Position numbers and translations under genes: made by a program. Below the pieces are notes generated by a model. It searched no databases and was not told where the DNA came from. It saw only the letters and a list, made by a program, of their open reading frames with translations. A stretch of 64,000 nucleotides of DNA from an uncultured Sutterella sp. (lineage in GTDB: Bacteria > Pseudomonadota > Gammaproteobacteria > Burkholderiales > Burkholderiaceae_F): NCBI GenBank assembly GCA_944392755.1, contig CALXXT010000002.1:62001-126000 (forward strand). The letters are read 5' to 3'. Every line of letters starts with the position of its first letter. Positions within the stretch are counted from its first letter, which is position 1. Below, piece after piece: positions 1-64,000 of this stretch.

Positions 1-56
1 ATGCCAAATTCGGCTTCAATCACAAGCGCAAATAGCGTGTTTTGCGGCCGAGCCAA

Positions 57-72
57 TGTTCCACGTGGAACA
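57..72. other. parS: parS centromere site 1 (ParB binding)
   Basis: The sequence TGTTCCACGTGGAACA is a perfect 16-bp palindrome and sits inside a 22-bp perfect palindrome (54-75). It matches the conserved bacterial chromosomal parS core (TGTTnCACGTGnAACA), which ParB binds and spreads from. Short GGCC-containing arms (CGGCC to the left, GGCCG to the right) flank it and extend the imperfect symmetry. Confidence 0.88.
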
Positions 73-119
73 TTGCGCTTGGCCGAACTGCGGTCAGCAA
101 CCTAATTCATCTTCGGAAG

Positions 120-185
120 GAAGATCGCTTCAATTTTCAGTCGGCGGATGTTTCACGTGAAACATCCGGACATGGAGCGATCTTC
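120..185. repeat. 10-bp inverted repeat enclosing parS site 2
   Basis: The arm GAAGATCGCT (120-129) is exactly complementary to AGCGATCTTC (176-185). parS site 2 lies between the arms, so the two palindromes are nested. Transcribed or extruded, this could form a long stem with the parS hairpin at its tip. Function unknown. Confidence 0.6.
149..164. other. parS: parS centromere site 2 (ParB binding)
   Basis: TGTTTCACGTGAAACA is the canonical chromosomal parS sequence with no mismatch, and the symmetry extends to 24 bp (145-168). It lies 92 bp from site 1 and 164 bp from site 3 (start to start). Clusters of such sites near the origin are the normal loading platform for ParB and, through ParB, for SMC/MukB-type condensins. 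Confidence 0.92.
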
Positions 186-254
186 GTCCGCCTTGCTTTC
201 TGGGTGTAGCTGCGAGGTCAGCGACTGTTTTGCGCGGTGTTTTTCCCCGCAGGA

Positions 255-294
255 CATAAAAACAATCCCGGCCTTCCAAAAGAGAGGGCCGGGA
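255..294 (-). terminator. Rho-independent terminator of the CBS-domain gene
   Basis: An 8-bp G+C-rich stem (266-273 with 287-294) is followed on the minus strand by a T-rich run (TTGTTTTTATG). It lies about 50 bp downstream of the leftward CBS-domain gene, so that transcript should read through parS site 3 and stop here. Confidence 0.7.
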
Positions 295-312
295 CGTCTT
301 TGACTTGGCGGA

Positions 313-328
313 TGTTCCACGTGAAACA
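313..328. other. parS: parS centromere site 3 (ParB binding)
   Basis: TGTTCCACGTGAAACA matches the parS consensus; the only asymmetry is one C/A pair in the half sites. It lies between the stop codon of the CBS-domain gene (345) and that gene's terminator, so it is inside a transcribed 3' untranslated region. Confidence 0.88.
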
Positions 329-344
329 TCCTCTGCTATGAGAT

Positions 345-806
345 TTAGTCTTCGGAACGAAGCGCCACTTCCCGAGTCTTGGAGGAGTGGATGTTGCGCA
401 CGAGACTTCCGAGCAGCTCGGAGAGCTCTTCGATCAGGTTGGAATTGGAGATGACGCCGACGATGACGCCGCTGTCGTCCACGATAGGTAGGCGGCGGAT
501 TCCGAATTCGCGCATTCGGGCTAGCGCCATCACCATGCCTTCATTGGTCCGGGCCGTCACGACGGGCTTGGCCATGATGTCGCCGACTTTCGTAGTGCTT
601 GGATCGGCGCGGAGGGCAACGGCCTGAATCGTGATGTCGCGGTCGGTAATCATGCCGACGGGCTTGCGATCCTGATCAATGACGACGAGGCTGCCAACAT
701 GTTCGCGCCGCATCTGAAGCGCGCAGGCTTCAATTGTTTGATCGGCCGTCGTGGTTGCGACTTCGTGAACGGCCATGTCGATGACTTTAAGAGATCGGGT
801 CCGCAT
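345..806 (-). CDS. Tandem CBS-domain protein
   Basis: A 153-residue protein made almost entirely of two CBS repeats (about residues 8-65 and 75-132), with the typical pattern of a strand ending in GSLVV or RRLPIV followed by a short acidic turn and a GVI strand. Paired CBS modules bind adenine nucleotides (AMP, ATP, SAM) or NADH and act as sensors; stand-alone copies like this have no fixed role. There is no attached catalytic domain or membrane segment. The ATG at 806 is used because the first CBS strand begins within ten residues of it. It is the gene nearest to the parS cluster. Confidence 0.85.
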   Translation of the reverse strand: MRTRSLKVIDMAVHEVATTTADQTIEACALQMRREHVGSLVVIDQDRKPVGMITDRDITIQAVALRADPSTTKVGDIMAKPVVTARTNEGMVMALARMREFGIRRLPIVDDSGVIVGVISNSNLIEELSELLGSLVRNIHSSKTREVALRSED

Positions 807-871
807 TCTAATTTCCGTCGTTGCTGTGTAGTGCGTGAGAACAGATTCTAGGCGAAATCCCAGAAAGATTT

Positions 872-1771
872 TTACGGAGCCGATGCCTTTTGCACTTCAT
901 CGCTCGTTTGACGGGCGTCAACGCTTCGGCGAGTAAAAGTCTCGAAATCGTAAATGCCGGAATCCATCAGATGCGAGGGCGATACCCGCTTCATGCTCAT
1001 GAAGATGTTGTAGACCCTGCCGGGACACTCTCTATCCCATTGTCGAATGAGCGCCTTGAGCTCCGTACGTTTCTTGTTTTCTCCGGCGCCGCAAAGCCCT
1101 TTTCCGATCAATGGGTAGTTTCGGATTTTGGCCATTTTTTCAGTTTCGTATTCTCGGACGTAGGCAAGCGGTCGAATGACGACATGGCGGCCATCGTCGC
1201 TTCGCAGAATGGGCGGCATGCCTTTAAGACGCCCTCCGTAGAAGACATTGAGGAGAAAGGTGCTCACGATGTCGTCCATGTGGTGACCGAGTGCAATCTT
1301 CGTACAGCCAAGCTCGTCGGCAACGCGATAGAGAATGCCACGGCGCAGTCGAGAGCAAAGGGAACAGACATTTTGGCCGTCCGGAATCAGTCTCTGGATG
1401 ATCGAGTAGGTGTCCTGATCCTCAATGTGGTAAGGCACCCCGCAGTCTTCCAGGTACGTCCGCAACGTCTCAACGGGGAACTGCGGGATATGTTGATGGA
1501 TGTTGACGGCGACGAGCGAGAAGTCGATTGGAGCTCGTGCTTGGAGCGTTTTCAGCGCCTCAAGCAGTACGAAGCTGTCCTTGCCGCCGCTCATGGCGAC
1601 AAGGACTTTGTCTCCATCCTGGATCATGCCGAAGTCGGTGACAGCTTCAGCCGTGAGCTTGATGATCCGCTTGGTGAGACGGCGTTGTGATACGGAGAGC
1701 TGGTTGCGCTCATTCAGTTCCATTTCCGGTGGACGGCTTCCTTTGGGGGGACGAAAAATGACGGTTGCCAT
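872..1771 (-). CDS. ttcA: tRNA 2-thiocytidine(32) synthetase TtcA
   Basis: TtcA converts cytidine 32 of certain tRNAs to 2-thiocytidine, using ATP and a persulfide donor through an iron-sulfur cluster. The 299-residue protein shows the PP-loop SGGKDS (residues 61-66), the C-x2-C pair (C136, C139) within a [10 protein letters not shown] motif, and a third candidate cluster cysteine near residue 227 (GKGLCGAGE). Length fits the family. The ATG at 1771 lies 2 bp after the folB stop codon, so the two are probably co-transcribed leftward. Confidence 0.93.
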
Positions 1772-1773
1772 GA

Positions 1774-2199
1774 TTACTGGATGGTGCGTTCGGAGGGCGA
1801 GGCAGGGGCTCGCCAGACTTCGATGCCGACGGCGCCGGCATCGCTGTAGGCGTCAGGCTTGGAAACCTCAGCGCGCACGAGCGCTACGCCGGGAAGCGCG
1901 GTGATGCGTTTTGCGATGCGGTCGATCAGCGTTTCCTGCAGTGCAATGTGCGGGCCGGAGGCTTCTTCTTTGAAGATGTCGACGATGAGATCGTAATTGA
2001 GCGTATCTTCAAGCGCGTCTCTCGTGCTTGATGAGAACATCGTGTAGACCCAGACGTCCGCATTGAAAACGACGCGCTGCGGAGCAAGCCGCTCCTGGGG
2101 ATAGGCGCCGATTCGGCAGGTGAGGGTCAAATCCCTGAGGAAGATTCTTCTGCAGCAGGCGCGGAGCGCTTCGGGCTGCGGCATTGAAAAATGGGTCAT
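1774..2199 (-). CDS. folB: Dihydroneopterin aldolase
   Basis: FolB splits 7,8-dihydroneopterin to 6-hydroxymethyl-dihydropterin and glycolaldehyde in folate synthesis, in the cytoplasm. The 141-residue protein has the family pattern: an N-terminal strand [19 protein letters not shown], then a [12 protein letters not shown] segment (substrate binding) and a C-terminal AEVSKPDA strand containing the conserved lysine. It has about 17 extra N-terminal residues, and an in-frame Met at residue 6 is an alternative start. It sits directly ahead of ttcA, and another folate enzyme (5-formyl-THF cyclo-ligase) lies 4 kb away. Confidence 0.88.
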
Positions 2200-2256
2200 G
2201 CACAGAGAATGAGAACGAAAGTGGGCATTCTAATCCTGGATGCGTAAAATGCAGAC

Positions 2257-2448
2257 ATGCGATGGGCGTTGGTCATTTTCATCATTCTTTTCATGCTGCT
2301 TCAGGCGATGCCTGCTTTGAAACGGATCGGTCTGGGGCGCCTTCCCGGAGATATTTCGTTTCGTCTTGGGCGGCGCCAAATTGAGATTCCGCTTGCGAGC
2401 ACGATTCTTCTCGCTTTTGTGGCTTTGCTCCTCGGCAAGCTTATTTGA
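2257..2448 (+). CDS. DUF2905 small membrane protein
   Basis: A 63-residue protein with two hydrophobic helices (about residues 3-20 and 45-62) joined by the signature [26 protein letters not shown], which matches DUF2905 closely. The function of the family is unknown; it is common in proteobacteria and predicted to lie in the inner membrane. It diverges from folB across a 57-bp gap and its last 8 bp overlap the convergent cca stop. Confidence 0.85.
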
Positions 2449-3565
2449 GGTCGGCTTCCCAAACGGATTGGAGTGCTTCGCGGCGAGCCGTGAGGATAGC
2501 GTTCGGAATCGCTCGAGGATTCGGCTGACGGGCGGCAATGGAGCCCGCAGGAATGTTGCGCCAGGCAGCAAGCGCCTTCCGGAGTCGCTCAGCATCTTCG
2601 CTTCGTAGCGCCGTGTTTCCAATAGCGCCCGCTTCGCACATTCGTAGAACCGCTTCCACTCGGTATGGGCGACGAACGGCATCGCAGATGCGAAAGAGCT
2701 TTTCGGCCGCTTCCGAACTTTGGGAGAGGGAGTCAGTCAATGGAGAGACTTCAAAAAGAACGGCTGAAATCTCCTGCGAATCTGCTGGAGCACGGAGGGC
2801 ATTCAAAAAGCTGGACGCTTTGTCAGCGTCAGAGCAGCCGAGCGAAAGTACGGCAAGGATTTGCGATGCCGGAATTTTGGACGTGGCAGCGGCCTGAATG
2901 GAATGAGCCAGCTTCTCGGAAATCCGCAGCATGGGGAAAAGATGCTCGAGAAGGCCGCACTTGTTTAGCGCGGTGAACATGAGCATGGGGTTCGGCGTGC
3001 TCAGTCCCTTGATGAACTCCTGAAGGATGCGTTCGGGCACGAGCGCGTCAGCCTCGCCGTTGTGAACCATTTCGGCCATGAGTGCTTCAGTTTCTTCAGC
3101 GATGCGGAATCCGGGCAGCTGAGCAAGAAAGCGAGCAACGCGCAGGATTCGTACCGGATCTTCGATAAAGGCTTCAGAGACGTGCCGCAAAAGGCGCAGT
3201 TCCAGATCTCGACGGCCACCGTACGGATCAATGATTCGACCTTCGGCATCCATCGCCATGGCGTTGATCGTCAGGTCTCGGCGGCGCAGATCTTCTTCAA
3301 GCGTCACGTCGGGAGAGGTATGGAAAATGAAGCCGTGGTAGCCGCGTCCTTGTTTGCGTTCCGTTCTGGCCAACGCATATTCTTCGTGCGTCTTGGGGTG
3401 CAGGAAGACGGGGAATCCGGCGCCGACCGGCAAAAAGCCGAGCGAAACCATTTCCTCTGGAGAAGATCCTACAACCACCCAGTCGCGGTCGTTGGGGTGG
3501 ACGGGAAAGCCGGATTGTGAGAGAAGAAGGTCTCGGACGTAGCCGCCTACGATGAAGGTTTTCAT
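2441..3565 (-). CDS. cca: CCA-adding tRNA nucleotidyltransferase
   Basis: The enzyme adds or repairs the 3' CCA end of tRNA. The class II nucleotidyltransferase core is clear: GGYVRDLLL (residues 7-15), the metal-binding DRD in [11 protein letters not shown], the [17 protein letters not shown] motif that sets template specificity, and [12 protein letters not shown]. At 374 residues it is shorter than the E. coli enzyme (412), and I see no HD phosphohydrolase motif in the C-terminal part, so it may lack the phosphatase/phosphodiesterase activity of long proteobacterial versions. It starts 12 bp after slt. Confidence 0.93.
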
Positions 3566-3577
3566 ATCCGATGTAAG

Positions 3578-5977
3578 TTAAGGCAAAGCAGAAGCGGCGG
3601 TTGATCCCGGGGAAACCTCTCCGAGGAACGCCTTGAAGCGCTTAATCGGTTGGTGAAGCCGATGGGCGTAAGTATGCATGTTCGCGAGAACGTTTTTAAC
3701 GTATCCGCGGGTTTCGTAGTAGGGGATGGTCTCGATGAAGATGGCGGCTTCCATGGGTTGGGTGAGAATCGACCTCCAGACGCGCGCTTTGGCGGGCCCC
3801 GCGTTGTAGGCAGCCGTCGCCACCACGAAGTTTGAATTGAGATCCGTGTAAAGCATGCGGAGGTAGGCCGTGCCGATCAGCAGGTTGAGCTCCATGTCGC
3901 GGAGGCTGTAGCGTGCGTAGTTTGCTACGCCTACCTGATGAGCAATCCATTCCGCAGTTTGGGGCATGACCTGCATTAGGCCGCGGGCGCCGACGTGAGA
4001 GCTCACGCCGGGAATGAAGCGGGATTCCTGGCGGATGAGTCCGTACACCCAGGCCGGCGGAATGTTCTGACCGCGGGAGAGCTGACGAACAAGTTCAAAG
4101 TAGGGCATTGGGTAGCGCTGCCGTAGGTCAACAATGGAACGGCCCGACCTCATGCTCGTATTGATCATTCGATGAATTAGGTGACGCTCCTTGGCATATG
4201 CGGCCAGAACGACGAAGTCGCGGCCGTGAAGACCTGCTGTGGCCCAATTCCATTCACGGTGTCCTTCACGATAAAAGTGCATCCGGTATAGCGCCTCGGC
4301 GCGAAGGAGACTTGGGTTCGAGCGCCAGCGCTCGAGCTCGTCGGCTCGGATGGGTGCGGGTGCTTTGCCGAAGGCATAAGGAACGCGCAGTTCGTCGCAG
4401 GCAAGCTTACCGTAGAAGGACATGCGGGAAGTGAGCCGCGACCAGGTCTTTCGGGCCTGCTCATGGAGACCGCGTTCGGCGTATGCTCGGCCCTTCCAGT
4501 AGAGCCAGGTTTCTTCTTCGGCGATATTCTCTGGCAGTTGGGCAATGATTTGACCGAGCGAATACCAGTTGCCCGTTCGAAGCGCGGAACGAGCCTTCCA
4601 ACTCCAGACAGAGTCGTAGTAAGCAATAAGGAGCGGATCTTGTCGGATTGCGCTTCCGGCACGGCGGTAATGGTCGAAAGCCTGAGGATCCAGATTCGTC
4701 GCGGCCTCGTAGCCGATCATGCTCCAGACGAGGGATTTCCAAAAAGCAGAGAGCTTGGGCTCGATGCTTGAAGCGAGCTCAACCGCTGCCGCGGGCTGCG
4801 CCTTGAGAAGGCGCAGAACCGCAAAAACGCCGAGTCGCGCCGAAATGTTCGACAGAGCGCGCTGTCGGTTGTACCAGCCGATCGGCTGCTCCAGAATTTC
4901 GATCAGTTCCGTCATGGGGGCCGGAAGTTCGGGGCGGGGGACGTCCTGAAGCGCCAGTCGAGCTTCCGACCAGCGGTGCTTTTGCATGAGAAGCAAAACG
5001 CGCCGCCAGGCCCAGGTGCGATCCTTATGCAGAAGCATGCGGCTGAGCTCGAGGAACGCTGGAGACCGTACGTTCGGTGCATCGCGCCAGAGTTTCTGTG
5101 CGTCGACAAGCAATGCATGCACTGTTTTTGGACGCCGGGCGGCAGCCATTTCGCCAAGGATCTTCCAAGCCCGAATTTCGGGATCATTTTGATTCCAGCG
5201 GATTTCGGCAAGAATTTTGTCGAAAGCTTCGTTCCCAAGGGCGGATCCGGCCAACTTCAAATAAGCCGTGCGGGCAGCTTCACCGAGGTAGTCCCCATCG
5301 TGGAGAGCAATGAAGCGCTGCATTTCGTAATGCGCTTCCGGGTCAGTCCGGTCTCGCTCCAATCGCAGGCTGAGACTCCAAAGGACGGCATAGTCGCGCA
5401 GTTCGTGGTTGCCGTCTCGAAGAATTACCGCAAGCTCCGAGAGGGTTGTAGCGTCCTTATTCTCGTAAGCGTGAACCGCCGCTTCAAAGACGGGGTCGAG
5501 CGGACGGAGCCTAGGCATCTGAAAATCGACGCCGTCGTCAGGAATGGGCGCATCAAGGAGTTCCGCAGCAATTTGCCCTGCGGCTTGCGCGGCTTCGCCG
5601 GCTACGGCTGCATTCCCCGCGCTTTCGGGGATGCGGTATTGATCTTGAAAGGCGTCATCCACGGCTTCGACGACGCGTTTGGCCGCAACATCCGAAGCGG
5701 TTTCCGTGAGAATAAGTTCATCATCGGAACGGGTTCTGAGCGTATGAAGACGCTCCTCGATCGTGACGGGGATAAGGTTGCGGGGAATCTGTCGTAGCAC
5801 GGCCGAGTCGGGCAGCGGCTGACCGTCTGGCGTGACTGAGGTCGGTTCTTCAGCCGCCAGAAGTTCCGTGAGATCCGTCCAGCCGTCGATTGCGGCGGCG
5901 GAAACTTGCGTCGGCCGCCCAATGGCCAGCAGAACGGTCGAAACCAGCGCGACGGCGGCGTAAAACGGATGATTCAT
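3578..5977 (-). CDS. slt: Soluble lytic murein transglycosylase
   Basis: Slt cleaves the glycan strands of peptidoglycan in the periplasm with formation of 1,6-anhydro-muramic ends. The 799-residue protein begins with a signal peptide (residues 1 to about 28, ending VSAAA), has a long alpha-helical superhelical region rich in short helices, and ends in the SLT catalytic domain with ESRF (catalytic Glu651), GARGLMQVMPQTA and AAYNAGP. It is about 150 residues longer than E. coli Slt70; the extra sequence is mostly an acidic, alanine-rich region after the signal peptide. Confidence 0.92.
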   Translation of the reverse strand: MNHPFYAAVALVSTVLLAIGRPTQVSAAAIDGWTDLTELLAAEEPTSVTPDGQPLPDSAVLRQIPRNLIPVTIEERLHTLRTRSDDELILTETASDVAAKRVVEAVDDAFQDQYRIPESAGNAAVAGEAAQAAGQIAAELLDAPIPDDGVDFQMPRLRPLDPVFEAAVHAYENKDATTLSELAVILRDGNHELRDYAVLWSLSLRLERDRTDPEAHYEMQRFIALHDGDYLGEAARTAYLKLAGSALGNEAFDKILAEIRWNQNDPEIRAWKILGEMAAARRPKTVHALLVDAQKLWRDAPNVRSPAFLELSRMLLHKDRTWAWRRVLLLMQKHRWSEARLALQDVPRPELPAPMTELIEILEQPIGWYNRQRALSNISARLGVFAVLRLLKAQPAAAVELASSIEPKLSAFWKSLVWSMIGYEAATNLDPQAFDHYRRAGSAIRQDPLLIAYYDSVWSWKARSALRTGNWYSLGQIIAQLPENIAEEETWLYWKGRAYAERGLHEQARKTWSRLTSRMSFYGKLACDELRVPYAFGKAPAPIRADELERWRSNPSLLRAEALYRMHFYREGHREWNWATAGLHGRDFVVLAAYAKERHLIHRMINTSMRSGRSIVDLRQRYPMPYFELVRQLSRGQNIPPAWVYGLIRQESRFIPGVSSHVGARGLMQVMPQTAEWIAHQVGVANYARYSLRDMELNLLIGTAYLRMLYTDLNSNFVVATAAYNAGPAKARVWRSILTQPMEAAIFIETIPYYETRGYVKNVLANMHTYAHRLHQPIKRFKAFLGEVSPGSTAASALP

Positions 5978-6026
5978 GGATAAGTCGTGTTACTTCTGCG
6001 CGATTTTGGAATGGGAAGTAAACATT

Positions 6027-6668
6027 ATGGGCAACTCAGACGGCAATTTCTGTAACCGCGCTTGTCGAAACAAGCAGGAGTGGCGAAGCCTCCTGCGGGC
6101 GAGACGGCTGCTCTTGACGGACTTAGAACGCCGGTGTTTGGAAGAGACGGTTGCGCAAGTTCTTCGGCTTTTGGATTCCGTGCGAATTTTGGGGGTGTAT
6201 TGGCCCATGCAGGCCGAGCCTGATTTGCGTGCGGTGTTTTCGGCGTGGGAGGCGCGAACTGGTGGTCAGCTGGCCTATCCGCGTTGCACCGGCTTCGGAC
6301 GAATGGAGTACGCGCTCCCTGCGGATTGGGCTCCGGATGCTGAAGGAATCCATAGTCCAACGGGAAAGGCGGTCATTCCGTCAGTGTTGTTCGTGCCGTG
6401 TCTGGGTTGGTCGAAGCGAGGGTTTCGATTGGGCTACGGAAAGGGGTACTTCGACCGCTATATTGCGCCTTTAGGTTCGCGGGTGAGCGTGATTGGGTTG
6501 GGGTGGGAGTCGGGCATGGTGCCCGATGGTCTGTTCGGTGCAAATGACTGTCCGCTCGACGGCATTTTGACGGCACGGGGGTGGCATGCGGCCGCAGAAA
6601 AAAGGATCCCGGCGCAAGATGCTTGCGCCGGGATCCTGGATCGACTTCGTCCGCTGAGCGTCGATTAG
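6027..6668 (+). CDS. 5-formyltetrahydrofolate cyclo-ligase
   Basis: This ATP-dependent enzyme (FAU1/YgfA/MTHFS family) turns 5-formyl-THF into 5,10-methenyl-THF. The signature [13 protein letters not shown] lies in the C-terminal half. I chose ATG 6027 (preceded by GGGAAG) over an upstream in-frame ATG at 5976, which would overlap the divergent slt start. The family normally ends near [10 protein letters not shown]; here about 22 more residues follow, and they are encoded by the two arms of the ahcY terminator on the opposite strand. The stop overlaps the ahcY stop by 4 bp. Confidence 0.88.
6598..6636 (-). terminator. Strong terminator of ahcY inside the cyclo-ligase gene
   Basis: A perfect 15-bp stem (6604-6618 with 6622-6636, loop of 3) is followed on the minus strand by six T. 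It lies 29 bp beyond the ahcY stop codon, as expected for an intrinsic terminator, but it is located within the last codons of the convergent + strand gene. Confidence 0.9.
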
Positions 6669-8065
6669 TAGCGGTAGTTTTCCGCCTTATAGGGACCGTG
6701 CTTATCGACTCCGATGTAGGCGGCCTGCTCATCGGTTAGCTCGGAGAGCTGGGCGTTGAGGTTCGTCAGCTGGAGGCGGGCGACCTTTTCGTCAAGAATC
6801 TTCGGAAGGATGTAGACGCCGAGCGGGTAGTGCTCCGTGCGCGTGAAGAGCTCGATCTGTGCAAGCGTCTGGTTCGCAAAGGATGAACTCATAACGTATG
6901 AGGGATGACCGGTAGCGCAGCCAAGGTTGACGAGACGGCCTTCGGCAAGGAGGATGATGCGGTTGCCGGAAGGCAGTTCGATGTGGTCGACCTGCGGCTT
7001 GATGTTTTCCCATTTGTATCGACGCATCGCCGCCACTTCGATTTCGCTGTCAAAGTGTCCGATGTTGCAGACGATCGCTTCATTCTTCATGGCAAGCATG
7101 TGTTCGTGCGTGATCACATGAATGTTGCCCGTAGCCGTCACAAAAATGTCAGCCTTATCCTTGGCGTAATCCATCGTCACGACGCGGTAACCTTCCATGG
7201 CGGCCTGAAGCGCGCAGATGGGGTCGATTTCCACGACCCAAACTTGAGCGGCGAGAGCTCGAAGCGCCTGTGCGCAGCCTTTGCCCACATCGCCATAGCC
7301 GACCACCACGGCAACCTTGCCGGCAATCATGACGTCCGTCGCGCGCTTGATGCCGTCGACGAGCGATTCGCGGCATCCGTAGAGGTTGTCGAATTTCGAT
7401 TTCGTCACCGAGTCGTTCACATTGATGGCTGGAAACTTCAGTTCGCCCCGCGCGTGCATCTGATAGAGGCGATGCACTCCCGTCGTGGTTTCTTCCGTCA
7501 CGCCTTTGATGTGTTCGATGCGCTTCGAGTACCAGTGGGGGTCTTGCTCAAGATGCGCGGCGATCTGTTTGAAGAGCGCGTGTTCTTCATCGCTCGAGGG
7601 ATTGGCGATGACGCTCGGATCGGTTTCAGCGCGTGCGCCAAGGTGCAGGAGGAGCGTCGCGTCGCCGCCGTCGTCGAGAATCATGTTGGAGTAGCCGTTG
7701 TCGGGCCACTCGAAAATTCGGTGTGTGAAGTTCCAGTATTCATCGAGCGTTTCCCCCTTCTTGGCGAAGACGGGCACGCCGTCCTCCACGATTGCGGCGG
7801 CAGCGTGGTCCTGCGTCGAGAAGATGTTGCAGCTCGCCCACCGTACTTCCGCGCCGAGCGCCGTCAGCGTTTCGATCAGTACGGCCGTCTGGATCGTCAT
7901 GTGGAGCGATCCAGAGATGCGGGCACCGCGCAAAGGCTGCGTCGCGGCGTATTCCTTGCGGATGGCCATGAGTCCGGGCATTTCCACTTCGGCAATCTGG
8001 ATTTCCTTGCGTCCCCAGGGGGCAAGACTCAGATCCGCAATCGCATATTCCGTGGCGGTGGTCAT
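6665..8065 (-). CDS. ahcY: S-adenosylhomocysteine hydrolase
   Basis: AhcY splits SAH to adenosine and homocysteine with a tightly bound NAD, removing the product inhibitor of methyltransferases. The 466-residue product shows [21 protein letters not shown], the NAD-binding [14 protein letters not shown], and the C-terminal [11 protein letters not shown] tail that ends in the family's KPxHYRY-like motif. The start is ATG 8065, preceded by AAGGA; an upstream in-frame start would lie in the riboswitch. Expression is probably controlled by the SAH riboswitch just upstream and ended by the hairpin at 6598-6636. Confidence 0.97.
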
Positions 8066-8090
8066 GATGTGTATATCCTTAGTTTTCAGC

Positions 8091-8164
8091 TGGTGAGCGC
8101 CGTTTGAATATAAAGCGCAGGGCGCCCGAGCCTGGCGGGTGATCCGTCGCAACGCTCCTCGGAC
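8091..8164 (-). promoter_or_regulatory. SAH riboswitch upstream of ahcY
   Basis: Read on the minus strand, the leader contains CCGAGGAGCGTTGCGACGG, then CCAGGCTCGG, then AACGGCGCTCACC. These match the conserved core of the SAH riboswitch: P1 forms between CCGAG and CTCGG, P2 between CGG and CCG, and the pseudoknot between GAGCG and CGCTC. It ends 25 nt before the ahcY start, so ligand binding can free the ribosome binding site. This class is known to activate SAH recycling genes, chiefly in beta- and gamma-proteobacteria. Confidence 0.93.
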
Positions 8165-8182
8165 GCCGCGCGCAAAATGGGA

Positions 8183-9517
8183 TTAGGATTTTCGCTGTGC
8201 GGCTTTTTCTGCTTCGTAGGCCTGCAGGCGCCGGAGCGCATCGACAACGTCGGCGAAACCGACGCCGGAAAGGAGGGCGCCGGGAGCTTCAAGAATCGCC
8301 TGCGGTTCACCCTTTAGGCGCTTCACCCACTGACCGGCATCGCGGCCGGAGGCAAATTCATCCGAAATGAAGAGTTCGCGCACGCCGTCAACGATCTTGA
8401 AGCGGAAGGCGTCGTTTTCACGGTACTGCTTGAAGAGTGTGGAGCAAGTCTTCTTGGTGGGCTCGGCGGCCGACACATCGGTTTCTTGCTGGTGCGTGAA
8501 GCTTCGCAGGCCGACAGCCTGACGAAGCTTTTCGAGGAACGGAGCGGCGTAGGCGCGGGCTTTGCGGGCACCGGCTTGCATGATGTCCTCGAGGTCGTCG
8601 GGATGAGCCATCAAAGTTTCGTAGCGGGAGCGCATCGGACCGATTTCCCGATCAATCGCCTCGGCGAGCATTTGCTTGGCTTCGCCCCAGCCGAGACCTC
8701 CGCGAAGGGCTTCGCGGAAAGCCGCACCTTCTTCCTTCGTGGAGAAGGCATCGTAGATCACGCACAGCGACGTGCTGTTGGGATCCTTCGGTTCGCCTGG
8801 GAGACGGCTGTCGGTGACGATGCGCGAGATGGCTTCGTCGAGCGCCGCGCGGCCGCCTTCGAAGAGCGGAATGACGTTGTTGTAGGACTTGCTCATCTTG
8901 CGGCCGTCAAGCCCCGGGAGCACCTCAACGTTGCTGCCGCCCGTCGCCTTCGGCAGAACGAAGAAAGGGGCGTCGGCTGGCGCATAGAGATTGTTGAAGC
9001 GGGAAGCCGCTTCGCGAGCCATCTCCAAATGTTGAATTTGGTCGTGACCGACCGGAACCTCGTCGGCGTTGAACATAAGAATGTCGGCCGCCATCAGCAC
9101 CGGATAGCAGAAAAGGCCCATCAAGACGTCGGCGTCCGGATCGCGTCCTGCTGCGACGGCGGCATCGACGGCCGCCTTGTAGGCGTGCGCACGGTTGAGA
9201 AGCCCTTTCGACATCACGCAGGACAGCATCCAGTTGAGCGTCGGAATTTCAGGAATGTCGCTTTGACGGTAAAAAACAACATGATCCGGATCGAGTCCAG
9301 CGGCAAGCCACGTGGCGGCGATCTGCATGCGGCTGCGTTCGACTCGCGCAGGATCATGGCATTTGATCAGAGCATGAAGGTCGGCCAGAAAGAAGAAGCT
9401 CTCGACATTCGGATTACGGCTCTCCTGAATGGCCGGTCGGATGGCTCCAACATAATTGCCGATGTGGAGTGTTCCGGTCGTGTTAATGCCAGTGAGTACT
9501 CGCTTATGACGGTTCAT
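8183..9517 (-). CDS. trpS: Tryptophan-tRNA ligase
   Basis: Class Ic synthetase that charges tRNA-Trp. The HIGH motif appears as TGTLHIGNYVGA (residues 14-25) and the KMSKS loop as GRKMSKSYNNVIPLF near residue 210. At 444 residues it is about 110 longer than E. coli TrpS; the extra C-terminal part (from about residue 350) begins CSTLFKQYRENDAF and looks like a compact helical add-on found in some betaproteobacterial TrpS proteins. It lies between metK and ahcY on the same strand. Confidence 0.95.
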   Translation of the reverse strand: MNRHKRVLTGINTTGTLHIGNYVGAIRPAIQESRNPNVESFFFLADLHALIKCHDPARVERSRMQIAATWLAAGLDPDHVVFYRQSDIPEIPTLNWMLSCVMSKGLLNRAHAYKAAVDAAVAAGRDPDADVLMGLFCYPVLMAADILMFNADEVPVGHDQIQHLEMAREAASRFNNLYAPADAPFFVLPKATGGSNVEVLPGLDGRKMSKSYNNVIPLFEGGRAALDEAISRIVTDSRLPGEPKDPNSTSLCVIYDAFSTKEEGAAFREALRGGLGWGEAKQMLAEAIDREIGPMRSRYETLMAHPDDLEDIMQAGARKARAYAAPFLEKLRQAVGLRSFTHQQETDVSAAEPTKKTCSTLFKQYRENDAFRFKIVDGVRELFISDEFASGRDAGQWVKRLKGEPQAILEAPGALLSGVGFADVVDALRRLQAYEAEKAAQRKS

Positions 9518-9556
9518 TTTGGATGTTGATGGATGCGGTGTTAAAAGAGATGCGCC

Positions 9557-9585
9557 AATAAAAATGCCGGTGAAACACCGGCATT
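9557..9585 (-). terminator. Terminator of metK
   Basis: A 10-bp stem AATGCCGGTG / CACCGGCATT with a loop of three A is followed on the minus strand by TTTTATTGG. It lies 26 bp downstream of the metK stop and separates metK from trpS. Confidence 0.85.
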
Positions 9586-9610
9586 CGTGTGTCCGACAGG
9601 CCTTTACCGG

Positions 9611-10792
9611 TTAAAGTCCGGCCTGTTCGCGAAGCGCGTCCGCGCGGTCGGTCTTTTCCCAGGTGAATTCCGGCTCTTCGCGGCCAAAGTGACCATAGGC
9701 AGCCGTCTTCGAGAAGATCGGGCGGCGAAGGTCAAGCATCTTGATGATACCGCGGGGACGAAGATCAAAATTGGCGCGGATGAGTTCGGCGATGCGCTCG
9801 TCAGAGATGACGCCGGTTCCCTTTGTGAAGACGGTGATGTTCATCGGTTCGGCGACGCCGATCGCATAGGCGACCTGCACGAGGCAGGATTCGGCAAGAC
9901 CGGCGGCCACGACGTTCTTGGCAACGTAGCGCAGCGCGTATGCTGCCGAGCGGTCAACCTTCGTGGCGTCCTTGCCGGAGAAAGCGCCGCCGCCGTGCGG
10001 GCAGTAGCCGCCGTACGTGTCGACGATGATCTTGCGGCCGGTAAGGCCGCAGTCGCCCTGCGGACCGCCTACCACGAAGCGGCCGGTCGGGTTGATGAGA
10101 AACTTCGTGTCCGTAAGCCACTCGGCCGGCATGACCGGGCGGATGATCTCTTCGATGACGCCGTCGATGAATTCTTGCTTCATCGTGCGGCCATTCGACA
10201 TTTCGGGCGAATGCTGCGAGGAGAGCACGATCGTGTCACATCCGACCGGAACGCCGTCCTTGTAGCGCAGGGTCACCTGGCTCTTAGCGTCGGGACGCAG
10301 GAACGGCAGCGTGCCGTTGCGGCGCACGATGCTCTGGCGCTGCATCAGCTGGTGCGCGTAGTAGATGGGCGCGGGCATGAGGGTCGGCGTTTCCTTGCAT
10401 GCAAAGCCGAACATAAGGCCCTGGTCCCCGGCGCCGAGATTGAGTTCGTCGTCGTAGGCGCTGTCGACGCCCTGAGCGATGTCTTGAGACTGTTTGTCGT
10501 ACCCGACGAGCACAGCGCATCCCTTGTAGTCGATGCCGTATTCGGTGTTGTCGTAGCCAATGCGCTGCAGTACGTTGCGGGCGGTCTGAATGTAGTCGAC
10601 CTCGGCGCCCGTGGTGATTTCGCCTGCGAGGCAGACCAGGCCGGTCGTGCAGAGCGTTTCCGCGGCGACACGGCTCTGCGGATCTTGTTCAAGGCAGGCA
10701 TCCAGAACGGCGTCAGAAATTTGATCGGCGACCTTGTCCGGGTGGCCTTCGCTGACGGATTCGGATGTAAAGAGATATTCGTTGCTGGCCAT
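9611..10792 (-). CDS. metK: S-adenosylmethionine synthetase
   Basis: MetK makes SAM from methionine and ATP. The 393-residue protein has the conserved [23 protein letters not shown] and [19 protein letters not shown] motifs and the full family length. ATG 10792 is chosen over TTG 10798 because the AAAGGAGA ribosome site is correctly spaced (8 nt) only for the ATG. It has its own promoter (10928-10956) and terminator. I saw no recognisable SAM riboswitch in its 130-nt leader. Confidence 0.97.
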
Positions 10793-10927
10793 CGCCAACT
10801 CTCCTTTGGTGTTTGTTAAATGGAGGACTGCGTCGGCGCAGAGGCGATAGGACCGTGTGCGGAGGACGCTTTAGCGGCATTTATGGTTCGCCCCGCAAGT
10901 TGTCGTATTAACTCGGCGAATCGTGCA

Positions 10928-10956
10928 ATATTAGCGCTCACGGAGAAAGCGTGCAA
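10928..10956 (-). promoter_or_regulatory. Sigma-70 promoter of metK
   Basis: On the minus strand TTGCAC (10956-10951) and TAATAT (10933-10928) are separated by 17 bp, a near-consensus housekeeping promoter. It lies in the 218-bp gap between metK and the divergent acyltransferase operon and leaves a leader of about 130 nt. Confidence 0.7.
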
Positions 10957-11010
10957 AGGGAAGCCCGCTAAAATGAAAGACCAACGTATTCTTTCGCTTT
11001 GTTTTTAACC

Positions 11011-11883
11011 ATGAGTTGGTTGCTGCGCTTGGTCTCTCGACTGCCGCTCCGGATCCTGCAGCTCATCGGCGCTGTGGTCGGTGAATGCACGTTCTGGCTA
11101 TCGCCGGTCTATCGCCGGCGCACGCGAAGCAACATGCGTGCGGCTGGATACGACGACAGCGAGCTCTTTGCGCGTTGCGGGAGAAATGCGGGTCGGCAGG
11201 CGATGGAAAGCATCTGGGTTTGGTACCGTCCGGCAGAAGAGGTGCTCGAACAGGTACATGCAACCGAACGGGCCGAGCGTTTCATTGACGATGCGCTCGA
11301 GACGGGCCGTCCCATCGTTTTCATGACGCCGCATGTCGGGTGCTTCGAGGTTTTGCCCGTGTGGTTTGCCGGGACATTCCTCTCGAAATTCGGCCGCGGA
11401 ATTACGGTGCTCTACCGTCCGCCGAAAAACAAGTGGCTTAGGGGAGTCGTCGGTGAAGCCCGACAGGCACCGGGCATTTATGCCGTGCCGACCACGCTTC
11501 CCGGTGTGAAGCGCGCCGTTCGGAACCTTCGTGCCGGACATACGTTCGGCGTCCTGCCCGATCAAGTGCCCTCCAAGGGCGAGGGCGTATGGGTTGATTT
11601 TTTTAATCGGCCTGCCTATACAATGACGCTTCCGGTCAAGATCGCCCATCAGTTTGACGCCGTTCGCATCTTCGCCTGGGGAGTTCGCCAGCGCCACGGT
11701 TGGGTTGTAGATGCAGAACTTTGGACGGATCCCCTCACGGGCGATCCGGTAAAGGACGCTGCCGGCATGAACCGCAAAATAGAAGAGATCATTCGGCGCA
11801 TGCCGGAGCAGTACGCATGGAGCTACAACCGCTACAAGGTGCCCCGCGGAGCTCCCATGCCGCCTCGACGCGCATCCCGATGA
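11011..11883 (+). CDS. Lipid A acyltransferase (LpxL/HtrB family), first copy
   Basis: These inner-membrane enzymes transfer an acyl chain from acyl-ACP to Kdo2-lipid A or its precursor. The 290-residue protein has one N-terminal hydrophobic anchor and the H-x4-E catalytic motif (HVGCFE, H108 and E113), then the conserved LRAGHTFGVLPDQVPSKGEGVWVDFFNRPAY region. ATG 11011 is preferred to an upstream TTG. Its stop overlaps the next gene's start (ATGA), so the pair is translationally coupled. Which acyl position it serves cannot be told from sequence alone. Confidence 0.93.
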   Translation: MSWLLRLVSRLPLRILQLIGAVVGECTFWLSPVYRRRTRSNMRAAGYDDSELFARCGRNAGRQAMESIWVWYRPAEEVLEQVHATERAERFIDDALETGRPIVFMTPHVGCFEVLPVWFAGTFLSKFGRGITVLYRPPKNKWLRGVVGEARQAPGIYAVPTTLPGVKRAVRNLRAGHTFGVLPDQVPSKGEGVWVDFFNRPAYTMTLPVKIAHQFDAVRIFAWGVRQRHGWVVDAELWTDPLTGDPVKDAAGMNRKIEEIIRRMPEQYAWSYNRYKVPRGAPMPPRRASR

Positions 11884-12755
11884 ACAAGATTTTCTCTCGA
11901 CTTCTGATCGCTTTCGTCAAGTCGCTGCGGCATTTGCCCATGCGGGCCCGCTGGGGGCTTGCGCGCATCGTGGCCGCAATTCTCTGGCGCGTGGTTCCGA
12001 AACGACGCCACATCATCGATACCAATTTGAGGTTGTGCTTCCCGGAGTTGTCCGAGGTCGAGCGGACTCGGCTCGCCAAGCGCGTCTATCTGCGCTTGGC
12101 CCGCGCCGCGGTGGATCATGGCACCCTTTGGAAGGGAAGCGTCGAGGAAGTTCGCAGACTCGTTCACATCAAGGGAATCGAGAACATCCTTGAGAGCAAA
12201 TCGCCCTTGATTGTGGTCGCGCCTCACTTTGCCGGTCTGGACGCGGCGGGGATTGCGCTCAATACTTACGTGCGGGGCGTGTCGCTCTACCAGCGTCAAC
12301 GTGATCCGGTATGGGATGAGGCGATTCTTCAGGGACGGCTTCGTTTCAGCAATCCTGTGCTGATTGCCAAGAGTGATGCGAGCGATCTGCGCCCCGTCAT
12401 GCGGGCCATGCGGCAGGGGTTGCCCTTCTACTATCTTCCCGACATGGACAACGGGCGGCGCAATTCCATCTTTGTGCCTTTCTTCGGGCAGCAGGCGGCA
12501 ACCGTTCCGATGGTTTCCCGACTTTCCAAGGTGATGAAGGCAAAGGTGCTTTGGTGCATCGCCACCATGACGGAGGAAGGCTACGAGGTGGAGATCACCC
12601 CGCCCATCGAAAATTTCCCGACGGCTGACGCCCGAGCGGACACCTGTCGCCTGAATGCCGAGCTTGAAGCTTGGATCCGCAAGCATCCAGATCAGTATTT
12701 GTGGGTGCATCGCCGATTCAAGACCCGCCCGGAGGGCGAGCCGTCCGTCTACTGA
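11880..12755 (+). CDS. Lipid A acyltransferase (LpxL/HtrB family), second copy
   Basis: A paralogue of the preceding gene (291 residues) with the variant catalytic motif H-x4-D (HFAGLD, H116 and D121) and the conserved YYLPDMDNGRRNSIFVPFFGQQAATVP segment. The start is fixed by the ATGA overlap at 11880. Two adjacent copies with different motifs suggest that they add the two secondary acyl chains one after the other. The same operon continues with dapF. Confidence 0.92.
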   Translation: MNKIFSRLLIAFVKSLRHLPMRARWGLARIVAAILWRVVPKRRHIIDTNLRLCFPELSEVERTRLAKRVYLRLARAAVDHGTLWKGSVEEVRRLVHIKGIENILESKSPLIVVAPHFAGLDAAGIALNTYVRGVSLYQRQRDPVWDEAILQGRLRFSNPVLIAKSDASDLRPVMRAMRQGLPFYYLPDMDNGRRNSIFVPFFGQQAATVPMVSRLSKVMKAKVLWCIATMTEEGYEVEITPPIENFPTADARADTCRLNAELEAWIRKHPDQYLWVHRRFKTRPEGEPSVY

Positions 12756-12769
12756 GCATAGATCCTGCG

Positions 12770-13630
12770 ATGCAGATGATTCCCTTTGTCAAGATGGAAG
12801 GGGCAGGCAACGATTTCGTCGTGCTTGACCTCACGAAGGCCTCTTTCGGACTTGCTGACGGACTGCTTACAAGCATTGCCGACCGCCGCCGGGGCGTAGG
12901 AGCCGACCAGGTGCTGGTTCTCGAGCAGACTCGTTCGGACGATGCGGATTTCCGCTACCGTATCTTTAACGGCGACGGCCAAGAGGTCGAGCAGTGCGGC
13001 AATGGCGCCCGATGCATCGCCCGGTTCGTCCGCGTGAAGAAGAACTTTCGAGCACGCCGCATTCGATTTGAGACCCTGAAGGGCGTGATTTCGGTCAGCG
13101 AGGATGAGAACGGATGGATGACGGTCGATCTTGGACGTCCGTGCTTTGGGGCGCCAAGTATTCCTTTCTGTCCGTCGTTCTGGCCTGAGGCCGACGAGAT
13201 GGGCGGGTTTGTCGAATTCGCAAGCGGCGAACGGTCGCACTTCAACGTCGCCAGCATGGGCAATCCCCACGCCGTTTTTTTCGTTTCTTCCGTCGAACGT
13301 TTTCCGCTCGAAGAGGCTGCGCATATACTGCAGCATCATCCTGCCTTTCCCGAGAGCGTCAACGTGGGGGTTGTCGAACGATGCACCGCTCAAGAGGCTC
13401 GCATCCGCGTTTTTGAGCGCGGTGCGGGTGAGACGCCTGCCTGCGGGACCGGAACTTGCGCGGCGTTTGCCGTGGGACGGCGACTCGGCCTTTTTGACGA
13501 ATGCGTCCGCTTTGAAGCGCGCGGCGGCTCGCTCGCCTGTCGGGAGAGCAAAGACGGGTGCGTGCTGCTCTCGGGACCGGCTCAATTCATCGCCGAAGGG
13601 CGCTTCTACTGGAACGTTGAGAACGTATGA
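12770..13630 (+). CDS. dapF: Diaminopimelate epimerase
   Basis: DapF converts LL- to meso-diaminopimelate for lysine and peptidoglycan. The cofactor-free two-cysteine mechanism is visible: QCGNGARCIARF (C76) and ACGTGTCAAFAVGRR (C225). About 286 residues, which is normal. The start is ATG 12770, with ATG 12776 as an alternative two codons on. The last four bases (ATGA) overlap the next gene. Confidence 0.95.
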   Translation: MQMIPFVKMEGAGNDFVVLDLTKASFGLADGLLTSIADRRRGVGADQVLVLEQTRSDDADFRYRIFNGDGQEVEQCGNGARCIARFVRVKKNFRARRIRFETLKGVISVSEDENGWMTVDLGRPCFGAPSIPFCPSFWPEADEMGGFVEFASGERSHFNVASMGNPHAVFFVSSVERFPLEEAAHILQHHPAFPESVNVGVVERCTAQEARIRVFERGAGETPACGTGTCAAFAVGRRLGLFDECVRFEARGGSLACRESKDGCVLLSGPAQFIAEGRFYWNVENV

Positions 13631-14835
13631 TCGATCTGATTTTGAAGAAATCTAAGGAAAAGTCTCTTCTGAGGCGCCATCCTTGGGTCTACGACACGGC
13701 TGTTGCCCGAATGACTGGAAAGTCGGCGAGCGGCGAGACCGTTCGAGTGCTCTCGAACGACGGACGCTTCCTCGCTTACGCTGCTTTTTCGCCGTTCTCG
13801 TCCATTCGTGCCCGATGCTGGAGCTTCAGGGAGGACGAACGGATCGACGAGGCCTGGTTTGCGCAGAAAATCCGCCAGGCTGTGGAAGCTCGTGCCGATC
13901 TGTGGAGCCGCACGAACGCCGTGCGGCTTGTGTTCGGCGAAGCCGACGGTTTACCTGGACTCATTGTCGACCAGTACGATGACTTTCTGGTCACGCAGTT
14001 TCAGGCGGCCGGCGTTGAGGCTCGTCGGACCTTGATCGGCCGGCTCCTGATGGAAGCGACGGGCGCCCGGGGCGTCTTTGATCGTTCGGACGCTGCCACG
14101 CGCCGACGTGAAGGTCTCGAGCCCCGCATCGAGCTTCTTGCCGGAGAGGAGCCTCCCGTTGAGATCGAGGTGGTCGAGGACGGCGTGCGCTACGGCGTCG
14201 ACGTCCGCGTCGGGCACAAGACGGGCTTTTACATCGATCAGCGCGAGAGCCGATTGACGGCGCAGAAGGTGGCCGAACGCTTCCGCGAAAAGCACGGCCG
14301 CGGCCTGAGGGCGCTTAACTGCTTCTGCTACACGGGTGGATTTTCGCTTGCCTTGCTTAAGGGCGGCGCCGAGTCTGTTGTCTCCGTAGATTCTTCCGAG
14401 GAAGCGTTGCGCATGGCGGCAGCCAACGTGCGGCGAAACGGCTTTGATGAATCGAAGGCGGAGTTCCTTTGCGAAGACGTCTTCACGGCGCTTCGGCGCA
14501 TGAGGGACGCGGGCGAAACCTTCGACTTGGTGATTCTCGATCCGCCGAAGTTTGCTTCGAGCCACTACCACGTCGATCGTGCGGCTCGGGCGTATAAGGA
14601 CATTAATCTGAACGGACTGAAACTCTTGCGCCCTGACGGAGAGCTCTTCACGTTTTCGTGTTCGGGGGCCATCGATCAGGACCTTTTCCAGAAGATCGTG
14701 GCGGGCGCTATTTTCGATGCGGGGGTCGACGCTTGGGCAATCGGACGCTTCGGTGCAGGCATTGATCATCCGCTTCTTATGACGTATCCCGAGGGCGAGT
14801 ATCTGAAGGGGCTGCGCATTTTGGTTCGGCCGTAA
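13627..14835 (+). CDS. RlmI-type 23S rRNA methyltransferase
   Basis: A 402-residue class I SAM-dependent RNA methyltransferase. It starts with a PUA-like RNA-binding segment (LKKSKEKSLLRRHPWVYDTAV), then has the SAM motif LNCFCYTGGFSLALLKGGA and the catalytic LDPPKFASS. This is the RlmI/RlmO (m5C of 23S rRNA) architecture; the exact target is inferred from family only. It is coupled to dapF by a 4-bp overlap. Confidence 0.9.
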   Translation: MIDLILKKSKEKSLLRRHPWVYDTAVARMTGKSASGETVRVLSNDGRFLAYAAFSPFSSIRARCWSFREDERIDEAWFAQKIRQAVEARADLWSRTNAVRLVFGEADGLPGLIVDQYDDFLVTQFQAAGVEARRTLIGRLLMEATGARGVFDRSDAATRRREGLEPRIELLAGEEPPVEIEVVEDGVRYGVDVRVGHKTGFYIDQRESRLTAQKVAERFREKHGRGLRALNCFCYTGGFSLALLKGGAESVVSVDSSEEALRMAAANVRRNGFDESKAEFLCEDVFTALRRMRDAGETFDLVILDPPKFASSHYHVDRAARAYKDINLNGLKLLRPDGELFTFSCSGAIDQDLFQKIVAGAIFDAGVDAWAIGRFGAGIDHPLLMTYPEGEYLKGLRILVRP

Positions 14836-14855
14836 TTCAAAGAGGCATTGAAAAC

Positions 14856-15851
14856 ATGATGGTTGAAGAAGCTCAGGGACCGGATATTCCCGTCACCATT
14901 CTCACGGGTTTTTTGGGGGCGGGCAAAACGACGCTCGTCAATAGAATTCTCAAGGAGAACCACAATTACAAGATTGCAGTCATCGAAAATGAGTTCGGCA
15001 AAGAGAACATCGACACCGATCTCATCGTGTCCGAGCACAAAGAACAAATCATTTCGATGAACAATGGCTGCGTCTGCTGCACCATCCGCGGCGACCTTTC
15101 CCGCGTGCTCACGAATTTGCGCCACCAGCGCGACCGCGGCGAAATCGACTTCGACTATGTGGTCATCGAAACGTCGGGCGTGGCCAATCCGGGCCCTGTG
15201 GCTCAGACGTTTTTCATGGACGATGCCGTGGCGCCATTTTTCCGTCTGGATGGCGTGGTCACGGTGGTCGACGCCAAGTACGGTTCGGACGCTCTCGACA
15301 AGGAGGCGGCGGCGCGCGATCAGGTCGGCTTTGCCGACCGTATTTTGCTCTCGAAGTGCGACGTTGCTTCGCCCGAGGAAGTTGAAAAGATCACCGCGCG
15401 TCTTCGCGCCATGAATGCCCGCGCACCGATTCGTCGCGTCGACATGGGCAATTGCCCGGTCGATGAAGTGCTCAACATTGCCGGATTCAATATGAACGAC
15501 GTGCTCGACGTCGATCCGGCCTTTTTCAGCGACGCGCACCATCATCATCACCACAACGACGACATCCACACGTTTGTCTTCGACTCGGATCGTCCGTTCG
15601 ACCCGCAGAAGCTCGACCGCTACATCATGTCGCTGGCGAGCGTCTACGGGCCGGACCTTCTTCGCTACAAGGGCGTGCTCTACATGACGGGGACGGACAT
15701 GCGGGTGGTGTTCCAAGGCGTACACATGCTGGCCGTTTCCGACGTGCTTGGCCCTTGGGGGGACCGCAAGCGCGAGTCGCGTCTCGTGTTTATCGGCCGG
15801 AACCTTCCCGAAGAGGCTATTCGCCGCGGGTTGGAAACGTGCCTTGCCTGA
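14856..15851 (+). CDS. COG0523 (CobW/YjiA) GTPase, putative metallochaperone
   Basis: G3E-family GTPase of 331 residues with Walker A GFLGAGKTT (18-26), the metal-binding CxCC motif (C72, C74, C75), a SKCD-type guanine site and a C-terminal CobW domain. Before the C-terminal domain lies a run of six histidines (DAHHHHHHNDD), a natural metal-binding loop in this family. Members insert or buffer zinc or other metals. A good ribosome site (AAAGAGG) precedes the ATG. The neighbour is a cysteine-poor DksA, a pairing often linked to zinc economy. The specific metal is unknown. Confidence 0.9.
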   Translation: MMVEEAQGPDIPVTILTGFLGAGKTTLVNRILKENHNYKIAVIENEFGKENIDTDLIVSEHKEQIISMNNGCVCCTIRGDLSRVLTNLRHQRDRGEIDFDYVVIETSGVANPGPVAQTFFMDDAVAPFFRLDGVVTVVDAKYGSDALDKEAAARDQVGFADRILLSKCDVASPEEVEKITARLRAMNARAPIRRVDMGNCPVDEVLNIAGFNMNDVLDVDPAFFSDAHHHHHHNDDIHTFVFDSDRPFDPQKLDRYIMSLASVYGPDLLRYKGVLYMTGTDMRVVFQGVHMLAVSDVLGPWGDRKRESRLVFIGRNLPEEAIRRGLETCLA

Positions 15852-15970
15852 CGGACTGGCGAAATTTCGCAAACTTCGCTATAAAGCACGTTTAATTTTG
15901 GGAGTTCTGCGGGGATCTAATGTCATCTCGGCGGCACCGCGGAATTCCCGTTGCATCCAGGATTGAAGCT

Positions 15971-16393
15971 ATGGCCACCAAGAAGAAGCTCCTTACTGCT
16001 GAAGAGATCCTCAAGATGTCCGACGACGACTACATGAACGATCGTCAGCTTGAGTTCTTCCGCCATCGTCTCTCGGAAATGGAGCGCGAGCTTCGCGCAA
16101 ATGCCGATCAGACTACGGTGAACCTCCGTGAAACTTCGGTCGTTCCCGATCCCGCGGATCGTGCCACGATCGAGGAAGAGCATGCGCTCGAGCTGCGTAC
16201 GCGCGACCGCGAACGCAAGCTTCTCAAGAAGGTTCGTGCGGCTTTGAAGCGTATTGACGACGGGGAATACGGTTTCTGCGAAGAAACGGGCGATCCGATC
16301 GGCGTTGCCCGACTGATGGCTCGTCCGACGGCCACGCTCTCGCTTGAAGCGCAGCAGCGCCGCGAATTGAAGCAGAAGATCTACGGCGACTGA
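15971..16393 (+). CDS. dksA: RNA polymerase-binding factor DksA, cysteine-depleted
   Basis: DksA enters the RNA polymerase secondary channel and works with ppGpp. The 140-residue protein has the two-helix coiled coil with tip motif DPADRA (D60, D63, A65) and the zinc-finger fold region at 98-130. Only the first of the four zinc cysteines remains (C103); the other positions are T106, S124 and A127 (CEETG and ATLSLEAQ). It should therefore fold without zinc, as seen in other beta- and alpha-proteobacterial DksA proteins. ATG 15971 gives the family length. Confidence 0.93.
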   Translation: MATKKKLLTAEEILKMSDDDYMNDRQLEFFRHRLSEMERELRANADQTTVNLRETSVVPDPADRATIEEEHALELRTRDRERKLLKKVRAALKRIDDGEYGFCEETGDPIGVARLMARPTATLSLEAQQRRELKQKIYGD

Positions 16394-16414
16394 TCCCAGA
16401 ATCGGGCGACGGTG

Positions 16415-16449
16415 GGCACGGTCTCTTCGCGGAGGTCGTGCCTTTTTTT
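16415..16449 (+). terminator. Terminator of dksA
   Basis: GGCACG (16415-16420) pairs with CGTGCC (16437-16442), with a further short inner pairing, and seven T follow. It lies 21 bp after the dksA stop codon. Confidence 0.85.
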
Positions 16450-16473
16450 GTGAAATTTTGAGAGTGATGCACA

Positions 16474-17169
16474 ATGACGGCATTGTGGCTGCTTGACCTT
16501 GACGACACGCTCTTTGAAGCATCGGGAGGAATGCTTGTCGCCATTCATTTGCGGATGAACGCGTTCATCCGCCGTCGGTTCGAGGTCTCGGACGAGGAAG
16601 CCGGACGCTTGCGCACTCAGTACTGGGAGCAGTTCGGGTCTACGTTTCTTGGGCTTTGGAAGAATCACGGCGTCGATCCGGAGGAGTTTCTCACCGAAGT
16701 GCACGATTTCGACCTTTCCCCCTACGCAGAGAAGAGCGCGAAGCTGTGCGACACCCTGCGGCGGCTTCCGGGCCGCAAGGTTGTTTTCACGAACGGTCCG
16801 CGCAACTACGCCGAGCGGGTGGTGCGCCGTTTGGGCATTTTGCCCTGGGTGGAGCTGGTCTCGAGTTCCGACATGCGGCTTTTCAGAGGCTGGCGGCCGA
16901 AGCCGAGTGTTTCAATGCTCGAAGCGGTCTGCCGCACGTTCCGCTCTATGCCATCAGAAGCCGTGCTCGTCGACGACAGCCTCATGAATCTGCGCGCCGC
17001 AAAGCGGGCGGGTCTTCATACCGTCTGGTGCACGGGGGCTCGGCGCCGGCATGGAAAGATCGATCATCTGAAGCCCATTGCCTACGTGGATCTGGCGATT
17101 CGCGAAATTGGCGAACTTCCGAAATGGGTCGGCCGGCTTGCGCCGGCCGACTTTGCCAGGAAAGATTAA
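16474..17169 (+). CDS. HAD-family pyrimidine 5'-nucleotidase
   Basis: A 231-residue HAD hydrolase of the subgroup annotated as pyrimidine 5'-nucleotidase (Sdt1/YjjG-like). HAD motif I is LDLDDTLFEA (nucleophile in the first Asp), motif II is VFTNGP, and motifs III and IV are in RPKPS and VLVDDSLMN. It probably dephosphorylates UMP, CMP or damaged pyrimidine nucleotides; the substrate is inferred. The final codons are crossed by a 10-bp hairpin, and the stop overlaps the convergent ctpA stop by 4 bp (TTAA). Confidence 0.85.
   Translation: MTALWLLDLDDTLFEASGGMLVAIHLRMNAFIRRRFEVSDEEAGRLRTQYWEQFGSTFLGLWKNHGVDPEEFLTEVHDFDLSPYAEKSAKLCDTLRRLPGRKVVFTNGPRNYAERVVRRLGILPWVELVSSSDMRLFRGWRPKPSVSMLEAVCRTFRSMPSEAVLVDDSLMNLRAAKRAGLHTVWCTGARRRHGKIDHLKPIAYVDLAIREIGELPKWVGRLAPADFARKD
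17128..17151. terminator. Hairpin in the coding end of the HAD gene (possible ctpA terminator)
   Basis: A perfect 10-bp stem GTCGGCCGGC / GCCGGCCGAC with loop TTGC lies 15 bp inside the coding end of the HAD gene and 15 bp beyond the ctpA stop on the other strand. T runs are short on both sides (TTT), so termination is uncertain. Confidence 0.5.
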
Positions 17170-18662
17170 TCCTTGACCTTCTTTGAAGCCTCTTCTGCGG
17201 AATTCGGCTTGGTTTTCGCCGCGGCGCCCTTTTCCTTCTGACGGCGTTCTTCAGCTTTGAGCTTCTTGACAACGTCAACGGGCTGTCCGCGGTAGCGGGA
17301 AACCTGCACCTTTTTGCCTTGCAGATAGGCGACGGCTTGCTGGAGCTGCCAATCCTTTTCGTCGCCGAAAACGTACATGTAGTCCGGCGCTTCGGCATCG
17401 GTATCGGCATAGGGCAGGTCGTCCCTGGTTGCCGCTTCGCCCGTCTGCTGATTGGTCAGGTGATGGGCGAGATCGGCCTCTCGGACCTGGAAGGTTGGGT
17501 AATTGCCTTTGGGCGTATCGTCGACATAGACGTCGGGTTCGATGCCGCGCGCCTGAATGGAGCGGCCGGACGGCGTGTAGTATCGGGCAGTCGTCAGCTT
17601 CACCCCGACGGTCTTGTCTTCAAAGCGCATGGGGAGAATAGTCTGAACCGACCCCTTTCCGAAGGAGCGGTCACCCATGAGCGTGGCGCGCTTGTGGTCT
17701 TGCAGGGCGCCAGCGACGATCTCGGAAGCCGAGGCGGACGAGGAATTGATGAGCACCACCATGGGAACCGTCTTGGCTTCAGGGGTCAGCTCTGCAAGCG
17801 CTTTCACGGCGTTGCCCGCGCGGTAGTCCGATTCGATTGCCTTGAAGACGTAGTCGGATTGCGGAGCGCGGCCTTTCGTCGAGACGATGTCGGAATTGGG
17901 GGGCAAGAAAGCTGCGGAAACGCCGATGGCCGCCTGAAGCAGACCACCTGGGTCGTTGCGCAGATCGAGAACGAGCCCCTTGAGGTGTTTCGTGCGGGCA
18001 AGCTCATTGAGTTGTGCGGCGAGGTCCTCGGCCGTGCGCTCCTGGAATTGGGAGATGCGAATGTAGCCGAGAGAGTCCTTGAGCGGCTGCATCTTCACCG
18101 ACTTCGTTTTGATGATGGCGCGTTCGAGATTGAAGTGAAGGGGCTTCATGGCACCCTTGCGTGCGACTTCAAGGTGAATTTTGGTTTTTGGCTCGCCCCG
18201 CATGCGCTTGACGGCATCTTCGAGCGTGAGGTCGGCACAGGCTTCGCCGTCGATCTTGATGATGATGTCGCCTGCACGCACGCCTGCAGCTGCAGCAGGC
18301 GTGTCGTCGATCGGCGAGACGACGCGCACGCCCGATGGATCCTTGGTGACCTCAAGGCCGAGTCCGCCGAAGGAGCCGTGAGTTGCTTCATCCATGTCCT
18401 TGAAGCCGTCCGCGTCAAGGAAGCTCGAGTGCGGGTCAAGACCGCTCACCATGCCTTCCATGGCGAACTGGAGCAGCTCTTGATCGGAGACATCGTCAAC
18501 GTAAAAGTCCTTGACGGCATTGAAGACGCTGGTGAACTGCCGGACTTCCTGCAGTGGAAGGGAAGAGGTTTGCTTGATGGCGAAAGCCTGCAGGCCGACG
18601 CTGACGAGAACGCCTGCGCAAAGGCCTGCTCCGAGGAGAAATGCGGCGCGAAGATTCTTCAT
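17166..18662 (-). CDS. ctpA: C-terminal processing protease (S41 family)
   Basis: A periplasmic serine protease that trims or degrades proteins by their C-termini. The 498-residue protein has an N-terminal signal/anchor segment (residues 1-25), a PDZ domain (about 90-170, GLGLEV and SPIDDTPAAAAGVRAGDIIIKI) and the S41 domain with the SSSASASEIVAGAL serine region and the GKGSVQTILPM lysine. ATG 18662 puts the signal segment at the N-terminus. The C-terminal 35 residues are lysine-rich and probably disordered. The neighbour envC is also a cell-wall factor, and Ctp proteases often act on wall hydrolases. Confidence 0.92.
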   Translation of the reverse strand: MKNLRAAFLLGAGLCAGVLVSVGLQAFAIKQTSSLPLQEVRQFTSVFNAVKDFYVDDVSDQELLQFAMEGMVSGLDPHSSFLDADGFKDMDEATHGSFGGLGLEVTKDPSGVRVVSPIDDTPAAAAGVRAGDIIIKIDGEACADLTLEDAVKRMRGEPKTKIHLEVARKGAMKPLHFNLERAIIKTKSVKMQPLKDSLGYIRISQFQERTAEDLAAQLNELARTKHLKGLVLDLRNDPGGLLQAAIGVSAAFLPPNSDIVSTKGRAPQSDYVFKAIESDYRAGNAVKALAELTPEAKTVPMVVLINSSSASASEIVAGALQDHKRATLMGDRSFGKGSVQTILPMRFEDKTVGVKLTTARYYTPSGRSIQARGIEPDVYVDDTPKGNYPTFQVREADLAHHLTNQQTGEAATRDDLPYADTDAEAPDYMYVFGDEKDWQLQQAVAYLQGKKVQVSRYRGQPVDVVKKLKAEERRQKEKGAAAKTKPNSAEEASKKVKD

Positions 18663-18703
18663 GATCCGAATCGGCTGAAGGGTGATGAGGAGGGTATTGT
18701 CGC

Positions 18704-19921
18704 TTATTTCCCGAACCACGGGGTCGGATTGACGGGCTTGCCGCGGTGTCGGATTTCAAAGTAGAGACCGTGATCGTCGCCGTTCGGCGAGCCGGTCTGC
18801 GCGATGACCTCTCCGGCTTTGACCGAATCGCCTACCTGCTTGCGCAGTGAATCGGCGTGCGCGTAGACGGTCATGTAGGTGTTCCCGTGATCGATGATGA
18901 GAAGATTGCCGTAACCGCGCAGCCAGTCAGCAAAAACGACGGTGCCGGCTGAGCAGGCTTTGACGGGAGCGTTTGCCTTGGTTTCAAAGAGAAGCCCTTG
19001 CCATTTGGCCGATCCCGAGCGCGTTGCTCCGAAGCGTGACGCGACGCGCCCGATCACTGGCTGCGGCAACCGCCCCTTCAGCTTTGCGAAGTTGCCGCCC
19101 TTCTTAAGCGCCACGTGCTTGACGGGCTGGCCGCTCGCTGACGCAGCGCGCTTGCGCTCGGCCTCGGCTCGCTCCTTCGCGATTTTCTTGTCGAGAGAGG
19201 CGACAAGGTCGCTGAGGCGGGCTTGATCTTTCAAGAGCCGACCGATCTCGTTCTGCTTTGAGGCGACTTCGTCGGCGAGTTGCTTGAGTGCTTTTTGTCG
19301 ATCCCGTCTTTCATTCAACAGCTCTGCACGGCTCTGCTCTTCTTCCTTGGCGATGCGAGTCAATTCGAGCCGGCGGGATTGGGTTTCGGCGCGAACGCCG
19401 AGGATTCGTTTTTGCTCCGCTTCCAGATTGGCCACCGCTCTGGTCTGAGCAAGTGCGAGGTAGCGTAATTCAGCTCCGAGGCGACTTTTTTCATTGGGAT
19501 TGGTGCCGTCGATGAGGCTCTGCCAACTGCGTCGACGTGCATTAAGAAACTGCGCGCGGGCAATTTGCTCAACCAAGTTTTCGGCGTCGCTAAGGCTGGC
19601 AGATACGGACTGGTGGCTGCGGCGGAGCTCTGTTAGGCGTCGTTCGACGCCGTCCCGTTCTGACTTGAGCGCATTAATGCGGCGGTTGGCCTTTGAAATG
19701 GCCTGGTCGGCCTTCTGAATGCGGCGGGATGCTTCTTTGCTCTGCCTCTCTTTTGAGGAAAGCTCCTCTCTCAGCGTCGAGAGCTTCTTCTCGATCGACT
19801 GCTTTTCACCCTCGGCGCGCTCCTTCGCCGCCTCCGTCTTCGAAGCGGCGGAGCTGGGCGAAGCGTAGGCAATAAAGACCGCGAGCGCGGCGAGCCAAAG
19901 AGAGCGGGATAGAGGGAACAC
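18704..19921 (-). CDS. EnvC-type murein hydrolase activator (M23/LytM)
   Basis: A 405-residue periplasmic protein: signal peptide (ends about residue 25), a long coiled coil (about 30-250), and a C-terminal LytM/M23 domain with DHGNTYMTVYAHAD and NGDDHGLYFEIRHRGKPVNPTPW. In the EnvC family the M23 domain lacks full zinc ligation and instead activates amidases at the septum, regulated by FtsEX through the coiled coil. ftsE and ftsX lie 4 kb away. The start codon is GTG at 19921. It sits 41 bp upstream of ctpA. Confidence 0.9.
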   Translation of the reverse strand: MFPLSRSLWLAALAVFIAYASPSSAASKTEAAKERAEGEKQSIEKKLSTLREELSSKERQSKEASRRIQKADQAISKANRRINALKSERDGVERRLTELRRSHQSVSASLSDAENLVEQIARAQFLNARRRSWQSLIDGTNPNEKSRLGAELRYLALAQTRAVANLEAEQKRILGVRAETQSRRLELTRIAKEEEQSRAELLNERRDRQKALKQLADEVASKQNEIGRLLKDQARLSDLVASLDKKIAKERAEAERKRAASASGQPVKHVALKKGGNFAKLKGRLPQPVIGRVASRFGATRSGSAKWQGLLFETKANAPVKACSAGTVVFADWLRGYGNLLIIDHGNTYMTVYAHADSLRKQVGDSVKAGEVIAQTGSPNGDDHGLYFEIRHRGKPVNPTPWFGK

Positions 19922-19985
19922 GGTCGATGCTGCGTCAGTGAGGGCGAGCCCTCAAATATCATGCGAGAACGAATCAATCGCAATC

Positions 19986-19991
19986 TATAAT
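19986..19991 (+). promoter_or_regulatory. Candidate promoter -10 for the rhodanese-secB region
   Basis: A perfect TATAAT lies 41 bp upstream of the rhodanese-like gene in the 110-bp gap shared with envC. No good -35 is found at 16-18 bp, so this is only a candidate. Confidence 0.4.
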
Positions 19992-20031
19992 CTTACTTCC
20001 CCATCGATCTCATCACGATTTCAGATCGAAT

Positions 20032-20433
20032 ATGCAATTTATTGTTCAGAACGTTTTGTTGATTGCCATCGCGATCGTTGCGGCGCTTGCTTTGTTCCTT
20101 CCAAAGATCAATGCCCGACGTTACGGTCCCGAGGTGGATCCCGAGGGCGCTATTGCGCTTATCAATCAGAAGAATGCGCTTCCTGTCGATCTGCGCAAGC
20201 CGAAGGAATACCGCGACGGTCATATTGCGGGTGCGGTGAATTATCCCTTCGACTCGTTTGCAGCCGACCTGGAAAAGTTGCCGAAAGACCGCACGATCCT
20301 GCTCGTTGACGAGCTTGGAGCCTTTTCCCGCAAGGCGGTGCGGATGCTTCACGCTGCGGGCTATGCCGACACGGCCGTCTTGGACGGTGGTCTGACGGCT
20401 TGGGGCAAAGAGAAACTGCCGCTCGTGAAGTGA
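20032..20433 (+). CDS. Membrane-anchored rhodanese-like protein lacking the active cysteine
   Basis: A 133-residue protein with one N-terminal transmembrane helix (residues 5-24) and a rhodanese fold (about 35-130: PVDLRKPKEYRDGHIAGAVNYP, then TAVLDGGLTAW). In active rhodaneses the catalytic loop reads CxxGxRS; here it is DELGAFSR, with Asp at the cysteine position (D93). Sulfur transfer is therefore unlikely, and it may be a binding or sensing domain. It is separated from secB by a terminator. Confidence 0.85.
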   Translation: MQFIVQNVLLIAIAIVAALALFLPKINARRYGPEVDPEGAIALINQKNALPVDLRKPKEYRDGHIAGAVNYPFDSFAADLEKLPKDRTILLVDELGAFSRKAVRMLHAAGYADTAVLDGGLTAWGKEKLPLVK

Positions 20434-20458
20434 GCGAAAGGTCAAAGATTTGGTCTCC

Positions 20459-20486
20459 AACAGGGCGGAGTTTCGCTCTGTTTTTT
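20459..20486 (+). terminator. Terminator between the rhodanese gene and secB
   Basis: AACAGGGCG pairs with CGCTCTGTT (one G-T pair), loop GAGTTT, followed by TTTTTT. It ends 18 bp before secB, so some read-through or a separate secB promoter is needed. Confidence 0.75.
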
Positions 20487-20503
20487 GAATAAAGGAATTT
20501 GAA

Positions 20504-21028
20504 ATGGCGGAAATGGACAACACGAAGTCGACGGATGACCCCTCTGTGCAGCCTGCCGATGAGGCTCAGCAGCCGGTTTTTCAGCTGCAACGTTGCTACC
20601 TGAAGGATGCTTCGCTTGAAATGCCGCATGCGCCCGAAATCCTCATGCAGCCGCAGTCGGAGCAGCCGCAGGTCGACATCCAGTTCGAAGTGAGTCAGCG
20701 CGTCGTGGCCGCCGATCTCGTCGACGTGACGGTTCGCGGCACCATTACGGTGAAGACGGGCTCGAAGGTGATTATCCTCGTTGAAGGCAAGCAGTCGGGC
20801 GTTTTTGCAATTCACGGCATCCCCGCCGAAGCGTTCCCGCACCTGACAAATGTGCTTTGCCCGTCGATGGTTTATCCGTATCTGCGAGCTAACCTTGCCG
20901 ACATGATGACGCGCGCCAACGTTCCGCCCGTTCATTTGCCGGAGGTGAACTTTGAGGCTCTTTATCAGCAGCGTCTGGCTCAGGCCAAGGCTGAGGAAAA
21001 GACTCCAGAGGCGACGGCGGAAGCCTAA
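20504..21028 (+). CDS. secB: Protein-export chaperone SecB
   Basis: SecB keeps precursors unfolded and delivers them to SecA. The 174-residue protein has the conserved FQLQRCYLKDASLEMPHAPEI start of the fold, the FAIHGIPAEAFPHLTNVLCPSMVYPYLRANLADMMTRANVPPVHLPEVNFEALYQQR C-terminal half, and an acidic-alanine tail. The ribosome site AAAGGA precedes ATG 20504. Confidence 0.95.
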   Translation: MAEMDNTKSTDDPSVQPADEAQQPVFQLQRCYLKDASLEMPHAPEILMQPQSEQPQVDIQFEVSQRVVAADLVDVTVRGTITVKTGSKVIILVEGKQSGVFAIHGIPAEAFPHLTNVLCPSMVYPYLRANLADMMTRANVPPVHLPEVNFEALYQQRLAQAKAEEKTPEATAEA

Positions 21029-21040
21029 ATTTTCATCCTA

Positions 21041-21072
21041 GGGGCTTCGGTAGCGAGGTCCCTTTCTTTTTT
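21041..21072 (+). terminator. Terminator of secB
   Basis: A 9-bp stem with G-T pairs (GGGGCTTCG / CGAGGTCCC, loop GTAG) is followed by TTTCTTTTTT, 13 bp after the secB stop. Confidence 0.8.
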
Positions 21073-21092
21073 GACGCGAGGGGGGATGCTCC

Positions 21093-21749
21093 ATGATTCG
21101 AATTCTGCTCATCGACGACCATACGCTCTTTCGAAGCGGAGTGAAGGCGCTCCTGCAGCGTCAGAGTGACTTTGAAGTGGTCGGTGAGGCGAGCGACGGT
21201 CTCGATGGCGTCAAGCTCGTCGAGCAGGTGGAGGCCGATGTGGTGCTGCTTGACGTCGACATGCCGAGTATGAATGGCATCGAAGCTTTGGAGCAAATCC
21301 ATGAAACGCATCCCAACCTTGCGGTTCTGATGCTCACCGTCAGCGAAGACTGTGAGTCGCTTCGGGAGTGTCTGCGCCTCGGAGCCCGCGGCTATCTGCT
21401 TAAAAAGATCGATCAGGACTATCTCCTGCGCTCCATTCGCAACGCCTACAACGGCGACAGCGTCATTTCGCCTTCCATGATGTCGAAATTCGTTTCGCAC
21501 ATGGCTGAGCCTGCTTCGGCCCCACGCCGCAGCGAGCACCAGGAGCCGAGCGTCTTGACGCCTCGCGAGCGCGAAACGCTCGCTTGGCTTGCGCGTGGCG
21601 TGTCGAACAAGGAGATCGCCCGGGCGCTTAATCTGGCCGAGTCCACCGTCAAGGTGCACGTCCAGAGCATTCTGCGCAAACTCAATCTATCCTCCCGCGT
21701 TCAGGCCGCCATCTACGCGATCGAACACAAGATCGACAAGGAAATTTGA
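21093..21749 (+). CDS. NarL/LuxR-family response regulator (orphan)
   Basis: A 218-residue two-domain regulator: receiver (1-120; acidic pocket in LIDDH, phospho-acceptor Asp in VVLLDVDMPS, switch residues T and K in MLTVSE and LLKKI) and a LuxR-type helix-turn-helix (LTPRERETLAWLARGVSNKEIARALNLAESTVKVHVQSILRKL). No histidine kinase gene is adjacent. The resemblance to NarL is good, but the signal cannot be inferred. A strong ribosome site (AGGGGGG) precedes the ATG. Confidence 0.9.
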   Translation: MIRILLIDDHTLFRSGVKALLQRQSDFEVVGEASDGLDGVKLVEQVEADVVLLDVDMPSMNGIEALEQIHETHPNLAVLMLTVSEDCESLRECLRLGARGYLLKKIDQDYLLRSIRNAYNGDSVISPSMMSKFVSHMAEPASAPRRSEHQEPSVLTPRERETLAWLARGVSNKEIARALNLAESTVKVHVQSILRKLNLSSRVQAAIYAIEHKIDKEI

Positions 21750-21759
21750 CCGCAGGAGT

Positions 21760-22230
21760 TCAAACGCCCCCCTGGTACCCGTTTTGGCGCCAGGCTTCGA
21801 ATACAGTGACGGCAACGGTGTTCGAGAGATTGAGCGAGCGGTTGTTAGGGCGCATGGGCAGACGGATGCGCTGAGATTCAGGGAAGCGCTCACGGATTTC
21901 TTCGGGGAGTCCTTTGCTCTCAGCACCGAAAACAAACCAGTCGCCTGGACGAAAATGCGCTTTGGCAAAGAGCGATGAGCCCTTCGTCGTCATGATGAAG
22001 ATCCGCTCGGGTGTTGGCTGTTCGTCGACGAGGAACGACTCAAAATCCTCATGCACGTGAAGCGTGGCGTACTCGTGATAGTCGAGGCCTGCGCGCTTCA
22101 TGTGCTTGTCGTCGAGGGAAAAGCCGAGAGGCTTGACGAGATGCAGGTCGCACCCCGTGTTGGCGCAGAGGCGAATGATGTTGCCCGTGTTGGGCGGAAT
22201 TTCCGGGTGGACGAGAACGACGTGAAACAT
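21760..22230 (-). CDS. trmL: tRNA (cytidine/uridine-2'-O-)-methyltransferase TrmL
   Basis: A small SPOUT methyltransferase (156 residues) that 2'-O-methylates the wobble base of tRNA-Leu. Motifs: [19 protein letters not shown] near the start, [13 protein letters not shown], and the knot [31 protein letters not shown] 22230 begins exactly at the family start ([17 protein letters not shown]); longer in-frame extensions would run into rpoH. Confidence 0.95.
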
Positions 22231-22240
22231 GGTCGCGGCC

Positions 22241-23215
22241 TCAGAGCGGGGATGCTTCGGATAGCAGGCGGCGGAGCTTTTCGATGGCCTGTTTTTCGAT
22301 TTGACGAATGCGTTCGGCGGATACGCCAAATTCCTTGGCGAGCGCTTGAAGCGTGACGGGCTTCGCCTTCCCGTCTGCGTCTTGGTGTAGGTAGCGCGCT
22401 TCGATCACGCGGCGGCTCCGTTCGTCGAGCTCGGCAAGCGCCTTCTGCAGACCGTGCTCTTCGAGTTCTTGCCGCTTCTCTTCCTCGAGAATGGCTTCGG
22501 GTTCGTCCTCCGGCTTCGTGAGCCAGTCAGCGGGCGTAAAGTCGTTGTCCTCTCCTTCGCCGGCCGGCGCGTCGAGGCTTTGTACCTGGCCGTACATGCG
22601 CTCCTCCATCTCGAGCACTTCCTTAGGCTTGACATCGAGGGCAAGCGCAATTTTTTCAGCTTCGTGATAGGTGAGCGCATTCTGGGTGTCGGCCTTCATT
22701 TGGCGAAGGTTGAAGAAGAGTTTGCGCTGGTTCTTGGTGGTGGCAAGCTTCACGATTCGCCAGTTGCGGACGATGTATTCCTGAATTTCCGAGCGAATCC
22801 AATGCACGGCAAAGGTCATCAGCCGCGCTCCCCGATCCGGGTCGTAGTGCTTGATCGCCTTGAGAAGGCCGATATTGCCTTCTTGAATCAAGTCGGCGAA
22901 GGGTAGCCCGTAGCCCATGAAGCCGCGGGCAATCGAAATCACAAGCCGCAGGTGACTCAGCACAAGCTGCTGAGCGGCCTCAATGTCGTTTTGCTCCTTG
23001 ATGCGTAAGGCCAGACTGTGCTCTTCTTCGGCACTGAGAATCGGCGCGCGCTCGGCGATGCGCAGAAACGCTTCGAGATCTCCAAGCTGACCGACAACAG
23101 CCGGGGCCTTCGGTGGCGAGTAGGGAACGACGGCGCGGCTGCGGGCCGACGCGGACGTCTCCTTCTCACGGATCGGCGGCGTGCTCGGATCGAGTTTGGA
23201 TAGGTCTTTCGGCAT
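22241..23215 (-). CDS. rpoH: RNA polymerase sigma-32 factor
   Basis: The heat-shock sigma factor. The 324-residue protein shows region 2 ([61 protein letters not shown]), the RpoH box QRKLFFNLR, and region 4 ([29 protein letters not shown]). ATG 23215 is preferred to an upstream TTG. It follows ftsE-ftsX, as in many proteobacteria. The first 45 residues are a proline/alanine-rich leader, slightly longer than in E. coli. Confidence 0.96.
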
Positions 23216-23267
23216 GAAGTGCAAATGCAGACAAAGATGGTGGAACGCCGTTTATTATGCGGCAGCC

Positions 23268-24158
23268 CTAATTCCTGAGGCGACGCCATGCATCGGCCGC
23301 TGCTGCAGCTGCTGTCAGACTACCGAGGAATGCGGCGGCGAGGATAAATGCGGCCTGCAAGCTGAGTGCAGGCAGTTGGAGCTCGATCGAGCTTTCATAG
23401 AGCTTTGCGGCTTCATTGACGTAGCGGCTGAAGACAAGCAGTTCGGCTCGAGCGATGACGAGCGCGGCGGAGCTGGCCACCCCGAGCAGAAGCGCACCTC
23501 GCCAAGCGTAGGGACGGACGGCAAAGACGGGCGAGGCGCCGAACGTCTTCAGTACTCGCATCTGGGAGGCGGCCGATGTGGTGCTCATGCGGATGGCGGC
23601 GGCAAGAACGAGCGCCACGAGGAGCGCGGCTGCTCCACCAAGGCAGATGAGCCCGACGTAGGCCGCCCTGGAAACGGCAAGCATCTTCTCATGCCATGAC
23701 GCCTCGTAGGGGACGAGATCGACGCCTTTGATCGCCTCAATCTTTTGCGCCGCTGCGGCGGCTTCTTCGCTAGAGGCTTCCGGCTTGAGCGTCACGATGA
23801 TGATGTCGGGAAGCGGGTTGCTGAGAGCTTTGCTCTGAGGAATGCCCAGATTGCGGTTGAGATCCGCAAAAGCTTTCTCGCTCGGCAAAATTTCCGTCCC
23901 ATCAACGAAAGGGATGGTCCGAATGCGGTTTTCGACCTGCTTCAAGTCGGCCGACTTGGTGGTGAAGACGGTGAGTTCGAGAGACGTCTGCAAGCCGCTC
24001 AGCGGCTCGGAGAGGCTGAAGACGACTGAAGCGATGAAGATCGGAATGGAGAGGGCAAGCGCTGAGAGAAGGGCGGCGAAGCTGAAGCGGCTGGCATCCG
24101 ATCGCAGACCGAGTGCAAGTTCCGAGAGGGCCCAGCGGTGTGAGGCAAAAATGCTCAT
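23268..24158 (-). CDS. ftsX: Cell division protein FtsX
   Basis: FtsX is the membrane partner of FtsE and controls EnvC-type amidase activators at the septum. The 296-residue protein has a cytoplasmic N-terminus, a first transmembrane helix (about 28-50), a periplasmic domain (about 55-165) and three more C-terminal helices. Sequence is weakly conserved, as usual for FtsX; the assignment rests on topology and on the ftsE-ftsX-rpoH order. The C-terminus is very alanine-rich. Confidence 0.88.
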   Translation of the reverse strand: MSIFASHRWALSELALGLRSDASRFSFAALLSALALSIPIFIASVVFSLSEPLSGLQTSLELTVFTTKSADLKQVENRIRTIPFVDGTEILPSEKAFADLNRNLGIPQSKALSNPLPDIIIVTLKPEASSEEAAAAAQKIEAIKGVDLVPYEASWHEKMLAVSRAAYVGLICLGGAAALLVALVLAAAIRMSTTSAASQMRVLKTFGASPVFAVRPYAWRGALLLGVASSAALVIARAELLVFSRYVNEAAKLYESSIELQLPALSLQAAFILAAAFLGSLTAAAAAADAWRRLRN

Positions 24159-24167
24159 GCGAAATCC

Positions 24168-24824
24168 TCAGACGGAAGGCTCCAAGGCCACTACCCTGAA
24201 ATGAGCGCTGGCGGCGGGCGGACGTCGGTGGCTTGCCGCCATGACGGTGACGCCTGCCGAGGCAAAGGCCAAGAGAAGACGAAGCAGCACGGCGGCATTT
24301 TCTTCGTCGAGCTGCGCGAGCGGGTCGTCGGCGAGGATGACGACGGGGCGGTTAACGACTGCCCGGGCGAGCATGGCGAGCTGGCGTTGTCCGGCAGAGA
24401 GCGCCGCTGGCTTCAATTTGCCGAGTTCGCTGATTCCGCACTTTTCGAGCGCGAGGTAGGCGCGCCGCCGCGCTTCGGCATATCCTTCGTTGGCGACAAG
24501 CGCCGGCAGCATTACGTTGCTCTCGACCGTGCGGTCTTCGAGCAGGAAGCAGTCCTGCATCATGAGTCCCATCGACCGGCGGAGCCAGCGCTTCTGCGCA
24601 GCGCTGAACCTTTCAACGTGATCTCCTGCAATGACAACCTCGCCCGATGCGGGCTGCTGCAAGCCGGCGAGAATGCGCAGAATCGTGCTCTTTCCTGAGC
24701 CCGTCGGGCCGACGAGCCAGACGAACTCTCCTCGGCGCACCGATAGAGAGAAGTTGCGGAGCACCTCAACGCGCCCGAAGCGGACGTTGAGTGCGCGCAG
24801 CTCAAGAAGGGGCGAGGCATCCAT
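24168..24824 (-). CDS. ftsE: Cell division ATP-binding protein FtsE, degenerate motifs
   Basis: A 218-residue ABC ATPase next to ftsX. Walker A is intact (GPTGSGKST, 39-47). The signature reads LSAGQ (142-146) where FtsE usually has LSGGE, and Walker B reads ILADDP, so the catalytic glutamate after D166 is an aspartate (D167). The H-loop His is present (SHR, H199). The weak ATPase motifs suggest slow or purely structural nucleotide use. ATG 24824 starts 2 bp after the upstream phosphatase gene ends; longer readings overlap it. Confidence 0.88.
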   Translation of the reverse strand: MDASPLLELRALNVRFGRVEVLRNFSLSVRRGEFVWLVGPTGSGKSTILRILAGLQQPASGEVVIAGDHVERFSAAQKRWLRRSMGLMMQDCFLLEDRTVESNVMLPALVANEGYAEARRRAYLALEKCGISELGKLKPAALSAGQRQLAMLARAVVNRPVVILADDPLAQLDEENAAVLLRLLLAFASAGVTVMAASHRRPPAASAHFRVVALEPSV

Positions 24825-24826
24825 GA

Positions 24827-26308
24827 TCAGAGCGCCGAGAAGCGCACGCTTCGTCCGATCTTCGCCCAGCATTCGGCTTCGTCCTGAAGGAGGTAGTCGG
24901 TGAGCGGATGGGCTTCGAGCCAATCGGTCGGGAAGCGGACTTCAAATCCGTCCTTCACGGCGACCGCCTCAAAGTTCGGCCACAGCCGATCCGTGCGTGC
25001 ATGCGCCAGGATGACGGCGAGCCGCACGGCTAGCACGGCCTCTTCGGATATGCAGGACCCGAGCATCGCCTTCACTTTTCCGAGGTTGCCGCGCTGCGCC
25101 AGCGCGGCAGCTGCCATGGTTTCCTGCTCCTGACGGCTGAAGCCCGAAAGGTCTGCATTCGCAATGATGTAGCTGCTGTGGCGGTGATAGTGCGATGAGG
25201 AAATGGCCATGCCAACCTCGTGGAGCAGAGTGCTGCGCTCAAGTAGCTTGCAGGTTTCGGGCGAGGCGTTTGGTACCAAAGCACGGTAAAAGCCAAGCGC
25301 GAGGTCGGAGACGCGTCGCGCTTGATGACGGTCGCAGCGCAGGGCGTCAAGCATGCCGTCGACGGCAACATCTCTGGCGTCCTGATTGCTCACGCGGCCA
25401 AGGAGGTCGTAGAGCAACCCGACGCGCAATCCGCCGCGCACGGGACGCATGGCGGAAATGCCGAGCGTCTCGAAGACGGCGGTCAGCACCGCAAGACCGC
25501 CCGCAATAACTTCGCGGCGATCGGCTTTGAGGCCGTCGAATTCCACTTTGCGCACGTCGCCCGCCTCAATCAGAATGCGGCTCAGTTCTTGAAGGTGCTC
25601 GCGCCGGACGACGCCGTCGCTCCATCCGAGCGCCATGCAGACGTCGCTGATTGCGCCGAATGTTCCGGCCGATCCGAACGCCTCTTCGTAGAGATTGCTT
25701 GAGAACGTCCGCTCACCTTCTTCCAGAAGCGCCGAGCAGGAAATGACGGCCTTTTTAAATCGTTTGGCAGTGATCTTTCCGTCGGCGAAAAAGCGCAGCG
25801 ATGTATTGACGCAGCCCATGCGGAAGCTCTCGCAGCGCTCGACGTCAAGTCCTTTGCCGATTACCACCTCGGTGCTTGCGCCTCCGATGTCGAGGATGAG
25901 CCGGCGGGAGCTTGAAGGCGGTAGGGAATGGATGCATCCGCGGTAGACGAGTCGCGCCTCTTCGTGACCGCTCAGAATGTCGATCGGCACCCCGAGCGCA
26001 GCCTCGGCCTTAGGAAGAAATTCGGCTGCATTCGCCGCGGCGCGTAGCGCCTGTGTGCCGACGGCGCGGATTCGAGATTTGGGGATTCCTTCAAGGCGCT
26101 CATGGAAACGCGAAAGCGCGCCTAGGGCGCGGGCTTGCGCTTCCGGCGTCAGCGCGCCGTGCTCATCGAATCCTCCTGCAAGGCGGATGGTTTCCTTCCA
26201 GTAGCTTTGCGAGACAATCCGGTTGCCGTCTACGCGGCCGATTTCTACTCGAAAACTGTTGCTGCCGAGGTCTACGGCGCCGAGAAGTTCAGGAGACGGA
26301 GCAGTCAT
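24827..26308 (-). CDS. Ppx/GppA phosphatase
   Basis: A 493-residue exopolyphosphatase / guanosine pentaphosphate phosphatase. The ASKHA nucleotide fold begins GAVDLGSNSFRVEIG and continues LILDIGGASTEVVIG; a C-terminal HD-like helical domain follows (LLHEVGMAISSSHYHRHSSYIIANADLSGFS). Whether it acts on polyphosphate, pppGpp or both cannot be read from sequence. It is inserted between ftsY and ftsE, which are usually adjacent. Confidence 0.9.
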   Translation of the reverse strand: MTAPSPELLGAVDLGSNSFRVEIGRVDGNRIVSQSYWKETIRLAGGFDEHGALTPEAQARALGALSRFHERLEGIPKSRIRAVGTQALRAAANAAEFLPKAEAALGVPIDILSGHEEARLVYRGCIHSLPPSSSRRLILDIGGASTEVVIGKGLDVERCESFRMGCVNTSLRFFADGKITAKRFKKAVISCSALLEEGERTFSSNLYEEAFGSAGTFGAISDVCMALGWSDGVVRREHLQELSRILIEAGDVRKVEFDGLKADRREVIAGGLAVLTAVFETLGISAMRPVRGGLRVGLLYDLLGRVSNQDARDVAVDGMLDALRCDRHQARRVSDLALGFYRALVPNASPETCKLLERSTLLHEVGMAISSSHYHRHSSYIIANADLSGFSRQEQETMAAAALAQRGNLGKVKAMLGSCISEEAVLAVRLAVILAHARTDRLWPNFEAVAVKDGFEVRFPTDWLEAHPLTDYLLQDEAECWAKIGRSVRFSAL

Positions 26309-26316
26309 GAAGCACC

Positions 26317-27252
26317 TCAGTCTGTTGCAGGCGCTCCGACAAGCGCCTTGGAGAATTCTTCTGCGTTGAAGGGCTGCAGATCCTGGATCTGCTCGCCGAC
26401 GCCTATGAAATAGATGGGAAGAGGCTTATCCTGCCGCTCGGCGGTAATGGCGGCAAGCACGCCGCCTTTGGCCGTACCGTCGAGCTTGGTGACGATGAGG
26501 CCGGTGAGTCCGGCGGACGCGTCGAAAGCGCGGACCTGCGCAAGTGCGTTCTGCCCGTTCGTGCCGTCGACGACCAGAAGGGACTCGTGCGGGGCGCCCT
26601 CCATGGCCTTCGCTTGAGAGCGGCGCACGCGGGCGAGTTCGTCCATCAGATGGGTCTGCGTCGGAAGGCGGCCGGCCGTGTCGCAGATGAGCACGTCGAT
26701 GTTGCGTGCGCGGGCGGCGCTTACGGCGTCGAAAACGACGGCTGCCGGGTCGCCGCTCGACTGCGCGATGACGTCGATGCGGTTGCGTTCCCCCCAGACG
26801 GCGAGCTGTTCACGGGCAGCGGCGCGGAAGGTGTCGCCCGCAGCAAGAAGTACGGACTTTCCTTCATCGGCAAAGCGCTTGGCGAGCTTGCCGATTGTGG
26901 TGGTTTTGCCAGCACCATTCACGCCGCTCATCATGATGACGAAGGGTTTGGCGCGCGTCGTGTCGAGGACACGTTCAGCGGGTTTCAGCAACGCCGTCAG
27001 CTCGCCGGCAACGGCTGCGCGCACTTCGGCCTGAGTTTTGAGGCCCTTGAGTTTAATGTCGTCGCGGACGCGTTGTAGGATACGAGTTGTCGTCGCGACG
27101 CCCATGTCCGTGGAAATAAGCGCACACTCGAGCTCGTCGAGGAAGTCTTCGTCGACGACGCCGCCAGAAAAGAGGCCGGCAATGTTGATGCGAGTGCGCG
27201 TCAGGCCGTTGCGCAAGCGGGCAAGCCAGCCTTGAGGTTCGTGGGAACTCAT
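26317..27252 (-). CDS. ftsY: Signal recognition particle receptor FtsY
   Basis: FtsY docks SRP-ribosome complexes at the membrane. The 311-residue NG domain has [15 protein letters not shown] (P-loop), DTFRAAAREQL, DTAGR and TKLDGTAKGG. The long acidic N-terminal A domain of E. coli FtsY is absent, giving a minimal receptor; a short amphipathic N-terminus (GWLARLRNGLTRTR) may serve as membrane anchor. ATG 27252 is chosen over TTG 27258. It diverges from rsmD with only 27 bp between starts. Confidence 0.95.
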   Translation of the reverse strand: MSSHEPQGWLARLRNGLTRTRINIAGLFSGGVVDEDFLDELECALISTDMGVATTTRILQRVRDDIKLKGLKTQAEVRAAVAGELTALLKPAERVLDTTRAKPFVIMMSGVNGAGKTTTIGKLAKRFADEGKSVLLAAGDTFRAAAREQLAVWGERNRIDVIAQSSGDPAAVVFDAVSAARARNIDVLICDTAGRLPTQTHLMDELARVRRSQAKAMEGAPHESLLVVDGTNGQNALAQVRAFDASAGLTGLIVTKLDGTAKGGVLAAITAERQDKPLPIYFIGVGEQIQDLQPFNAEEFSKALVGAPATD

Positions 27253-27279
27253 CGTCAATTTTGTGGAGAAAAATAGTCC

Positions 27280-28002
27280 GTGCGGAGGATCAATCAGCGC
27301 CTGAATCGGCCGAATTCCCTAAGTTTAACTGCTAGAAAAGCTGCCGCGGCGAAGGATGGAACCTGCGGTGCCGTGAGAATTGTCGGAGGAATCTGGCGTC
27401 GAACGCCCCTTCAGGTGGCGAGTCGGCCTGGTTTGCGGCCGACTCCCGAGCGCGTGCGCGAGACGGTTTTCGACTGGATGGGCCATCTTTTCGGCACTTT
27501 GAGCGGGCGTGTTGTATTGGACCTCTTTGCTGGATCGGGTGCGATGGGACTCGAGGCGGCAAGTCGCGGAGCCACGGAGGTCGACTTGGTCGAACGATCC
27601 CGCGAATCGGCCGCGCGGATCGGCGAAGCGCTCAAGCGTCTCAAGGCGCCCGCTTCTGTGCGCGTGCATTGTGCCGACGCCTTTGCTTTTCTGGCGGAGG
27701 TGCCCGAAGGACGCTACGACTGGGTCGTCATAGATCCCCCGTATGCGGAGGATCTACAGCTGCGGGCAATCGCTGCCGCACTCCCCGCTCTGCGCGGCGA
27801 CGGACTTATCTACGTCGAGCAGCCGAAGACTCCCGTCTCGGCCGAAGCGCTTCGTCGTCTCGGGCTCACCCGAGTGCGGCTTTCGGTTGCCGGAGAGGTG
27901 GTTTTCGAACTTTTGACCCGCATGGATTCGCCGATGGCCGCGCAGGCCAAGTTTGCGAAAAAGATTCTTCGCGACATGCAACAAAAAGGAGTTGAACTGT
28001 GA
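27280..28002 (+). CDS. rsmD: 16S rRNA (guanine966-N2)-methyltransferase RsmD
   Basis: A 240-residue Rossmann methyltransferase with [12 protein letters not shown], the SAM motif [19 protein letters not shown] and catalytic DPPY. The GTG at 27280 gives about 30 residues before the conserved RIVGG, longer than usual; a GTG at 27373 is another possible start, so the N-terminus is uncertain. The stop overlaps the coaD start (GTGA). Confidence 0.92.
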
Positions 28003-28496
28003 TTCGTGCCGTTTATCCCGGAACCTTTGATCCGTTCACTTTGGGGCATTTGGACGTTCTGCGTCGGGCGGCTCGGATTTTCCCCGAGGTTGTTCTCGCC
28101 GTGGCCGCAAGCTCGGCGAAGAATCCGCTCCTCACGCTTGAAGAGCGCGTCGAATCGGCACGCGAAGTTTGCAAGGATTTCCCGAACGTGAAGGTTCAGG
28201 GCTTTTCCGGACTCCTCAAGGATTTCGTGGCGAAGGAATCGATCTCCATCATTGTCCGCGGCGTGCGGGCAACGAGCGATTTCGAATACGAATTTCAGAT
28301 GGCCGGGATGAACCGCGTGCTGATGCCACAGGTTGAAACCGTCTTTCTCACGCCTTCGGATCAGTTTCAGTTCGTGAGCGGCACGTTCGTGCGGGAAATC
28401 GCCCGCTTGGGAGATGGCGAGGCGGCCCAGTTCGTTGATCCGAGGGTTTGGTTTTGGATCAAGCGCGCCTGCGCGCGAAGCCGCCCTGTTCGTTAG
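27999..28496 (+). CDS. coaD: Phosphopantetheine adenylyltransferase
   Basis: CoaD makes dephospho-CoA from ATP and 4'-phosphopantetheine. The 165-residue protein starts [22 protein letters not shown] (nucleotidyltransferase H-x-G-H-like motif) and has [19 protein letters not shown] and the SGTFVRE motif. The start codon is GTG with an AAGGAG ribosome site. Its stop overlaps the convergent AsmA-like gene by 4 bp. Confidence 0.96.
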
Positions 28497-30595
28497 ATGG
28501 CCTGAGCTTTGTTTTCGTCCGAGTTCGCATCGGAGGGCTTATCGGATGAATCCCACGGCATTTTCGGCCAACGCCATTCGGGTAGCGACCAGTCTGGAAG
28601 TTTCCAGGCATCCCAAGAAAACTCGGGCATCTTGAAATCAGGCCATCCGAGTCCGTCCCAGAAATTTTTGAAGGAGCGGCGGATCCGCTTGGCGATCCCG
28701 GAGAGCGAATAGGGTTGAGGCCCAAGCATAGCTTCGGCTTCGGCGGCTGCTTCCGACCAGGAGAGCTTCCACTCGGGAAGGCCCTGCGGGCGGCAGAGCG
28801 CCGAAGTCGGGAGGCGGATCGGCTTCGAGGCGCCTTCGACCTCAAGAAGAAAAGCGCCATCGAGCGCGATGCCTTCGGGGGTGGATTTGCCGCTGAACGA
28901 TCCTTTCCAGCGCTCCCCATCAAGCTCGAGCGACGTCAGGGTGAATTCATTCGCTCGGCGCTCGGCGCTGAATCGGAGATTTCGGAACGCCGTTAGGGCA
29001 TCTGCGGCTAAGATCTCTGCCGGTACCTCTTCGGAGCGCTCGTCGATCAGGATGTCTCGCGCCCGGTCAAGGGAGAAGCCTGCGATGTGTCCGTCGCGAA
29101 TCGTTCCTTCGATCGTTTGGGTGAAATTTGAGAGAGGGCCATCGGTTGAAAGCTTCGCGTCCAGAAGACCGCCTGCGCTGCGGCCGTCCATTCCGAGCGC
29201 TCGGAGCGCTTTGGAAGCGTCGGCGGCGCGGACATTGATCTCTCCGTTCCAGCTTCCGTCGGGACGGATAGCGGCTGCTCCTGCGGCTTTCCCTCCCCAG
29301 AGATCCGCTGCGAAGTCGGTGAGTTGAAGCGTCCCCTGAGTAAGGTTGAGCGTCCCACGCATTGCTCCGCCCTGCGCCGAGTCGTCGAGCTTGTCGGAGC
29401 TGAGGGCTAGATTCAGGTCGAATCCGAACTCGGAGAGTTCGCGAATGAAGACTAGAAGCTGCAGGTTGTGAAGCCGTCCGAGCGCGAGCGTCCCCCTCAA
29501 TATGGGACGCTCCTCGGAGGTGTCAACGGTTGCGGCAAGTTCCAAGGGAGAGCCGATGAAGGTGCCTTCAAGCTTGATGGGGCTCGCGCCCGAGGCAGCA
29601 TCCCAGCGAATGCTGCCTGCAAGGCGATCTTCGAGTCGGGATGGTGTGCGGTTTCCTGCGGAAAGTCCGCTTTCGATCACGAGATGCTCGGCTTCGAGCC
29701 TATGAGCAGTCGGCATCCAAAAAACATTGCCTGTGCCTCGAAGCTGCAGCATCGATTCTTCGAGAGGCACGCCGCTTTCCGCCGAGAGGCCTTCTAAGCG
29801 AAGGGCCGTTCCGTTCCAAGTCCATTTGGGTGCATGAAGAGATGCATTCAGACCATCGGGCAAGGAGATGGAAGACGCCGTTCGCTCGGCCGACCATCCC
29901 GAATCGTCGGGCAGGAGTGCCCCGATGCGGGCATGCCCAGAGATGCTCCTTTCGCGCCAAAGACCTTGAAAGCGGATTAAAAGATCCTGATAGAAAGGAC
30001 GGTTCGCTTCGTCTCGAGCAAGTTGCGTCGAGAGGGAGAAGTTTCCGGAAGCATTCACCGCGGTGAGCGTTCCTGAGGCGCTCAGTTGAGGAATATCGTT
30101 GTTCCGCGCAAGCTCAACCTGCAGTCCCTGAATCTCGGTTTCGGCAGCGCCGAGATTGTGGATGCTGCCGTCAGCAAAGACCCAGCGTTCGGCCAAATCG
30201 CTTGCCTGCAACCAGCGCCCGAGTGCGGATCCGAAGTCAAACTGAGCGGTATCGGTCTCAAAGCCGAAGATCGAGATTTGCTCGGTTTTCGGTACCTGCG
30301 CGAATGCGCCGTACGCGGGAAGCGTGAGGCGGATTTCGCGGGCGGAACCCAGAAGACGGTGGGAACCTTTTTCAAAAATCCGTACGTTCGGGAAAACGGC
30401 TTCGATTTTCGGCAGACGCTTGACCTGTGGCAGACCGGTGCATTCGATTTCCAGACCAAAGGCGGTCCCTGCAGCCTCGTTGAACCGATCGAGCGTGCGC
30501 TCGGGTGTCACGCAAACGAAAAGCGCACAAACGGCAAAGAGGATCAGCAGGGCCGCAAAGAGCAGAACGAAGAGAGCGGTTCTCAAGTAGCGCAT
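28493..30595 (-). CDS. AsmA-like/YhdP-like envelope protein with Trp-Pro-rich tail
   Basis: A 700-residue protein with one N-terminal transmembrane helix (about 6-28) and a long periplasmic beta-rich part typical of the AsmA/YhdP repeating-groove lipid-transfer superfamily, including an AsmA C-terminal segment (about 400-570, with [20 protein letters not shown]). Members help move phospholipids between membranes. The last 70 residues are unusual: a run of short Pro-Trp/Phe units ([27 protein letters not shown]) followed by an acidic end. Family membership is fairly firm, the exact subfamily is not. Confidence 0.78.
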
Positions 30596-30666
30596 GGGTG
30601 ATGAGCAGTGAATTTGAGTCGCCCGCTAGTCTGCCACAGAACTCCGTTCCGGGGATTCGGGAAGGT

Positions 30667-32220
30667 TCAGCTCTCTGAACGGATCAGGTAATCAAAGGCC
30701 GACAGCGCCGCCTTCGCGCCTTCGCCCACGGCGATGGCAATCTGCTTGTAAGGCACGCTGGTGCAGTCGCCCGCCGCGAAGAAGCCGGGGGCGGACGCGG
30801 CGCACTTTGCGTCCACAACGATCTCGTTCCATTCGTTTTTGCGCACCGAATCGCCTACCCATTCGGAATTGGGCCTGAGGCCAATCTGAACGAAGCATCC
30901 TGCGGCAGGGACGCAGCGCATTTCGCCGCTCGTCCTGTCTTCGTAATGCACGGCCGAAAGCTGGCCGTCGCTCGCTTCCATGCGGTCGACTCGGGTGTTG
31001 AAGACGGCGCGGATGTTGGCCGTCTGCTCAAGCCGGCGGCAGAGTACTTCGTCAGCCGTGAGTTTTGGGCCGCGCTGCAAGAGCGTGACGCTTCGGCAGA
31101 TGCCCGCGAGGTCGATCGCCGCTTCAACGCCGGAATTCCCGCCGCCGATAACCACGACGTCTTTGCCGCGGAAAAGCGGGCCGTCGCAATGCGGGCAATA
31201 GGCGACGCCCTTGCCGGTAAGTTCCGCTTCCCCTGGAATTTCTAGCTTGCGCCAGCGGGCGCCCGTCGCGGCAATGAGCGTGCGGCTTCGCAGCTCGGCT
31301 CCACTTTCGAGTTCAACCGTCCAGCCAATCTCGGAGGGCTTCACCGAGCGGACGCGTTCGGCCTTCATGACGTCGACGTCGTAGCTTGAAACGTGGGCCA
31401 TGAGGTCGGCGCCAAGCTTCGTTCCGTCCGTCTTGCGCACGGAAATGAAGTTCTCGATGTCGGCAGTTTCGTTGACCTGACCGCCGAGACGTTCTGCCAC
31501 CATTCCGGTGCGAAGTCCCTTGCGGGCCGAGTAAACGGCGGCGGCAGCTCCCGCCGGACCCGCGCCCACGACGAGCACGTCGAAAGGCGCTTTGGCCGAA
31601 AGCGCCTCTGCGCGATCTTGGACGGAAGCGGCGTCGAGCTTCGAGATAATTTCTCCAAATTCGCGCCTGCCGCTCAAGAACGGGCCTCCATTCAGGTATA
31701 CGGTCGGCACCGCCATGATGCGCCGCGCCTTCACCTCGTCGGGAAAGAGGCTTCCGTCGACGACATCGACCTTCACCTGCGGGTTCAGTACGGCTAGGAG
31801 GTTGAGCGACTGCACAACCTCGGGGCAATTGTGGCAGCTGAGCGAAATGTAGACTTCAAAATCGAGTGGTCCGGCAAGCTTGCGGGCAGAGTCCTGAAGC
31901 GCAGCGTCTTCGCGGCTCGGGTAGCCGCTCGCCTGGAGCAACGCGAGAATGAGTGAGGAAAATTCATGCCCCATGGGCATGGCGGCGAATCGAATGCGCG
32001 GCATCTCCCCTTGACGCGCGATGGTGAAGCTCGGGCGGCGGACGTCGGGCGAGTCGTCCGTCTTGACGACGATCTTGCTGCTCAAGCTTGCGATGTCCTT
32101 GAGCAGCGAATCCATTTGGCGACTCGTCTCGGAATCGTCCGCGGCAAAGCCGATGGTAATGGGCGCAACGAGGCGGTTCAGATAACTTTGAAGCTGAGCT
32201 TTGGCTTGTTGGTCGAGCAT
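30667..32220 (-). CDS. ahpF: Alkyl hydroperoxide reductase subunit F
   Basis: The flavoprotein that passes electrons from NADH to AhpC. The 517-residue protein has the N-terminal thioredoxin-fold pair with redox CHNC (SLSCHNCPEVVQ, near residue 130), the FAD site VVGAGPAGAAAA, the second redox pair CPHC (VAYCPHCDG) and the NAD site VIGGGNSGVEAA. It lies downstream of ahpC, with a hairpin terminator between them that probably lowers ahpF expression relative to ahpC. Confidence 0.96.
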   Translation of the reverse strand: MLDQQAKAQLQSYLNRLVAPITIGFAADDSETSRQMDSLLKDIASLSSKIVVKTDDSPDVRRPSFTIARQGEMPRIRFAAMPMGHEFSSLILALLQASGYPSREDAALQDSARKLAGPLDFEVYISLSCHNCPEVVQSLNLLAVLNPQVKVDVVDGSLFPDEVKARRIMAVPTVYLNGGPFLSGRREFGEIISKLDAASVQDRAEALSAKAPFDVLVVGAGPAGAAAAVYSARKGLRTGMVAERLGGQVNETADIENFISVRKTDGTKLGADLMAHVSSYDVDVMKAERVRSVKPSEIGWTVELESGAELRSRTLIAATGARWRKLEIPGEAELTGKGVAYCPHCDGPLFRGKDVVVIGGGNSGVEAAIDLAGICRSVTLLQRGPKLTADEVLCRRLEQTANIRAVFNTRVDRMEASDGQLSAVHYEDRTSGEMRCVPAAGCFVQIGLRPNSEWVGDSVRKNEWNEIVVDAKCAASAPGFFAAGDCTSVPYKQIAIAVGEGAKAALSAFDYLIRSES

Positions 32221-32242
32221 GACGCGAAAGGTGGGGAGATTG

Positions 32243-32272
32243 AAGAAAAAGAAGACCGCCTGAGCGGTCTTC
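32243..32272 (-). terminator. Hairpin terminator between ahpC and ahpF
   Basis: GAAGACCGC / GCGGTCTTC (9 bp, loop of 4) is followed on the minus strand by TTTTTCTTC. Placed within the operon, it probably terminates part of the transcription so that AhpC is made in excess. Confidence 0.75.
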
Positions 32273-32289
32273 GTTTGCGGGAAGCGCGC

Positions 32290-32853
32290 TTAGATCTTGC
32301 CGACGAGGTCAAAGGACGGCGTCAGCGTCGCATCGCCCGGACGCCAGCGGGCCGGACAAACCTGACCCGGGTTGGCTTCGATGTACTGAGCGGCTTCAAC
32401 CTTGCGCAGGAGCTCGGCGGCGTCGCGGCCGATACCTTCGTCATGGAATTCCATGGCGACGATCTTGCCCTGGGGGTTGATCACGAACGTTCCACGTTCG
32501 GCCATGCCTTCCTTCTCAATGAGTACCTGGAAGTTGCGGCAGAGGACGAAGGACGGATCGCCGACCATCGGGAACTGCACCTTGCCGACCGCTTCGGAGC
32601 TTTCGTGCCAGGCCTTGTGCGTAAAGTGCGTGTCGGTCGAGACCGAATAAATTTCCACGCCGATCTTCTTGAAGTCTTCATAACGTTCGGCGAGGTCTTC
32701 GAGTTCCGTCGGGCAGACGAAGGTGAAGTCGGCTGGGTAGAAGAAGACGACGGACCAGTGGCCCTTCAGATCGGCATCGGTGATGGTCTTGAAGGCGCCG
32801 TTCTGGTAGGCGGTGGCTTCAAAGGGAAGGATCTGCGTGGTGAGCAAAGACAT
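32290..32853 (-). CDS. ahpC: Alkyl hydroperoxide reductase subunit C (peroxiredoxin)
   Basis: A typical 2-Cys peroxiredoxin of 187 residues: peroxidatic cysteine in FTFVCPTELEDLAERYEDF (near residue 47) and resolving cysteine in GQVCPARWRPG (near residue 165). It reduces H2O2, organic peroxides and peroxynitrite with AhpF. It is preceded by a TTGACA-type promoter and a Fur-like operator in the leader. Confidence 0.97.
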   Translation of the reverse strand: MSLLTTQILPFEATAYQNGAFKTITDADLKGHWSVVFFYPADFTFVCPTELEDLAERYEDFKKIGVEIYSVSTDTHFTHKAWHESSEAVGKVQFPMVGDPSFVLCRNFQVLIEKEGMAERGTFVINPQGKIVAMEFHDEGIGRDAAELLRKVEAAQYIEANPGQVCPARWRPGDATLTPSFDLVGKI

Positions 32854-32876
32854 GGCGGAAACTCCTGCATGAATTT

Positions 32877-32893
32877 TTGAGAATGATTCTCAA
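32877..32893. promoter_or_regulatory. Fur-family operator upstream of ahpC
   Basis: TTGAGAATGATTCTCAA is a perfect inverted repeat around TGA. Against the 7-1-7 Fur consensus TGATAATnATTATCA it differs only at two symmetric positions. It lies 24 bp before the ahpC start, just downstream of the predicted promoter, where a bound repressor would block transcription. Fur or a PerR/FurB-type paralogue could use it. Confidence 0.7.
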
Positions 32894-32905
32894 GTCGATG
32901 TCAAT

Positions 32906-32936
32906 ATATTAGCACGGCTCTATCGGAAAATGTCAA
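32906..32936 (-). promoter_or_regulatory. Promoter of ahpCF
   Basis: On the minus strand a perfect -35 TTGACA (32936-32931) is followed by GCTAAT at 17 bp or TAATAT at 19 bp. The predicted start site falls just before the Fur-like operator. Confidence 0.55.
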
Positions 32937-32964
32937 GTGAAAATGTAAAACTATTAAACAATAC

Positions 32965-32993
32965 TAAAAAAACCGACATCGTCATGCCGGTTT
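32965..32993 (-). terminator. Terminator of the XRE regulator gene
   Basis: AACCGGCAT / ATGTCGGTT (9 bp with one G-T, loop GACG) is followed on the minus strand by TTTTTTTAGT, just beyond the stop of the small regulator gene. Confidence 0.85.
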
Positions 32994-33000
32994 CAGTTCG

Positions 33001-33369
33001 TCAGCGAAAGCGCTTTCGCCATTGGCGACGGATGTTCGGAGCGAGTCGCTCGAGTGCGTCGAGGGTCGTGAAGATCGACGTTCGGCCGCGCTGAGAAAGC
33101 TCCCGGAAGCGCATCAGAAGTTCGTTTTCCTCTTCAATGACGAGATGGCGCTCTTCGGTGATGATGTAAAGCACGTCGAAGCCGCAGGCAGCGAGACGCG
33201 GCATACGGTAGATGCCGGGATCGGCTTCGCCGTTCTCGAAGCGCTCGTAGACGTCCATGGGAACCCCGAGCAACTGAGCGATTTGGCGGCTCGAATAGCC
33301 GAGTCGCTCCCGCTCCTTGCGAAGACGGGCTCCGGTTTCCTTTCGTTTTTTGGTGGAAGTCGTCGCCAT
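33001..33369 (-). CDS. Small XRE-type helix-turn-helix regulator
   Basis: A 122-residue protein with an N-terminal Cro/CI-type helix-turn-helix (about residues 12-68: LRKERERLGYSSRQIAQLLGVPMDVYERFENGEADPGIYRM) followed by a short helical region and a very basic tail ending RRQWRKRFR. ATG 33369 is preceded by GAGGAA. A 9-bp hairpin without a T run (33385-33408) lies in its leader. No toxin-like partner is next to it; neighbours are ahpC and ychF. Target unknown. Confidence 0.75.
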   Translation of the reverse strand: MATTSTKKRKETGARLRKERERLGYSSRQIAQLLGVPMDVYERFENGEADPGIYRMPRLAACGFDVLYIITEERHLVIEEENELLMRFRELSQRGRTSIFTTLDALERLAPNIRRQWRKRFR

Positions 33370-33426
33370 GATGGGTTCCTCAGCGGGCGTCGGCATGAAC
33401 CGGCGCCCGGCTTATGTCGGAGGGAC

Positions 33427-34521
33427 TCAAACGTTGAAGAGGAAATTCATGACATCGCCGTCTCGGACGATATAGTCTTTGCCCTCGGCGCGCATTTTTC
33501 CAGCTTCCTGCGCACCCTTCTCCCCATGATAGGCAATATAGTCGTCAAAGCCGACCGTTTGGGCTCGGATGAATCCGCGCTCGAAGTCCGAATGGATGAC
33601 GCCTGCCGCTTGTGGAGCCGTATCGCCCTTGTGGATCGTCCATGCGCGAACTTCTTTGACGCCGGCCGTAAAGTAGGTCTGCAGGCCGAGAAGATCGTAA
33701 GCGGCGCGGATCACGCGGTTGAGGCCGGGCTCGGTCATGCCCATGTCGGCGAGGAAGAATTCCTTGTCGGCATCGTCAAGGTCGGCAATGTCCGCCTCGG
33801 TCTTGGCGCAGACGGCAACGACCGGAGCGTGTTCGGCGGCGGCAAACTCCTTCACTTTGTCGAGGAGGGGATTGTTTTCAAAGCCGTGATCGTCCACGTT
33901 GGCCACGTACATCGTGGGCTTCGTGGTTAAAAGGAAGAGGGGCTTCAGAACTGCCCGCTCTTCGTCAGAGAGCTTGACCGTGCGGGCGGCCTTGCCTTCG
34001 TTGAGCACAGGCTGAATCTTTTCGAGGACGAGCACGAGCTTGAGCGCTTCCTTGTCGCCGCCCGATCGGGCCTGCTTCGAATAGCGGGCGAGCGCCTTTT
34101 CGACCGTCTGCAGGTCGGCGAGGGCGAGTTCCGTGTTGATGACGTTGATGTCGTCGATCGGATCGATGCGGCCTGAAACATGAACAATGTTGTCGTCTTG
34201 GAAGCAGCGGACGATGTGCGCTATGGCGTCGCATTCGCGGATGTTGGCGAGGAATTGGTTTCCAAGGCCTTCACCTTTGCTCGCGCCTGCTACGAGGCCG
34301 GCAATGTCAACAAATTCGACGGCTGCCGGAACGATGCGGTTCGGCTTAACGATTTCAGCGAGCTGCGCGAGCCGCGGATCAGGAACCTCGACGATGCCGA
34401 CGTTCGGTTCGATCGTGCAGAAGGGATAATTTTCAGCTGCAATTCCAGCCTTGGTCAGCGCATTGAAGATGGTGGACTTGCCTACGTTGGGCAGTCCGAC
34501 GATGCCGCATTTCAGACCCAT
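33427..34521 (-). CDS. ychF: Redox-regulated ATPase YchF
   Basis: A universally conserved Obg-family protein (364 residues) that prefers ATP and associates with ribosomes. Motifs: [40 protein letters not shown], a VANVDDHG-type nucleotide-specificity site, and a TGS domain at the C-terminus ([38 protein letters not shown]). It belongs to the common order rplY-pth-ychF. Confidence 0.97.
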
Positions 34522-34546
34522 AGTACCTGTTCGAAAGAATAAGGGA

Positions 34547-34569
34547 GGATGCGTCCGGCGGACGCATCC
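34547..34569 (-). terminator. Hairpin downstream of the DUF523 gene
   Basis: A perfect 10-bp stem GGATGCGTCC / GGACGCATCC with a loop of 3 lies between the DUF523 gene and ychF. The following minus-strand sequence (CTTATTCTTTC) is only moderately T-rich, so termination may be partial. Confidence 0.5.
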
Positions 34570-34652
34570 GTTAAAGATGGAATCGGAAGCGGAGCGCCAA
34601 GAGGCGCCAAGAGAAGACGTCTTCCGCTTCGGAGGTATGGCAACAGACTATT

Positions 34653-35165
34653 TTAGCCGTTGGAGGCATCGGAATTCCTGCGGACTCGCAACCACTTGGC
34701 AAACCGATCGAGTTCCGTCTCGGAAAAGCAGACGATGCCGTGACGCTGCAGTAGTGCAGCCGCAACGCCGTCGCCCGTTTTCGGGACGCCCGAGAAGCGG
34801 CCGTCATAGATTTGGTGCGTCCCGCAGGACGGGCTTCGTTCCTTGAGAATGGCAGCGGGTGCGTTGTGTTGATGCGCGAGGCTGAGGGCGTGCGCCGCGC
34901 CCGCAAGGTAGGCGCTCGTACGGTCTTCTCCTTGAGAGGAAACGACGCGAGCCCGACCGGCGCAAACGTCGGCTCCGGTGCATCCGGGTTCAATTTCACA
35001 GGGAGGCCGCGGAGTTGGCAGACCTCCGTCCGATTCCGGGCATATGGCAATGATGTTCTCAATTTCGAAGCCAAGCGCCGCGAGTTGCGGCACGATGTCT
35101 GGTTTTGCTCGGCCGTCGTAGCGGCAGGCTTCTCCGAGGAGACATCGACTCACCAGAATGTTCAT
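34653..35165 (-). CDS. DUF523 family protein
   Basis: A 170-residue protein with the cysteine-rich DUF523 pattern: [32 protein letters not shown] and KERSPSCG. The conserved cysteines suggest metal or cluster binding or thiol chemistry; related proteins are linked to sulfur metabolism and tRNA thiolation/dethiolation, but no role is assigned here. The start is fixed by the ATGA overlap with pth. Confidence 0.85.
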
Positions 35166-35812
35166 GAAGCTTTGCCCTTTTGTCCTGCGTCGGTTTTGGT
35201 CTTGGGCGGGTGAGCCCAGGGCGCGGAGTCGCGGACTGCGCGGTCAATGTTTCCCGAAACGAGTAGGGGAATGAGCTTCAAGCCGGCCTCTTCGCACCGC
35301 ATGATTTCAGCTTCATGCTCGGCCGAGGGGGCGGAAAGCACGAAGTCGAAAACCTGCTGAGCGAGCCCGAGGCTTCGAGGGTGGCCGGTGCCAATGCGCA
35401 GCCGCCAGAAGTTTGGGGTGCCAAGCTTCGCGGAAATGTCCTTCAGTCCGTTGTGACCCGCATTGCCGCCGCCCTGCTTGAGGCGCATGCATCCGGGCAG
35501 CAGGTCGAGCTCGTCGTGAATGACAAGAATGGAGCTCGGCAGAATTTTGTAGTAGAGCGCGAGCGCGACGACGGCCTGACCCGAAGCGTTCATGAAGGTC
35601 GTGGGCTTCAGGAGCCAAACGTCGCGTCCTTCGATGCGGGCTCGGCAACATTCGCCGTGAAACTTCTTCTCTTCGCGAAATCGGACGCCGAGGTTATCAG
35701 CTAGAGAATCGAGAAACCAAAAGCCGGCATTGTGTCGGGTGCGTGCATATTCGGGACCGGGATTGCCGAGTCCCACGATGAGCTGGATGTTGGTTGCGTT
35801 GGCGGCGGGCAT
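35162..35812 (-). CDS. pth: Peptidyl-tRNA hydrolase
   Basis: Pth rescues tRNA from prematurely released peptidyl-tRNA. The 216-residue protein has [19 protein letters not shown] (with catalytic His), [13 protein letters not shown], the IHDELDL Asp, and [16 protein letters not shown] 35812 is used rather than the TTG at 35824. The C-terminal 20 residues are basic and probably disordered. In most relatives rplY is directly upstream; here a helicase gene intervenes. Confidence 0.95.
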
Positions 35813-35839
35813 GGCGATGTGCAAATGAAAGATATTCGC

Positions 35840-37525
35840 TTAGCGACGGGGCTTGCGGGGCAAGCGACCGGTGGAGCCTTCAGGCCCTTCGTCGAACTTG
35901 ACGAGTGCGCTACGACCCTTGAGGCGCAGTCCTTGAAGCGACTTCACCACATGTTCGGCATGAGCTTCGGATACCTCTGCGAGCGTGAAACGGTCAAGGA
36001 TATGGATGGCGCCGATCGTTTTGGCCGGAATGCCGGCTTCGTTGGCGATGGCTCCCACAACGTCGCCGGGGCGGATGCCGGCGTGCCGTCCGAGCCCGAT
36101 GAAGATGCGCTTCATGCCCGTTTCTGGAGCGTTGATCGTTACCTTGATGGGCGCGCGTTCGGCGCGCTTTTTGCGTGGGCGTTCCGTGAATTCAGGAATG
36201 TCCGTGTCGTCGTCGGTGCGGTTTCCTGCAAGTTCTTCGGCGTAGCGGAGCGCTGCGGCGGCGACGTCGAAGGGATCGTGATTCTCGCAGAGCTGCTCGA
36301 CGACTACGCGGAATCGGTCGAGGCTTCCCGAAGCGAGAATTTCTTCAAGAGCACCGCGGGTGATTTCCAAACGCTTTGCGCGGGCGTCGGTGGCTGAAGG
36401 AACGCTGCGGATTTCGATCGAGGTCTTCGTCATGCGCTCGAGCGCGCGGATATGCCAGTGCTCGCGAGGCTCAAGGATGGTGATCGCCACTCCTGATCGG
36501 CCGGCGCGGCCCGTACGGCCGATGCGGTGAACGTACGTTTCGTACGAAGCCGGAATTCCGAAATTGATGACGTGGGAGAGATTCTCGAGATCGATGCCGC
36601 GAGCAGCGACGTCCGTAGCAACAATGGCGTCGAGCTGGCCGTTGCGCGCACGCCGCATGACGCGATCGCGTGTCGGTTGATCCAAGCCGCCGTGGAGCGC
36701 TTCGACGCCGTAGCCACGCGCGCGAAGACTTTCGGTCAGCTCGTCGACTTCGTTGCGGGTACGAGCGAAGATGATGGCCAGTGACGGGTTTTCCACGTCG
36801 AGAATGCGGCCAAGCGCCGCCACACGGTAGGCTTTGCCGACGATGTAGGCGATTTGGGGAACGCGCGGGCCCTCTTCGTCGGCTGAAGGCTTGCGTTCGA
36901 TGGTGATGCGGACTGGATCGTTCAGATGAGATTCAGCGATCGATGCGATCCTCGGTGGGAGCGTAGCTGAAAAGAGTGCAGTTTGAATGCCTTCGGGCAG
37001 ATGATCGAAGATAGCGTCAAGCTCGTCGGCAAAACCCATGTCGAGCATTTCGTCGGCTTCGTCGAGAACAACCGCCCGGATTTCGGAAAGCTCGAGCGTG
37101 CGGCGCGAGATGTGGTCAAGCGCACGGCCGGGTGTGGCAACGACGACATGCGTGCCGCGCTTGAGCGCGCGAATCTGGCGTTGGTATTCCTGACCGCCGT
37201 AAATCGGCGTCACGACGACGCCGGCCTTCTTGCCGTAGCCATGGAAGGCTTCGGCAACTTGAAGGCAAAGTTCGCGCGTCGGAACGAGAACGAGGATCTT
37301 GGGAAGACCAGCGTCTTCGCCGAGGACGTAGCGTTCAAGGAGCGGCAGTCCAAAGGCGGCCGTCTTACCAGTGCCGGTAGCGGCTTGCCCGAGAACGTCG
37401 GCGCCCTTCAGCAGAGCTGGAATAGCGGACTCCTGAATCGGCGTCGGCTCTTCAAAGCCGAGCTCTGCGAGGGATTGAACCAGGTCTTCGGAGAGACCGA
37501 GTTCGGAAAACGAGCGGGTGGTCAT
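35840..37525 (-). CDS. DEAD-box RNA helicase with DbpA-type RNA-binding domain
   Basis: A 561-residue helicase with Q motif (EPTPIQESAIPALL), ATGTGKT, DEAD, SAT, and the C-terminal RecA motifs (ARGIDLENLSHVINFGIP, HRIGRTGRAG). Residues from about 460 form a DbpA-like RNA-binding domain (MKRIFIGLGRHAGIRPGDVVGAIANEAGIP). This is the DeaD/CsdA-type layout involved in ribosome assembly and cold growth. ATG 37525 starts MTTRSFSELGL, the normal N-terminus. It sits between rplY and pth, an unusual place. Confidence 0.9.
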   Translation of the reverse strand: MTTRSFSELGLSEDLVQSLAELGFEEPTPIQESAIPALLKGADVLGQAATGTGKTAAFGLPLLERYVLGEDAGLPKILVLVPTRELCLQVAEAFHGYGKKAGVVVTPIYGGQEYQRQIRALKRGTHVVVATPGRALDHISRRTLELSEIRAVVLDEADEMLDMGFADELDAIFDHLPEGIQTALFSATLPPRIASIAESHLNDPVRITIERKPSADEEGPRVPQIAYIVGKAYRVAALGRILDVENPSLAIIFARTRNEVDELTESLRARGYGVEALHGGLDQPTRDRVMRRARNGQLDAIVATDVAARGIDLENLSHVINFGIPASYETYVHRIGRTGRAGRSGVAITILEPREHWHIRALERMTKTSIEIRSVPSATDARAKRLEITRGALEEILASGSLDRFRVVVEQLCENHDPFDVAAAALRYAEELAGNRTDDDTDIPEFTERPRKKRAERAPIKVTINAPETGMKRIFIGLGRHAGIRPGDVVGAIANEAGIPAKTIGAIHILDRFTLAEVSEAHAEHVVKSLQGLRLKGRSALVKFDEGPEGSTGRLPRKPRR

Positions 37526-37602
37526 GAGCATGAATCCAATCAAAGCCACTCGCTAGGCAACTGGCGGCGCGGCGCAGATCGAGCAAACGGCTTGTTCATA
37601 AC

Positions 37603-37642
37603 AGGAAAGGCCCGCGTCGGACCGAAGTCCGGAGCGGGCCTT
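37603..37642 (-). terminator. Terminator of rplY
   Basis: AAGGCCCGC (37607-37615) pairs with GCGGGCCTT (37634-37642), with an inner GGAC/GTCC stem. On the minus strand TTTCCTG follows. It isolates the prs-rplY transcript from the helicase gene. Confidence 0.65.
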
Positions 37643-37667
37643 CGCAATGAGCTGCGGGAAACCGCGC

Positions 37668-38306
37668 TTACTTGCTTTCGCCTTCGGCCGCAGGAGCGGC
37701 AGCGGCTTCCGCGGCAGGTGCAGCACCTTCTTCCGCGGCGGCTTCCGGAATTTCATCGGCCACAGGAGCGATGACGGAGGCGATGACGACGCCTTCGGCG
37801 ACGGACACGCCTTCAGGCAGCGGGAGGTCGTCCGAGTGCAGGGTCATGCCCGATTCCATCTTCGAGAGGTCGACGTCGATGAATTCAGGCAGCTGACGCG
37901 GCAGGCAGGTCACTTCCACATAGGCGGCGGCGCGGCTGATGATGGCCTTGTCTACCTTGACGGCAGGGCTGACTTCTTCGCCGTGGAAGTGGAGCGGGAC
38001 GCGCATCGTGATCGGTTCGTCGGCGCTGATGCGCTGGAAGTCGATGTGCATCACCTGGGGCTTGTAGGGGTGCATCTGGAAGGCGCGGAGAATGACGAGT
38101 TCTTCCTGGCCGTCAAGTTCCATCGTCAGAACCGAAGCGTGGAACTTTTCCTTGCGCAGAGCGTAGAAAATCGGATTGTGTTCAAGCACGATCGGGGTAG
38201 CGGGGACGTTGCCGCCGTAAACAATGCCGGGCAGCTTGTCCGCACGACGCAGACGGCGGCTCGCACCCGTACCTTGCGCCTTGCGCGTGGTGGCGATGAC
38301 TTTCAT
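37668..38306 (-). CDS. rplY: 50S ribosomal protein L25/general stress protein Ctc
   Basis: A 212-residue long form of L25 (TL5/Ctc type) that binds 5S rRNA. The N-terminal L25 domain starts KVIATTRKAQGTGASRRLRRADKLPGIVYGG; the C-terminal beta domain is followed by an alanine/glutamate-rich acidic tail. ATG 38306 with a GGAG ribosome site sets the start. Confidence 0.95.
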   Translation of the reverse strand: MKVIATTRKAQGTGASRRLRRADKLPGIVYGGNVPATPIVLEHNPIFYALRKEKFHASVLTMELDGQEELVILRAFQMHPYKPQVMHIDFQRISADEPITMRVPLHFHGEEVSPAVKVDKAIISRAAAYVEVTCLPRQLPEFIDVDLSKMESGMTLHSDDLPLPEGVSVAEGVVIASVIAPVADEIPEAAAEEGAAPAAEAAAAPAAEGESK

Positions 38307-38390
38307 GGGATGACTCCAAAAAAAAACAAGTGATGGTTGAAAACTGCGGAAGTCAGACCGCGACCAGTCCAACCTCCGCAATGATTCGGA

Positions 38391-39353
38391 TCAGCACTCA
38401 GTGAAGAGGCTGCTGACCGAGGCTTCCCGAGCGATGCGTGAAAGGGCCTCGCCGACAAGGTCGGCGCAGGAGACCTGACGGATCTTCGGGCAGCTTTCAG
38501 CTTCAGCTGAAAGCGGAATCGTGTCGGTGACGACGAGCTCATCGAGCGCGGAGTTCTTGATTCGGTCGATGGCGGCGCCGGAGAGCACCGGATGGGTGAT
38601 GTAGGCCACGACGCCGAGTGCGCCGCGTTCCTTAAGCGCGCCTGCAGCGTTGCAGAGCGTTCCAGCCGTATCGACGATATCGTCGGTGATGATGCAGGTG
38701 CGGCCTGCAACGTCGCCGATGATGTTCATGATTTCGGCGACGTTGGCGCGGGGACGGCGCTTGTCGATGATCGCAAGATCCGTTTCGAGGGCCTTGGCCA
38801 TGGCGCGGGCGCGGACCACGCCACCAACGTCAGGCGAAACCACGATGGGGTTTTCGAGCCGGCGCGAGCGCAGATCGCTCAGGAGCACCGGCGTTGCATA
38901 GATGTTGTCGACGGGAATGTCGAAGAAGCCCTGAATCTGATCGGCATGCAAGTCCATCGTCAGGACGTGATCCACGCCTGCAGACTGAAGCATGTTGGCC
39001 ACAACCTTGGCGGAAATCGCCACGCGCGTCGAGCGGGGACGACGGTCCTGCCGGGCATAGCCGTAATACGGAATGGCAGCCGTAATGCGGCGGGCGGAGG
39101 CGCGCTTCAGCGCATCCGTCATGATCATCAGCTCCATCAGGTTGTCATTGGTCGGAGCGCAGGTGCTCTGAAGAATGAACACGTCCTTGCCACGGACGTT
39201 TTCGAGAATTTGAACGTTGACTTCACCGTCGCTGAAGCGGGTGACGGACGCTTGGCCGAGGGGAAGGTTGAGGTAACGCGAGACGGCCTGGGCAAGCTTG
39301 GGATTGGCATTGCCCGAGAAGACCATCATACTTTCCGGCACCATGGGGACCAT
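38391..39353 (-). CDS. prs: Ribose-phosphate pyrophosphokinase
   Basis: Makes PRPP for nucleotides, histidine, tryptophan and NAD. The 320-residue protein has [63 protein letters not shown] and the PRPP loop [13 protein letters not shown]. Located downstream of tRNA-Gln and upstream of rplY, the classic betaproteobacterial order. Confidence 0.97.
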
Positions 39354-39440
39354 GACTCTGCTCTATCTCGGAGGTTGAGCGTTCTTTACGAACGTCGAAA
39401 ATAAAAATGATGATGCGCCGAACATTTCGACGCACGGTCT

Positions 39441-39458
39441 TTGAAGCCAAAGCTTCAA
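39441..39458 (-). other. Hairpin downstream of tRNA-Gln
   Basis: TTGAAGC / GCTTCAA (7 bp, loop CAAA) lies 4 nt beyond the CCA end of the tRNA gene. No T run follows, so it may serve 3' processing of the tRNA from a tRNA-prs transcript rather than termination. Confidence 0.4.
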
Positions 39459-39462
39459 GGGT

Positions 39463-39540
39463 TGGCAGGGGCAGAAGGATTCGAACCTTCGAATGCCGGA
39501 ATCAAAATCCGGTGCCTTAGGCCAGCTTGGCGATGCCCCT
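39463..39540 (-). tRNA. tRNA-Gln (anticodon TTG)
   Basis: A 78-nt tRNA with encoded CCA. The acceptor stem is AGGGGCA / TGCCCCT, then discriminator G and CCA. The anticodon stem CCGGA / TCCGG encloses the loop TTTTGAT, giving anticodon TTG for CAA codons. The T arm contains GGTTCGAATCC. It lies between ispE and prs. Confidence 0.95.
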
Positions 39541-39551
39541 TTCATCCTTTC

Positions 39552-40433
39552 CTACTCGGGCACCCACGATGAAAGCGGATGCTGCGCGAGCCCAGCCGCC
39601 TGAAAGAGCGCCCAATTCGACGGCAATGCCGCTAGAGAGACGGGCAGATCGGACGTCTGAACCGCGAAGACTGCGCTGCCGGAACCCGTCATGCGTGGTT
39701 TCAGTCCACATGCATGGAGAGCGTCGACGGCCTGCCCGATTTCCGGTGCCGCAAGCTCGGCAACAGGTTGCAGATCATTGCGTCCGGGAAGTAGGGGCCA
39801 GTCTTCCTGAATCAAGTCAGAAAAGACATGTATTTTCTTGGATTTGGTGTTGCGTGTCAAGCTTGGGGAGGCAAAGATTTCAGCCGTCGAGACATGTACA
39901 CCAGGCCAGATGACCACGTAGCGGGTCGGTGGAATCTCAAGGGGCAGAAGCTGCTCTCCAATCCCCTCGGCAAAGGCAGATTTTCCAAAGATGAAGAAGG
40001 GCACGTCCGCGCCGAGCGAGAGGCCGATGCGCGCGAGTTCGTTTCGATTCAGGCCGAGCCGCCAGAGCGCATTGAGTCCAATGAGCGTCGTGGCGGCATC
40101 CGAGCTGCCGCCACCCATGCCGGCTCCCGCGGGGATTCTCTTTCGAACGGAGATTTCAGCGCCGCGGTTGCACCCCGTCTCCTGGCGCAGCGCTTCAGCG
40201 GCGCGTACGCAGAGATCGAGTTCCGGCGCGCCTATCACGTCTCCATTGCGCCGGACGGCGCCGTCCTCTCGGTCGATGAGCGTCACGTCGTCGCAAAGAT
40301 CAATGAGCGTAAGCGCGGACTGCAGAAGGTGCCGTCCGTCCGTCCGACGTCCGACGACGTGCAGAAAAAGATTGAGCTTTGCCGGAGCGGGCAGATTGAA
40401 GAAGGCCCTGGTGGGCAGTTTAGGACTGGCCAT
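39552..40433 (-). CDS. ispE: 4-diphosphocytidyl-2-C-methyl-D-erythritol kinase
   Basis: A GHMP kinase of the MEP isoprenoid pathway (293 residues). Motifs: PAPAKLNLFLHVVGRRTDGRHLLQS near the start, the ATP loop PAGAGMGGGSSDAATTLIGLN, and the C-terminal MTGSGSAVFAV. The ispE start overlaps the end of lolB by 14 bp, so the two are co-transcribed. Confidence 0.95.
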   Translation of the reverse strand: MASPKLPTRAFFNLPAPAKLNLFLHVVGRRTDGRHLLQSALTLIDLCDDVTLIDREDGAVRRNGDVIGAPELDLCVRAAEALRQETGCNRGAEISVRKRIPAGAGMGGGSSDAATTLIGLNALWRLGLNRNELARIGLSLGADVPFFIFGKSAFAEGIGEQLLPLEIPPTRYVVIWPGVHVSTAEIFASPSLTRNTKSKKIHVFSDLIQEDWPLLPGRNDLQPVAELAAPEIGQAVDALHACGLKPRMTGSGSAVFAVQTSDLPVSLAALPSNWALFQAAGLAQHPLSSWVPE

Positions 40434-40947
40434 TGGAATCCATCAAAATGGTTAGCAAGACCGTAGGTTGAGACTGCGGATTGCTGATTCTCAGCCTCGA
40501 AGGCGTTCCGTCAGGCGTGCGCTCGAGCACTTGGATCACCCATGGGCCGAGGCGTGAGAGGTTCGGCAGGGCGCCCTCCTGACGGACGGCGGATGCGAGC
40601 GCCTCGGCGGGAATCGAAAACCCGAAGGCTTGGCGGCTGAGCTCGTCGAGGGACGAAGCGCTGAGGACTTCGTCGCCGTGAGCGCTACGCGACAGCGAGG
40701 CTCCCTTCGGCGAGGACTCGAGACGGGCGACGATGCCCGAGAGCGGCGTAAGAAGATCGAGCCTAAGCATTTGGTCCGTGAACGCACACTCGAAGCGGCC
40801 GCTTTGGGCTACGCGTTTTTCTGCAAGCTTGGCAGTAAGCGAAAAGCGACCGCGGATCACGCGGGCGTTCGGAGGCGTAAGCGAGACGCAACCGCCGAGC
40901 GCGCCGAGAAGCGTCATCATGGTTAAAAGATTTCTTCTTGATGTCAT
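40420..40947 (-). CDS. lolB: Outer-membrane lipoprotein receptor LolB
   Basis: LolB receives lipoproteins from LolA and inserts them in the outer membrane. The 175-residue protein has a lipoprotein signal with lipobox LGGC (C20) and a weakly conserved LolB beta fold (RGRFSLTAKL; FECAFTDQMLRLDLLTPLSGIVARL). Identification is strengthened by its place between a TPR protein gene and ispE. The start codon overlaps the TPR gene stop. Confidence 0.88.
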   Translation of the reverse strand: MTSRRNLLTMMTLLGALGGCVSLTPPNARVIRGRFSLTAKLAEKRVAQSGRFECAFTDQMLRLDLLTPLSGIVARLESSPKGASLSRSAHGDEVLSASSLDELSRQAFGFSIPAEALASAVRQEGALPNLSRLGPWVIQVLERTPDGTPSRLRISNPQSQPTVLLTILMDSNGQS

Positions 40948-42728
40948 GGCGCTGTGCTGGAAGCGGTTGGAAGGCGAAGCTCGAATCGTCGAGCGAGCGC
41001 TTCGGCCTTTTTCGGATCGGCGCCGCGTTTGAGGCTTTCCTCAAGAATGCTTTCGGCTTCGCTCTTGCGCCCACTCGTACAGAGAATCTCTACAAGGTGC
41101 AGAGCCGACTCCGGGTCGTACCGGCGCTTGAGAGAGGCGCGCACGAATTCAATCGCGCTCCGGTAGCGACCTTCTCGATACGCAAGCCACCCCATGGAGT
41201 CGAGAATGTAGGGGTCGAGCGGGGCGGCTCGGTAGGCCTTTTCCAGATGCAGCCGCGCCTCATCGAGCCGCTCGCCTCGATCGGCGAGAAGGTAGCCGAG
41301 GGCATTGTTGGCCTGAACGTGCTCAGGATTCATGGCGAGAAGCGCTTCAAGATGGCCGATGGCAACTTCGCTTTCCGCAGCTGCCTCGGCTGCCATGGCG
41401 GCTTCGTAGCGGATTTCGGGTTCGGTCGGATAAGCCTTGACGGCCTCCTCGAGGAATTCATGGGCCTCTCGGTTTCGACCTGCCTCGATGAGGAGCGAAG
41501 CTTCCGCACTGTAGAGCGCTGGTGCGTCGAGGGAAAGCTCCTCGCGGGCCTCTTTCAGAACGGCAAGCGCTTCGTCGAGACGATGGAGATCCGCCAGACA
41601 GATGGCCTCGCGAATTTTGGCCTGAGCGGCGTAGGGGCCGCCGAGAAGCTCTGCGTAGTAGTCGGCGGCCCGTTCCAGCGCATGCTGCTCGAGCGCGGCA
41701 TTTCCGAGAAGAAGCCAGACTTCGCTGCGGGAGAGATCAATATCCTCATTTTCCTGACGAATTGCGTCGATGTAGCCGTTGAAGTGCTTTTCTGCGCGAA
41801 CGGGATCCTGACATTCCATGGCGAGCTGCCCTGCGCCGTAGAGAATCTTTGGATTCTTTGGCGAATGCTTGACGGCGAGGTCGAGATTCTTCAGCGCGGT
41901 GGCCCGCTGACCGCGCCGTTGCTCGACCCGACCAACAACGAGTCGGATGAAGCTGTCTTGCGGATGCCGGTCCAGAAACTGAGAGAGCATGCGAAAGGTG
42001 AGGTCTGCGTTGAAGTTCCAGCAGACGTCTGCGGCCTTGCCCATGACGTCGGAATCGTTCGGTGCGGCTCGAACGGCGAGCTGCGCAGCGCTACAGCCTT
42101 CGGCCGGACGGCCGCCCCTCTGCAGGAGCTGCGCGTAATTGATGAGCACCTGAGGGTTCGAATTGAATTTTTGCACCCAGGGTTCCGCCGCCCGCACGAT
42201 AAGCGCGCTTGGAGCCTGCATCGGCTGAGTGAAAGGCTGCAACGCCCGTGCAAGCCAGTCGCCAGGCTTCGATTTTGCGTTTTTGCCGAGCGTTTCATTC
42301 ATGCGCACCAAGAGGGCGTCGACTTCAGGGGCAGAGCCGCGCTCCACCGCATCGGCAAGCACCGAGTGGTACGGCAGCTCGGCGCTCTTGTCGATGTCGA
42401 TCCAGAGTTTCGCGGCGCGGACGACGCCTTCGGGATTGCGGGCAGTAATTGCGGCCCGCCACGCCATGGCCGCGACCTGCGCGGATCGGGTTTTCTTCGC
42501 AGCGTCAAAGAATGCTTCAAAAGCGAATTCGGGCTGTTTGCGATGTTCGGCAATTCCTCCAGCAATCAGCTCGAACAGCGTCATGTCTGCCGTGGAGACG
42601 GGGGGATGCGCACGGGGAATTTCCGGCTGAGCGGCAGCATTTTGAAATTCCGGCAGCGCATGGGCGGGCAGCGCAAGAAGAAGGAGGCTGCATCCCGCCC
42701 CGCAGATGGTGGAAGTAAATTGGCGCAT
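40944..42728 (-). CDS. Periplasmic tetratricopeptide-repeat protein
   Basis: A 594-residue protein with a signal peptide (ends ALPAHA) and many TPR-like helical repeats, clearest in the C-terminal half (GHLEALLAMNPEHVQANNALGYLLADRGERLDEARLHLEKAYRAAPLDPYILDSMGWLAYREGRYRSAIEF). Such a protein is commonly encoded upstream of lolB in betaproteobacteria. It is probably a scaffold in the periplasm or outer membrane; no partner can be named. ATG 42728 puts the signal peptide first; longer readings run into mutY. Confidence 0.82.
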   Translation of the reverse strand: MRQFTSTICGAGCSLLLLALPAHALPEFQNAAAQPEIPRAHPPVSTADMTLFELIAGGIAEHRKQPEFAFEAFFDAAKKTRSAQVAAMAWRAAITARNPEGVVRAAKLWIDIDKSAELPYHSVLADAVERGSAPEVDALLVRMNETLGKNAKSKPGDWLARALQPFTQPMQAPSALIVRAAEPWVQKFNSNPQVLINYAQLLQRGGRPAEGCSAAQLAVRAAPNDSDVMGKAADVCWNFNADLTFRMLSQFLDRHPQDSFIRLVVGRVEQRRGQRATALKNLDLAVKHSPKNPKILYGAGQLAMECQDPVRAEKHFNGYIDAIRQENEDIDLSRSEVWLLLGNAALEQHALERAADYYAELLGGPYAAQAKIREAICLADLHRLDEALAVLKEAREELSLDAPALYSAEASLLIEAGRNREAHEFLEEAVKAYPTEPEIRYEAAMAAEAAAESEVAIGHLEALLAMNPEHVQANNALGYLLADRGERLDEARLHLEKAYRAAPLDPYILDSMGWLAYREGRYRSAIEFVRASLKRRYDPESALHLVEILCTSGRKSEAESILEESLKRGADPKKAEALARRFELRLPTASSTAP

Positions 42729-42832
42729 GACGATGGTTCTCAAGTCAACCCTCGGAATAAGGCATTGTATCGGGAGGCGCGCCCTTCGTTCGTGGTGGTC
42801 TATGTCAGAATGGCTTCTCAAGGAGGATCGAT

Positions 42833-43858
42833 ATGGACAGCACTTTCGCCGAAAGGCTTGAGGCCTGGCAGCGGCAATTCGGACGGAACACCCTGCCGTG
42901 GCAGTCGACGAAAGACCCATACGCTCGTTGGGTGAGCGAGATCATGTTGCAGCAGACGCAGGTAGAAACTGTTCGGGCGTACTACTTGAGGTTTATCGAA
43001 CGCTTTCCGACGGTTTCGGATTTGGCTGCCGCACCCAAAATGGAAGTGATGAAGCTTTGGGAAGGACTCGGCTACTACCGGCGAGCCGAGAATCTGCACC
43101 GGGCCGCGCGGGAAGTCATGGTCCGGTTTGGCGGCCGAATGCCGAAGGATGCGGCCGATCTGTTGACGCTCCCGGGCATCGGCGACTACACCGCAAACGC
43201 AGTGGCGGCATTTTGCGGCGGCCGTCTGCTCAAGGCGCCCGTCGATGGGAACGTGCGTCGAGTGTTGAGTCGTTGCTTTTGCGAGGAGTCTTTCCTGGCG
43301 TTGCCTCCCAAGCCGCGGCGGGTGGATGAAATTGCCGCCGCGGCCATGTCGGACGCTTCGGATGCAGGAGTCTTCACGCAGGCGGTTTTCGACCTGGGGG
43401 CGCTCGTCTGCCGTCCGAAGACGCCAAAGTGCGATGCATGTCCGCTCCTGCAGACGTGCCGCGCAAAGGCCTGGGGCGTCGAAGCGAGGGTTCCGCTGAC
43501 GGTGCGCCCGGCAAAGGGATCGCGCATCTACATCGTCCCTGTAGATCTCTTCGAAGCGGAAACCAAGCTTAAGGAGACCGAGGGTGGTCTCTGGTCTGGC
43601 CTCTGGGCGCCAAGCGGCATGCATCAATCCGGGGAGGCGGTCGAAGAGCCTTCCGGCGGCTTTCGCCGTGTAGGTTTGCCTCCGTTGAAGCATCTTTTGA
43701 CGCATCTTGAAGTCACCTTCGTGCCTTTTGTGCGTGAATTCGATTCGCGGGAAGCCTTTGAGAAGCTTCCTGGAGAGGTTTTCCCGCTTGATGCGCTTCC
43801 GCCCTTGAGCGTGCCGGTTCGAAAAATATACGACGCGCTCGCTGAGCGGATTCGTTAG
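42833..43858 (+). CDS. mutY: A/G-specific adenine DNA glycosylase
   Basis: MutY removes adenine mispaired with 8-oxoguanine. The 341-residue protein has catalytic Glu36 (SEIMLQQTQV), the helix-hairpin-helix LPGIGDYTANAV, catalytic Asp138 in VDGNVRRVLSR, the iron-sulfur cysteines C193, C200, C203, C209, and a C-terminal NUDIX-like recognition domain. An excellent ribosome site (AAGGAGGA) precedes ATG 42833. It diverges from the TPR gene. Confidence 0.96.
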   Translation: MDSTFAERLEAWQRQFGRNTLPWQSTKDPYARWVSEIMLQQTQVETVRAYYLRFIERFPTVSDLAAAPKMEVMKLWEGLGYYRRAENLHRAAREVMVRFGGRMPKDAADLLTLPGIGDYTANAVAAFCGGRLLKAPVDGNVRRVLSRCFCEESFLALPPKPRRVDEIAAAAMSDASDAGVFTQAVFDLGALVCRPKTPKCDACPLLQTCRAKAWGVEARVPLTVRPAKGSRIYIVPVDLFEAETKLKETEGGLWSGLWAPSGMHQSGEAVEEPSGGFRRVGLPPLKHLLTHLEVTFVPFVREFDSREAFEKLPGEVFPLDALPPLSVPVRKIYDALAERIR

Positions 43859-43864
43859 ACCTGC

Positions 43865-44749
43865 TCAAATGGTTTGCTTGAGGTTGCCTGCTCGGTTGCC
43901 GAGCGCGCGGTGCCGAACGATCGTTCCCGCCATTCGGCTGAAGCGGCGGCCCAGCGCTTCGGCCACGTAGACCGAGCGGTGCTGCCCGCCGGTGCATCCG
44001 ATGCACACCGTCAGGTAGTGGCGGTTCTGCGCACGATAGTGCGGGTACCACCGGCTGATGAAGCATTCGATGTCGTCGATCATTTCGGCGACGAGCGGCT
44101 CGCGCTCGAGAAACGCGGCGACCGGAGCATCTCTTCCGGTCAAGACGCGAAGTTCGGGATCGTAGTATGGGTTCGGCAGACAGCGCACATCGAAGACGAG
44201 ATCTGCGGTGCCCGGAACGCCGAGTTTGAATGCGAAGGACTCAAAGGTGAGCGTCATCTTAGCCGCCGGCTGTTCGATGAAGGACTGCACCCAATTGCGA
44301 AGCTGCGCGGGCAGGAGCTGAGTCGTGTCGATCACGTGCGCGGATGTGGCGAAGGGATCCAGAAGCCGGCGTTCCGTGCGGATGGCCTCAAGGAGCGTCA
44401 CCTCTTCATCATGGTGCTCTGCCTTTGTAGAAAGCGGATGCCGCCGACGGGTCTCAGAAAAGCGACGGACAAGCTCTTCGTCCGAAGCGGTGAGGAAGAG
44501 AACGCGAATGTCGAAATGCTCTTGAGCCAAGGTGGAAAGCGATTCGATCACGGTGTCGTACGTTGCGTGCGAACGTGCGTCAATGGCAACCGCTGCGGCG
44601 CGCGTGCCGTCTTCTCGGAGCTTTCTCGCGATGGGTAGCAGGAACTCGGCCGGCAGATTGTCGATGCAGTAGTAGCCGCAATCCTCAAGCTGGCGAATGG
44701 CGATCGACTTGCCGCTCCCGGAGAGTCCCGTCACCAAAACGAGCTGCAT
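43865..44749 (-). CDS. rapZ: RNase adapter protein RapZ
   Basis: RapZ is a P-loop protein that in enterobacteria guides RNase E to the GlmZ sRNA and controls amino-sugar synthesis. The 294-residue protein has the Walker A GLSGSGKS, DNLPAEFL, and the C-terminal CIGCTGGQHRSVYVAEALGRR. In this lineage the target RNA is unknown. It follows ptsN with a 21-bp gap and no hprK between. Confidence 0.94.
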   Translation of the reverse strand: MQLVLVTGLSGSGKSIAIRQLEDCGYYCIDNLPAEFLLPIARKLREDGTRAAAVAIDARSHATYDTVIESLSTLAQEHFDIRVLFLTASDEELVRRFSETRRRHPLSTKAEHHDEEVTLLEAIRTERRLLDPFATSAHVIDTTQLLPAQLRNWVQSFIEQPAAKMTLTFESFAFKLGVPGTADLVFDVRCLPNPYYDPELRVLTGRDAPVAAFLEREPLVAEMIDDIECFISRWYPHYRAQNRHYLTVCIGCTGGQHRSVYVAEALGRRFSRMAGTIVRHRALGNRAGNLKQTI

Positions 44750-44770
44750 GCTGGAGCCTCCAAATAAGAA

Positions 44771-45244
44771 TCAATCGTGCAGATCGGCCGGCGGTTCCCA
44801 GCCGTGAATGAAGCGGCAGACGGTTTCGGCGTCAGGAGCCTCAGAGAGCGCTCGACGGCAGGATGCGTCCTGCAAAAGGACAGCCGTCTCCCGCAGAAGC
44901 GCGAGGTGAGCCTTTGCGCCCGTCTCTACATTCGGCGCAAGGATGCTGATGATGAGGCGCAGGGGTTCTTCCGAGTCGCAGGCAAGAGGCGTTTTGAGTC
45001 GGATGAAGACGACTGCAGGAGCCGCAAGGCCGTCAATGCGGCCGTGGGGAATCCCGCAGCCCTCGCCCAAGTTGGTCGAACCGAGCTTCTCGCGCTCAAA
45101 AATGGCCTCAAAGGCTTCATCGTGAGGAATGCCGTAGGCGGATTCGAAAAGCAGGGCGCACTCTTCAAAAAGCCGCTTGCGGCTCGAGACGTCGACGTCA
45201 AGCCGTACGGTTTCCAATGTGAAATGTTCGGAGAGCAGATTCAT
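44771..45244 (-). CDS. ptsN: PTS IIA-like nitrogen regulatory protein
   Basis: PtsN (EIIA-Ntr) is the terminal phospho-acceptor of the nitrogen PTS and regulates potassium and other processes by protein contacts. The 157-residue protein has the phospho-histidine in EGCGIPHGRI (H67 or near) and the family beta-sandwich. Its start overlaps the rpoN stop (ATGA). Confidence 0.92.
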   Translation of the reverse strand: MNLLSEHFTLETVRLDVDVSSRKRLFEECALLFESAYGIPHDEAFEAIFEREKLGSTNLGEGCGIPHGRIDGLAAPAVVFIRLKTPLACDSEEPLRLIISILAPNVETGAKAHLALLRETAVLLQDASCRRALSEAPDAETVCRFIHGWEPPADLHD

Positions 45245-46647
45245 GATGATGAAGTTGCGCGGTTGCGGGCGGCGCGTATCCGAGTCGAGGGGATGCCTTC
45301 CAGATCTCTGTATTTTGCAACGGTTCGGCGCGTAATGGCCGTACCTTCGGCGCGAAGGATGTCGGCAATGGCCTGATCGCTCAACGGTCGGGCGGACGGT
45401 TCTTGGGCGATCAGCTGTGCGATTCGAGCACGGATTTGGGTCGATGCAGCCAACACTTCCCGGCCGGCTTCGTCAACGGTGGAAACGCCGCCGGTCGTGA
45501 AGAGGCGCCGGAGCTCAAACACTTCCCCTGGGCCGAGACAGTATTTTCCTGAAACGGCTCGAGAGACGGTGGATTCCGAGAGCTGCAGCTCGGCGGCGAC
45601 TTCCGCCATGGTGCATGGGCGCAGCGCCCCCCATCCTTCCGCGAACACGGCCTGCTGCCGGGCGACGACCGCCTGAGCCGTCCGCAGTAGCGTCTCCTGA
45701 CGCGCCGCAATGCTGCCGACGAGCTGACGCGCTTCTCGGAGGTAGTTTGCAAAGGGCGTCGAGCCCTGCACGGAGAGCTGCCGCGCCGAGTCGACGAGGC
45801 GCACGTTGGGTTGTGCGGCCGGGTGAATCGTGGCGACCCAGCGCTCCGACTGCTTGACGATGAGAATGTCTGGCCGAACGTAAGATGCGGAGATCTCACC
45901 GTAGGTCGATGCCGGATGCGGATTCAGTCGGGAGAGAAGCGCAAGGCTCTCCGAGAGAAGCTGGCGCTGGCCTCCGGCCAAGGCGAGAAGATCGGATTCG
46001 GAACGTTTCGCGAGCGCATCCAGCTTTGTGCGGAGGATCTGGGCGAGGAGCTCTGCAGCAGGACGCAGCGATTCGTTCTCGTCTCCGAGGCGAAGTGCTT
46101 CGAGTGCGAGAGCTTCTGTGGGGGAGGATGCGCCTACGCCTGGAGGATCAAATGTTTTCAGCGTGGCGAGCGCTCGCTCCCATTCTTCGAGCGGCGCCTG
46201 TGCAAATGCCGAATATTCTCGGGCAACCGTTTCAAGCGGCGTGCGCAGAAGGCCGTCGTCATCAAGCTCTTCGATGAGACAGGCGACGAGAAGACGATCG
46301 CGCTCGGGCAGTTTGAGAGAACGGAGCTCGGCCTTCAGGTCGCTGCGCAGTGTTGCGGGCGACGCAATCTGCTCGAGAGGCGAGCCTTCGTCGGCGCTGT
46401 AGCTGCGGTCCGTCCATGAGGAGTACATCGCCTCGAGCGGCTCCGCTTCGTTGTTGACATCTTCGGCTGCGGGTTCGGGCGAAAGAGCGTCCTCGAGTTC
46501 GAGAAAGGGATTTTCAGCGGCAGCGGCGTCGGCTTCAGCCCGCAGCTCCACGGCGTTCATCTGCAGGAGCTTAAGCGCGTAGCGTTGCTGAAGCGAGAGC
46601 GTCTGCTGTTGCGTCTGCAGCGTGTCGAGACGGGCGATAAGCGGCAT
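45241..46647 (-). CDS. rpoN: RNA polymerase sigma-54 factor
   Basis: The sigma factor for enhancer-dependent promoters. The 468-residue protein has the glutamine-rich region I (QTQQQTLSLQQRYALKLLQM), an acidic region II, the core-binding region, an HTH (MAEVAAELQLSESTVSRAVSGKYC) and the RpoN box ITRRTVAKYRD. It is co-transcribed with lptB upstream (21-bp gap) and ptsN downstream. Confidence 0.96.
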   Translation of the reverse strand: MPLIARLDTLQTQQQTLSLQQRYALKLLQMNAVELRAEADAAAAENPFLELEDALSPEPAAEDVNNEAEPLEAMYSSWTDRSYSADEGSPLEQIASPATLRSDLKAELRSLKLPERDRLLVACLIEELDDDGLLRTPLETVAREYSAFAQAPLEEWERALATLKTFDPPGVGASSPTEALALEALRLGDENESLRPAAELLAQILRTKLDALAKRSESDLLALAGGQRQLLSESLALLSRLNPHPASTYGEISASYVRPDILIVKQSERWVATIHPAAQPNVRLVDSARQLSVQGSTPFANYLREARQLVGSIAARQETLLRTAQAVVARQQAVFAEGWGALRPCTMAEVAAELQLSESTVSRAVSGKYCLGPGEVFELRRLFTTGGVSTVDEAGREVLAASTQIRARIAQLIAQEPSARPLSDQAIADILRAEGTAITRRTVAKYRDLEGIPSTRIRAARNRATSSS

Positions 46648-46668
46648 AGATCAAGCGGCTCCCGTCGA

Positions 46669-47460
46669 CTACATGCTGAAGTTTTCGCCGAGGTAGAACG
46701 CGCGGACGTCGGTGTTGTTGATGATTTCCTGGGGCTGGCCGGAGGCGAGCACGCGGCCTTCATTGATGATGTAGGCGTGGTCGCAGATGGCGAGCGTTTC
46801 GCGAACGTTGTGGTCGGTGATGAGCACGCCGATGTTGCGGTCCCGCAAAAAACGCACGATGCGCTGAATCTCAATGACGGCGATCGGGTCGACCCCGGCA
46901 AAGGGTTCATCAAGCAGGATGAAGCGGGGATCGGCCGCAAGCGCTCGCGCGATTTCCGTGCGGCGGCGTTCGCCGCCCGAAAGCGAAATGGCGGTGTTCG
47001 TGCGGATATGCTGGATCTGCAGTTCGTCAAGAAGACGGTCAAGCCGCGTGCGGATTTCGTCTTCTGAAAGCGGGCGACCCTCCGAATCCTTCTGCAGTTC
47101 CAGAATGGCTCGGATGTTGTCCTCAACGGTGAGCTTGCGGAAGACGCTTGCTTCCTGCGGCAAATAAGACAGACCGAGCCGCGCGCGCTTGTAGATCGGC
47201 AGGTGCGCGATCGAATTGCCGTCAAGCTCAATGTTGCCGTCGTCAGCTACGACGAGTCCAACCACCATGTAGAAGGTCGTGGTTTTGCCGGCGCCGTTCG
47301 GCCCAAGGAGACCAACAACCTCGCCCGACTTGACGGCAAGATCGACTCCTTTGACGACCTGACGAGAGCCGTAGCGCTTCTTCAGGCCCTTGGCTTCGAG
47401 CGTATGGACGATTGGACTGGCTTTCGATGCGGACTCAATCACGTCGACTCCCTGCGTCAA
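46669..47460 (-). CDS. lptB: LPS export ABC ATPase LptB
   Basis: LptB powers LPS extraction with LptFG and LptC. The 263-residue protein has Walker [10 protein letters not shown], the LptB-typical [18 protein letters not shown], signature [15 protein letters not shown], Walker [14 protein letters not shown] and H-loop ITDHN. The N-terminus has about 18 residues before the ABC domain. It is coupled to lptA by a 4-bp overlap. Confidence 0.97.
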
Positions 47461-48053
47461 TGACCTGAGGACAGAGCGGGCGAGCTGGAGAGTTCTGCCC
47501 CCGAACGCTTCGGTGCGTTCTTCGAATTGTTTCTCGGCGCAATGATGGTGGTCACGCGCTGTTTTTTGCCGTTGACGACGCCGCCGTCGACGGATGAACG
47601 AGCAAAGCGCATGTCGTAGACGATCTTTTCGCCTTGGGTCATGTCTTTCTGCAGGCCGTTTTCAGTGCGGGAAATCTTGGCCCGCTGCTGCAGGGTCACC
47701 GTGTCTGTTTCTTCGTCGTAAATGATGGTGAGCGCTTCGGCGTGAGCCCACTCGTCGACGTTCGGGCGCTTCGGATCCGGATCGCGCTTTTGCTTGAAGC
47801 GGGCGGGAGCGCCCGTCACCGTGATCCTGCGGTAGCCCTTCGGCGTGATCCGCAGTTCGAGTCGGGCGCCGCGCAGGTTCATGGAGCCCTGATCAACCGT
47901 CACGTTTCCCGTGTAAATGGCCGTTTGGTGAACCTCATCGCCATTGAATTGGTCGGCGTGAACTTCAATGGGTTGATCCCGGTCGGTCGAAAGGGCGTAG
48001 ACGGGCAGCGCAAGCAAACCTGCAGCTGCCGCGGCGAGAAATCTGTGCATCAT
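47457..48053 (-). CDS. lptA: LPS transport periplasmic bridge protein LptA
   Basis: LptA forms the periplasmic beta-jellyroll bridge for LPS. The 198-residue protein has a signal peptide (ends PVYA) and the OstA/LptA core [44 protein letters not shown]. The C-terminal 40 residues are basic then serine-rich and probably disordered. It lies between lptC and lptB. Confidence 0.94.
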
Positions 48054-48059
48054 CGCGCG

Positions 48060-48671
48060 TTATGGCCTGGATGGCGTTTGATAGTTTTGCGGGTGCAGTA
48101 ACGAACGCACGCGGGAACGCAGTTCAACCGTGTGCGCCACGTTATCGTACACCATGCCGCGTTCGGCCTCGAAGGAATCGTTTCCGCGCCGCATGAAGAC
48201 CGGCATGGGCGTTTCAAAGCGGTGCGTGTCGAGGAACCCTTTCAGGTACTGGCTCGTGAAGTAGAGCTCGGGCCCATCGGCGCTTGCGGCCTGCTGCACC
48301 TCCACGTTGCCGCTGAATTCAATCGTTTCGAGCCCGTCGTTGCTCCAAGCTTCGTCGGCTTTCGCCTTCACCTGGGCTCGGTCGGGCTCAAGCGTGAGGT
48401 AGCGGGCCGACTCCGCGTGCATGCGCTCGTCGGAGAAGTGCTTGACGTTTTGGGCGACCAGACGCTGAGTAGGCTGTCCCACCTCATTGAAGTCCGTAAG
48501 CGCGACGTTCTCAGCCATGAAATCCGGGCTCGATTCGCTGGGAACATACTTGAGCCCCGCCATCTGAGAGCGGACCGAATAGTAATAGCTTCCGGCCACA
48601 AGCACGCAAAGAATGGCGGCGCCTGCAATCGCCGTAATGCGTTCACGAATGATCAATCTGCGGTGCGCCAT
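48060..48671 (-). CDS. lptC: LPS export protein LptC
   Basis: LptC is the bitopic inner-membrane part of the LPS bridge. The 203-residue protein has one transmembrane helix (about 14-34) and a periplasmic jellyroll (PDFMAENVALTDFNEVGQPTQRLVAQNVKHFSDERMHAESARYLTLEPD). ATG 48671 is selected because it places the helix near the start and follows the kdsC stop by 5 bp. Confidence 0.93.
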   Translation of the reverse strand: MAHRRLIIRERITAIAGAAILCVLVAGSYYYSVRSQMAGLKYVPSESSPDFMAENVALTDFNEVGQPTQRLVAQNVKHFSDERMHAESARYLTLEPDRAQVKAKADEAWSNDGLETIEFSGNVEVQQAASADGPELYFTSQYLKGFLDTHRFETPMPVFMRRGNDSFEAERGMVYDNVAHTVELRSRVRSLLHPQNYQTPSRP

Positions 48672-48676
48672 GGGGT

Positions 48677-49210
48677 TCAATCGGACAAATAGTGGCTCTC
48701 GAGGAGGCGCTGCCATTGGTGCTGCGCCGTCAGGATGAGTTCGGCGAAGTCGCGCACGGCGCCGTGACCTCCTGCATGGGGCGCAGTCCAATGGACGTAG
48801 GGTTCGAGCGCCGCATGCCCGTCGGCTGGGCGGGCGGCAAGCCCGACCATGCGCATGGCAGGCAGATCCGGAAGGTCGTCGCCCATGTAGGCGACTGCCT
48901 CGGGCTCAATGCCGAACTGTTCGAGCATGGCCCGCAGGGCCGGGCCCTTCTTGAGCTGTCCCTGCTCGACGCGTTCAATGCCGAGTTCGGCCGCACGGCG
49001 GGCGACGATCTCGGAGGTGCGCCCCGTAAGAATGGCGGTCCGGATGCCGGCTTGTTGCAGGAGCTTGATGCCGAGACCGTCCTTGACATTGAAGGATTTG
49101 AAGAGTTCCCCCGAGGCGGAGATAACGATAGCGCCGTCCGAAAGGACGCCGTCGACATCGAAAACCACCAGACGGATGCGGCGGGCGCGTTCAACAATCG
49201 AGAGCGGCAT
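48677..49210 (-). CDS. kdsC: KDO 8-phosphate phosphatase
   Basis: A HAD phosphatase (177 residues) that releases Pi from KDO-8-P. Motif I is VVFDVDGVLSDG, motif II ILTGRTSE, then GQLKKGPALRAML and motif IV YMGDDLPDLPAM. ATG 49210 overlaps the kdsD stop (ATGA); the TTG one codon upstream is not needed. Confidence 0.95.
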   Translation of the reverse strand: MPLSIVERARRIRLVVFDVDGVLSDGAIVISASGELFKSFNVKDGLGIKLLQQAGIRTAILTGRTSEIVARRAAELGIERVEQGQLKKGPALRAMLEQFGIEPEAVAYMGDDLPDLPAMRMVGLAARPADGHAALEPYVHWTAPHAGGHGAVRDFAELILTAQHQWQRLLESHYLSD

Positions 49211-50199
49211 CAAATCACCTTCGCTTCCATCAGATCATGCATGTGAAGGGCCCCGATGAGACGGTGGTTTTCATCCGTCACGAGGAGTTGGTTGCACTGA
49301 TAGGCCTCGAGCATCTTCGCCGCAGACGCGGCAAGCTCCTTCGGACCGATGGTGTGCGGCGTCCTCGTCATCACGGCGTCCATGCGGATCGAACGGATGT
49401 CGCCCACCTTTTCGATGAGACGGCGCAGGTCGCCCTCCGTAAAGATGCCGATCACGAGTCCGGCCGCATCGACGACAGCCGTCATGCCGATGTGCTTGCG
49501 CGTAATTTCGCGCACGGCGTCGAGCACCCGAACGTCCGCGTGCACGCGCGGAACGTCGTCGCCCTTGCGCATGATGTCTTCGACATGAATGAGAAGACGC
49601 CGGCCGAGCGCGCCGCCGGGGTGGCTGCGGGCGAAGTCTTCCTTGCTGAAGCCTTTCGCCGAGAGACATGCCACGGCAAGCGCGTCTCCGAGCGCGAGCG
49701 TGCAGGTCGTCGAGCTTGTCGGCGCGAGGTTGAGCGGGCAGGCTTCGCGTTCGACGTGGCAGTTGATGTGAACGTCGGCGTGGCGGGCGAGCGAAGACTG
49801 CGGATTACCCGTCATGGCAATGAGCTTGGCTCCCTCGCGCTTGATCGAAGGAACAATGGTGAGGAGTTCGCTCGTTTCGCCCGAATAGGAAATGCCGAGT
49901 ACCACGTCGTCGGCCGTGATCATGCCGAGGTCGCCGTGCGCGGCTTCAGCCGCGTGCACGAAAAAGGCAGGCGTCCCGGTCGAGGCGAACGTGGCGGCGA
50001 GCTTGCGGCCGATGTGTCCGGATTTGCCGACGCCGGAAACGACGAGACGCCCCTTGACGTTGAGGATTAGTTCGACGGCTCGCGCAAAGGCCGGATCGTG
50101 CAGGATGTCTGAAGCCGCCTTCTCAATGGCCTGAGCCTCATGAATCAGGACGTCATGACCGAGGCGGGTCGCCGCTTCGGCATTGAAGCAAACTGGCAT
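49210..50199 (-). CDS. kdsD: D-arabinose 5-phosphate isomerase
   Basis: Converts ribulose-5-P to arabinose-5-P, the first step towards KDO. The 329-residue protein has a SIS domain (GVGKSGHIGRKLAATFASTGTPAFFVHAAEAAHGDLGMI; SYSGETSELL) and two C-terminal CBS domains (from about 205). ATG 50199 (MPVCFNAEA) gives the normal length. It heads the kds-lpt-rpoN operon. Confidence 0.95.
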   Translation of the reverse strand: MPVCFNAEAATRLGHDVLIHEAQAIEKAASDILHDPAFARAVELILNVKGRLVVSGVGKSGHIGRKLAATFASTGTPAFFVHAAEAAHGDLGMITADDVVLGISYSGETSELLTIVPSIKREGAKLIAMTGNPQSSLARHADVHINCHVEREACPLNLAPTSSTTCTLALGDALAVACLSAKGFSKEDFARSHPGGALGRRLLIHVEDIMRKGDDVPRVHADVRVLDAVREITRKHIGMTAVVDAAGLVIGIFTEGDLRRLIEKVGDIRSIRMDAVMTRTPHTIGPKELAASAAKMLEAYQCNQLLVTDENHRLIGALHMHDLMEAKVI

Positions 50200-50260
50200 A
50201 GGAACAATTCTCTTTTTGTTGGCAAGAGTGTGAAGCGAACATGCCAATGATAATCGGTAT

Positions 50261-50295
50261 GAAAAGGGCTCCGAAGCTATGGCTTCAGAGCCCTT
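50261..50295 (-). terminator. Terminator of the amino-acid transporter operon
   Basis: AAGGGCTC / GAGCCCTT plus an inner GAAGC/GCTTC stem, loop TATG, followed on the minus strand by TTTTCATACC. It lies 27 bp beyond the last transporter gene. Confidence 0.8.
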
Positions 50296-50321
50296 CATTC
50301 AGCAGTCCGTCGGGCGCGGCG

Positions 50322-51056
50322 TCAGTGGTGAAGGATCTTCGAGAGGAACTTCTGTGCGCGGTCCGTGTGGGGCGCGTTGAAAAATTCCTGAGCCGGGAGG
50401 TTCTCGATGATTTCGCCCGCATCCATGAAGATGACGCGGTCGGCCACTTGACGCGCAAAGCCCATTTCGTGCGTGACGACCATCATGGTCATGCCGTCCT
50501 TGGCAAGCTGCACCATGACCTCAAGCACTTCGTTGATCATTTCCGGGTCGAGAGCCGACGTCGGTTCGTCGAAGAGCATGCAGATCGGATCCATGGCGAG
50601 CGCACGAGCAATTGCCACGCGCTGCTGCTGGCCACCCGAAAGCTGTCCGGGGAATTTGTCCGCATGCTTGAGCAGACCGACTCGGTCGAGGAGCTTCAGA
50701 CCGCGCTCTTCGGCTTCCTCGCGGGAGCGGCCGAGCACCTTCATCTGCGCGAGAACGAGATTTTCCCGGATGGAAAGGTGAGGGAAGAGCTCAAAGTGCT
50801 GGAAGACCATGCCGACGCGGCTGCGCAGCTGCGGCAGATTGGTCTTCGGATCTCCCACGGAAGTGCCGTTGACGATGATCTCGCCCTGCTGGAAGGGTTC
50901 AAGAGCGTTGACAGTCTTGATGAGCGTGGATTTGCCGGATCCGGAAGGACCGCAGACAACAACCACTTCGCCCTTTTCTACGTTGACCGAGCAGTCCTTC
51001 AGAACCTGAAAATTGCCGTACCACTTGCTGATGTGCTTAATTTCAATCATTGCCAT
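50322..51056 (-). CDS. gltL: Polar amino-acid ABC transporter ATPase (GltL-like)
   Basis: A 244-residue ABC ATPase for import of glutamate/aspartate-type amino acids: Walker [20 protein letters not shown]-loop [10 protein letters not shown], signature [15 protein letters not shown], Walker [14 protein letters not shown] and H-loop [19 protein letters not shown], all hallmarks of the polar amino-acid subfamily. Last gene of gltI-gltJ-gltK-gltL. Confidence 0.93.
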
Positions 51057-51086
51057 GGGGGAACCTCTTTGATGCGGGCGCCGAAT

Positions 51087-51767
51087 TTATCGAGCGGCGG
51101 AAAGCTTAGCCTGCATTCGGCGAACCAGCATGGAAAGCGAGAAGGAGACCGAGAGATAGCAGACAGCCGCAAAAGAGTACATCAAAATGAGCTGGCCGTC
51201 TCGCTGAGCAATCTTTGAAACTGCTCCCATGAAGTCGTTGCCGCTGATCACATAGACAAGACTCGTGTCCTGGAAAAGAATGATCACCTGAGTGAGCAGC
51301 ACGGGGAGCATGTGCCGGACTGCCTGCGGGAGCACCACGTAGCGCATGGTCTGCAGATAGGTCATGCCTAGTCCGGCCGCGGCAAGAAGCTGTCCGCGGC
51401 CGACAGACTGAATGCCCGCACGCATGATTTCGGCGAAGTAGGCTGCTTCAAAGAGCACGAAGGTAGCGATCGCCGTGAGATCGGCTCCGATCATCACCGG
51501 CCGGTCGAGACGCAGAATGATGCGGATCACTTCGGGCATCAGCAGGAAGAACCAAAAGAGCACCAGCACGAGCGGCACGGAGCGCATCAGATTGATGTAT
51601 AGCCGGGCGGGCACCGTGAGCCAGCGCCGCCGCGAAAGCCGGGCCAGGGCGAGAAGCGTGCCGAGCGTCAGTCCGAGCACCGTGGTGATGGTCGTGAGCT
51701 CGAGCGTGTAGGCTGCGCCACGCAGCAGGAATCCGGACGAAGATGTGATGGATGAAAAATCGATCAT
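51087..51767 (-). CDS. gltK: Amino-acid ABC transporter permease (GltK-like)
   Basis: A 226-residue inner-membrane permease of the HisMQ/GltK class, with five predicted helices, the RSVPLVLVLFWFFLL segment and the EAA loop YFAEIMRAGIQSVGRGQLLAAAGLGMTYLQTMRYVVLPQA that contacts the ATPase. It forms a heterodimer with the GltJ-like permease. Confidence 0.92.
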   Translation of the reverse strand: MIDFSSITSSSGFLLRGAAYTLELTTITTVLGLTLGTLLALARLSRRRWLTVPARLYINLMRSVPLVLVLFWFFLLMPEVIRIILRLDRPVMIGADLTAIATFVLFEAAYFAEIMRAGIQSVGRGQLLAAAGLGMTYLQTMRYVVLPQAVRHMLPVLLTQVIILFQDTSLVYVISGNDFMGAVSKIAQRDGQLILMYSFAAVCYLSVSFSLSMLVRRMQAKLSAAR

Positions 51768-51782
51768 GGTGCGCCTCTCTCC

Positions 51783-52517
51783 TTATTTGGCCGCGATGAA
51801 GCCGGGGATTCGGCAACGGGCTTCGACGAAGTTGAGGGAGCGGTTGACGCCGAGCGCGATCACCACGTAAATGACGGTCGCCCACAAGTAGGCGGCAAAG
51901 AATTGGAACGTGTTTTCACCCATTTCATTGGCGCGCATCGTGATTTCGGGCAGACCAATCGTGATGGCGACGGCGGTGTTCTTCACGAGATTCATCGCTT
52001 CGCTTGTAAGGGGCGGAACGATGATGCGAAGTGCCAGGGGAATAATGATGTGCGTGTAGGTCTGCAGGCGCGTAAATCCAAGCGCGAGTCCCGCGTTCTT
52101 CAGCCCTTTCGGCAGCGAAGTGATGCCGGCTCGAACCTGTTCGGCTACGCGCGACGAGGTGAAGAGCCCGATGCAGAGGAAGGCCGAAAGGAACTGGGAG
52201 GCGACCGGATCGCTCTCAATCATCCACGTCTTGTATGCGGGGATGAATTCGGGAACGACGAAGTACCAGATGAAGATTTGGACAATGAGCGGAATGTTGC
52301 GGAAGAGTTCGATCCATCCCTCGCAGACGACGCGCACCCAGCGTCTCTCCGTCGTTCGCAACGACCCGACGATGATCCCGAGGAAAAGCGCGAGCGCGAA
52401 GGCGCTGACGGCGAGCCCGACGGTCCAGCCCGCGCCCTTGAGGATGTATATCCACCAGGGGTCATCGGAGAGAAGACTCGTTTCGAGCAGAGAGTCCAAA
52501 TTGAAGTTGAGAGCCAT
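51783..52517 (-). CDS. gltJ: Amino-acid ABC transporter permease (GltJ-like)
   Basis: A 244-residue permease with FRNIPLIVQIFIWYFVVPE and the EAA loop VAEQVRAGITSLPKGLKNAGLALGFTRLQTYTHIIIPLALR. Longer N-terminal part than the partner permease, typical of GltJ. It lies 71 bp after the binding-protein gene, with a strong hairpin between. Confidence 0.92.
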   Translation of the reverse strand: MALNFNLDSLLETSLLSDDPWWIYILKGAGWTVGLAVSAFALALFLGIIVGSLRTTERRWVRVVCEGWIELFRNIPLIVQIFIWYFVVPEFIPAYKTWMIESDPVASQFLSAFLCIGLFTSSRVAEQVRAGITSLPKGLKNAGLALGFTRLQTYTHIIIPLALRIIVPPLTSEAMNLVKNTAVAITIGLPEITMRANEMGENTFQFFAAYLWATVIYVVIALGVNRSLNFVEARCRIPGFIAAK

Positions 52518-52552
52518 GGGAGAAGCTTTTTATAGGGAATCGAACGCAACAG

Positions 52553-52577
52553 GCGAAGCGCGCAAAGCGCGCTTCGC
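52553..52577 (-). other. Stable hairpin between gltI and gltJ
   Basis: A perfect 11-bp stem GCGAAGCGCGC / GCGCGCTTCGC with loop of 3 and no T run. In this position such hairpins usually protect the upstream binding-protein mRNA from 3' exonucleases and so raise its level over the permeases. Confidence 0.65.
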
Positions 52578-52588
52578 GTTATGAGCCA

Positions 52589-53482
52589 TTAAATGCCCTT
52601 GTCAGACGGTTCGGCGAATAAGGACTTCGTGTAGTCGTTCATCTTGAAGTTGAGATTGATGCCGCGAGGCGGGATCGGCGACTCGAACCAGGTCGCATAC
52701 AGCTTCTGGAGTTCCCCCGAACGAATCATGTCTGTGACGGTCTTGTCGACGAGAGACTTAAACTGCGGATCGTCCTTGCGGAACATGGCGCCGTAGGGCT
52801 CCACCGAAAGCGCCGCGTCGAGAATCGTAAAGTCGGATGCGTTCGGCAGGTTGGCGATCTGTCCTGCGAGCAGCACGTCGTCGAGCACGAAGGCGTCTGC
52901 GCGCTTGTTGGCGACAAGCTGCATTGCCTCGGCAAAGTCCTTCGTCATGAGGTAGCGGATGCGAAGCTTATTGTCCCGCTCGAATTTCTTCATGAGCGCC
53001 ACGGAGGTCGTGCCCGATGTAACGGCTACCGTCTTGCCGTTGAGGTCATTCAGCGACTTGATGCCGCTTGTCTTCCAGACAGCCGCCGAGACCTGAATGC
53101 CGAAGTAGCTCACGCTGAAGGCGGCTTCCTTTTGGCGTGCGAGGGAATTCGTCGTCGAGCCGCATTCAATGTCCACGGTGCCGTTCTGGATGAGCGGGAT
53201 GCGGTTGGCGCTCGTCACGGCCTGCAGGCGCACTTCGAGCTTCGGCATGTCGAGCGCCTTCTGTGCGGCGTCGGCCACGCGCCGGCAAACTTCGAAGGCG
53301 TACCCAACAGGTTTGCCGTCTGAGGAGAGGTATGAGAAGGGGACGGAACTTTCGCGATAGCCGAGCGTGATCACGCCGGTTTCCTTGATTTTGGCAAGCG
53401 TGCCGGAAAGATCTTCGGCGCCGGCTGAGGCGCAAATGGAAGCGAGCGCGGTGACGAGAACGAAGCGGAACGAGCGGCGCAT
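52589..53482 (-). CDS. gltI: Glutamate/aspartate-type periplasmic binding protein (GltI-like)
   Basis: A 297-residue solute-binding protein with signal peptide (ends CASAGA) and the SBP_bac_3 fold: LAKIKETGVITLGYRESSVPFSYLSSDGKPVGYAFEVCRRVADA, a IECGSTTNSLARQKEAAFS segment and TSGTTSVALMKK. These resemble GltI/DEBP closely. ATG 53482 has a CAGGAG ribosome site; a longer reading adds 24 residues without support. First gene of the transporter operon. Confidence 0.93.
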   Translation of the reverse strand: MRRSFRFVLVTALASICASAGAEDLSGTLAKIKETGVITLGYRESSVPFSYLSSDGKPVGYAFEVCRRVADAAQKALDMPKLEVRLQAVTSANRIPLIQNGTVDIECGSTTNSLARQKEAAFSVSYFGIQVSAAVWKTSGIKSLNDLNGKTVAVTSGTTSVALMKKFERDNKLRIRYLMTKDFAEAMQLVANKRADAFVLDDVLLAGQIANLPNASDFTILDAALSVEPYGAMFRKDDPQFKSLVDKTVTDMIRSGELQKLYATWFESPIPPRGINLNFKMNDYTKSLFAEPSDKGI

Positions 53483-53574
53483 GACGAAACTCCTGAAGCG
53501 AGAAGAGAAAATGGGGGAGACCCTTTGAGGACTTAAAAGCAAACGGCATGCCAAACGAAGACCGCGGGTTCATG

Positions 53575-53607
53575 CAAAAAAAAGCGGAGTTCAATGAACC
53601 CCGCTTG
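53575..53607 (-). terminator. Terminator of the crotonase-acetyltransferase operon
   Basis: An 11-bp stem (one G-T) with loop of 3 is followed on the minus strand by eight T. It lies 44 bp beyond the crotonase-like gene. Confidence 0.9.
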
Positions 53608-53650
53608 AATTGACTGCACCACATCGGTGCGGAATGCACCGAATGGAAGA

Positions 53651-54412
53651 TTATTCTGGACGGAAGACCGGCTTGCGACCTTCAAGACAGGCTTTCAGGG
53701 CTTCTTCGGCTTCCGCAGAGGCGGCCTGCACGTCATAGACCTTCTCTTCGAAAGGACGTACGGCTTCGAGAATGTGGCGGCGGGAGGCCGTCAGCACAGA
53801 CTTCGCCGCTCGCACAGCGCCGTTCGGCAGAACGGCGAGCCGGGCCATCTTTGCCAGTACGGCTGCCGACAGCTCATTTTCGTCAATGACGGCGGTGACA
53901 AGGCGCATATCGAGCGCTTCCTGTGCGGAGATCGGCTCGCTCAGGAGAATCTTTTCTGCGGCTTTCGCATGGCCTGCCGCACGCACAATGAGCGAACACG
54001 CGCCGAATCTGGGTGTTCTTGCCAGCGCTACCGACGGAATGCTGAAGAGCGCCCTCGGCGAGGCGTACACCATGTCGCAGTAGAGCACGGCGATGAAGGC
54101 GCTGCCGACGCAAGGTCCGTTAACCTCGGCAACAAGGGGTTTGGGAAAGCGCTCGAGCGCGTCGAAAAAACGCGTCATGGCTTCGGTGAGCGTTTTCGGC
54201 GACTTCAAGAGTTCGTCGAGGTCCGCACCAGCGGAAAAGAGTTGGTCGGAGCCCTTGAAGCAGACCGCACGGACAGTGTCGTCCGCGGCGAGGCGGTTGA
54301 GTTCAGCGGCCATTCCGTCGAACATGGCGCTTGAAATGGAATTCCGGCGGCTAGGGCGGTTGAGCGTGATCGTCGTCAGGCTGAGGCGGGTTTCCGAGAG
54401 AAAGTCGGTCAT
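53651..54412 (-). CDS. Crotonase-superfamily protein lacking both hydratase glutamates
   Basis: A 253-residue enoyl-CoA hydratase/isomerase-fold protein. The CoA-binding and oxyanion parts are recognisable (FSAGADLDELL; VNGPCVGSAFIAVLYCDMVYAS). By alignment to rat crotonase, the two catalytic glutamates (144 and 164) correspond to I107 and S127 here, so water addition is unlikely; isomerase, hydrolase or other acyl-CoA chemistry is possible. Its start overlaps the stop of the Pat-like acetyltransferase (ATGA), implying a joint function. Confidence 0.85.
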   Translation of the reverse strand: MTDFLSETRLSLTTITLNRPSRRNSISSAMFDGMAAELNRLAADDTVRAVCFKGSDQLFSAGADLDELLKSPKTLTEAMTRFFDALERFPKPLVAEVNGPCVGSAFIAVLYCDMVYASPRALFSIPSVALARTPRFGACSLIVRAAGHAKAAEKILLSEPISAQEALDMRLVTAVIDENELSAAVLAKMARLAVLPNGAVRAAKSVLTASRRHILEAVRPFEEKVYDVQAASAEAEEALKACLEGRKPVFRPE

Positions 54413-56805
54413 AGTGAAGAGTCTCCATTAGTAGGTGATTTGGCAGCGCGAAGAGGCTTGAACCAGCGGCGCAGATGTTCCGGATGGACTCCTTCGCGGC
54501 GGTCAAGCGTGAAGTCGAGCTTCTGCATGAGCGCATCCATGGTGTCGTTTCCGGGAAGCACGTAGCCGGCAATCACTTGGAAGCCTTCGATCGCGGCGTC
54601 CGATTCCAGACGGCGCATGAGCCGGGAGGCAAAGCCGCGGCGGCGCATGTCGTCGCGTACGACGATCCCGAATTCGGCCTCGTCCTCAAGGATCCCAACG
54701 TGCCAGCGGGCGACGGCCGCGAAACATCCGTTTTCGTCCTCAATGGCCCAAGCGCATTCTCGTTCGTAGTCCATTCGAACGAGCGAGGAGATGCGCTCTT
54801 CGGAGAGTCTGGCGGCCGAGTGAAAGCGCAAGTAAAAGCTGCGCTCAGAAAGATTCTCAATGAAGCTTCGGAGTTGTGCGTAGTCCGCTGCTCGGATGGC
54901 CCGCATGACGAATCCATTCTCAAGCGGGATCCTCTGCTCGGGGGCTGGACGAATGACGGGCGCCCGGAGCCGTCCAGCCGGTTCGCTGCGAACGTAGAGG
55001 CGAGGTTCTTCGCCGTGGGCAAGCGTGATGCCGAGGAGTTCCGGGATGCGTGAAGCCGCTTCGCTGAGGCTGAGAAGAAGGTTTCGGGCGGCCTCGAGTG
55101 CTCCCGAGGGTGCAATCCGCAATGCGAGACGGTCGATCTCTCGAGCTTCGATCGGAGGGAGCATGCAGACTTTTCCTGCCGCGCCCTGAAGCTTCAGAAT
55201 CGGACCGAATCCGGGATCGCACGAGAGCGTCAGCCGAAGGTCGGCCAATTGATCGATCTCGGAGCGCCATTCCGTGCCGAGCAGTGCATTCAGAATTTCA
55301 GTGCGTGCGGGGTCGGCAATTTCAATCTTGAGGTGCACTGAAGCGTCGGCGCAAAGGCGCCGTACGGCTTGAACGGACTCCGAACTCAAGACGGCGTCAA
55401 GGTCGAGCGGGGCTTCACGACGCCGTTCTCTGACATCTGCATCCTGAATGAGAGCTCCGAGTGCGGCGGCGGCGGTGGCCGGAGAGCCGACGAGTGCCGC
55501 TCTGCAGCCGGGGACGCTGCGGAATTGACGCAAGATGTCGGAACCGACGTTTCGGCCAAGCGCGCCGACAAGAAGAGGCTTGTAGCTCTGGAGCGAACCA
55601 TGGGCGAGCCTTCGGAATGCTGGGTCGTTCGGTGAGAGTGGCGTGTCCGCATAGGCAAACATCACGGCGTCCACATTCGGGCTGCGGAGCAAGCGATCGA
55701 TTTCGCGAGCGACATCTTCCGATGTGCTTGTCGGTTTGAGGAGCACTGGATTGACGGCGGGCGCGGCTAGGCCGGAGTGCTTGAGCGGGGCGCTTCGCGA
55801 TTCGGCCGAAAGGTCTGGGAGGGAAAGTCCTTCTTTTCGAAGCGCTTCCGCGGCAGCGCAAGCCAGGCTGAGGTCGTTCGAGAGAAGCGCGGTACGCCTT
55901 CCGGCGGGCGGCCGAGCCGCGGCGAAAGCCGCCGCCGCGCCCACGAAGTCCTCAAATCGAAACATGCGAACCGCGCCTGCCTGCTCGGCAAATGCCGTAA
56001 AGGCGTCGTCGTCGTAAGCGGGCGCCGACGCGAGGAGCGACGCCAGACGTTCTCCCGAACGGCCGGCACCTGCGCCGGAATGCCGAATGACGACGGGCTT
56101 GAGGAGGCTGGCGTTGCGGATCGTGCTGAAGAGACGGCGGGGATTGCGGATGAAGTCGAGCTCCAAGGCAATTACACGTGTGTCGCGGTCCTTCGCGAAA
56201 TACTCCACAAAGGCGGACAGGTCGAGATCGGCTTCAAGCCCCGTCGAAATGACGGCGGTGAGTCCGACGCCGAGGGCGTCGAGCGATTCGGCCGCTGCGG
56301 CGGCGGAAAGTCCGGACTGGGCGATGAGCGCAACGCGCCCGTCATGTTCCTGCACGGACATTCGGCTGAATCCGGCGCAGAGACCACGCTGCGGCAGAAA
56401 GAGGCCGAAGGACTCGGGACCAATCCATCTTGTGCCCATGGAGCGGCACATGCCGAGCATTTTCCGATGGGTTCGATGATCGAATTCAAAGTCAACTTCT
56501 GCAGGCGCGGTGAGGACAAAGGCGGGCGGCCGAGTACGCATGCCGTCGAGTGCGGCCAAGGCCCTTTGGGGCGGCAAGGCTAGAATCGCAAGGTCGAGCG
56601 TCTGTGGAATCTCTGCAGTGCTTTTCAAGCAGGGCGTTTCGCCGATCCAGGCGTACTTCGGATTAACCGGCCAAATCTGAGCGCCGCCTCTATGCGCCGA
56701 GAGATTCCGCCAGGCGATGCCTCCGGAGGAATTAAGCCGGTCGCTGGCGCCGAATACGGCGATGGACCGGGGTTCGAGTGCGCGGACTACAGATGCGGGA
56801 AGCAT
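54409..56805 (-). CDS. Pat/PatZ-type protein lysine acetyltransferase
   Basis: A 798-residue fusion: CoA-binding/Rossmann domain of the NDP-forming acyl-CoA synthetase type (residues 10-130: SIAVFGASDRLNSSGGIAWRNL), ligase-CoA domains (about 150-460), a degenerate ATP-grasp-like region (470-630), and a C-terminal GNAT domain (about 640-790: FGIVVRDDMRRRGFASRLMRRLE). This matches YfiQ/Pat, which acetylates lysines of acyl-CoA synthetases and other enzymes. It is coupled to a crotonase-like gene. The ligase part is inactive in known members. Confidence 0.88.
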   Translation of the reverse strand: MLPASVVRALEPRSIAVFGASDRLNSSGGIAWRNLSAHRGGAQIWPVNPKYAWIGETPCLKSTAEIPQTLDLAILALPPQRALAALDGMRTRPPAFVLTAPAEVDFEFDHRTHRKMLGMCRSMGTRWIGPESFGLFLPQRGLCAGFSRMSVQEHDGRVALIAQSGLSAAAAAESLDALGVGLTAVISTGLEADLDLSAFVEYFAKDRDTRVIALELDFIRNPRRLFSTIRNASLLKPVVIRHSGAGAGRSGERLASLLASAPAYDDDAFTAFAEQAGAVRMFRFEDFVGAAAAFAAARPPAGRRTALLSNDLSLACAAAEALRKEGLSLPDLSAESRSAPLKHSGLAAPAVNPVLLKPTSTSEDVAREIDRLLRSPNVDAVMFAYADTPLSPNDPAFRRLAHGSLQSYKPLLVGALGRNVGSDILRQFRSVPGCRAALVGSPATAAAALGALIQDADVRERRREAPLDLDAVLSSESVQAVRRLCADASVHLKIEIADPARTEILNALLGTEWRSEIDQLADLRLTLSCDPGFGPILKLQGAAGKVCMLPPIEAREIDRLALRIAPSGALEAARNLLLSLSEAASRIPELLGITLAHGEEPRLYVRSEPAGRLRAPVIRPAPEQRIPLENGFVMRAIRAADYAQLRSFIENLSERSFYLRFHSAARLSEERISSLVRMDYERECAWAIEDENGCFAAVARWHVGILEDEAEFGIVVRDDMRRRGFASRLMRRLESDAAIEGFQVIAGYVLPGNDTMDALMQKLDFTLDRREGVHPEHLRRWFKPLRAAKSPTNGDSSL

Positions 56806-56958
56806 GGCGGATCGGGCGGGAAATGTTTTCCGAGAAGTTTAATTGCTTGGGCGAAAGAGCACGCCGATGATCTTGATAGACTCTTTCTAGGGCCACGCAT
56901 TTTGCGCGGCCGCAGGGCACCGCTCGTGCGGTCTTCTGCCATCAACAGAGGTCTTCTC

Positions 56959-58041
56959 ATGAAAGTCAACGGAATTCCCACGCGCACTATTCGCTCCATC
57001 GACGGAGGCCGAGCGGTTGAAATTATCGATCAGACGCTTCTGCCTTATCGTTTCGAGCGCCGCACGCTCACCGATTGGCGCGACTGCGTCGAGGCCATCG
57101 CCGAGATGCGCGTGCGCGGGGCGCCCTTGATCGGCATCACAGGGGCTTGGGCTGTTGCCCTCGCTGTGAGAGAGGACTCGAGCAATGCGGCGCTTCTGAA
57201 GGCTGCCGAGGTGATTGCTCATGCTCGGCCGACGGCCGTCAATCTGTCCTGGGCCGTGCAACGCATGCTTGCCTCGCTGCTGCCTCGAGATCCCGGAATG
57301 CGGGTTGAGGCGGCGGTGAAGCTTGCCGAAGCGATGACGCAGGAAGACGTCGCTACGTGCCGAGCCATCGGAGAGGTGGGAGTCGGGGTCATTGCAGAGC
57401 TCTACACGAGGCTGCGTCGCCCCGTCAACATCCTTACGCACTGCAACGCCGGGTGGCTTGCCACTGTCGACTACGGCACTGCTCTTGCTCCCATCTATGC
57501 GGCATTTGAGCGCGGCATTCCAGTGCATGTCTGGGTGGACGAAACCCGTCCGCGCAACCAAGGACTTTTGACGGCATGGGAGCTGGGCCAGCACGGCGTT
57601 CCTCACACCATCATCGCCGACAATGCGGGCGGCGAACTAATGCAGCAGGGCGAGGTTGACATCGTCATCGTGGGGGCCGACCGTATCACGAGACGCGGCG
57701 ACGTCGCGAACAAGATAGGAACATACCTGAAGGCGCTTGCCGCAAAGGACAACGACATTCCCTTCTACGCGGCGGCGCCCTATTCGACCATCGACTGGAA
57801 AATGGTGGACGGCAAGCGCGAGATTCCGATTGAGAATCGTGCATCGTCGGAACTTCTGACGGTGCGGGGCATCGACAGCTCCGGGAAGGTTTCCGTTGTG
57901 CAGATCGCTCCGCTTGAAGAGGCGGCGGCCAATCCTGCTTTCGACGTGACGCACAACCGCTTCGTGACGGGCATTATTACCGAACGGGGCGTCTTTACGC
58001 CGACGGCGCTTGCAGCCGCTTATCAGGACCTCAGCGCATGA
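56959..58041 (+). CDS. mtnA: Methylthioribose-1-phosphate isomerase
   Basis: MtnA converts 5-methylthioribose-1-P (or 5-deoxyribose-1-P) to the ribulose form. The 360-residue protein has MRVRGAPLIGITGAW, catalytic C162 in THCNAGWLAT, DNAGGELM, and D241 in VGADRITRRGDVANKIGTY. ATG 56959 is preceded by AGAGGT; the reading frame open upstream has no family similarity. It starts a coupled three-gene run with a class II aldolase and a small protein. Confidence 0.95.
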   Translation: MKVNGIPTRTIRSIDGGRAVEIIDQTLLPYRFERRTLTDWRDCVEAIAEMRVRGAPLIGITGAWAVALAVREDSSNAALLKAAEVIAHARPTAVNLSWAVQRMLASLLPRDPGMRVEAAVKLAEAMTQEDVATCRAIGEVGVGVIAELYTRLRRPVNILTHCNAGWLATVDYGTALAPIYAAFERGIPVHVWVDETRPRNQGLLTAWELGQHGVPHTIIADNAGGELMQQGEVDIVIVGADRITRRGDVANKIGTYLKALAAKDNDIPFYAAAPYSTIDWKMVDGKREIPIENRASSELLTVRGIDSSGKVSVVQIAPLEEAAANPAFDVTHNRFVTGIITERGVFTPTALAAAYQDLSA

Positions 58042-58727
58042 GAACGGATGACGCGAAGCTGCGCGCCGAGCTGATCCGCACGGCGCGCAGCATGAATGAA
58101 AGAGGGATCAACGTCAACAAGTCGGGAAACGTTTCGGCTCGGTGCCGCCGAGGCGCGTCGGAGGGCTACCTGATCACGCCGACCGGGGTTCCCTATGGTG
58201 AGCTCGAGCCAGAGGATCTCGTCTTCATGCCGCTCGAGGAGCCGCTCGACGCCGCAAGCGCCGTGGGCCGGTTGCGTCCCTCGTCCGAGTGGGAGATGCA
58301 CGCCCGCGTTTATTTGGAGCGTGCGGACGTCGAAGCGGTCGTCCACACCCATTCGGCGTACGCTACGGCGCTTGCTTGCCAGAATCTTCCCATTCCCGCC
58401 TTTCACTACATGGTGGCCGCGGCGGGCGGCGCATCGATCGATGTAGCGCCCTACCGCCGTTTCGGAACGCCCGAGCTCGCGAAGGCGGGCGCGGAAATGC
58501 TGAGAGAAAAAGACGCCTGCCTTCTCGAGCACCATGGCGTGCTCGCTTGCGGAGTTTCGCTCGAAAAGGCGCTTTCGCTTGCTGCCGAGGTGGAAAATCT
58601 GGCTCGGCAATACGTGATCGTTCGTTCTTTGGGCGAGCCGCGTCTGATCGACGAGGAGGAAATGCGGGAGGTGCTCCGCAAGTTCAGGCACTACGGCGAG
58701 CAGCCCGCGCGCGAGGTGAAGCGATGA
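58038..58727 (+). CDS. Class II aldolase/adducin-family protein (Ald2- or MtnB-like)
   Basis: A 229-residue zinc aldolase fold: GNVSARCRRG and ITPTGVPYGELEPEDLVFM (phosphate site), Glu84 in PSSEWEMH, zinc ligands H103 and H105 (HTHSAYATAL) and a third His in LEHHGVLACG. Coupling to mtnA (ATGA overlap) suggests it acts on methylthioribulose-1-P, either by aldol cleavage to DHAP (the DHAP shunt) or as the MtnB dehydratase. No mtnC or mtnD is seen in the window, which favours the aldolase. Fuculose-P aldolase is a less likely alternative. Confidence 0.85.
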   Translation: MRTDDAKLRAELIRTARSMNERGINVNKSGNVSARCRRGASEGYLITPTGVPYGELEPEDLVFMPLEEPLDAASAVGRLRPSSEWEMHARVYLERADVEAVVHTHSAYATALACQNLPIPAFHYMVAAAGGASIDVAPYRRFGTPELAKAGAEMLREKDACLLEHHGVLACGVSLEKALSLAAEVENLARQYVIVRSLGEPRLIDEEEMREVLRKFRHYGEQPAREVKR

Positions 58728-58966
58728 GCGGAACGAACTCCATGGTTTGGCATCGAGCCGACGGTTCCGTCGTCGCCTGCACCGAGTCGAATCGGGTTCT
58801 CGAGGACGATTGGAAGGAAGTCGAGTCGCTTTTGCAGGATTTCTTTGAGGATGCGGTGCTGCTCGGCGTTTCGAAGAGCGATTTCAAACGGGTTCTCAAG
58901 GAGCGCATCGACCTGCTCGAGTGTCCCTACGAGGAACAGGGGGGGAAGTCCTCCTCTACGCCGTGA
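58724..58966 (+). CDS. Small acidic protein of unknown function coupled to the aldolase
   Basis: An 80-residue protein whose start overlaps the aldolase stop (ATGA). It begins with a WHRADGSVVACTESNRVLEDDW segment and continues as an acidic helical region (VESLLQDFFEDAVLLGVSKSDFKRVLKERIDLLECPY). It contains two cysteines (in ACTE and ECPY). No signal peptide or membrane helix. I recall similar short proteins in other betaproteobacteria but no assigned function. The coupled start and conserved-looking codon use support that it is real. Confidence 0.75.
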   Translation: MSGTNSMVWHRADGSVVACTESNRVLEDDWKEVESLLQDFFEDAVLLGVSKSDFKRVLKERIDLLECPYEEQGGKSSSTP

Positions 58967-59036
58967 AGCTTTTTTGAGCGCACAATAAGCGTGTCCACAA
59001 TGAGCGGGCGAAAAAGAAGCTCGCGGGAGGTGACGG

Positions 59037-59540
59037 ATGTCGATGAACAAATTGCGCACGGCGGGCATGCTGCTTGCCGCAGCTTTTCTGGTGCAGGGGT
59101 GCGCACATCCCGATTTGATCGATCTCCAAACGCCGGGCAGCGAAGTGGAGGCAAGCCTCGGTGCGCCCGACGCACGAATTGCGCTCGAGGACGGTTCGAC
59201 GCGCCTCGTTTACTCCATGCAGCCGATGTCTCAGCAAGTTTGGTGGATTACGCTTGACGCGCAGGGACGCGTTCAGTCGAAAGAGAACGTACTTGACCGA
59301 GACCACTTTGCGCTCATCAAGATCGGAAGCACGACGAAGCAGGACGTCTTCAACCTTTTCGGTCCCTGCGCCGAAAAGTTCCACTTTGCGCTTAAGAATC
59401 AGGACGCGTGGATGTACCGCTTCCTCGACGAAGGGTTGTTTTACATGGCCTTCTGGGTGCAGTTTGACGAAAACGGCGTTGTGGCCGAAGTTGGCTACAC
59501 GCAGGATCCCTGGCGCGATCGGGACGGCGATTGGCTTTGA
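59037..59540 (+). CDS. SmpA/OmlA-domain outer-membrane lipoprotein
   Basis: A 167-residue lipoprotein with lipobox VQGC (C22) and a BamE/OmlA-like domain (VEASLGAPDARIALEDGSTRLVYSMQP, then a second strand set ALIKIGSTTKQDVFNLFGPCAEKFHF). Two BamE-like half repeats are present. The strong ribosome site GGAGG, 6 nt before ATG 59037, fixes the start. It could assist outer-membrane assembly, but it is not clearly BamE itself. Confidence 0.85.
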   Translation: MSMNKLRTAGMLLAAAFLVQGCAHPDLIDLQTPGSEVEASLGAPDARIALEDGSTRLVYSMQPMSQQVWWITLDAQGRVQSKENVLDRDHFALIKIGSTTKQDVFNLFGPCAEKFHFALKNQDAWMYRFLDEGLFYMAFWVQFDENGVVAEVGYTQDPWRDRDGDWL

Positions 59541-59610
59541 GAAGCACCCGTCAATAAAGTCTGTATAGTTACGGCTGACCGAATTTCAATGCAGTCTTCG
59601 GAGGCCGTTC

Positions 59611-60627
59611 ATGCTCGACGGACAGGATCAAATTGCCCGCATCAAGAGAGCGGCGGAGGGGCGATGGCGAGAAATTGCCGAAGCGGCCGGAATCCCGGAG
59701 GTTCACCTTGAGAAAGAAGGGCGGCCTTGTCCCCTCTGCGGCGGCCGCGACCGCTTCAGTTTTTTTCGCAAACGCACGGACGGGAGATGGTTCTGCCGCG
59801 GTTGCGGCTACGGTGACGGTATAGCGCTGATTCAGCGCTTTCGCCGTGAGTCTTTCGGAGCGACGCTCCGTTGGCTCGCGGCCTACCTTGGTTTGCCGGA
59901 AGTAGCCGAGCATTCCGTTCGGACGGCTTCCCGGCAAATTTCGCGGCAGGATAAGCGTGACCGCGAGCAGAGGAAAATTCGGGAGCTCTGGGAGAGCTCG
60001 ATGCCGGTTTGGGAATCGGACTCGCCGAATCCCGCACGCCTTTATTTAAGCCGCCGATCGCTTGCGGACGTCGACCGTCCCCAAGCGCTTCGCTGGACGC
60101 CGAAGTGTCCCTATTGGGTCGCAGGTGAAGACGGCGAGCTTAAGAAAATCGGTGAATGGCCCGCCATGCTTGCTTTGGTGGTGAATGATGCCGGGGAGGC
60201 TGTGGCGGTGCATCGAATTTATCTGACGGCGGAAGGGAACAAGGCTCCGGTTCCGACGCCGAAGAAACGCTACGGATCCGGTCTCGGCGAGGGGTTCGTT
60301 CGCCTGTATCCTCCGAGCTCCATCCTGTGCCTCGCCGAAGGCGTGGAAACGGCTTTGGCCGTTCACTGCCTCACCGGACTTCCGGTTTGGTCCGCACTGT
60401 CTCTCTCTGGGTTTCATCACTTTGAAGCTGTTCCCGCTGGCGTCGAAGTCATCAAGATCTACGGCGATAACGATGCTTCTTTTGCAGGAGCGGCGGGTGC
60501 TTACGAGCTCGCTGCGAGGCTGCGAAGAAGCCATCCGGAACTGCGGGTCGAAGTACACATTCCGGAGGGAAGAGGGGAGGACTGGAACGACGTGCTTTCC
60601 CGTCGAATCAAGACTTCCGCTTGGTGA
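59611..60627 (+). CDS. Orphan P4-type zinc-finger/toprim primase-like protein
   Basis: A 338-residue protein with an N-terminal P4-type primase zinc finger (C40, C43, C62, C65 in PCPLCGGRDRFSF and WFCRGCGYGDG) and a C-terminal toprim domain (LAEGVETALAV with E243 and E246; IYGDND with D286 and D288). This layout is typical of phage and integrative-element primases, but the helicase part is missing and no integrase, replication or phage gene is nearby. Its last 20 bp overlap the convergent EamA gene. Intact reading frame, GC content similar to its neighbours. Confidence 0.88.
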   Translation: MLDGQDQIARIKRAAEGRWREIAEAAGIPEVHLEKEGRPCPLCGGRDRFSFFRKRTDGRWFCRGCGYGDGIALIQRFRRESFGATLRWLAAYLGLPEVAEHSVRTASRQISRQDKRDREQRKIRELWESSMPVWESDSPNPARLYLSRRSLADVDRPQALRWTPKCPYWVAGEDGELKKIGEWPAMLALVVNDAGEAVAVHRIYLTAEGNKAPVPTPKKRYGSGLGEGFVRLYPPSSILCLAEGVETALAVHCLTGLPVWSALSLSGFHHFEAVPAGVEVIKIYGDNDASFAGAAGAYELAARLRRSHPELRVEVHIPEGRGEDWNDVLSRRIKTSAW

Positions 60628-61462
60628 GAACGGTTGCGGCGACGCCCGAAGCGATGATGACGGCGATTCCAATGGCCGACTGCAACGGAATCGGGTCGCC
60701 GAAGAAGCACCAGCCGATCACGGCCGCGAAGATGATGGCCGAAAACTGAAGCGCGCTTGTGAGGAGCATGTTCCCCGCACCCCAGGCCCGAGTGAGGCAG
60801 AGCTGTGCGAGCGTAGCGGAAAGACCCAGTCCGAGAAGGGCCGGGATGTTGTTCATAGTGATGGGATGGAGCCGATCGACGATCAGCTGGCCGCCGAGTC
60901 CCCAGAGCGTGCCGAAAAGCGTGAAATAGAAGACGATGCGCCATTCGGGCTCGTTCATGCGGGTGAGCTGCTTTACCTGCACGTAGGCGAGCGCAGCGAG
61001 GAACCCCGCCGACAGGCCGATCAAGCAGGGCAGGGCGTCCCCTTCTCTGAATTCCGGACGAAGGACGAGCGTCAGGCCAATGAAGCCTGATGCGATGGAA
61101 GCGAGAAGTCCCGGTCGAATCGACTCGCGTCGTCGTAGCGCGCCGATGGTGATGAAGGCCGCCATGTAGAGCGGACTCGTGTAGTTGAGCGTCATGGCTG
61201 TGCCGAGCGGGAGCAGTCCGATGACGAAGAACCAGACGGTGATGGCGAAGGTGCCGAGAAAGCTTCGCAGCAGGTGCGCGCCGAGGAGCGGCGTGTGCAG
61301 ACTCCGTCCAGTCTTCCAAACCCAAAACGCAATGCAGATGACGCCGAAGAGCGATCGATAAAAGACCAGTTCAAACGTGCCGAACTCAGATGCGCCCGCT
61401 TTGGTGCAGGCTGCCATAACGGCAAAGAGAAAGGAGGCAGCCAGCATCCAGAGACTTTGCAT
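60608..61462 (-). CDS. EamA/DMT-family transporter
   Basis: A 284-residue inner-membrane protein with about ten transmembrane helices in two EamA repeats (first repeat with FELVFYRSLFGVICIAFWVWKTGR, second ending QFSAIIFAAVIGWCFFGDPIPLQSAIGIAVIIASG). Members export amino acids, nucleotides or other metabolites; the substrate is not predictable. It follows aspS but is separated from it by a terminator. Confidence 0.9.
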   Translation of the reverse strand: MQSLWMLAASFLFAVMAACTKAGASEFGTFELVFYRSLFGVICIAFWVWKTGRSLHTPLLGAHLLRSFLGTFAITVWFFVIGLLPLGTAMTLNYTSPLYMAAFITIGALRRRESIRPGLLASIASGFIGLTLVLRPEFREGDALPCLIGLSAGFLAALAYVQVKQLTRMNEPEWRIVFYFTLFGTLWGLGGQLIVDRLHPITMNNIPALLGLGLSATLAQLCLTRAWGAGNMLLTSALQFSAIIFAAVIGWCFFGDPIPLQSAIGIAVIIASGVAATVLTKRKS

Positions 61463-61486
61463 GGGAGCTTCTCAAAGGAATTGATT

Positions 61487-61526
61487 GGAAAAACAAGCCC
61501 CGTGAGGCGGAGCGGCTTCACGGGGC
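61487..61526 (-). terminator. Terminator of aspS
   Basis: GCCCCGTGA / TCACGGGGC (9-bp stem, 61497-61505 with 61518-61526) is followed on the minus strand by TTGTTTTTCC. Confidence 0.8.
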
Positions 61527-61530
61527 GCAA

Positions 61531-61557
61531 GCTTCCGCCGCTTCGTGCGGCGGAAGC
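61531..61557 (-). other. Second hairpin after aspS
   Basis: A perfect 11-bp stem GCTTCCGCCGC / GCGGCGGAAGC with loop TTCGT (or its complement) lies between the aspS stop (61572) and its terminator. With no T run it may protect the mRNA end or aid termination in tandem. Confidence 0.6.
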
Positions 61558-61571
61558 GCCGAAGCGAAAGG

Positions 61572-63368
61572 TTACGCTTCCTTCTTCGGTTCGCGGCGCA
61601 GACGAATGTGCAGTTCGCGGAGCTGCTTTTCGTCCACTTCCGAGGGCGCGTGCGTGAGCAGACACTGCGCCCGCTGCGTCTTCGGGAAGGCGATGACGTC
61701 GCGGATGGAGTCCGCATCGCACATCATCGTTACGATGCGGTCGAGACCGAAGGCGATGCCGCCGTGGGGAGGCGCACCGAACTTGAGCGAGTCGAGCAGG
61801 AAGCCGAACTTCTGACGGGCTTCTTCAGGACCGATCTTGAGCGCTTCGAAGACCTTTTCCTGAACCTCTTCACGGTGGATTCGGATGGAGCCGCCTCCGA
61901 TTTCCCAACCGTTGAGAACGCAGTCGTAGGCCTTGGCGTAGCAGTGTTCCGGATCCGTAAGGAGCTTGTCCTCGTCGCCGTCGACAGGGCAGGTGAACGG
62001 ATGGTGGCAGGAGACCCAGCGCTGGTCTTCTTCCGAGTACTCGAACATCGGGAACTTGATAACCCAAAGCGGCTGCCAGCCCGGCGTGAAGAGGCCGTTC
62101 TTCTTGCCGAATTCGGAGTGGCCGATCTTCAGACGGAGAGCGCCGAGGCTGTCCCAAACAATCTTGGCCTTGTCGGCGCCGAAGAAGATCACGTCGCCGT
62201 CCTTGGCGCCGGTGCGTTCAAGGATGCCCTTGAGCTCTTCGTCCGAAAGGTTCTTGACGATCGGCGATTGGAGACCTTCGCGGCCGCGGGCGATTTCGTT
62301 GACCTTGATGTAGGCGAGACCCTTCGCGCCGTAGATCTTGACGAATTCGGTGTAGCCGTCGATTTCAGAGCGCGGCATGGAGGCGGCGCCGGGCACGCAG
62401 AGGGCGACAACCTTACCGTTGTGAAGCGACTTGACGCCCGAGAAGACCTTGAACTTGGAGTCGGCAACGATGTCCGTCACTTCCTTCAGTTCGAGGTGCA
62501 CGCGCAGGTCGGGCTTGTCCGAGCCAAAGCGCGCCATGGCCTCGTCCCAAAGCATGACAGGGAACGGATCGACAAAATCGACGTCGAGCACTTCCTTGAA
62601 GACGGTGCGCACAAGCTTTTCCATCAGCGAGCGGATTTCATCCATCGTGAGGAAGGACGTTTCGATATCGACCTGCGTGAACTCAGGCTGACGGTCGGCG
62701 CGGAGGTCTTCGTCGCGGAAGCACTTGACGATCTGGTAGTAGCGGTCGAAGCCCGCGCACATCAGCATTTGCTTGAAGAGCTGCGGCGACTGCGGCAACG
62801 CGTAGAAGCATCCTTCCTGAACGCGCGAGGGGACGAGATAGTCGCGCGCGCCTTCAGGGGTCGAGCGCGTCAGCATCGGCGTCTCAATGTCGATAAAGCC
62901 GTTGGCGTCAAGGAACTTGCGGAAGGCCATGGCCGCACGGTAGCGCGTGCGCAGGTTCTTCTGCATCTGCGGACGACGCAGGTCGAGCACGCGGTACGTG
63001 AGGCGCGTCGTTTCCGAGAGGTTTTCGTCGTCGAGGTGGAAGGGAGGCGTCGCCGAGGGATTGAGAACTTCAAGCTCGTGGCAAAGCACTTCCACGCCGC
63101 CCGAGGTGAGATCCGGATTCTTCGTGCCTTCGGGGCGGGCGCGAACGACGCCAACCACCTTGAGGCAGTACTCGTTGCGGCACTTGTCGGCCGTGGCGAA
63201 CACGTCCGGACGATCGGGGTCGCACACCACTTGAACGAGACCCTCGCGGTCGCGCAGGTCGATAAAGATCACGCCGCCGTGATCGCGGCGACGATGGGCC
63301 CAACCGTAGAGGGTCACAGTCTGACCGATGAAGGATTCATCGACCAAGCCAGAGTAGACGGTTCGCAT
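61572..63368 (-). CDS. aspS: Aspartyl-tRNA synthetase, probably non-discriminating
   Basis: A bacterial-type class IIb synthetase of 598 residues: OB-fold anticodon domain, motif 2 [23 protein letters not shown] insertion domain, and motif 3 [13 protein letters not shown]. Two positions used to separate discriminating from non-discriminating bacterial AspRS read His30 (RRRDHGG) and Gly ([10 protein letters not shown]), as in the non-discriminating P. aeruginosa enzyme, so it may also charge tRNA-Asn with Asp for GatCAB. The leader (63369-63544) holds small hairpins but no clear regulator site. Confidence 0.96.
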
Positions 63369-63544
63369 AAAAGCTCCCAGAGAGGACGGTCGAAAAGACC
63401 GAACTATGAAAAGGCGCGCCGCACCGTCGTGCGGACTGCTTCAGCCCGCACAAAATCAGGGCGCAAAGATATGGAAAGTTTAGCGCCAACAAAGGCCGCT
63501 CGTCGCCCCAATCGAAGACAGAAAGGGTAATCCTCAACTTTGGG

Positions 63545-63763
63545 CTACTTCTTCACATGGGACGCAGCGACTGCCTTGGGTCCACCGTTGAAGTCGGTGG
63601 CGGCCCAGCCGGAGCCCTTCAATTCAAACCCCGGAGCGGAAAGCTCTTTGCGGAAGGTGCTTTTGCCGCACTTCGGGCATTGGGTGAGCGGCTTGTCGGA
63701 CATCTTCTGCAGGTATTCCTTTTCAAAGCCGCAGGACGTGCATTTGTAAGCGTAAATAGGCAT
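63545..63763 (-). CDS. FmdB-family zinc ribbon protein
   Basis: A 72-residue protein with two CxxC knuckles (C8, C11, C29, C32) in the pattern MPIYAYKCTSCG and TQCPKCGKSTFRK, typical of the FmdB putative regulatory family. Function unknown. It is commonly found upstream of aspS in betaproteobacteria, as here, although the DUF502 gene that often lies between the two is missing. Confidence 0.9.
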   Translation of the reverse strand: MPIYAYKCTSCGFEKEYLQKMSDKPLTQCPKCGKSTFRKELSAPGFELKGSGWAATDFNGGPKAVAASHVKK

Positions 63764-63799
63764 GACGAAATTCTGACGTCGAATGAATCTTGGAAATGC

Positions 63800-63851
63800 A
63801 AAATTATAAATAGGAAGGCGGAAGCCGACCGATCCGGCCGGCTTCCGCCTT
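63800..63851 (-). terminator. Terminator of the EF-G-like gene
   Basis: A perfect 13-bp stem (63815-63827 with 63839-63851) is followed on the minus strand by TCCTATTTATAATTTTG. It lies 24 bp beyond the stop codon of the partial gene at the window end. Confidence 0.8.
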
Positions 63852-63874
63852 AGTGCTGGGAAACCTCAAAGACG

Positions 63875-64000
63875 TCAGTCGTCCTCGTCCTGACGTTGGA
63901 ACTTCGCAGCAAGTTCCTGCTGCTTCTGCATGGGCGTCGGCTGGTAGTCTTCAAGATCCATGCTCCAAGCTCCCGTACCCTGCGTCATCGCATGGAGTCT
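63875..64000 (-). CDS. C-terminus of an elongation factor G-like protein (partial)
   Basis: The last 41 codons of a leftward gene that continues beyond the window. The frame reads LHAMTQGTGAWSMDLEDYQPTP, which matches the end of EF-G domain V (compare [22 protein letters not shown]), then a 20-residue glutamine-rich acidic tail. The tail differs from canonical FusA, so it may be the EF-G-like paralogue. Only the end is seen. Confidence 0.65.
   Translation of the reverse strand, partial: RLHAMTQGTGAWSMDLEDYQPTPMQKQQELAAKFQRQDEDD

Follow-up and report, generated by a model that had tools for sequence, protein, structure and literature searches.

What are three closely spaced palindromes doing between two convergent genes of a Sutterella genome (Sutterellaceae, Burkholderiales in NCBI), and where do they lie relative to the replication origin and to the parAB genes? 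The window (the whole 64-kb stretch of DNA that was analysed, G000:C2:62001-126000) carries exact copies of the parS word TGTTNCACGTGNAACA at three places found by pattern search: site 1 (TGTTCCACGTGGAACA, 57-72), site 2 (TGTTTCACGTGAAACA, 149-164) and site 3 (TGTTCCACGTGAAACA, 313-328). Canonical parS has been described as TGTTTCACGTGAAACA and its Pseudomonas form as TGTTCCACGTGGAACA (PMC5450999). No fourth match exists in the window, even with two mismatches allowed, and shuffled versions of the window gave a mean of 0.08 matches, with at least three matches in none of 100. The assembly comprises 1,740,572 bases in 96 contigs and is 89.8% complete, so that it lacks about a tenth of the genome; in the 1.74 Mb searched the same three sites, all inside 272 bp, are the sole exact matches. 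Allowing two mismatches added two scattered parS-like matches (C2:231442 and C79:546), compared to six for the reversed control pattern. The preliminary description, made from the window alone, had reported three 16-bp palindromes within 272 bp and none elsewhere in the 64 kb, which is confirmed, and had proposed a search of the full genome; in the assembly this returned no scatter of equal matches.

Each site is embedded in a longer palindrome, with lengths as previously estimated (22, 24 and about 22 bp). Sites 1 and 2 form the middle of perfect palindromes of 22 bp (54-75) and 24 bp (145-168), respectively, and site 3 lies inside a palindrome of 22 bp (310-331) in which a single pair is mismatched. 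A 33-nt direct repeat on the forward strand surrounds site 2 (135-167) and, 88% identical, site 3 (299-331), which suggests that the cluster may have grown by local duplication. Site 2 is also flanked on both sides by a 13-nt inverted repeat (120-132 and 173-185, 92% complementary).

All three sites fall within the 309 bp that separate two convergent genes, ppk2 (stop at base 35) and a CBS-domain gene (stop at base 345). ppk2 (polyphosphate kinase 2, TIGR03707 above cut-off) is on the forward strand and enters the window with its 3' end only (1-35), its start lying to the left (L005 4836-6035). The CBS-domain gene (345-806, reverse strand) encodes 153 amino acids; among the families listed in its profile search (25 of 26) many are of CBS-containing proteins, all matched below cut-off. 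It is followed by ttcA (872-1771, reverse strand, NF007972 above cut-off), which adjoins the cluster and serves as a landmark below, then by a folB-like gene (domain model above cut-off, equivalog below) and a cca-like gene, whose models stay below cut-off. A GC-rich hairpin (266-294) of -22 kcal/mol, with a z-score of -6.0 for 255-300, separates sites 2 and 3. It is probably a transcription terminator serving the convergent ppk2 and CBS genes, and is absent from the output of a simple terminator scan.

Profile searches with TIGR00180 and PF02195 detected no ParB in this assembly, whereas a control genome of E. coli gave a ParB-family match. Full DnaA or MnmG were not found either, with weak partial matches at most, nor was a true GyrB: the two matches to the GyrB model, on contigs C61 and C39, are 37–40% identical to the GyrB of the relative G052 and score best with the ParE model. 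These two ParE-like genes are located at C61:1-1872 (above the ParE cut-off) and C39:51447-53381 (just under it; L152 and L153). C61 was considered as a bridge to the origin and rejected due to the ParE-like nature of its gene. A genome without parB had been named in the preliminary description as evidence against a centromere, and to the letter this is what the assembly presents. However, because dnaA, mnmG and gyrB are absent too and the assembly is 89.8% complete, we read the absence of parB as an assembly gap over the origin segment rather than as loss, and loss of ParB in this lineage was rejected on the same grounds.

In our sample of 67 genomes under family label f1, ParB is present in 61, including all 39 good genomes (completeness at least 90%, contamination at most 5%), and each of the six genomes without detected ParB (G000, G056, G003, G005, G006 and G008) is less than 90% complete. 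Within the genus label g1, which holds 12 genomes including G000, ten of the 11 other members have ParB, although in G058 (C1:2685347-2685819) it appears as two matches split by a stop codon, perhaps a sequencing error. The ParB of G052 matches solved chromosomal ParB/Spo0J structures. Absolute conservation in ParB has been reported for R173 and G201, while Q162 and K171 were described as parS contacts common to ParB and Noc (PMC7383237). Arg173 and Gly201 are retained in all 26 aligned family ParBs (four of them from g1), as is GERR within the CTP motif. Of the six parS-contact residues common to ParB and Noc, two (positions 162 and 171) differ in 22 of the 26, being His/Arg there and Gln/Lys in G044-G047 only. 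Noc itself is not indicated: the G052 protein scores 210.7 bits with the Noc model, under its cut-off of 315 though higher than the 187.0 bits it obtains with the parB_part model, and the relatives' proteins carry Arg173/Gly201, not the Noc-type Gln173, Lys179, Lys184 and Arg201 (Caulobacter numbering).

Where, then, is the origin? The 62 kb of contig C2 to the left of the sites is largely collinear with the 1,847 kb-1,915 kb region of G052, and likewise with G054, G058 and G062, a few genes being absent on either side. Beyond the collinear end the relatives carry gyrB and dnaN (both named on G058), dnaA, mnmG, a ParA-like gene and parB. The ParA-like ATPase (g071), which precedes parB, matched ParA-type models, none above cut-off among those listed. 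From the position of the last gene shared with the relatives (C2:721), collinearity predicts dnaA at 67–70 kb to the left of the sites, which would be 5–8 kb past the left end of C2, and parB at about 80 kb, outside the contig, with dnaA in between. GC skew, a plot of which had been suggested earlier, keeps a positive sign throughout C2 (all 16 bins, each of 20 kb), in agreement with an origin to the left; in G052 and G058 it switches sign at dnaA, while in G054 and G062 it is noisy, positive around dnaA and weakly negative again further on. The preliminary claim that the origin and parA/parB lie close to the left edge of the window is thus right in direction, as both collinearity and skew indicate, but not in closeness, given the predicted distances.

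The exact site of oriC may vary. The densest 1 kb of DnaA boxes adjoins dnaA in G052 (four boxes) but lies about 7 kb from dnaA in G058 and G062 (four boxes each) and in G054 (two). Groups of DnaA boxes are found past gyrB in G054 (219572-219709), G058 (8274-8635) and G062 (278431-278799), and oriC is possibly located at these groups in some species. The left end of C2 is near the place that matches them. The part of the contig nearest the presumed origin (G000:C2:1-20000; L058, L059) has a GC content of 49.7%, compared to 58.3% for the whole contig.

The same locus recurs through most of the genus. parS with at most one mismatch is found in 11 of the 12 g1 genomes, while the control pattern gave one match in four genomes and none in eight; G056 (79% complete) yielded neither parS at this threshold nor ParB. 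Nine of the 11 parS-bearing genomes have their main sites in the CBS/ppk2 gap or, where ppk2 is lacking, in a CBS/rsmI gap; G057 and G061 are placed there from the ppk2 side alone, the sole side present on the contig, and in both the cluster adjoins ppk2 and parB is on a separate contig. G059 and G060 have one site at folB/cca, about 1.6 kb off, and another 5.5 kb further. The gene contexts of G054, G058, G060 and G062 were assigned by tblastn. Around the sites the gap has undergone sequence turnover, with a mean column identity of 36% among the seven sequences aligned.

In eight g1 relatives the cluster and parB share a contig (G052, G053, G054, G055, G058, G059, G060 and G062, with G058 treated as circular for the distance measurements). 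Here the cluster is 64–74 kb from dnaA and 75–85 kb from parB, with dnaA between them, the G053 value resting on a partial dnaA match below cut-off on the cluster's contig. The distance between dnaA and parB is 9–10 kb in the seven relatives computed. G053 has two dnaA-like matches, a partial one near parB (C111:222978) and a full-length one on another contig (C440:14491), which may reflect contamination or a second copy. G052 (C1:1897702), G055 (C110:36038) and G057 (C74:42877, one mismatch) each have an extra single site on the cluster side of dnaA, at a distance of about 24 kb from that gene and 35 kb from parB; G000 has no counterpart at up to two mismatches. Two further one-mismatch sites are far off (G052:378654 and G058:2577636). 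Near parB itself no parS with at most one mismatch is found in any g1 genome, the nearest being at about 35 kb, and the mnmG-parB stretches of G052, G054, G058, G060 and G062 are free of parS save for one two-mismatch match in G054.

Outside g1 the arrangement is different. Exact parS occurs in 44 of the 67 family genomes and the reversed control in none. In all 26 testable genomes outside g1, that is those with exact parS and ParB on a shared contig, parS is 2.6–8.2 kb from the best ParB match. These were drawn from 30 non-g1 genomes with exact-parS places, four of which (G014, G035, G050 and G051) have parS and ParB on separate contigs; G063, G064 and G065 also contain exact parS and are not among the 30, and 22 genomes outside g1 are without it. 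One of the 26, G012, also carries two parS on another contig. In the seven genomes mapped (G011, G018, G021, G034, G040, G042 and G046) parS sits at or just upstream of the mnmG start, G018 having one additional site about 2 kb on. The genera g4, g5, g6, g8, g13, g15 and g16 share with g1 the same parS word and, in the ParBs aligned, the same Arg173/Gly201, but they have parS beside mnmG-parB, whereas g1 has none at that place and a cluster across dnaA. Genus g2 (G001-G009) has exact parS in none of nine genomes. A different parS word there was considered and rejected on the basis of G001, G002 and G009, the three of the nine in which such places were mapped; they have sites with one or two mismatches 1.7–4.5 kb from parB. 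Some of these near-parS sites in g2 have an altered central CACGTG and are candidates for a worn centromere (further g2 loci are L139, L140 and L147). The g2 ttcA loci L161, L163, L164 and L208 have no parS at up to one mismatch.

Could the genes have moved rather than parS? We rejected this by comparison with G009 (g2) and G046 (g15), in which ttcA is about 70–74 kb from parB with dnaA between. The order parB-parS-ttcA is found also in G001, G002 and G045, at 70–85 kb (dnaA was not located there). Gene order differs in G044 and G047, where ttcA is 37–39 kb off on the opposite side of parB from parS, and in G021, where it is 128 kb away on the parB side. Among 80 ttcA loci taken from named genomes together with flanks of up to 6 kb, six (L154-L158 and L168) have parS with at most one mismatch. 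All six bear the name Sutterella and come from genomes already in the sample (G053, G060, G059, G058, G055 and G062), so that they are not independent support. In S. wadsworthensis DSM 14016 (L159) the contig ends 756 bases past the ttcA match. It still covers the CBS gene and the beginning of the gap, where no parS is found at up to four mismatches; any sites of this genome must therefore be located elsewhere or beyond the end of the contig. L162 (UBA1442), also named Sutterella, has no parS at up to one mismatch, and its TtcA is 65% identical, like those of g2. The remaining 72 named loci have none at this threshold. The CBS/ppk2 place is therefore common in the genus but not universal.

Taken together, we consider it reasonably probable that an ancestor of this Sutterella group lost the parS cluster from beside mnmG-parAB, its place across the family, and that the cluster arose anew about 80 kb off, across the origin and on the other replichore, while the neighbouring genes stayed in place (compared to G009 and G046) and the two parS-specific residues of ParB remained unchanged. 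The new place would then have been kept through most of the genus, with single sites coming and going. We hold this less firmly because L159 shows no parS and because in three genomes outside the genus ttcA lies on the same side as parB. The changes at positions 162 and 171 do not appear to track the move, because they are present both in genera with parS beside parB and in those without.

As to function, we are confident that the three sites together form a chromosomal parS cluster, predicted, as in the preliminary description, to be a ParB-loading centromere; it would lie about 70 kb from dnaA on one replichore. The complete 16-bp palindrome, the few clustered copies with the rest of the assembly free of them, the same locus in most of g1 and the Arg173 and Gly201 of the relatives' ParBs all argue for this. 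Weighing on the other side are the lack of a ParB match in this assembly, the negative results for G056 and L159, the noisy skew of G054 and G062, the higher Noc score of the G052 protein and the altered residues 162 and 171. Origin-proximity is measured at 64–74 kb from dnaA in eight genus relatives, and for G000 the distance is deduced from collinearity and GC skew. By analogy with known ParABS biology, ParB dimers would load at the cluster, close into a CTP-dependent clamp and slide onto flanking DNA, ParA would then pull the replicated origin regions apart, and ParB at parS could also enable SMC loading. This genome presumably carries the same parAB as its relatives, adjoining its unassembled origin.

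Other roles can be envisaged. The sites might bind ParB yet act mainly locally, repressing or tuning the flanking genes, with the real centromere nearer parAB in the assembly gap. The origin-side region of G000 is indeed unreadable, and the single sites about 24 kb from dnaA in three relatives mean that not every site is clustered. We nevertheless regard a mainly local role as very unlikely, as no g1 genome has a site with at most one mismatch nearer to parB than about 35 kb, the five readable mnmG-parB stretches agree (a single two-mismatch match, in G054), and the cluster sits between convergent gene ends in G000, G052, G054, G055, G058 and G062, although not at the folB/cca site of G060.

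Nor do the position between convergent gene ends and the nearby stable hairpin make a strong case for operators of a different, CACGTG-binding regulator, or for a mere part of the terminator structure. The hairpin is a separate element, the full 16-bp parS word is present beyond the core, and the exact sites of the family are near parB or origin genes wherever parB shares the contig, so that such a role is highly improbable. To the notion that the sites are relics, disused in a lineage that has lost ParABS, we give next to no credence. Its attraction is that parB was not found in G000, but the assembly lacks dnaA, mnmG and gyrB too, ParB is present in ten of the 11 other genus members (the G058 copy being split by a stop), three exact copies survive, and the sites persist in most of g1 while the surrounding gap diverges. 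A ParB-loading centromere is thus our preferred explanation, and the cluster itself is textbook and its distance from the origin precedented; what may be new is the probable shift at the level of a genus. In the open-licence literature (titles and the starts of abstracts) we found no description of such a shift, or of parS or ParB of Sutterella. The family, with parS at parAB in some genera and 64–74 kb beyond the origin in another, offers a natural experiment on the range over which bacterial centromeres can shift and on the side of oriC they can occupy. Displacement of the centromere has been addressed by engineering in P. aeruginosa and V. cholerae (PMC5098823, PMC4091711), and the number and clustering of parS over evolution have been named as open questions (PMC7333895).

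How does the cluster compare with known systems? parS1-4 of P. aeruginosa share with it the same 16-bp word, several copies in a short stretch and proximity to the origin. The four main sites of P. aeruginosa are close to oriC, whereas the Sutterella cluster, judging by the relatives, is separated from dnaA by about 70 kb and from parB by about 80 kb. V. cholerae belongs to a different class of bacteria from Sutterella, and its likeness is one of distance and site number. Its parAB1 is beside the origin. The parS1 cluster has three sites in nearly the same geometry as the Sutterella cluster. On chromosome 1 these are at +63, +66 and +69 kb from oriC (PMC5098823); another account gives a single three-site parS1 cluster at about 60 kb from oriC1 (PMC9140986), and moving parS1 artificially to 300–650 kb altered the chromosome arrangement and left fitness unaffected (PMC4091711). 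Because parS of P. aeruginosa functions within a zone that spans about 650 kb around oriC (PMC5098823), the distance of the Sutterella cluster from its origin is within known tolerance.
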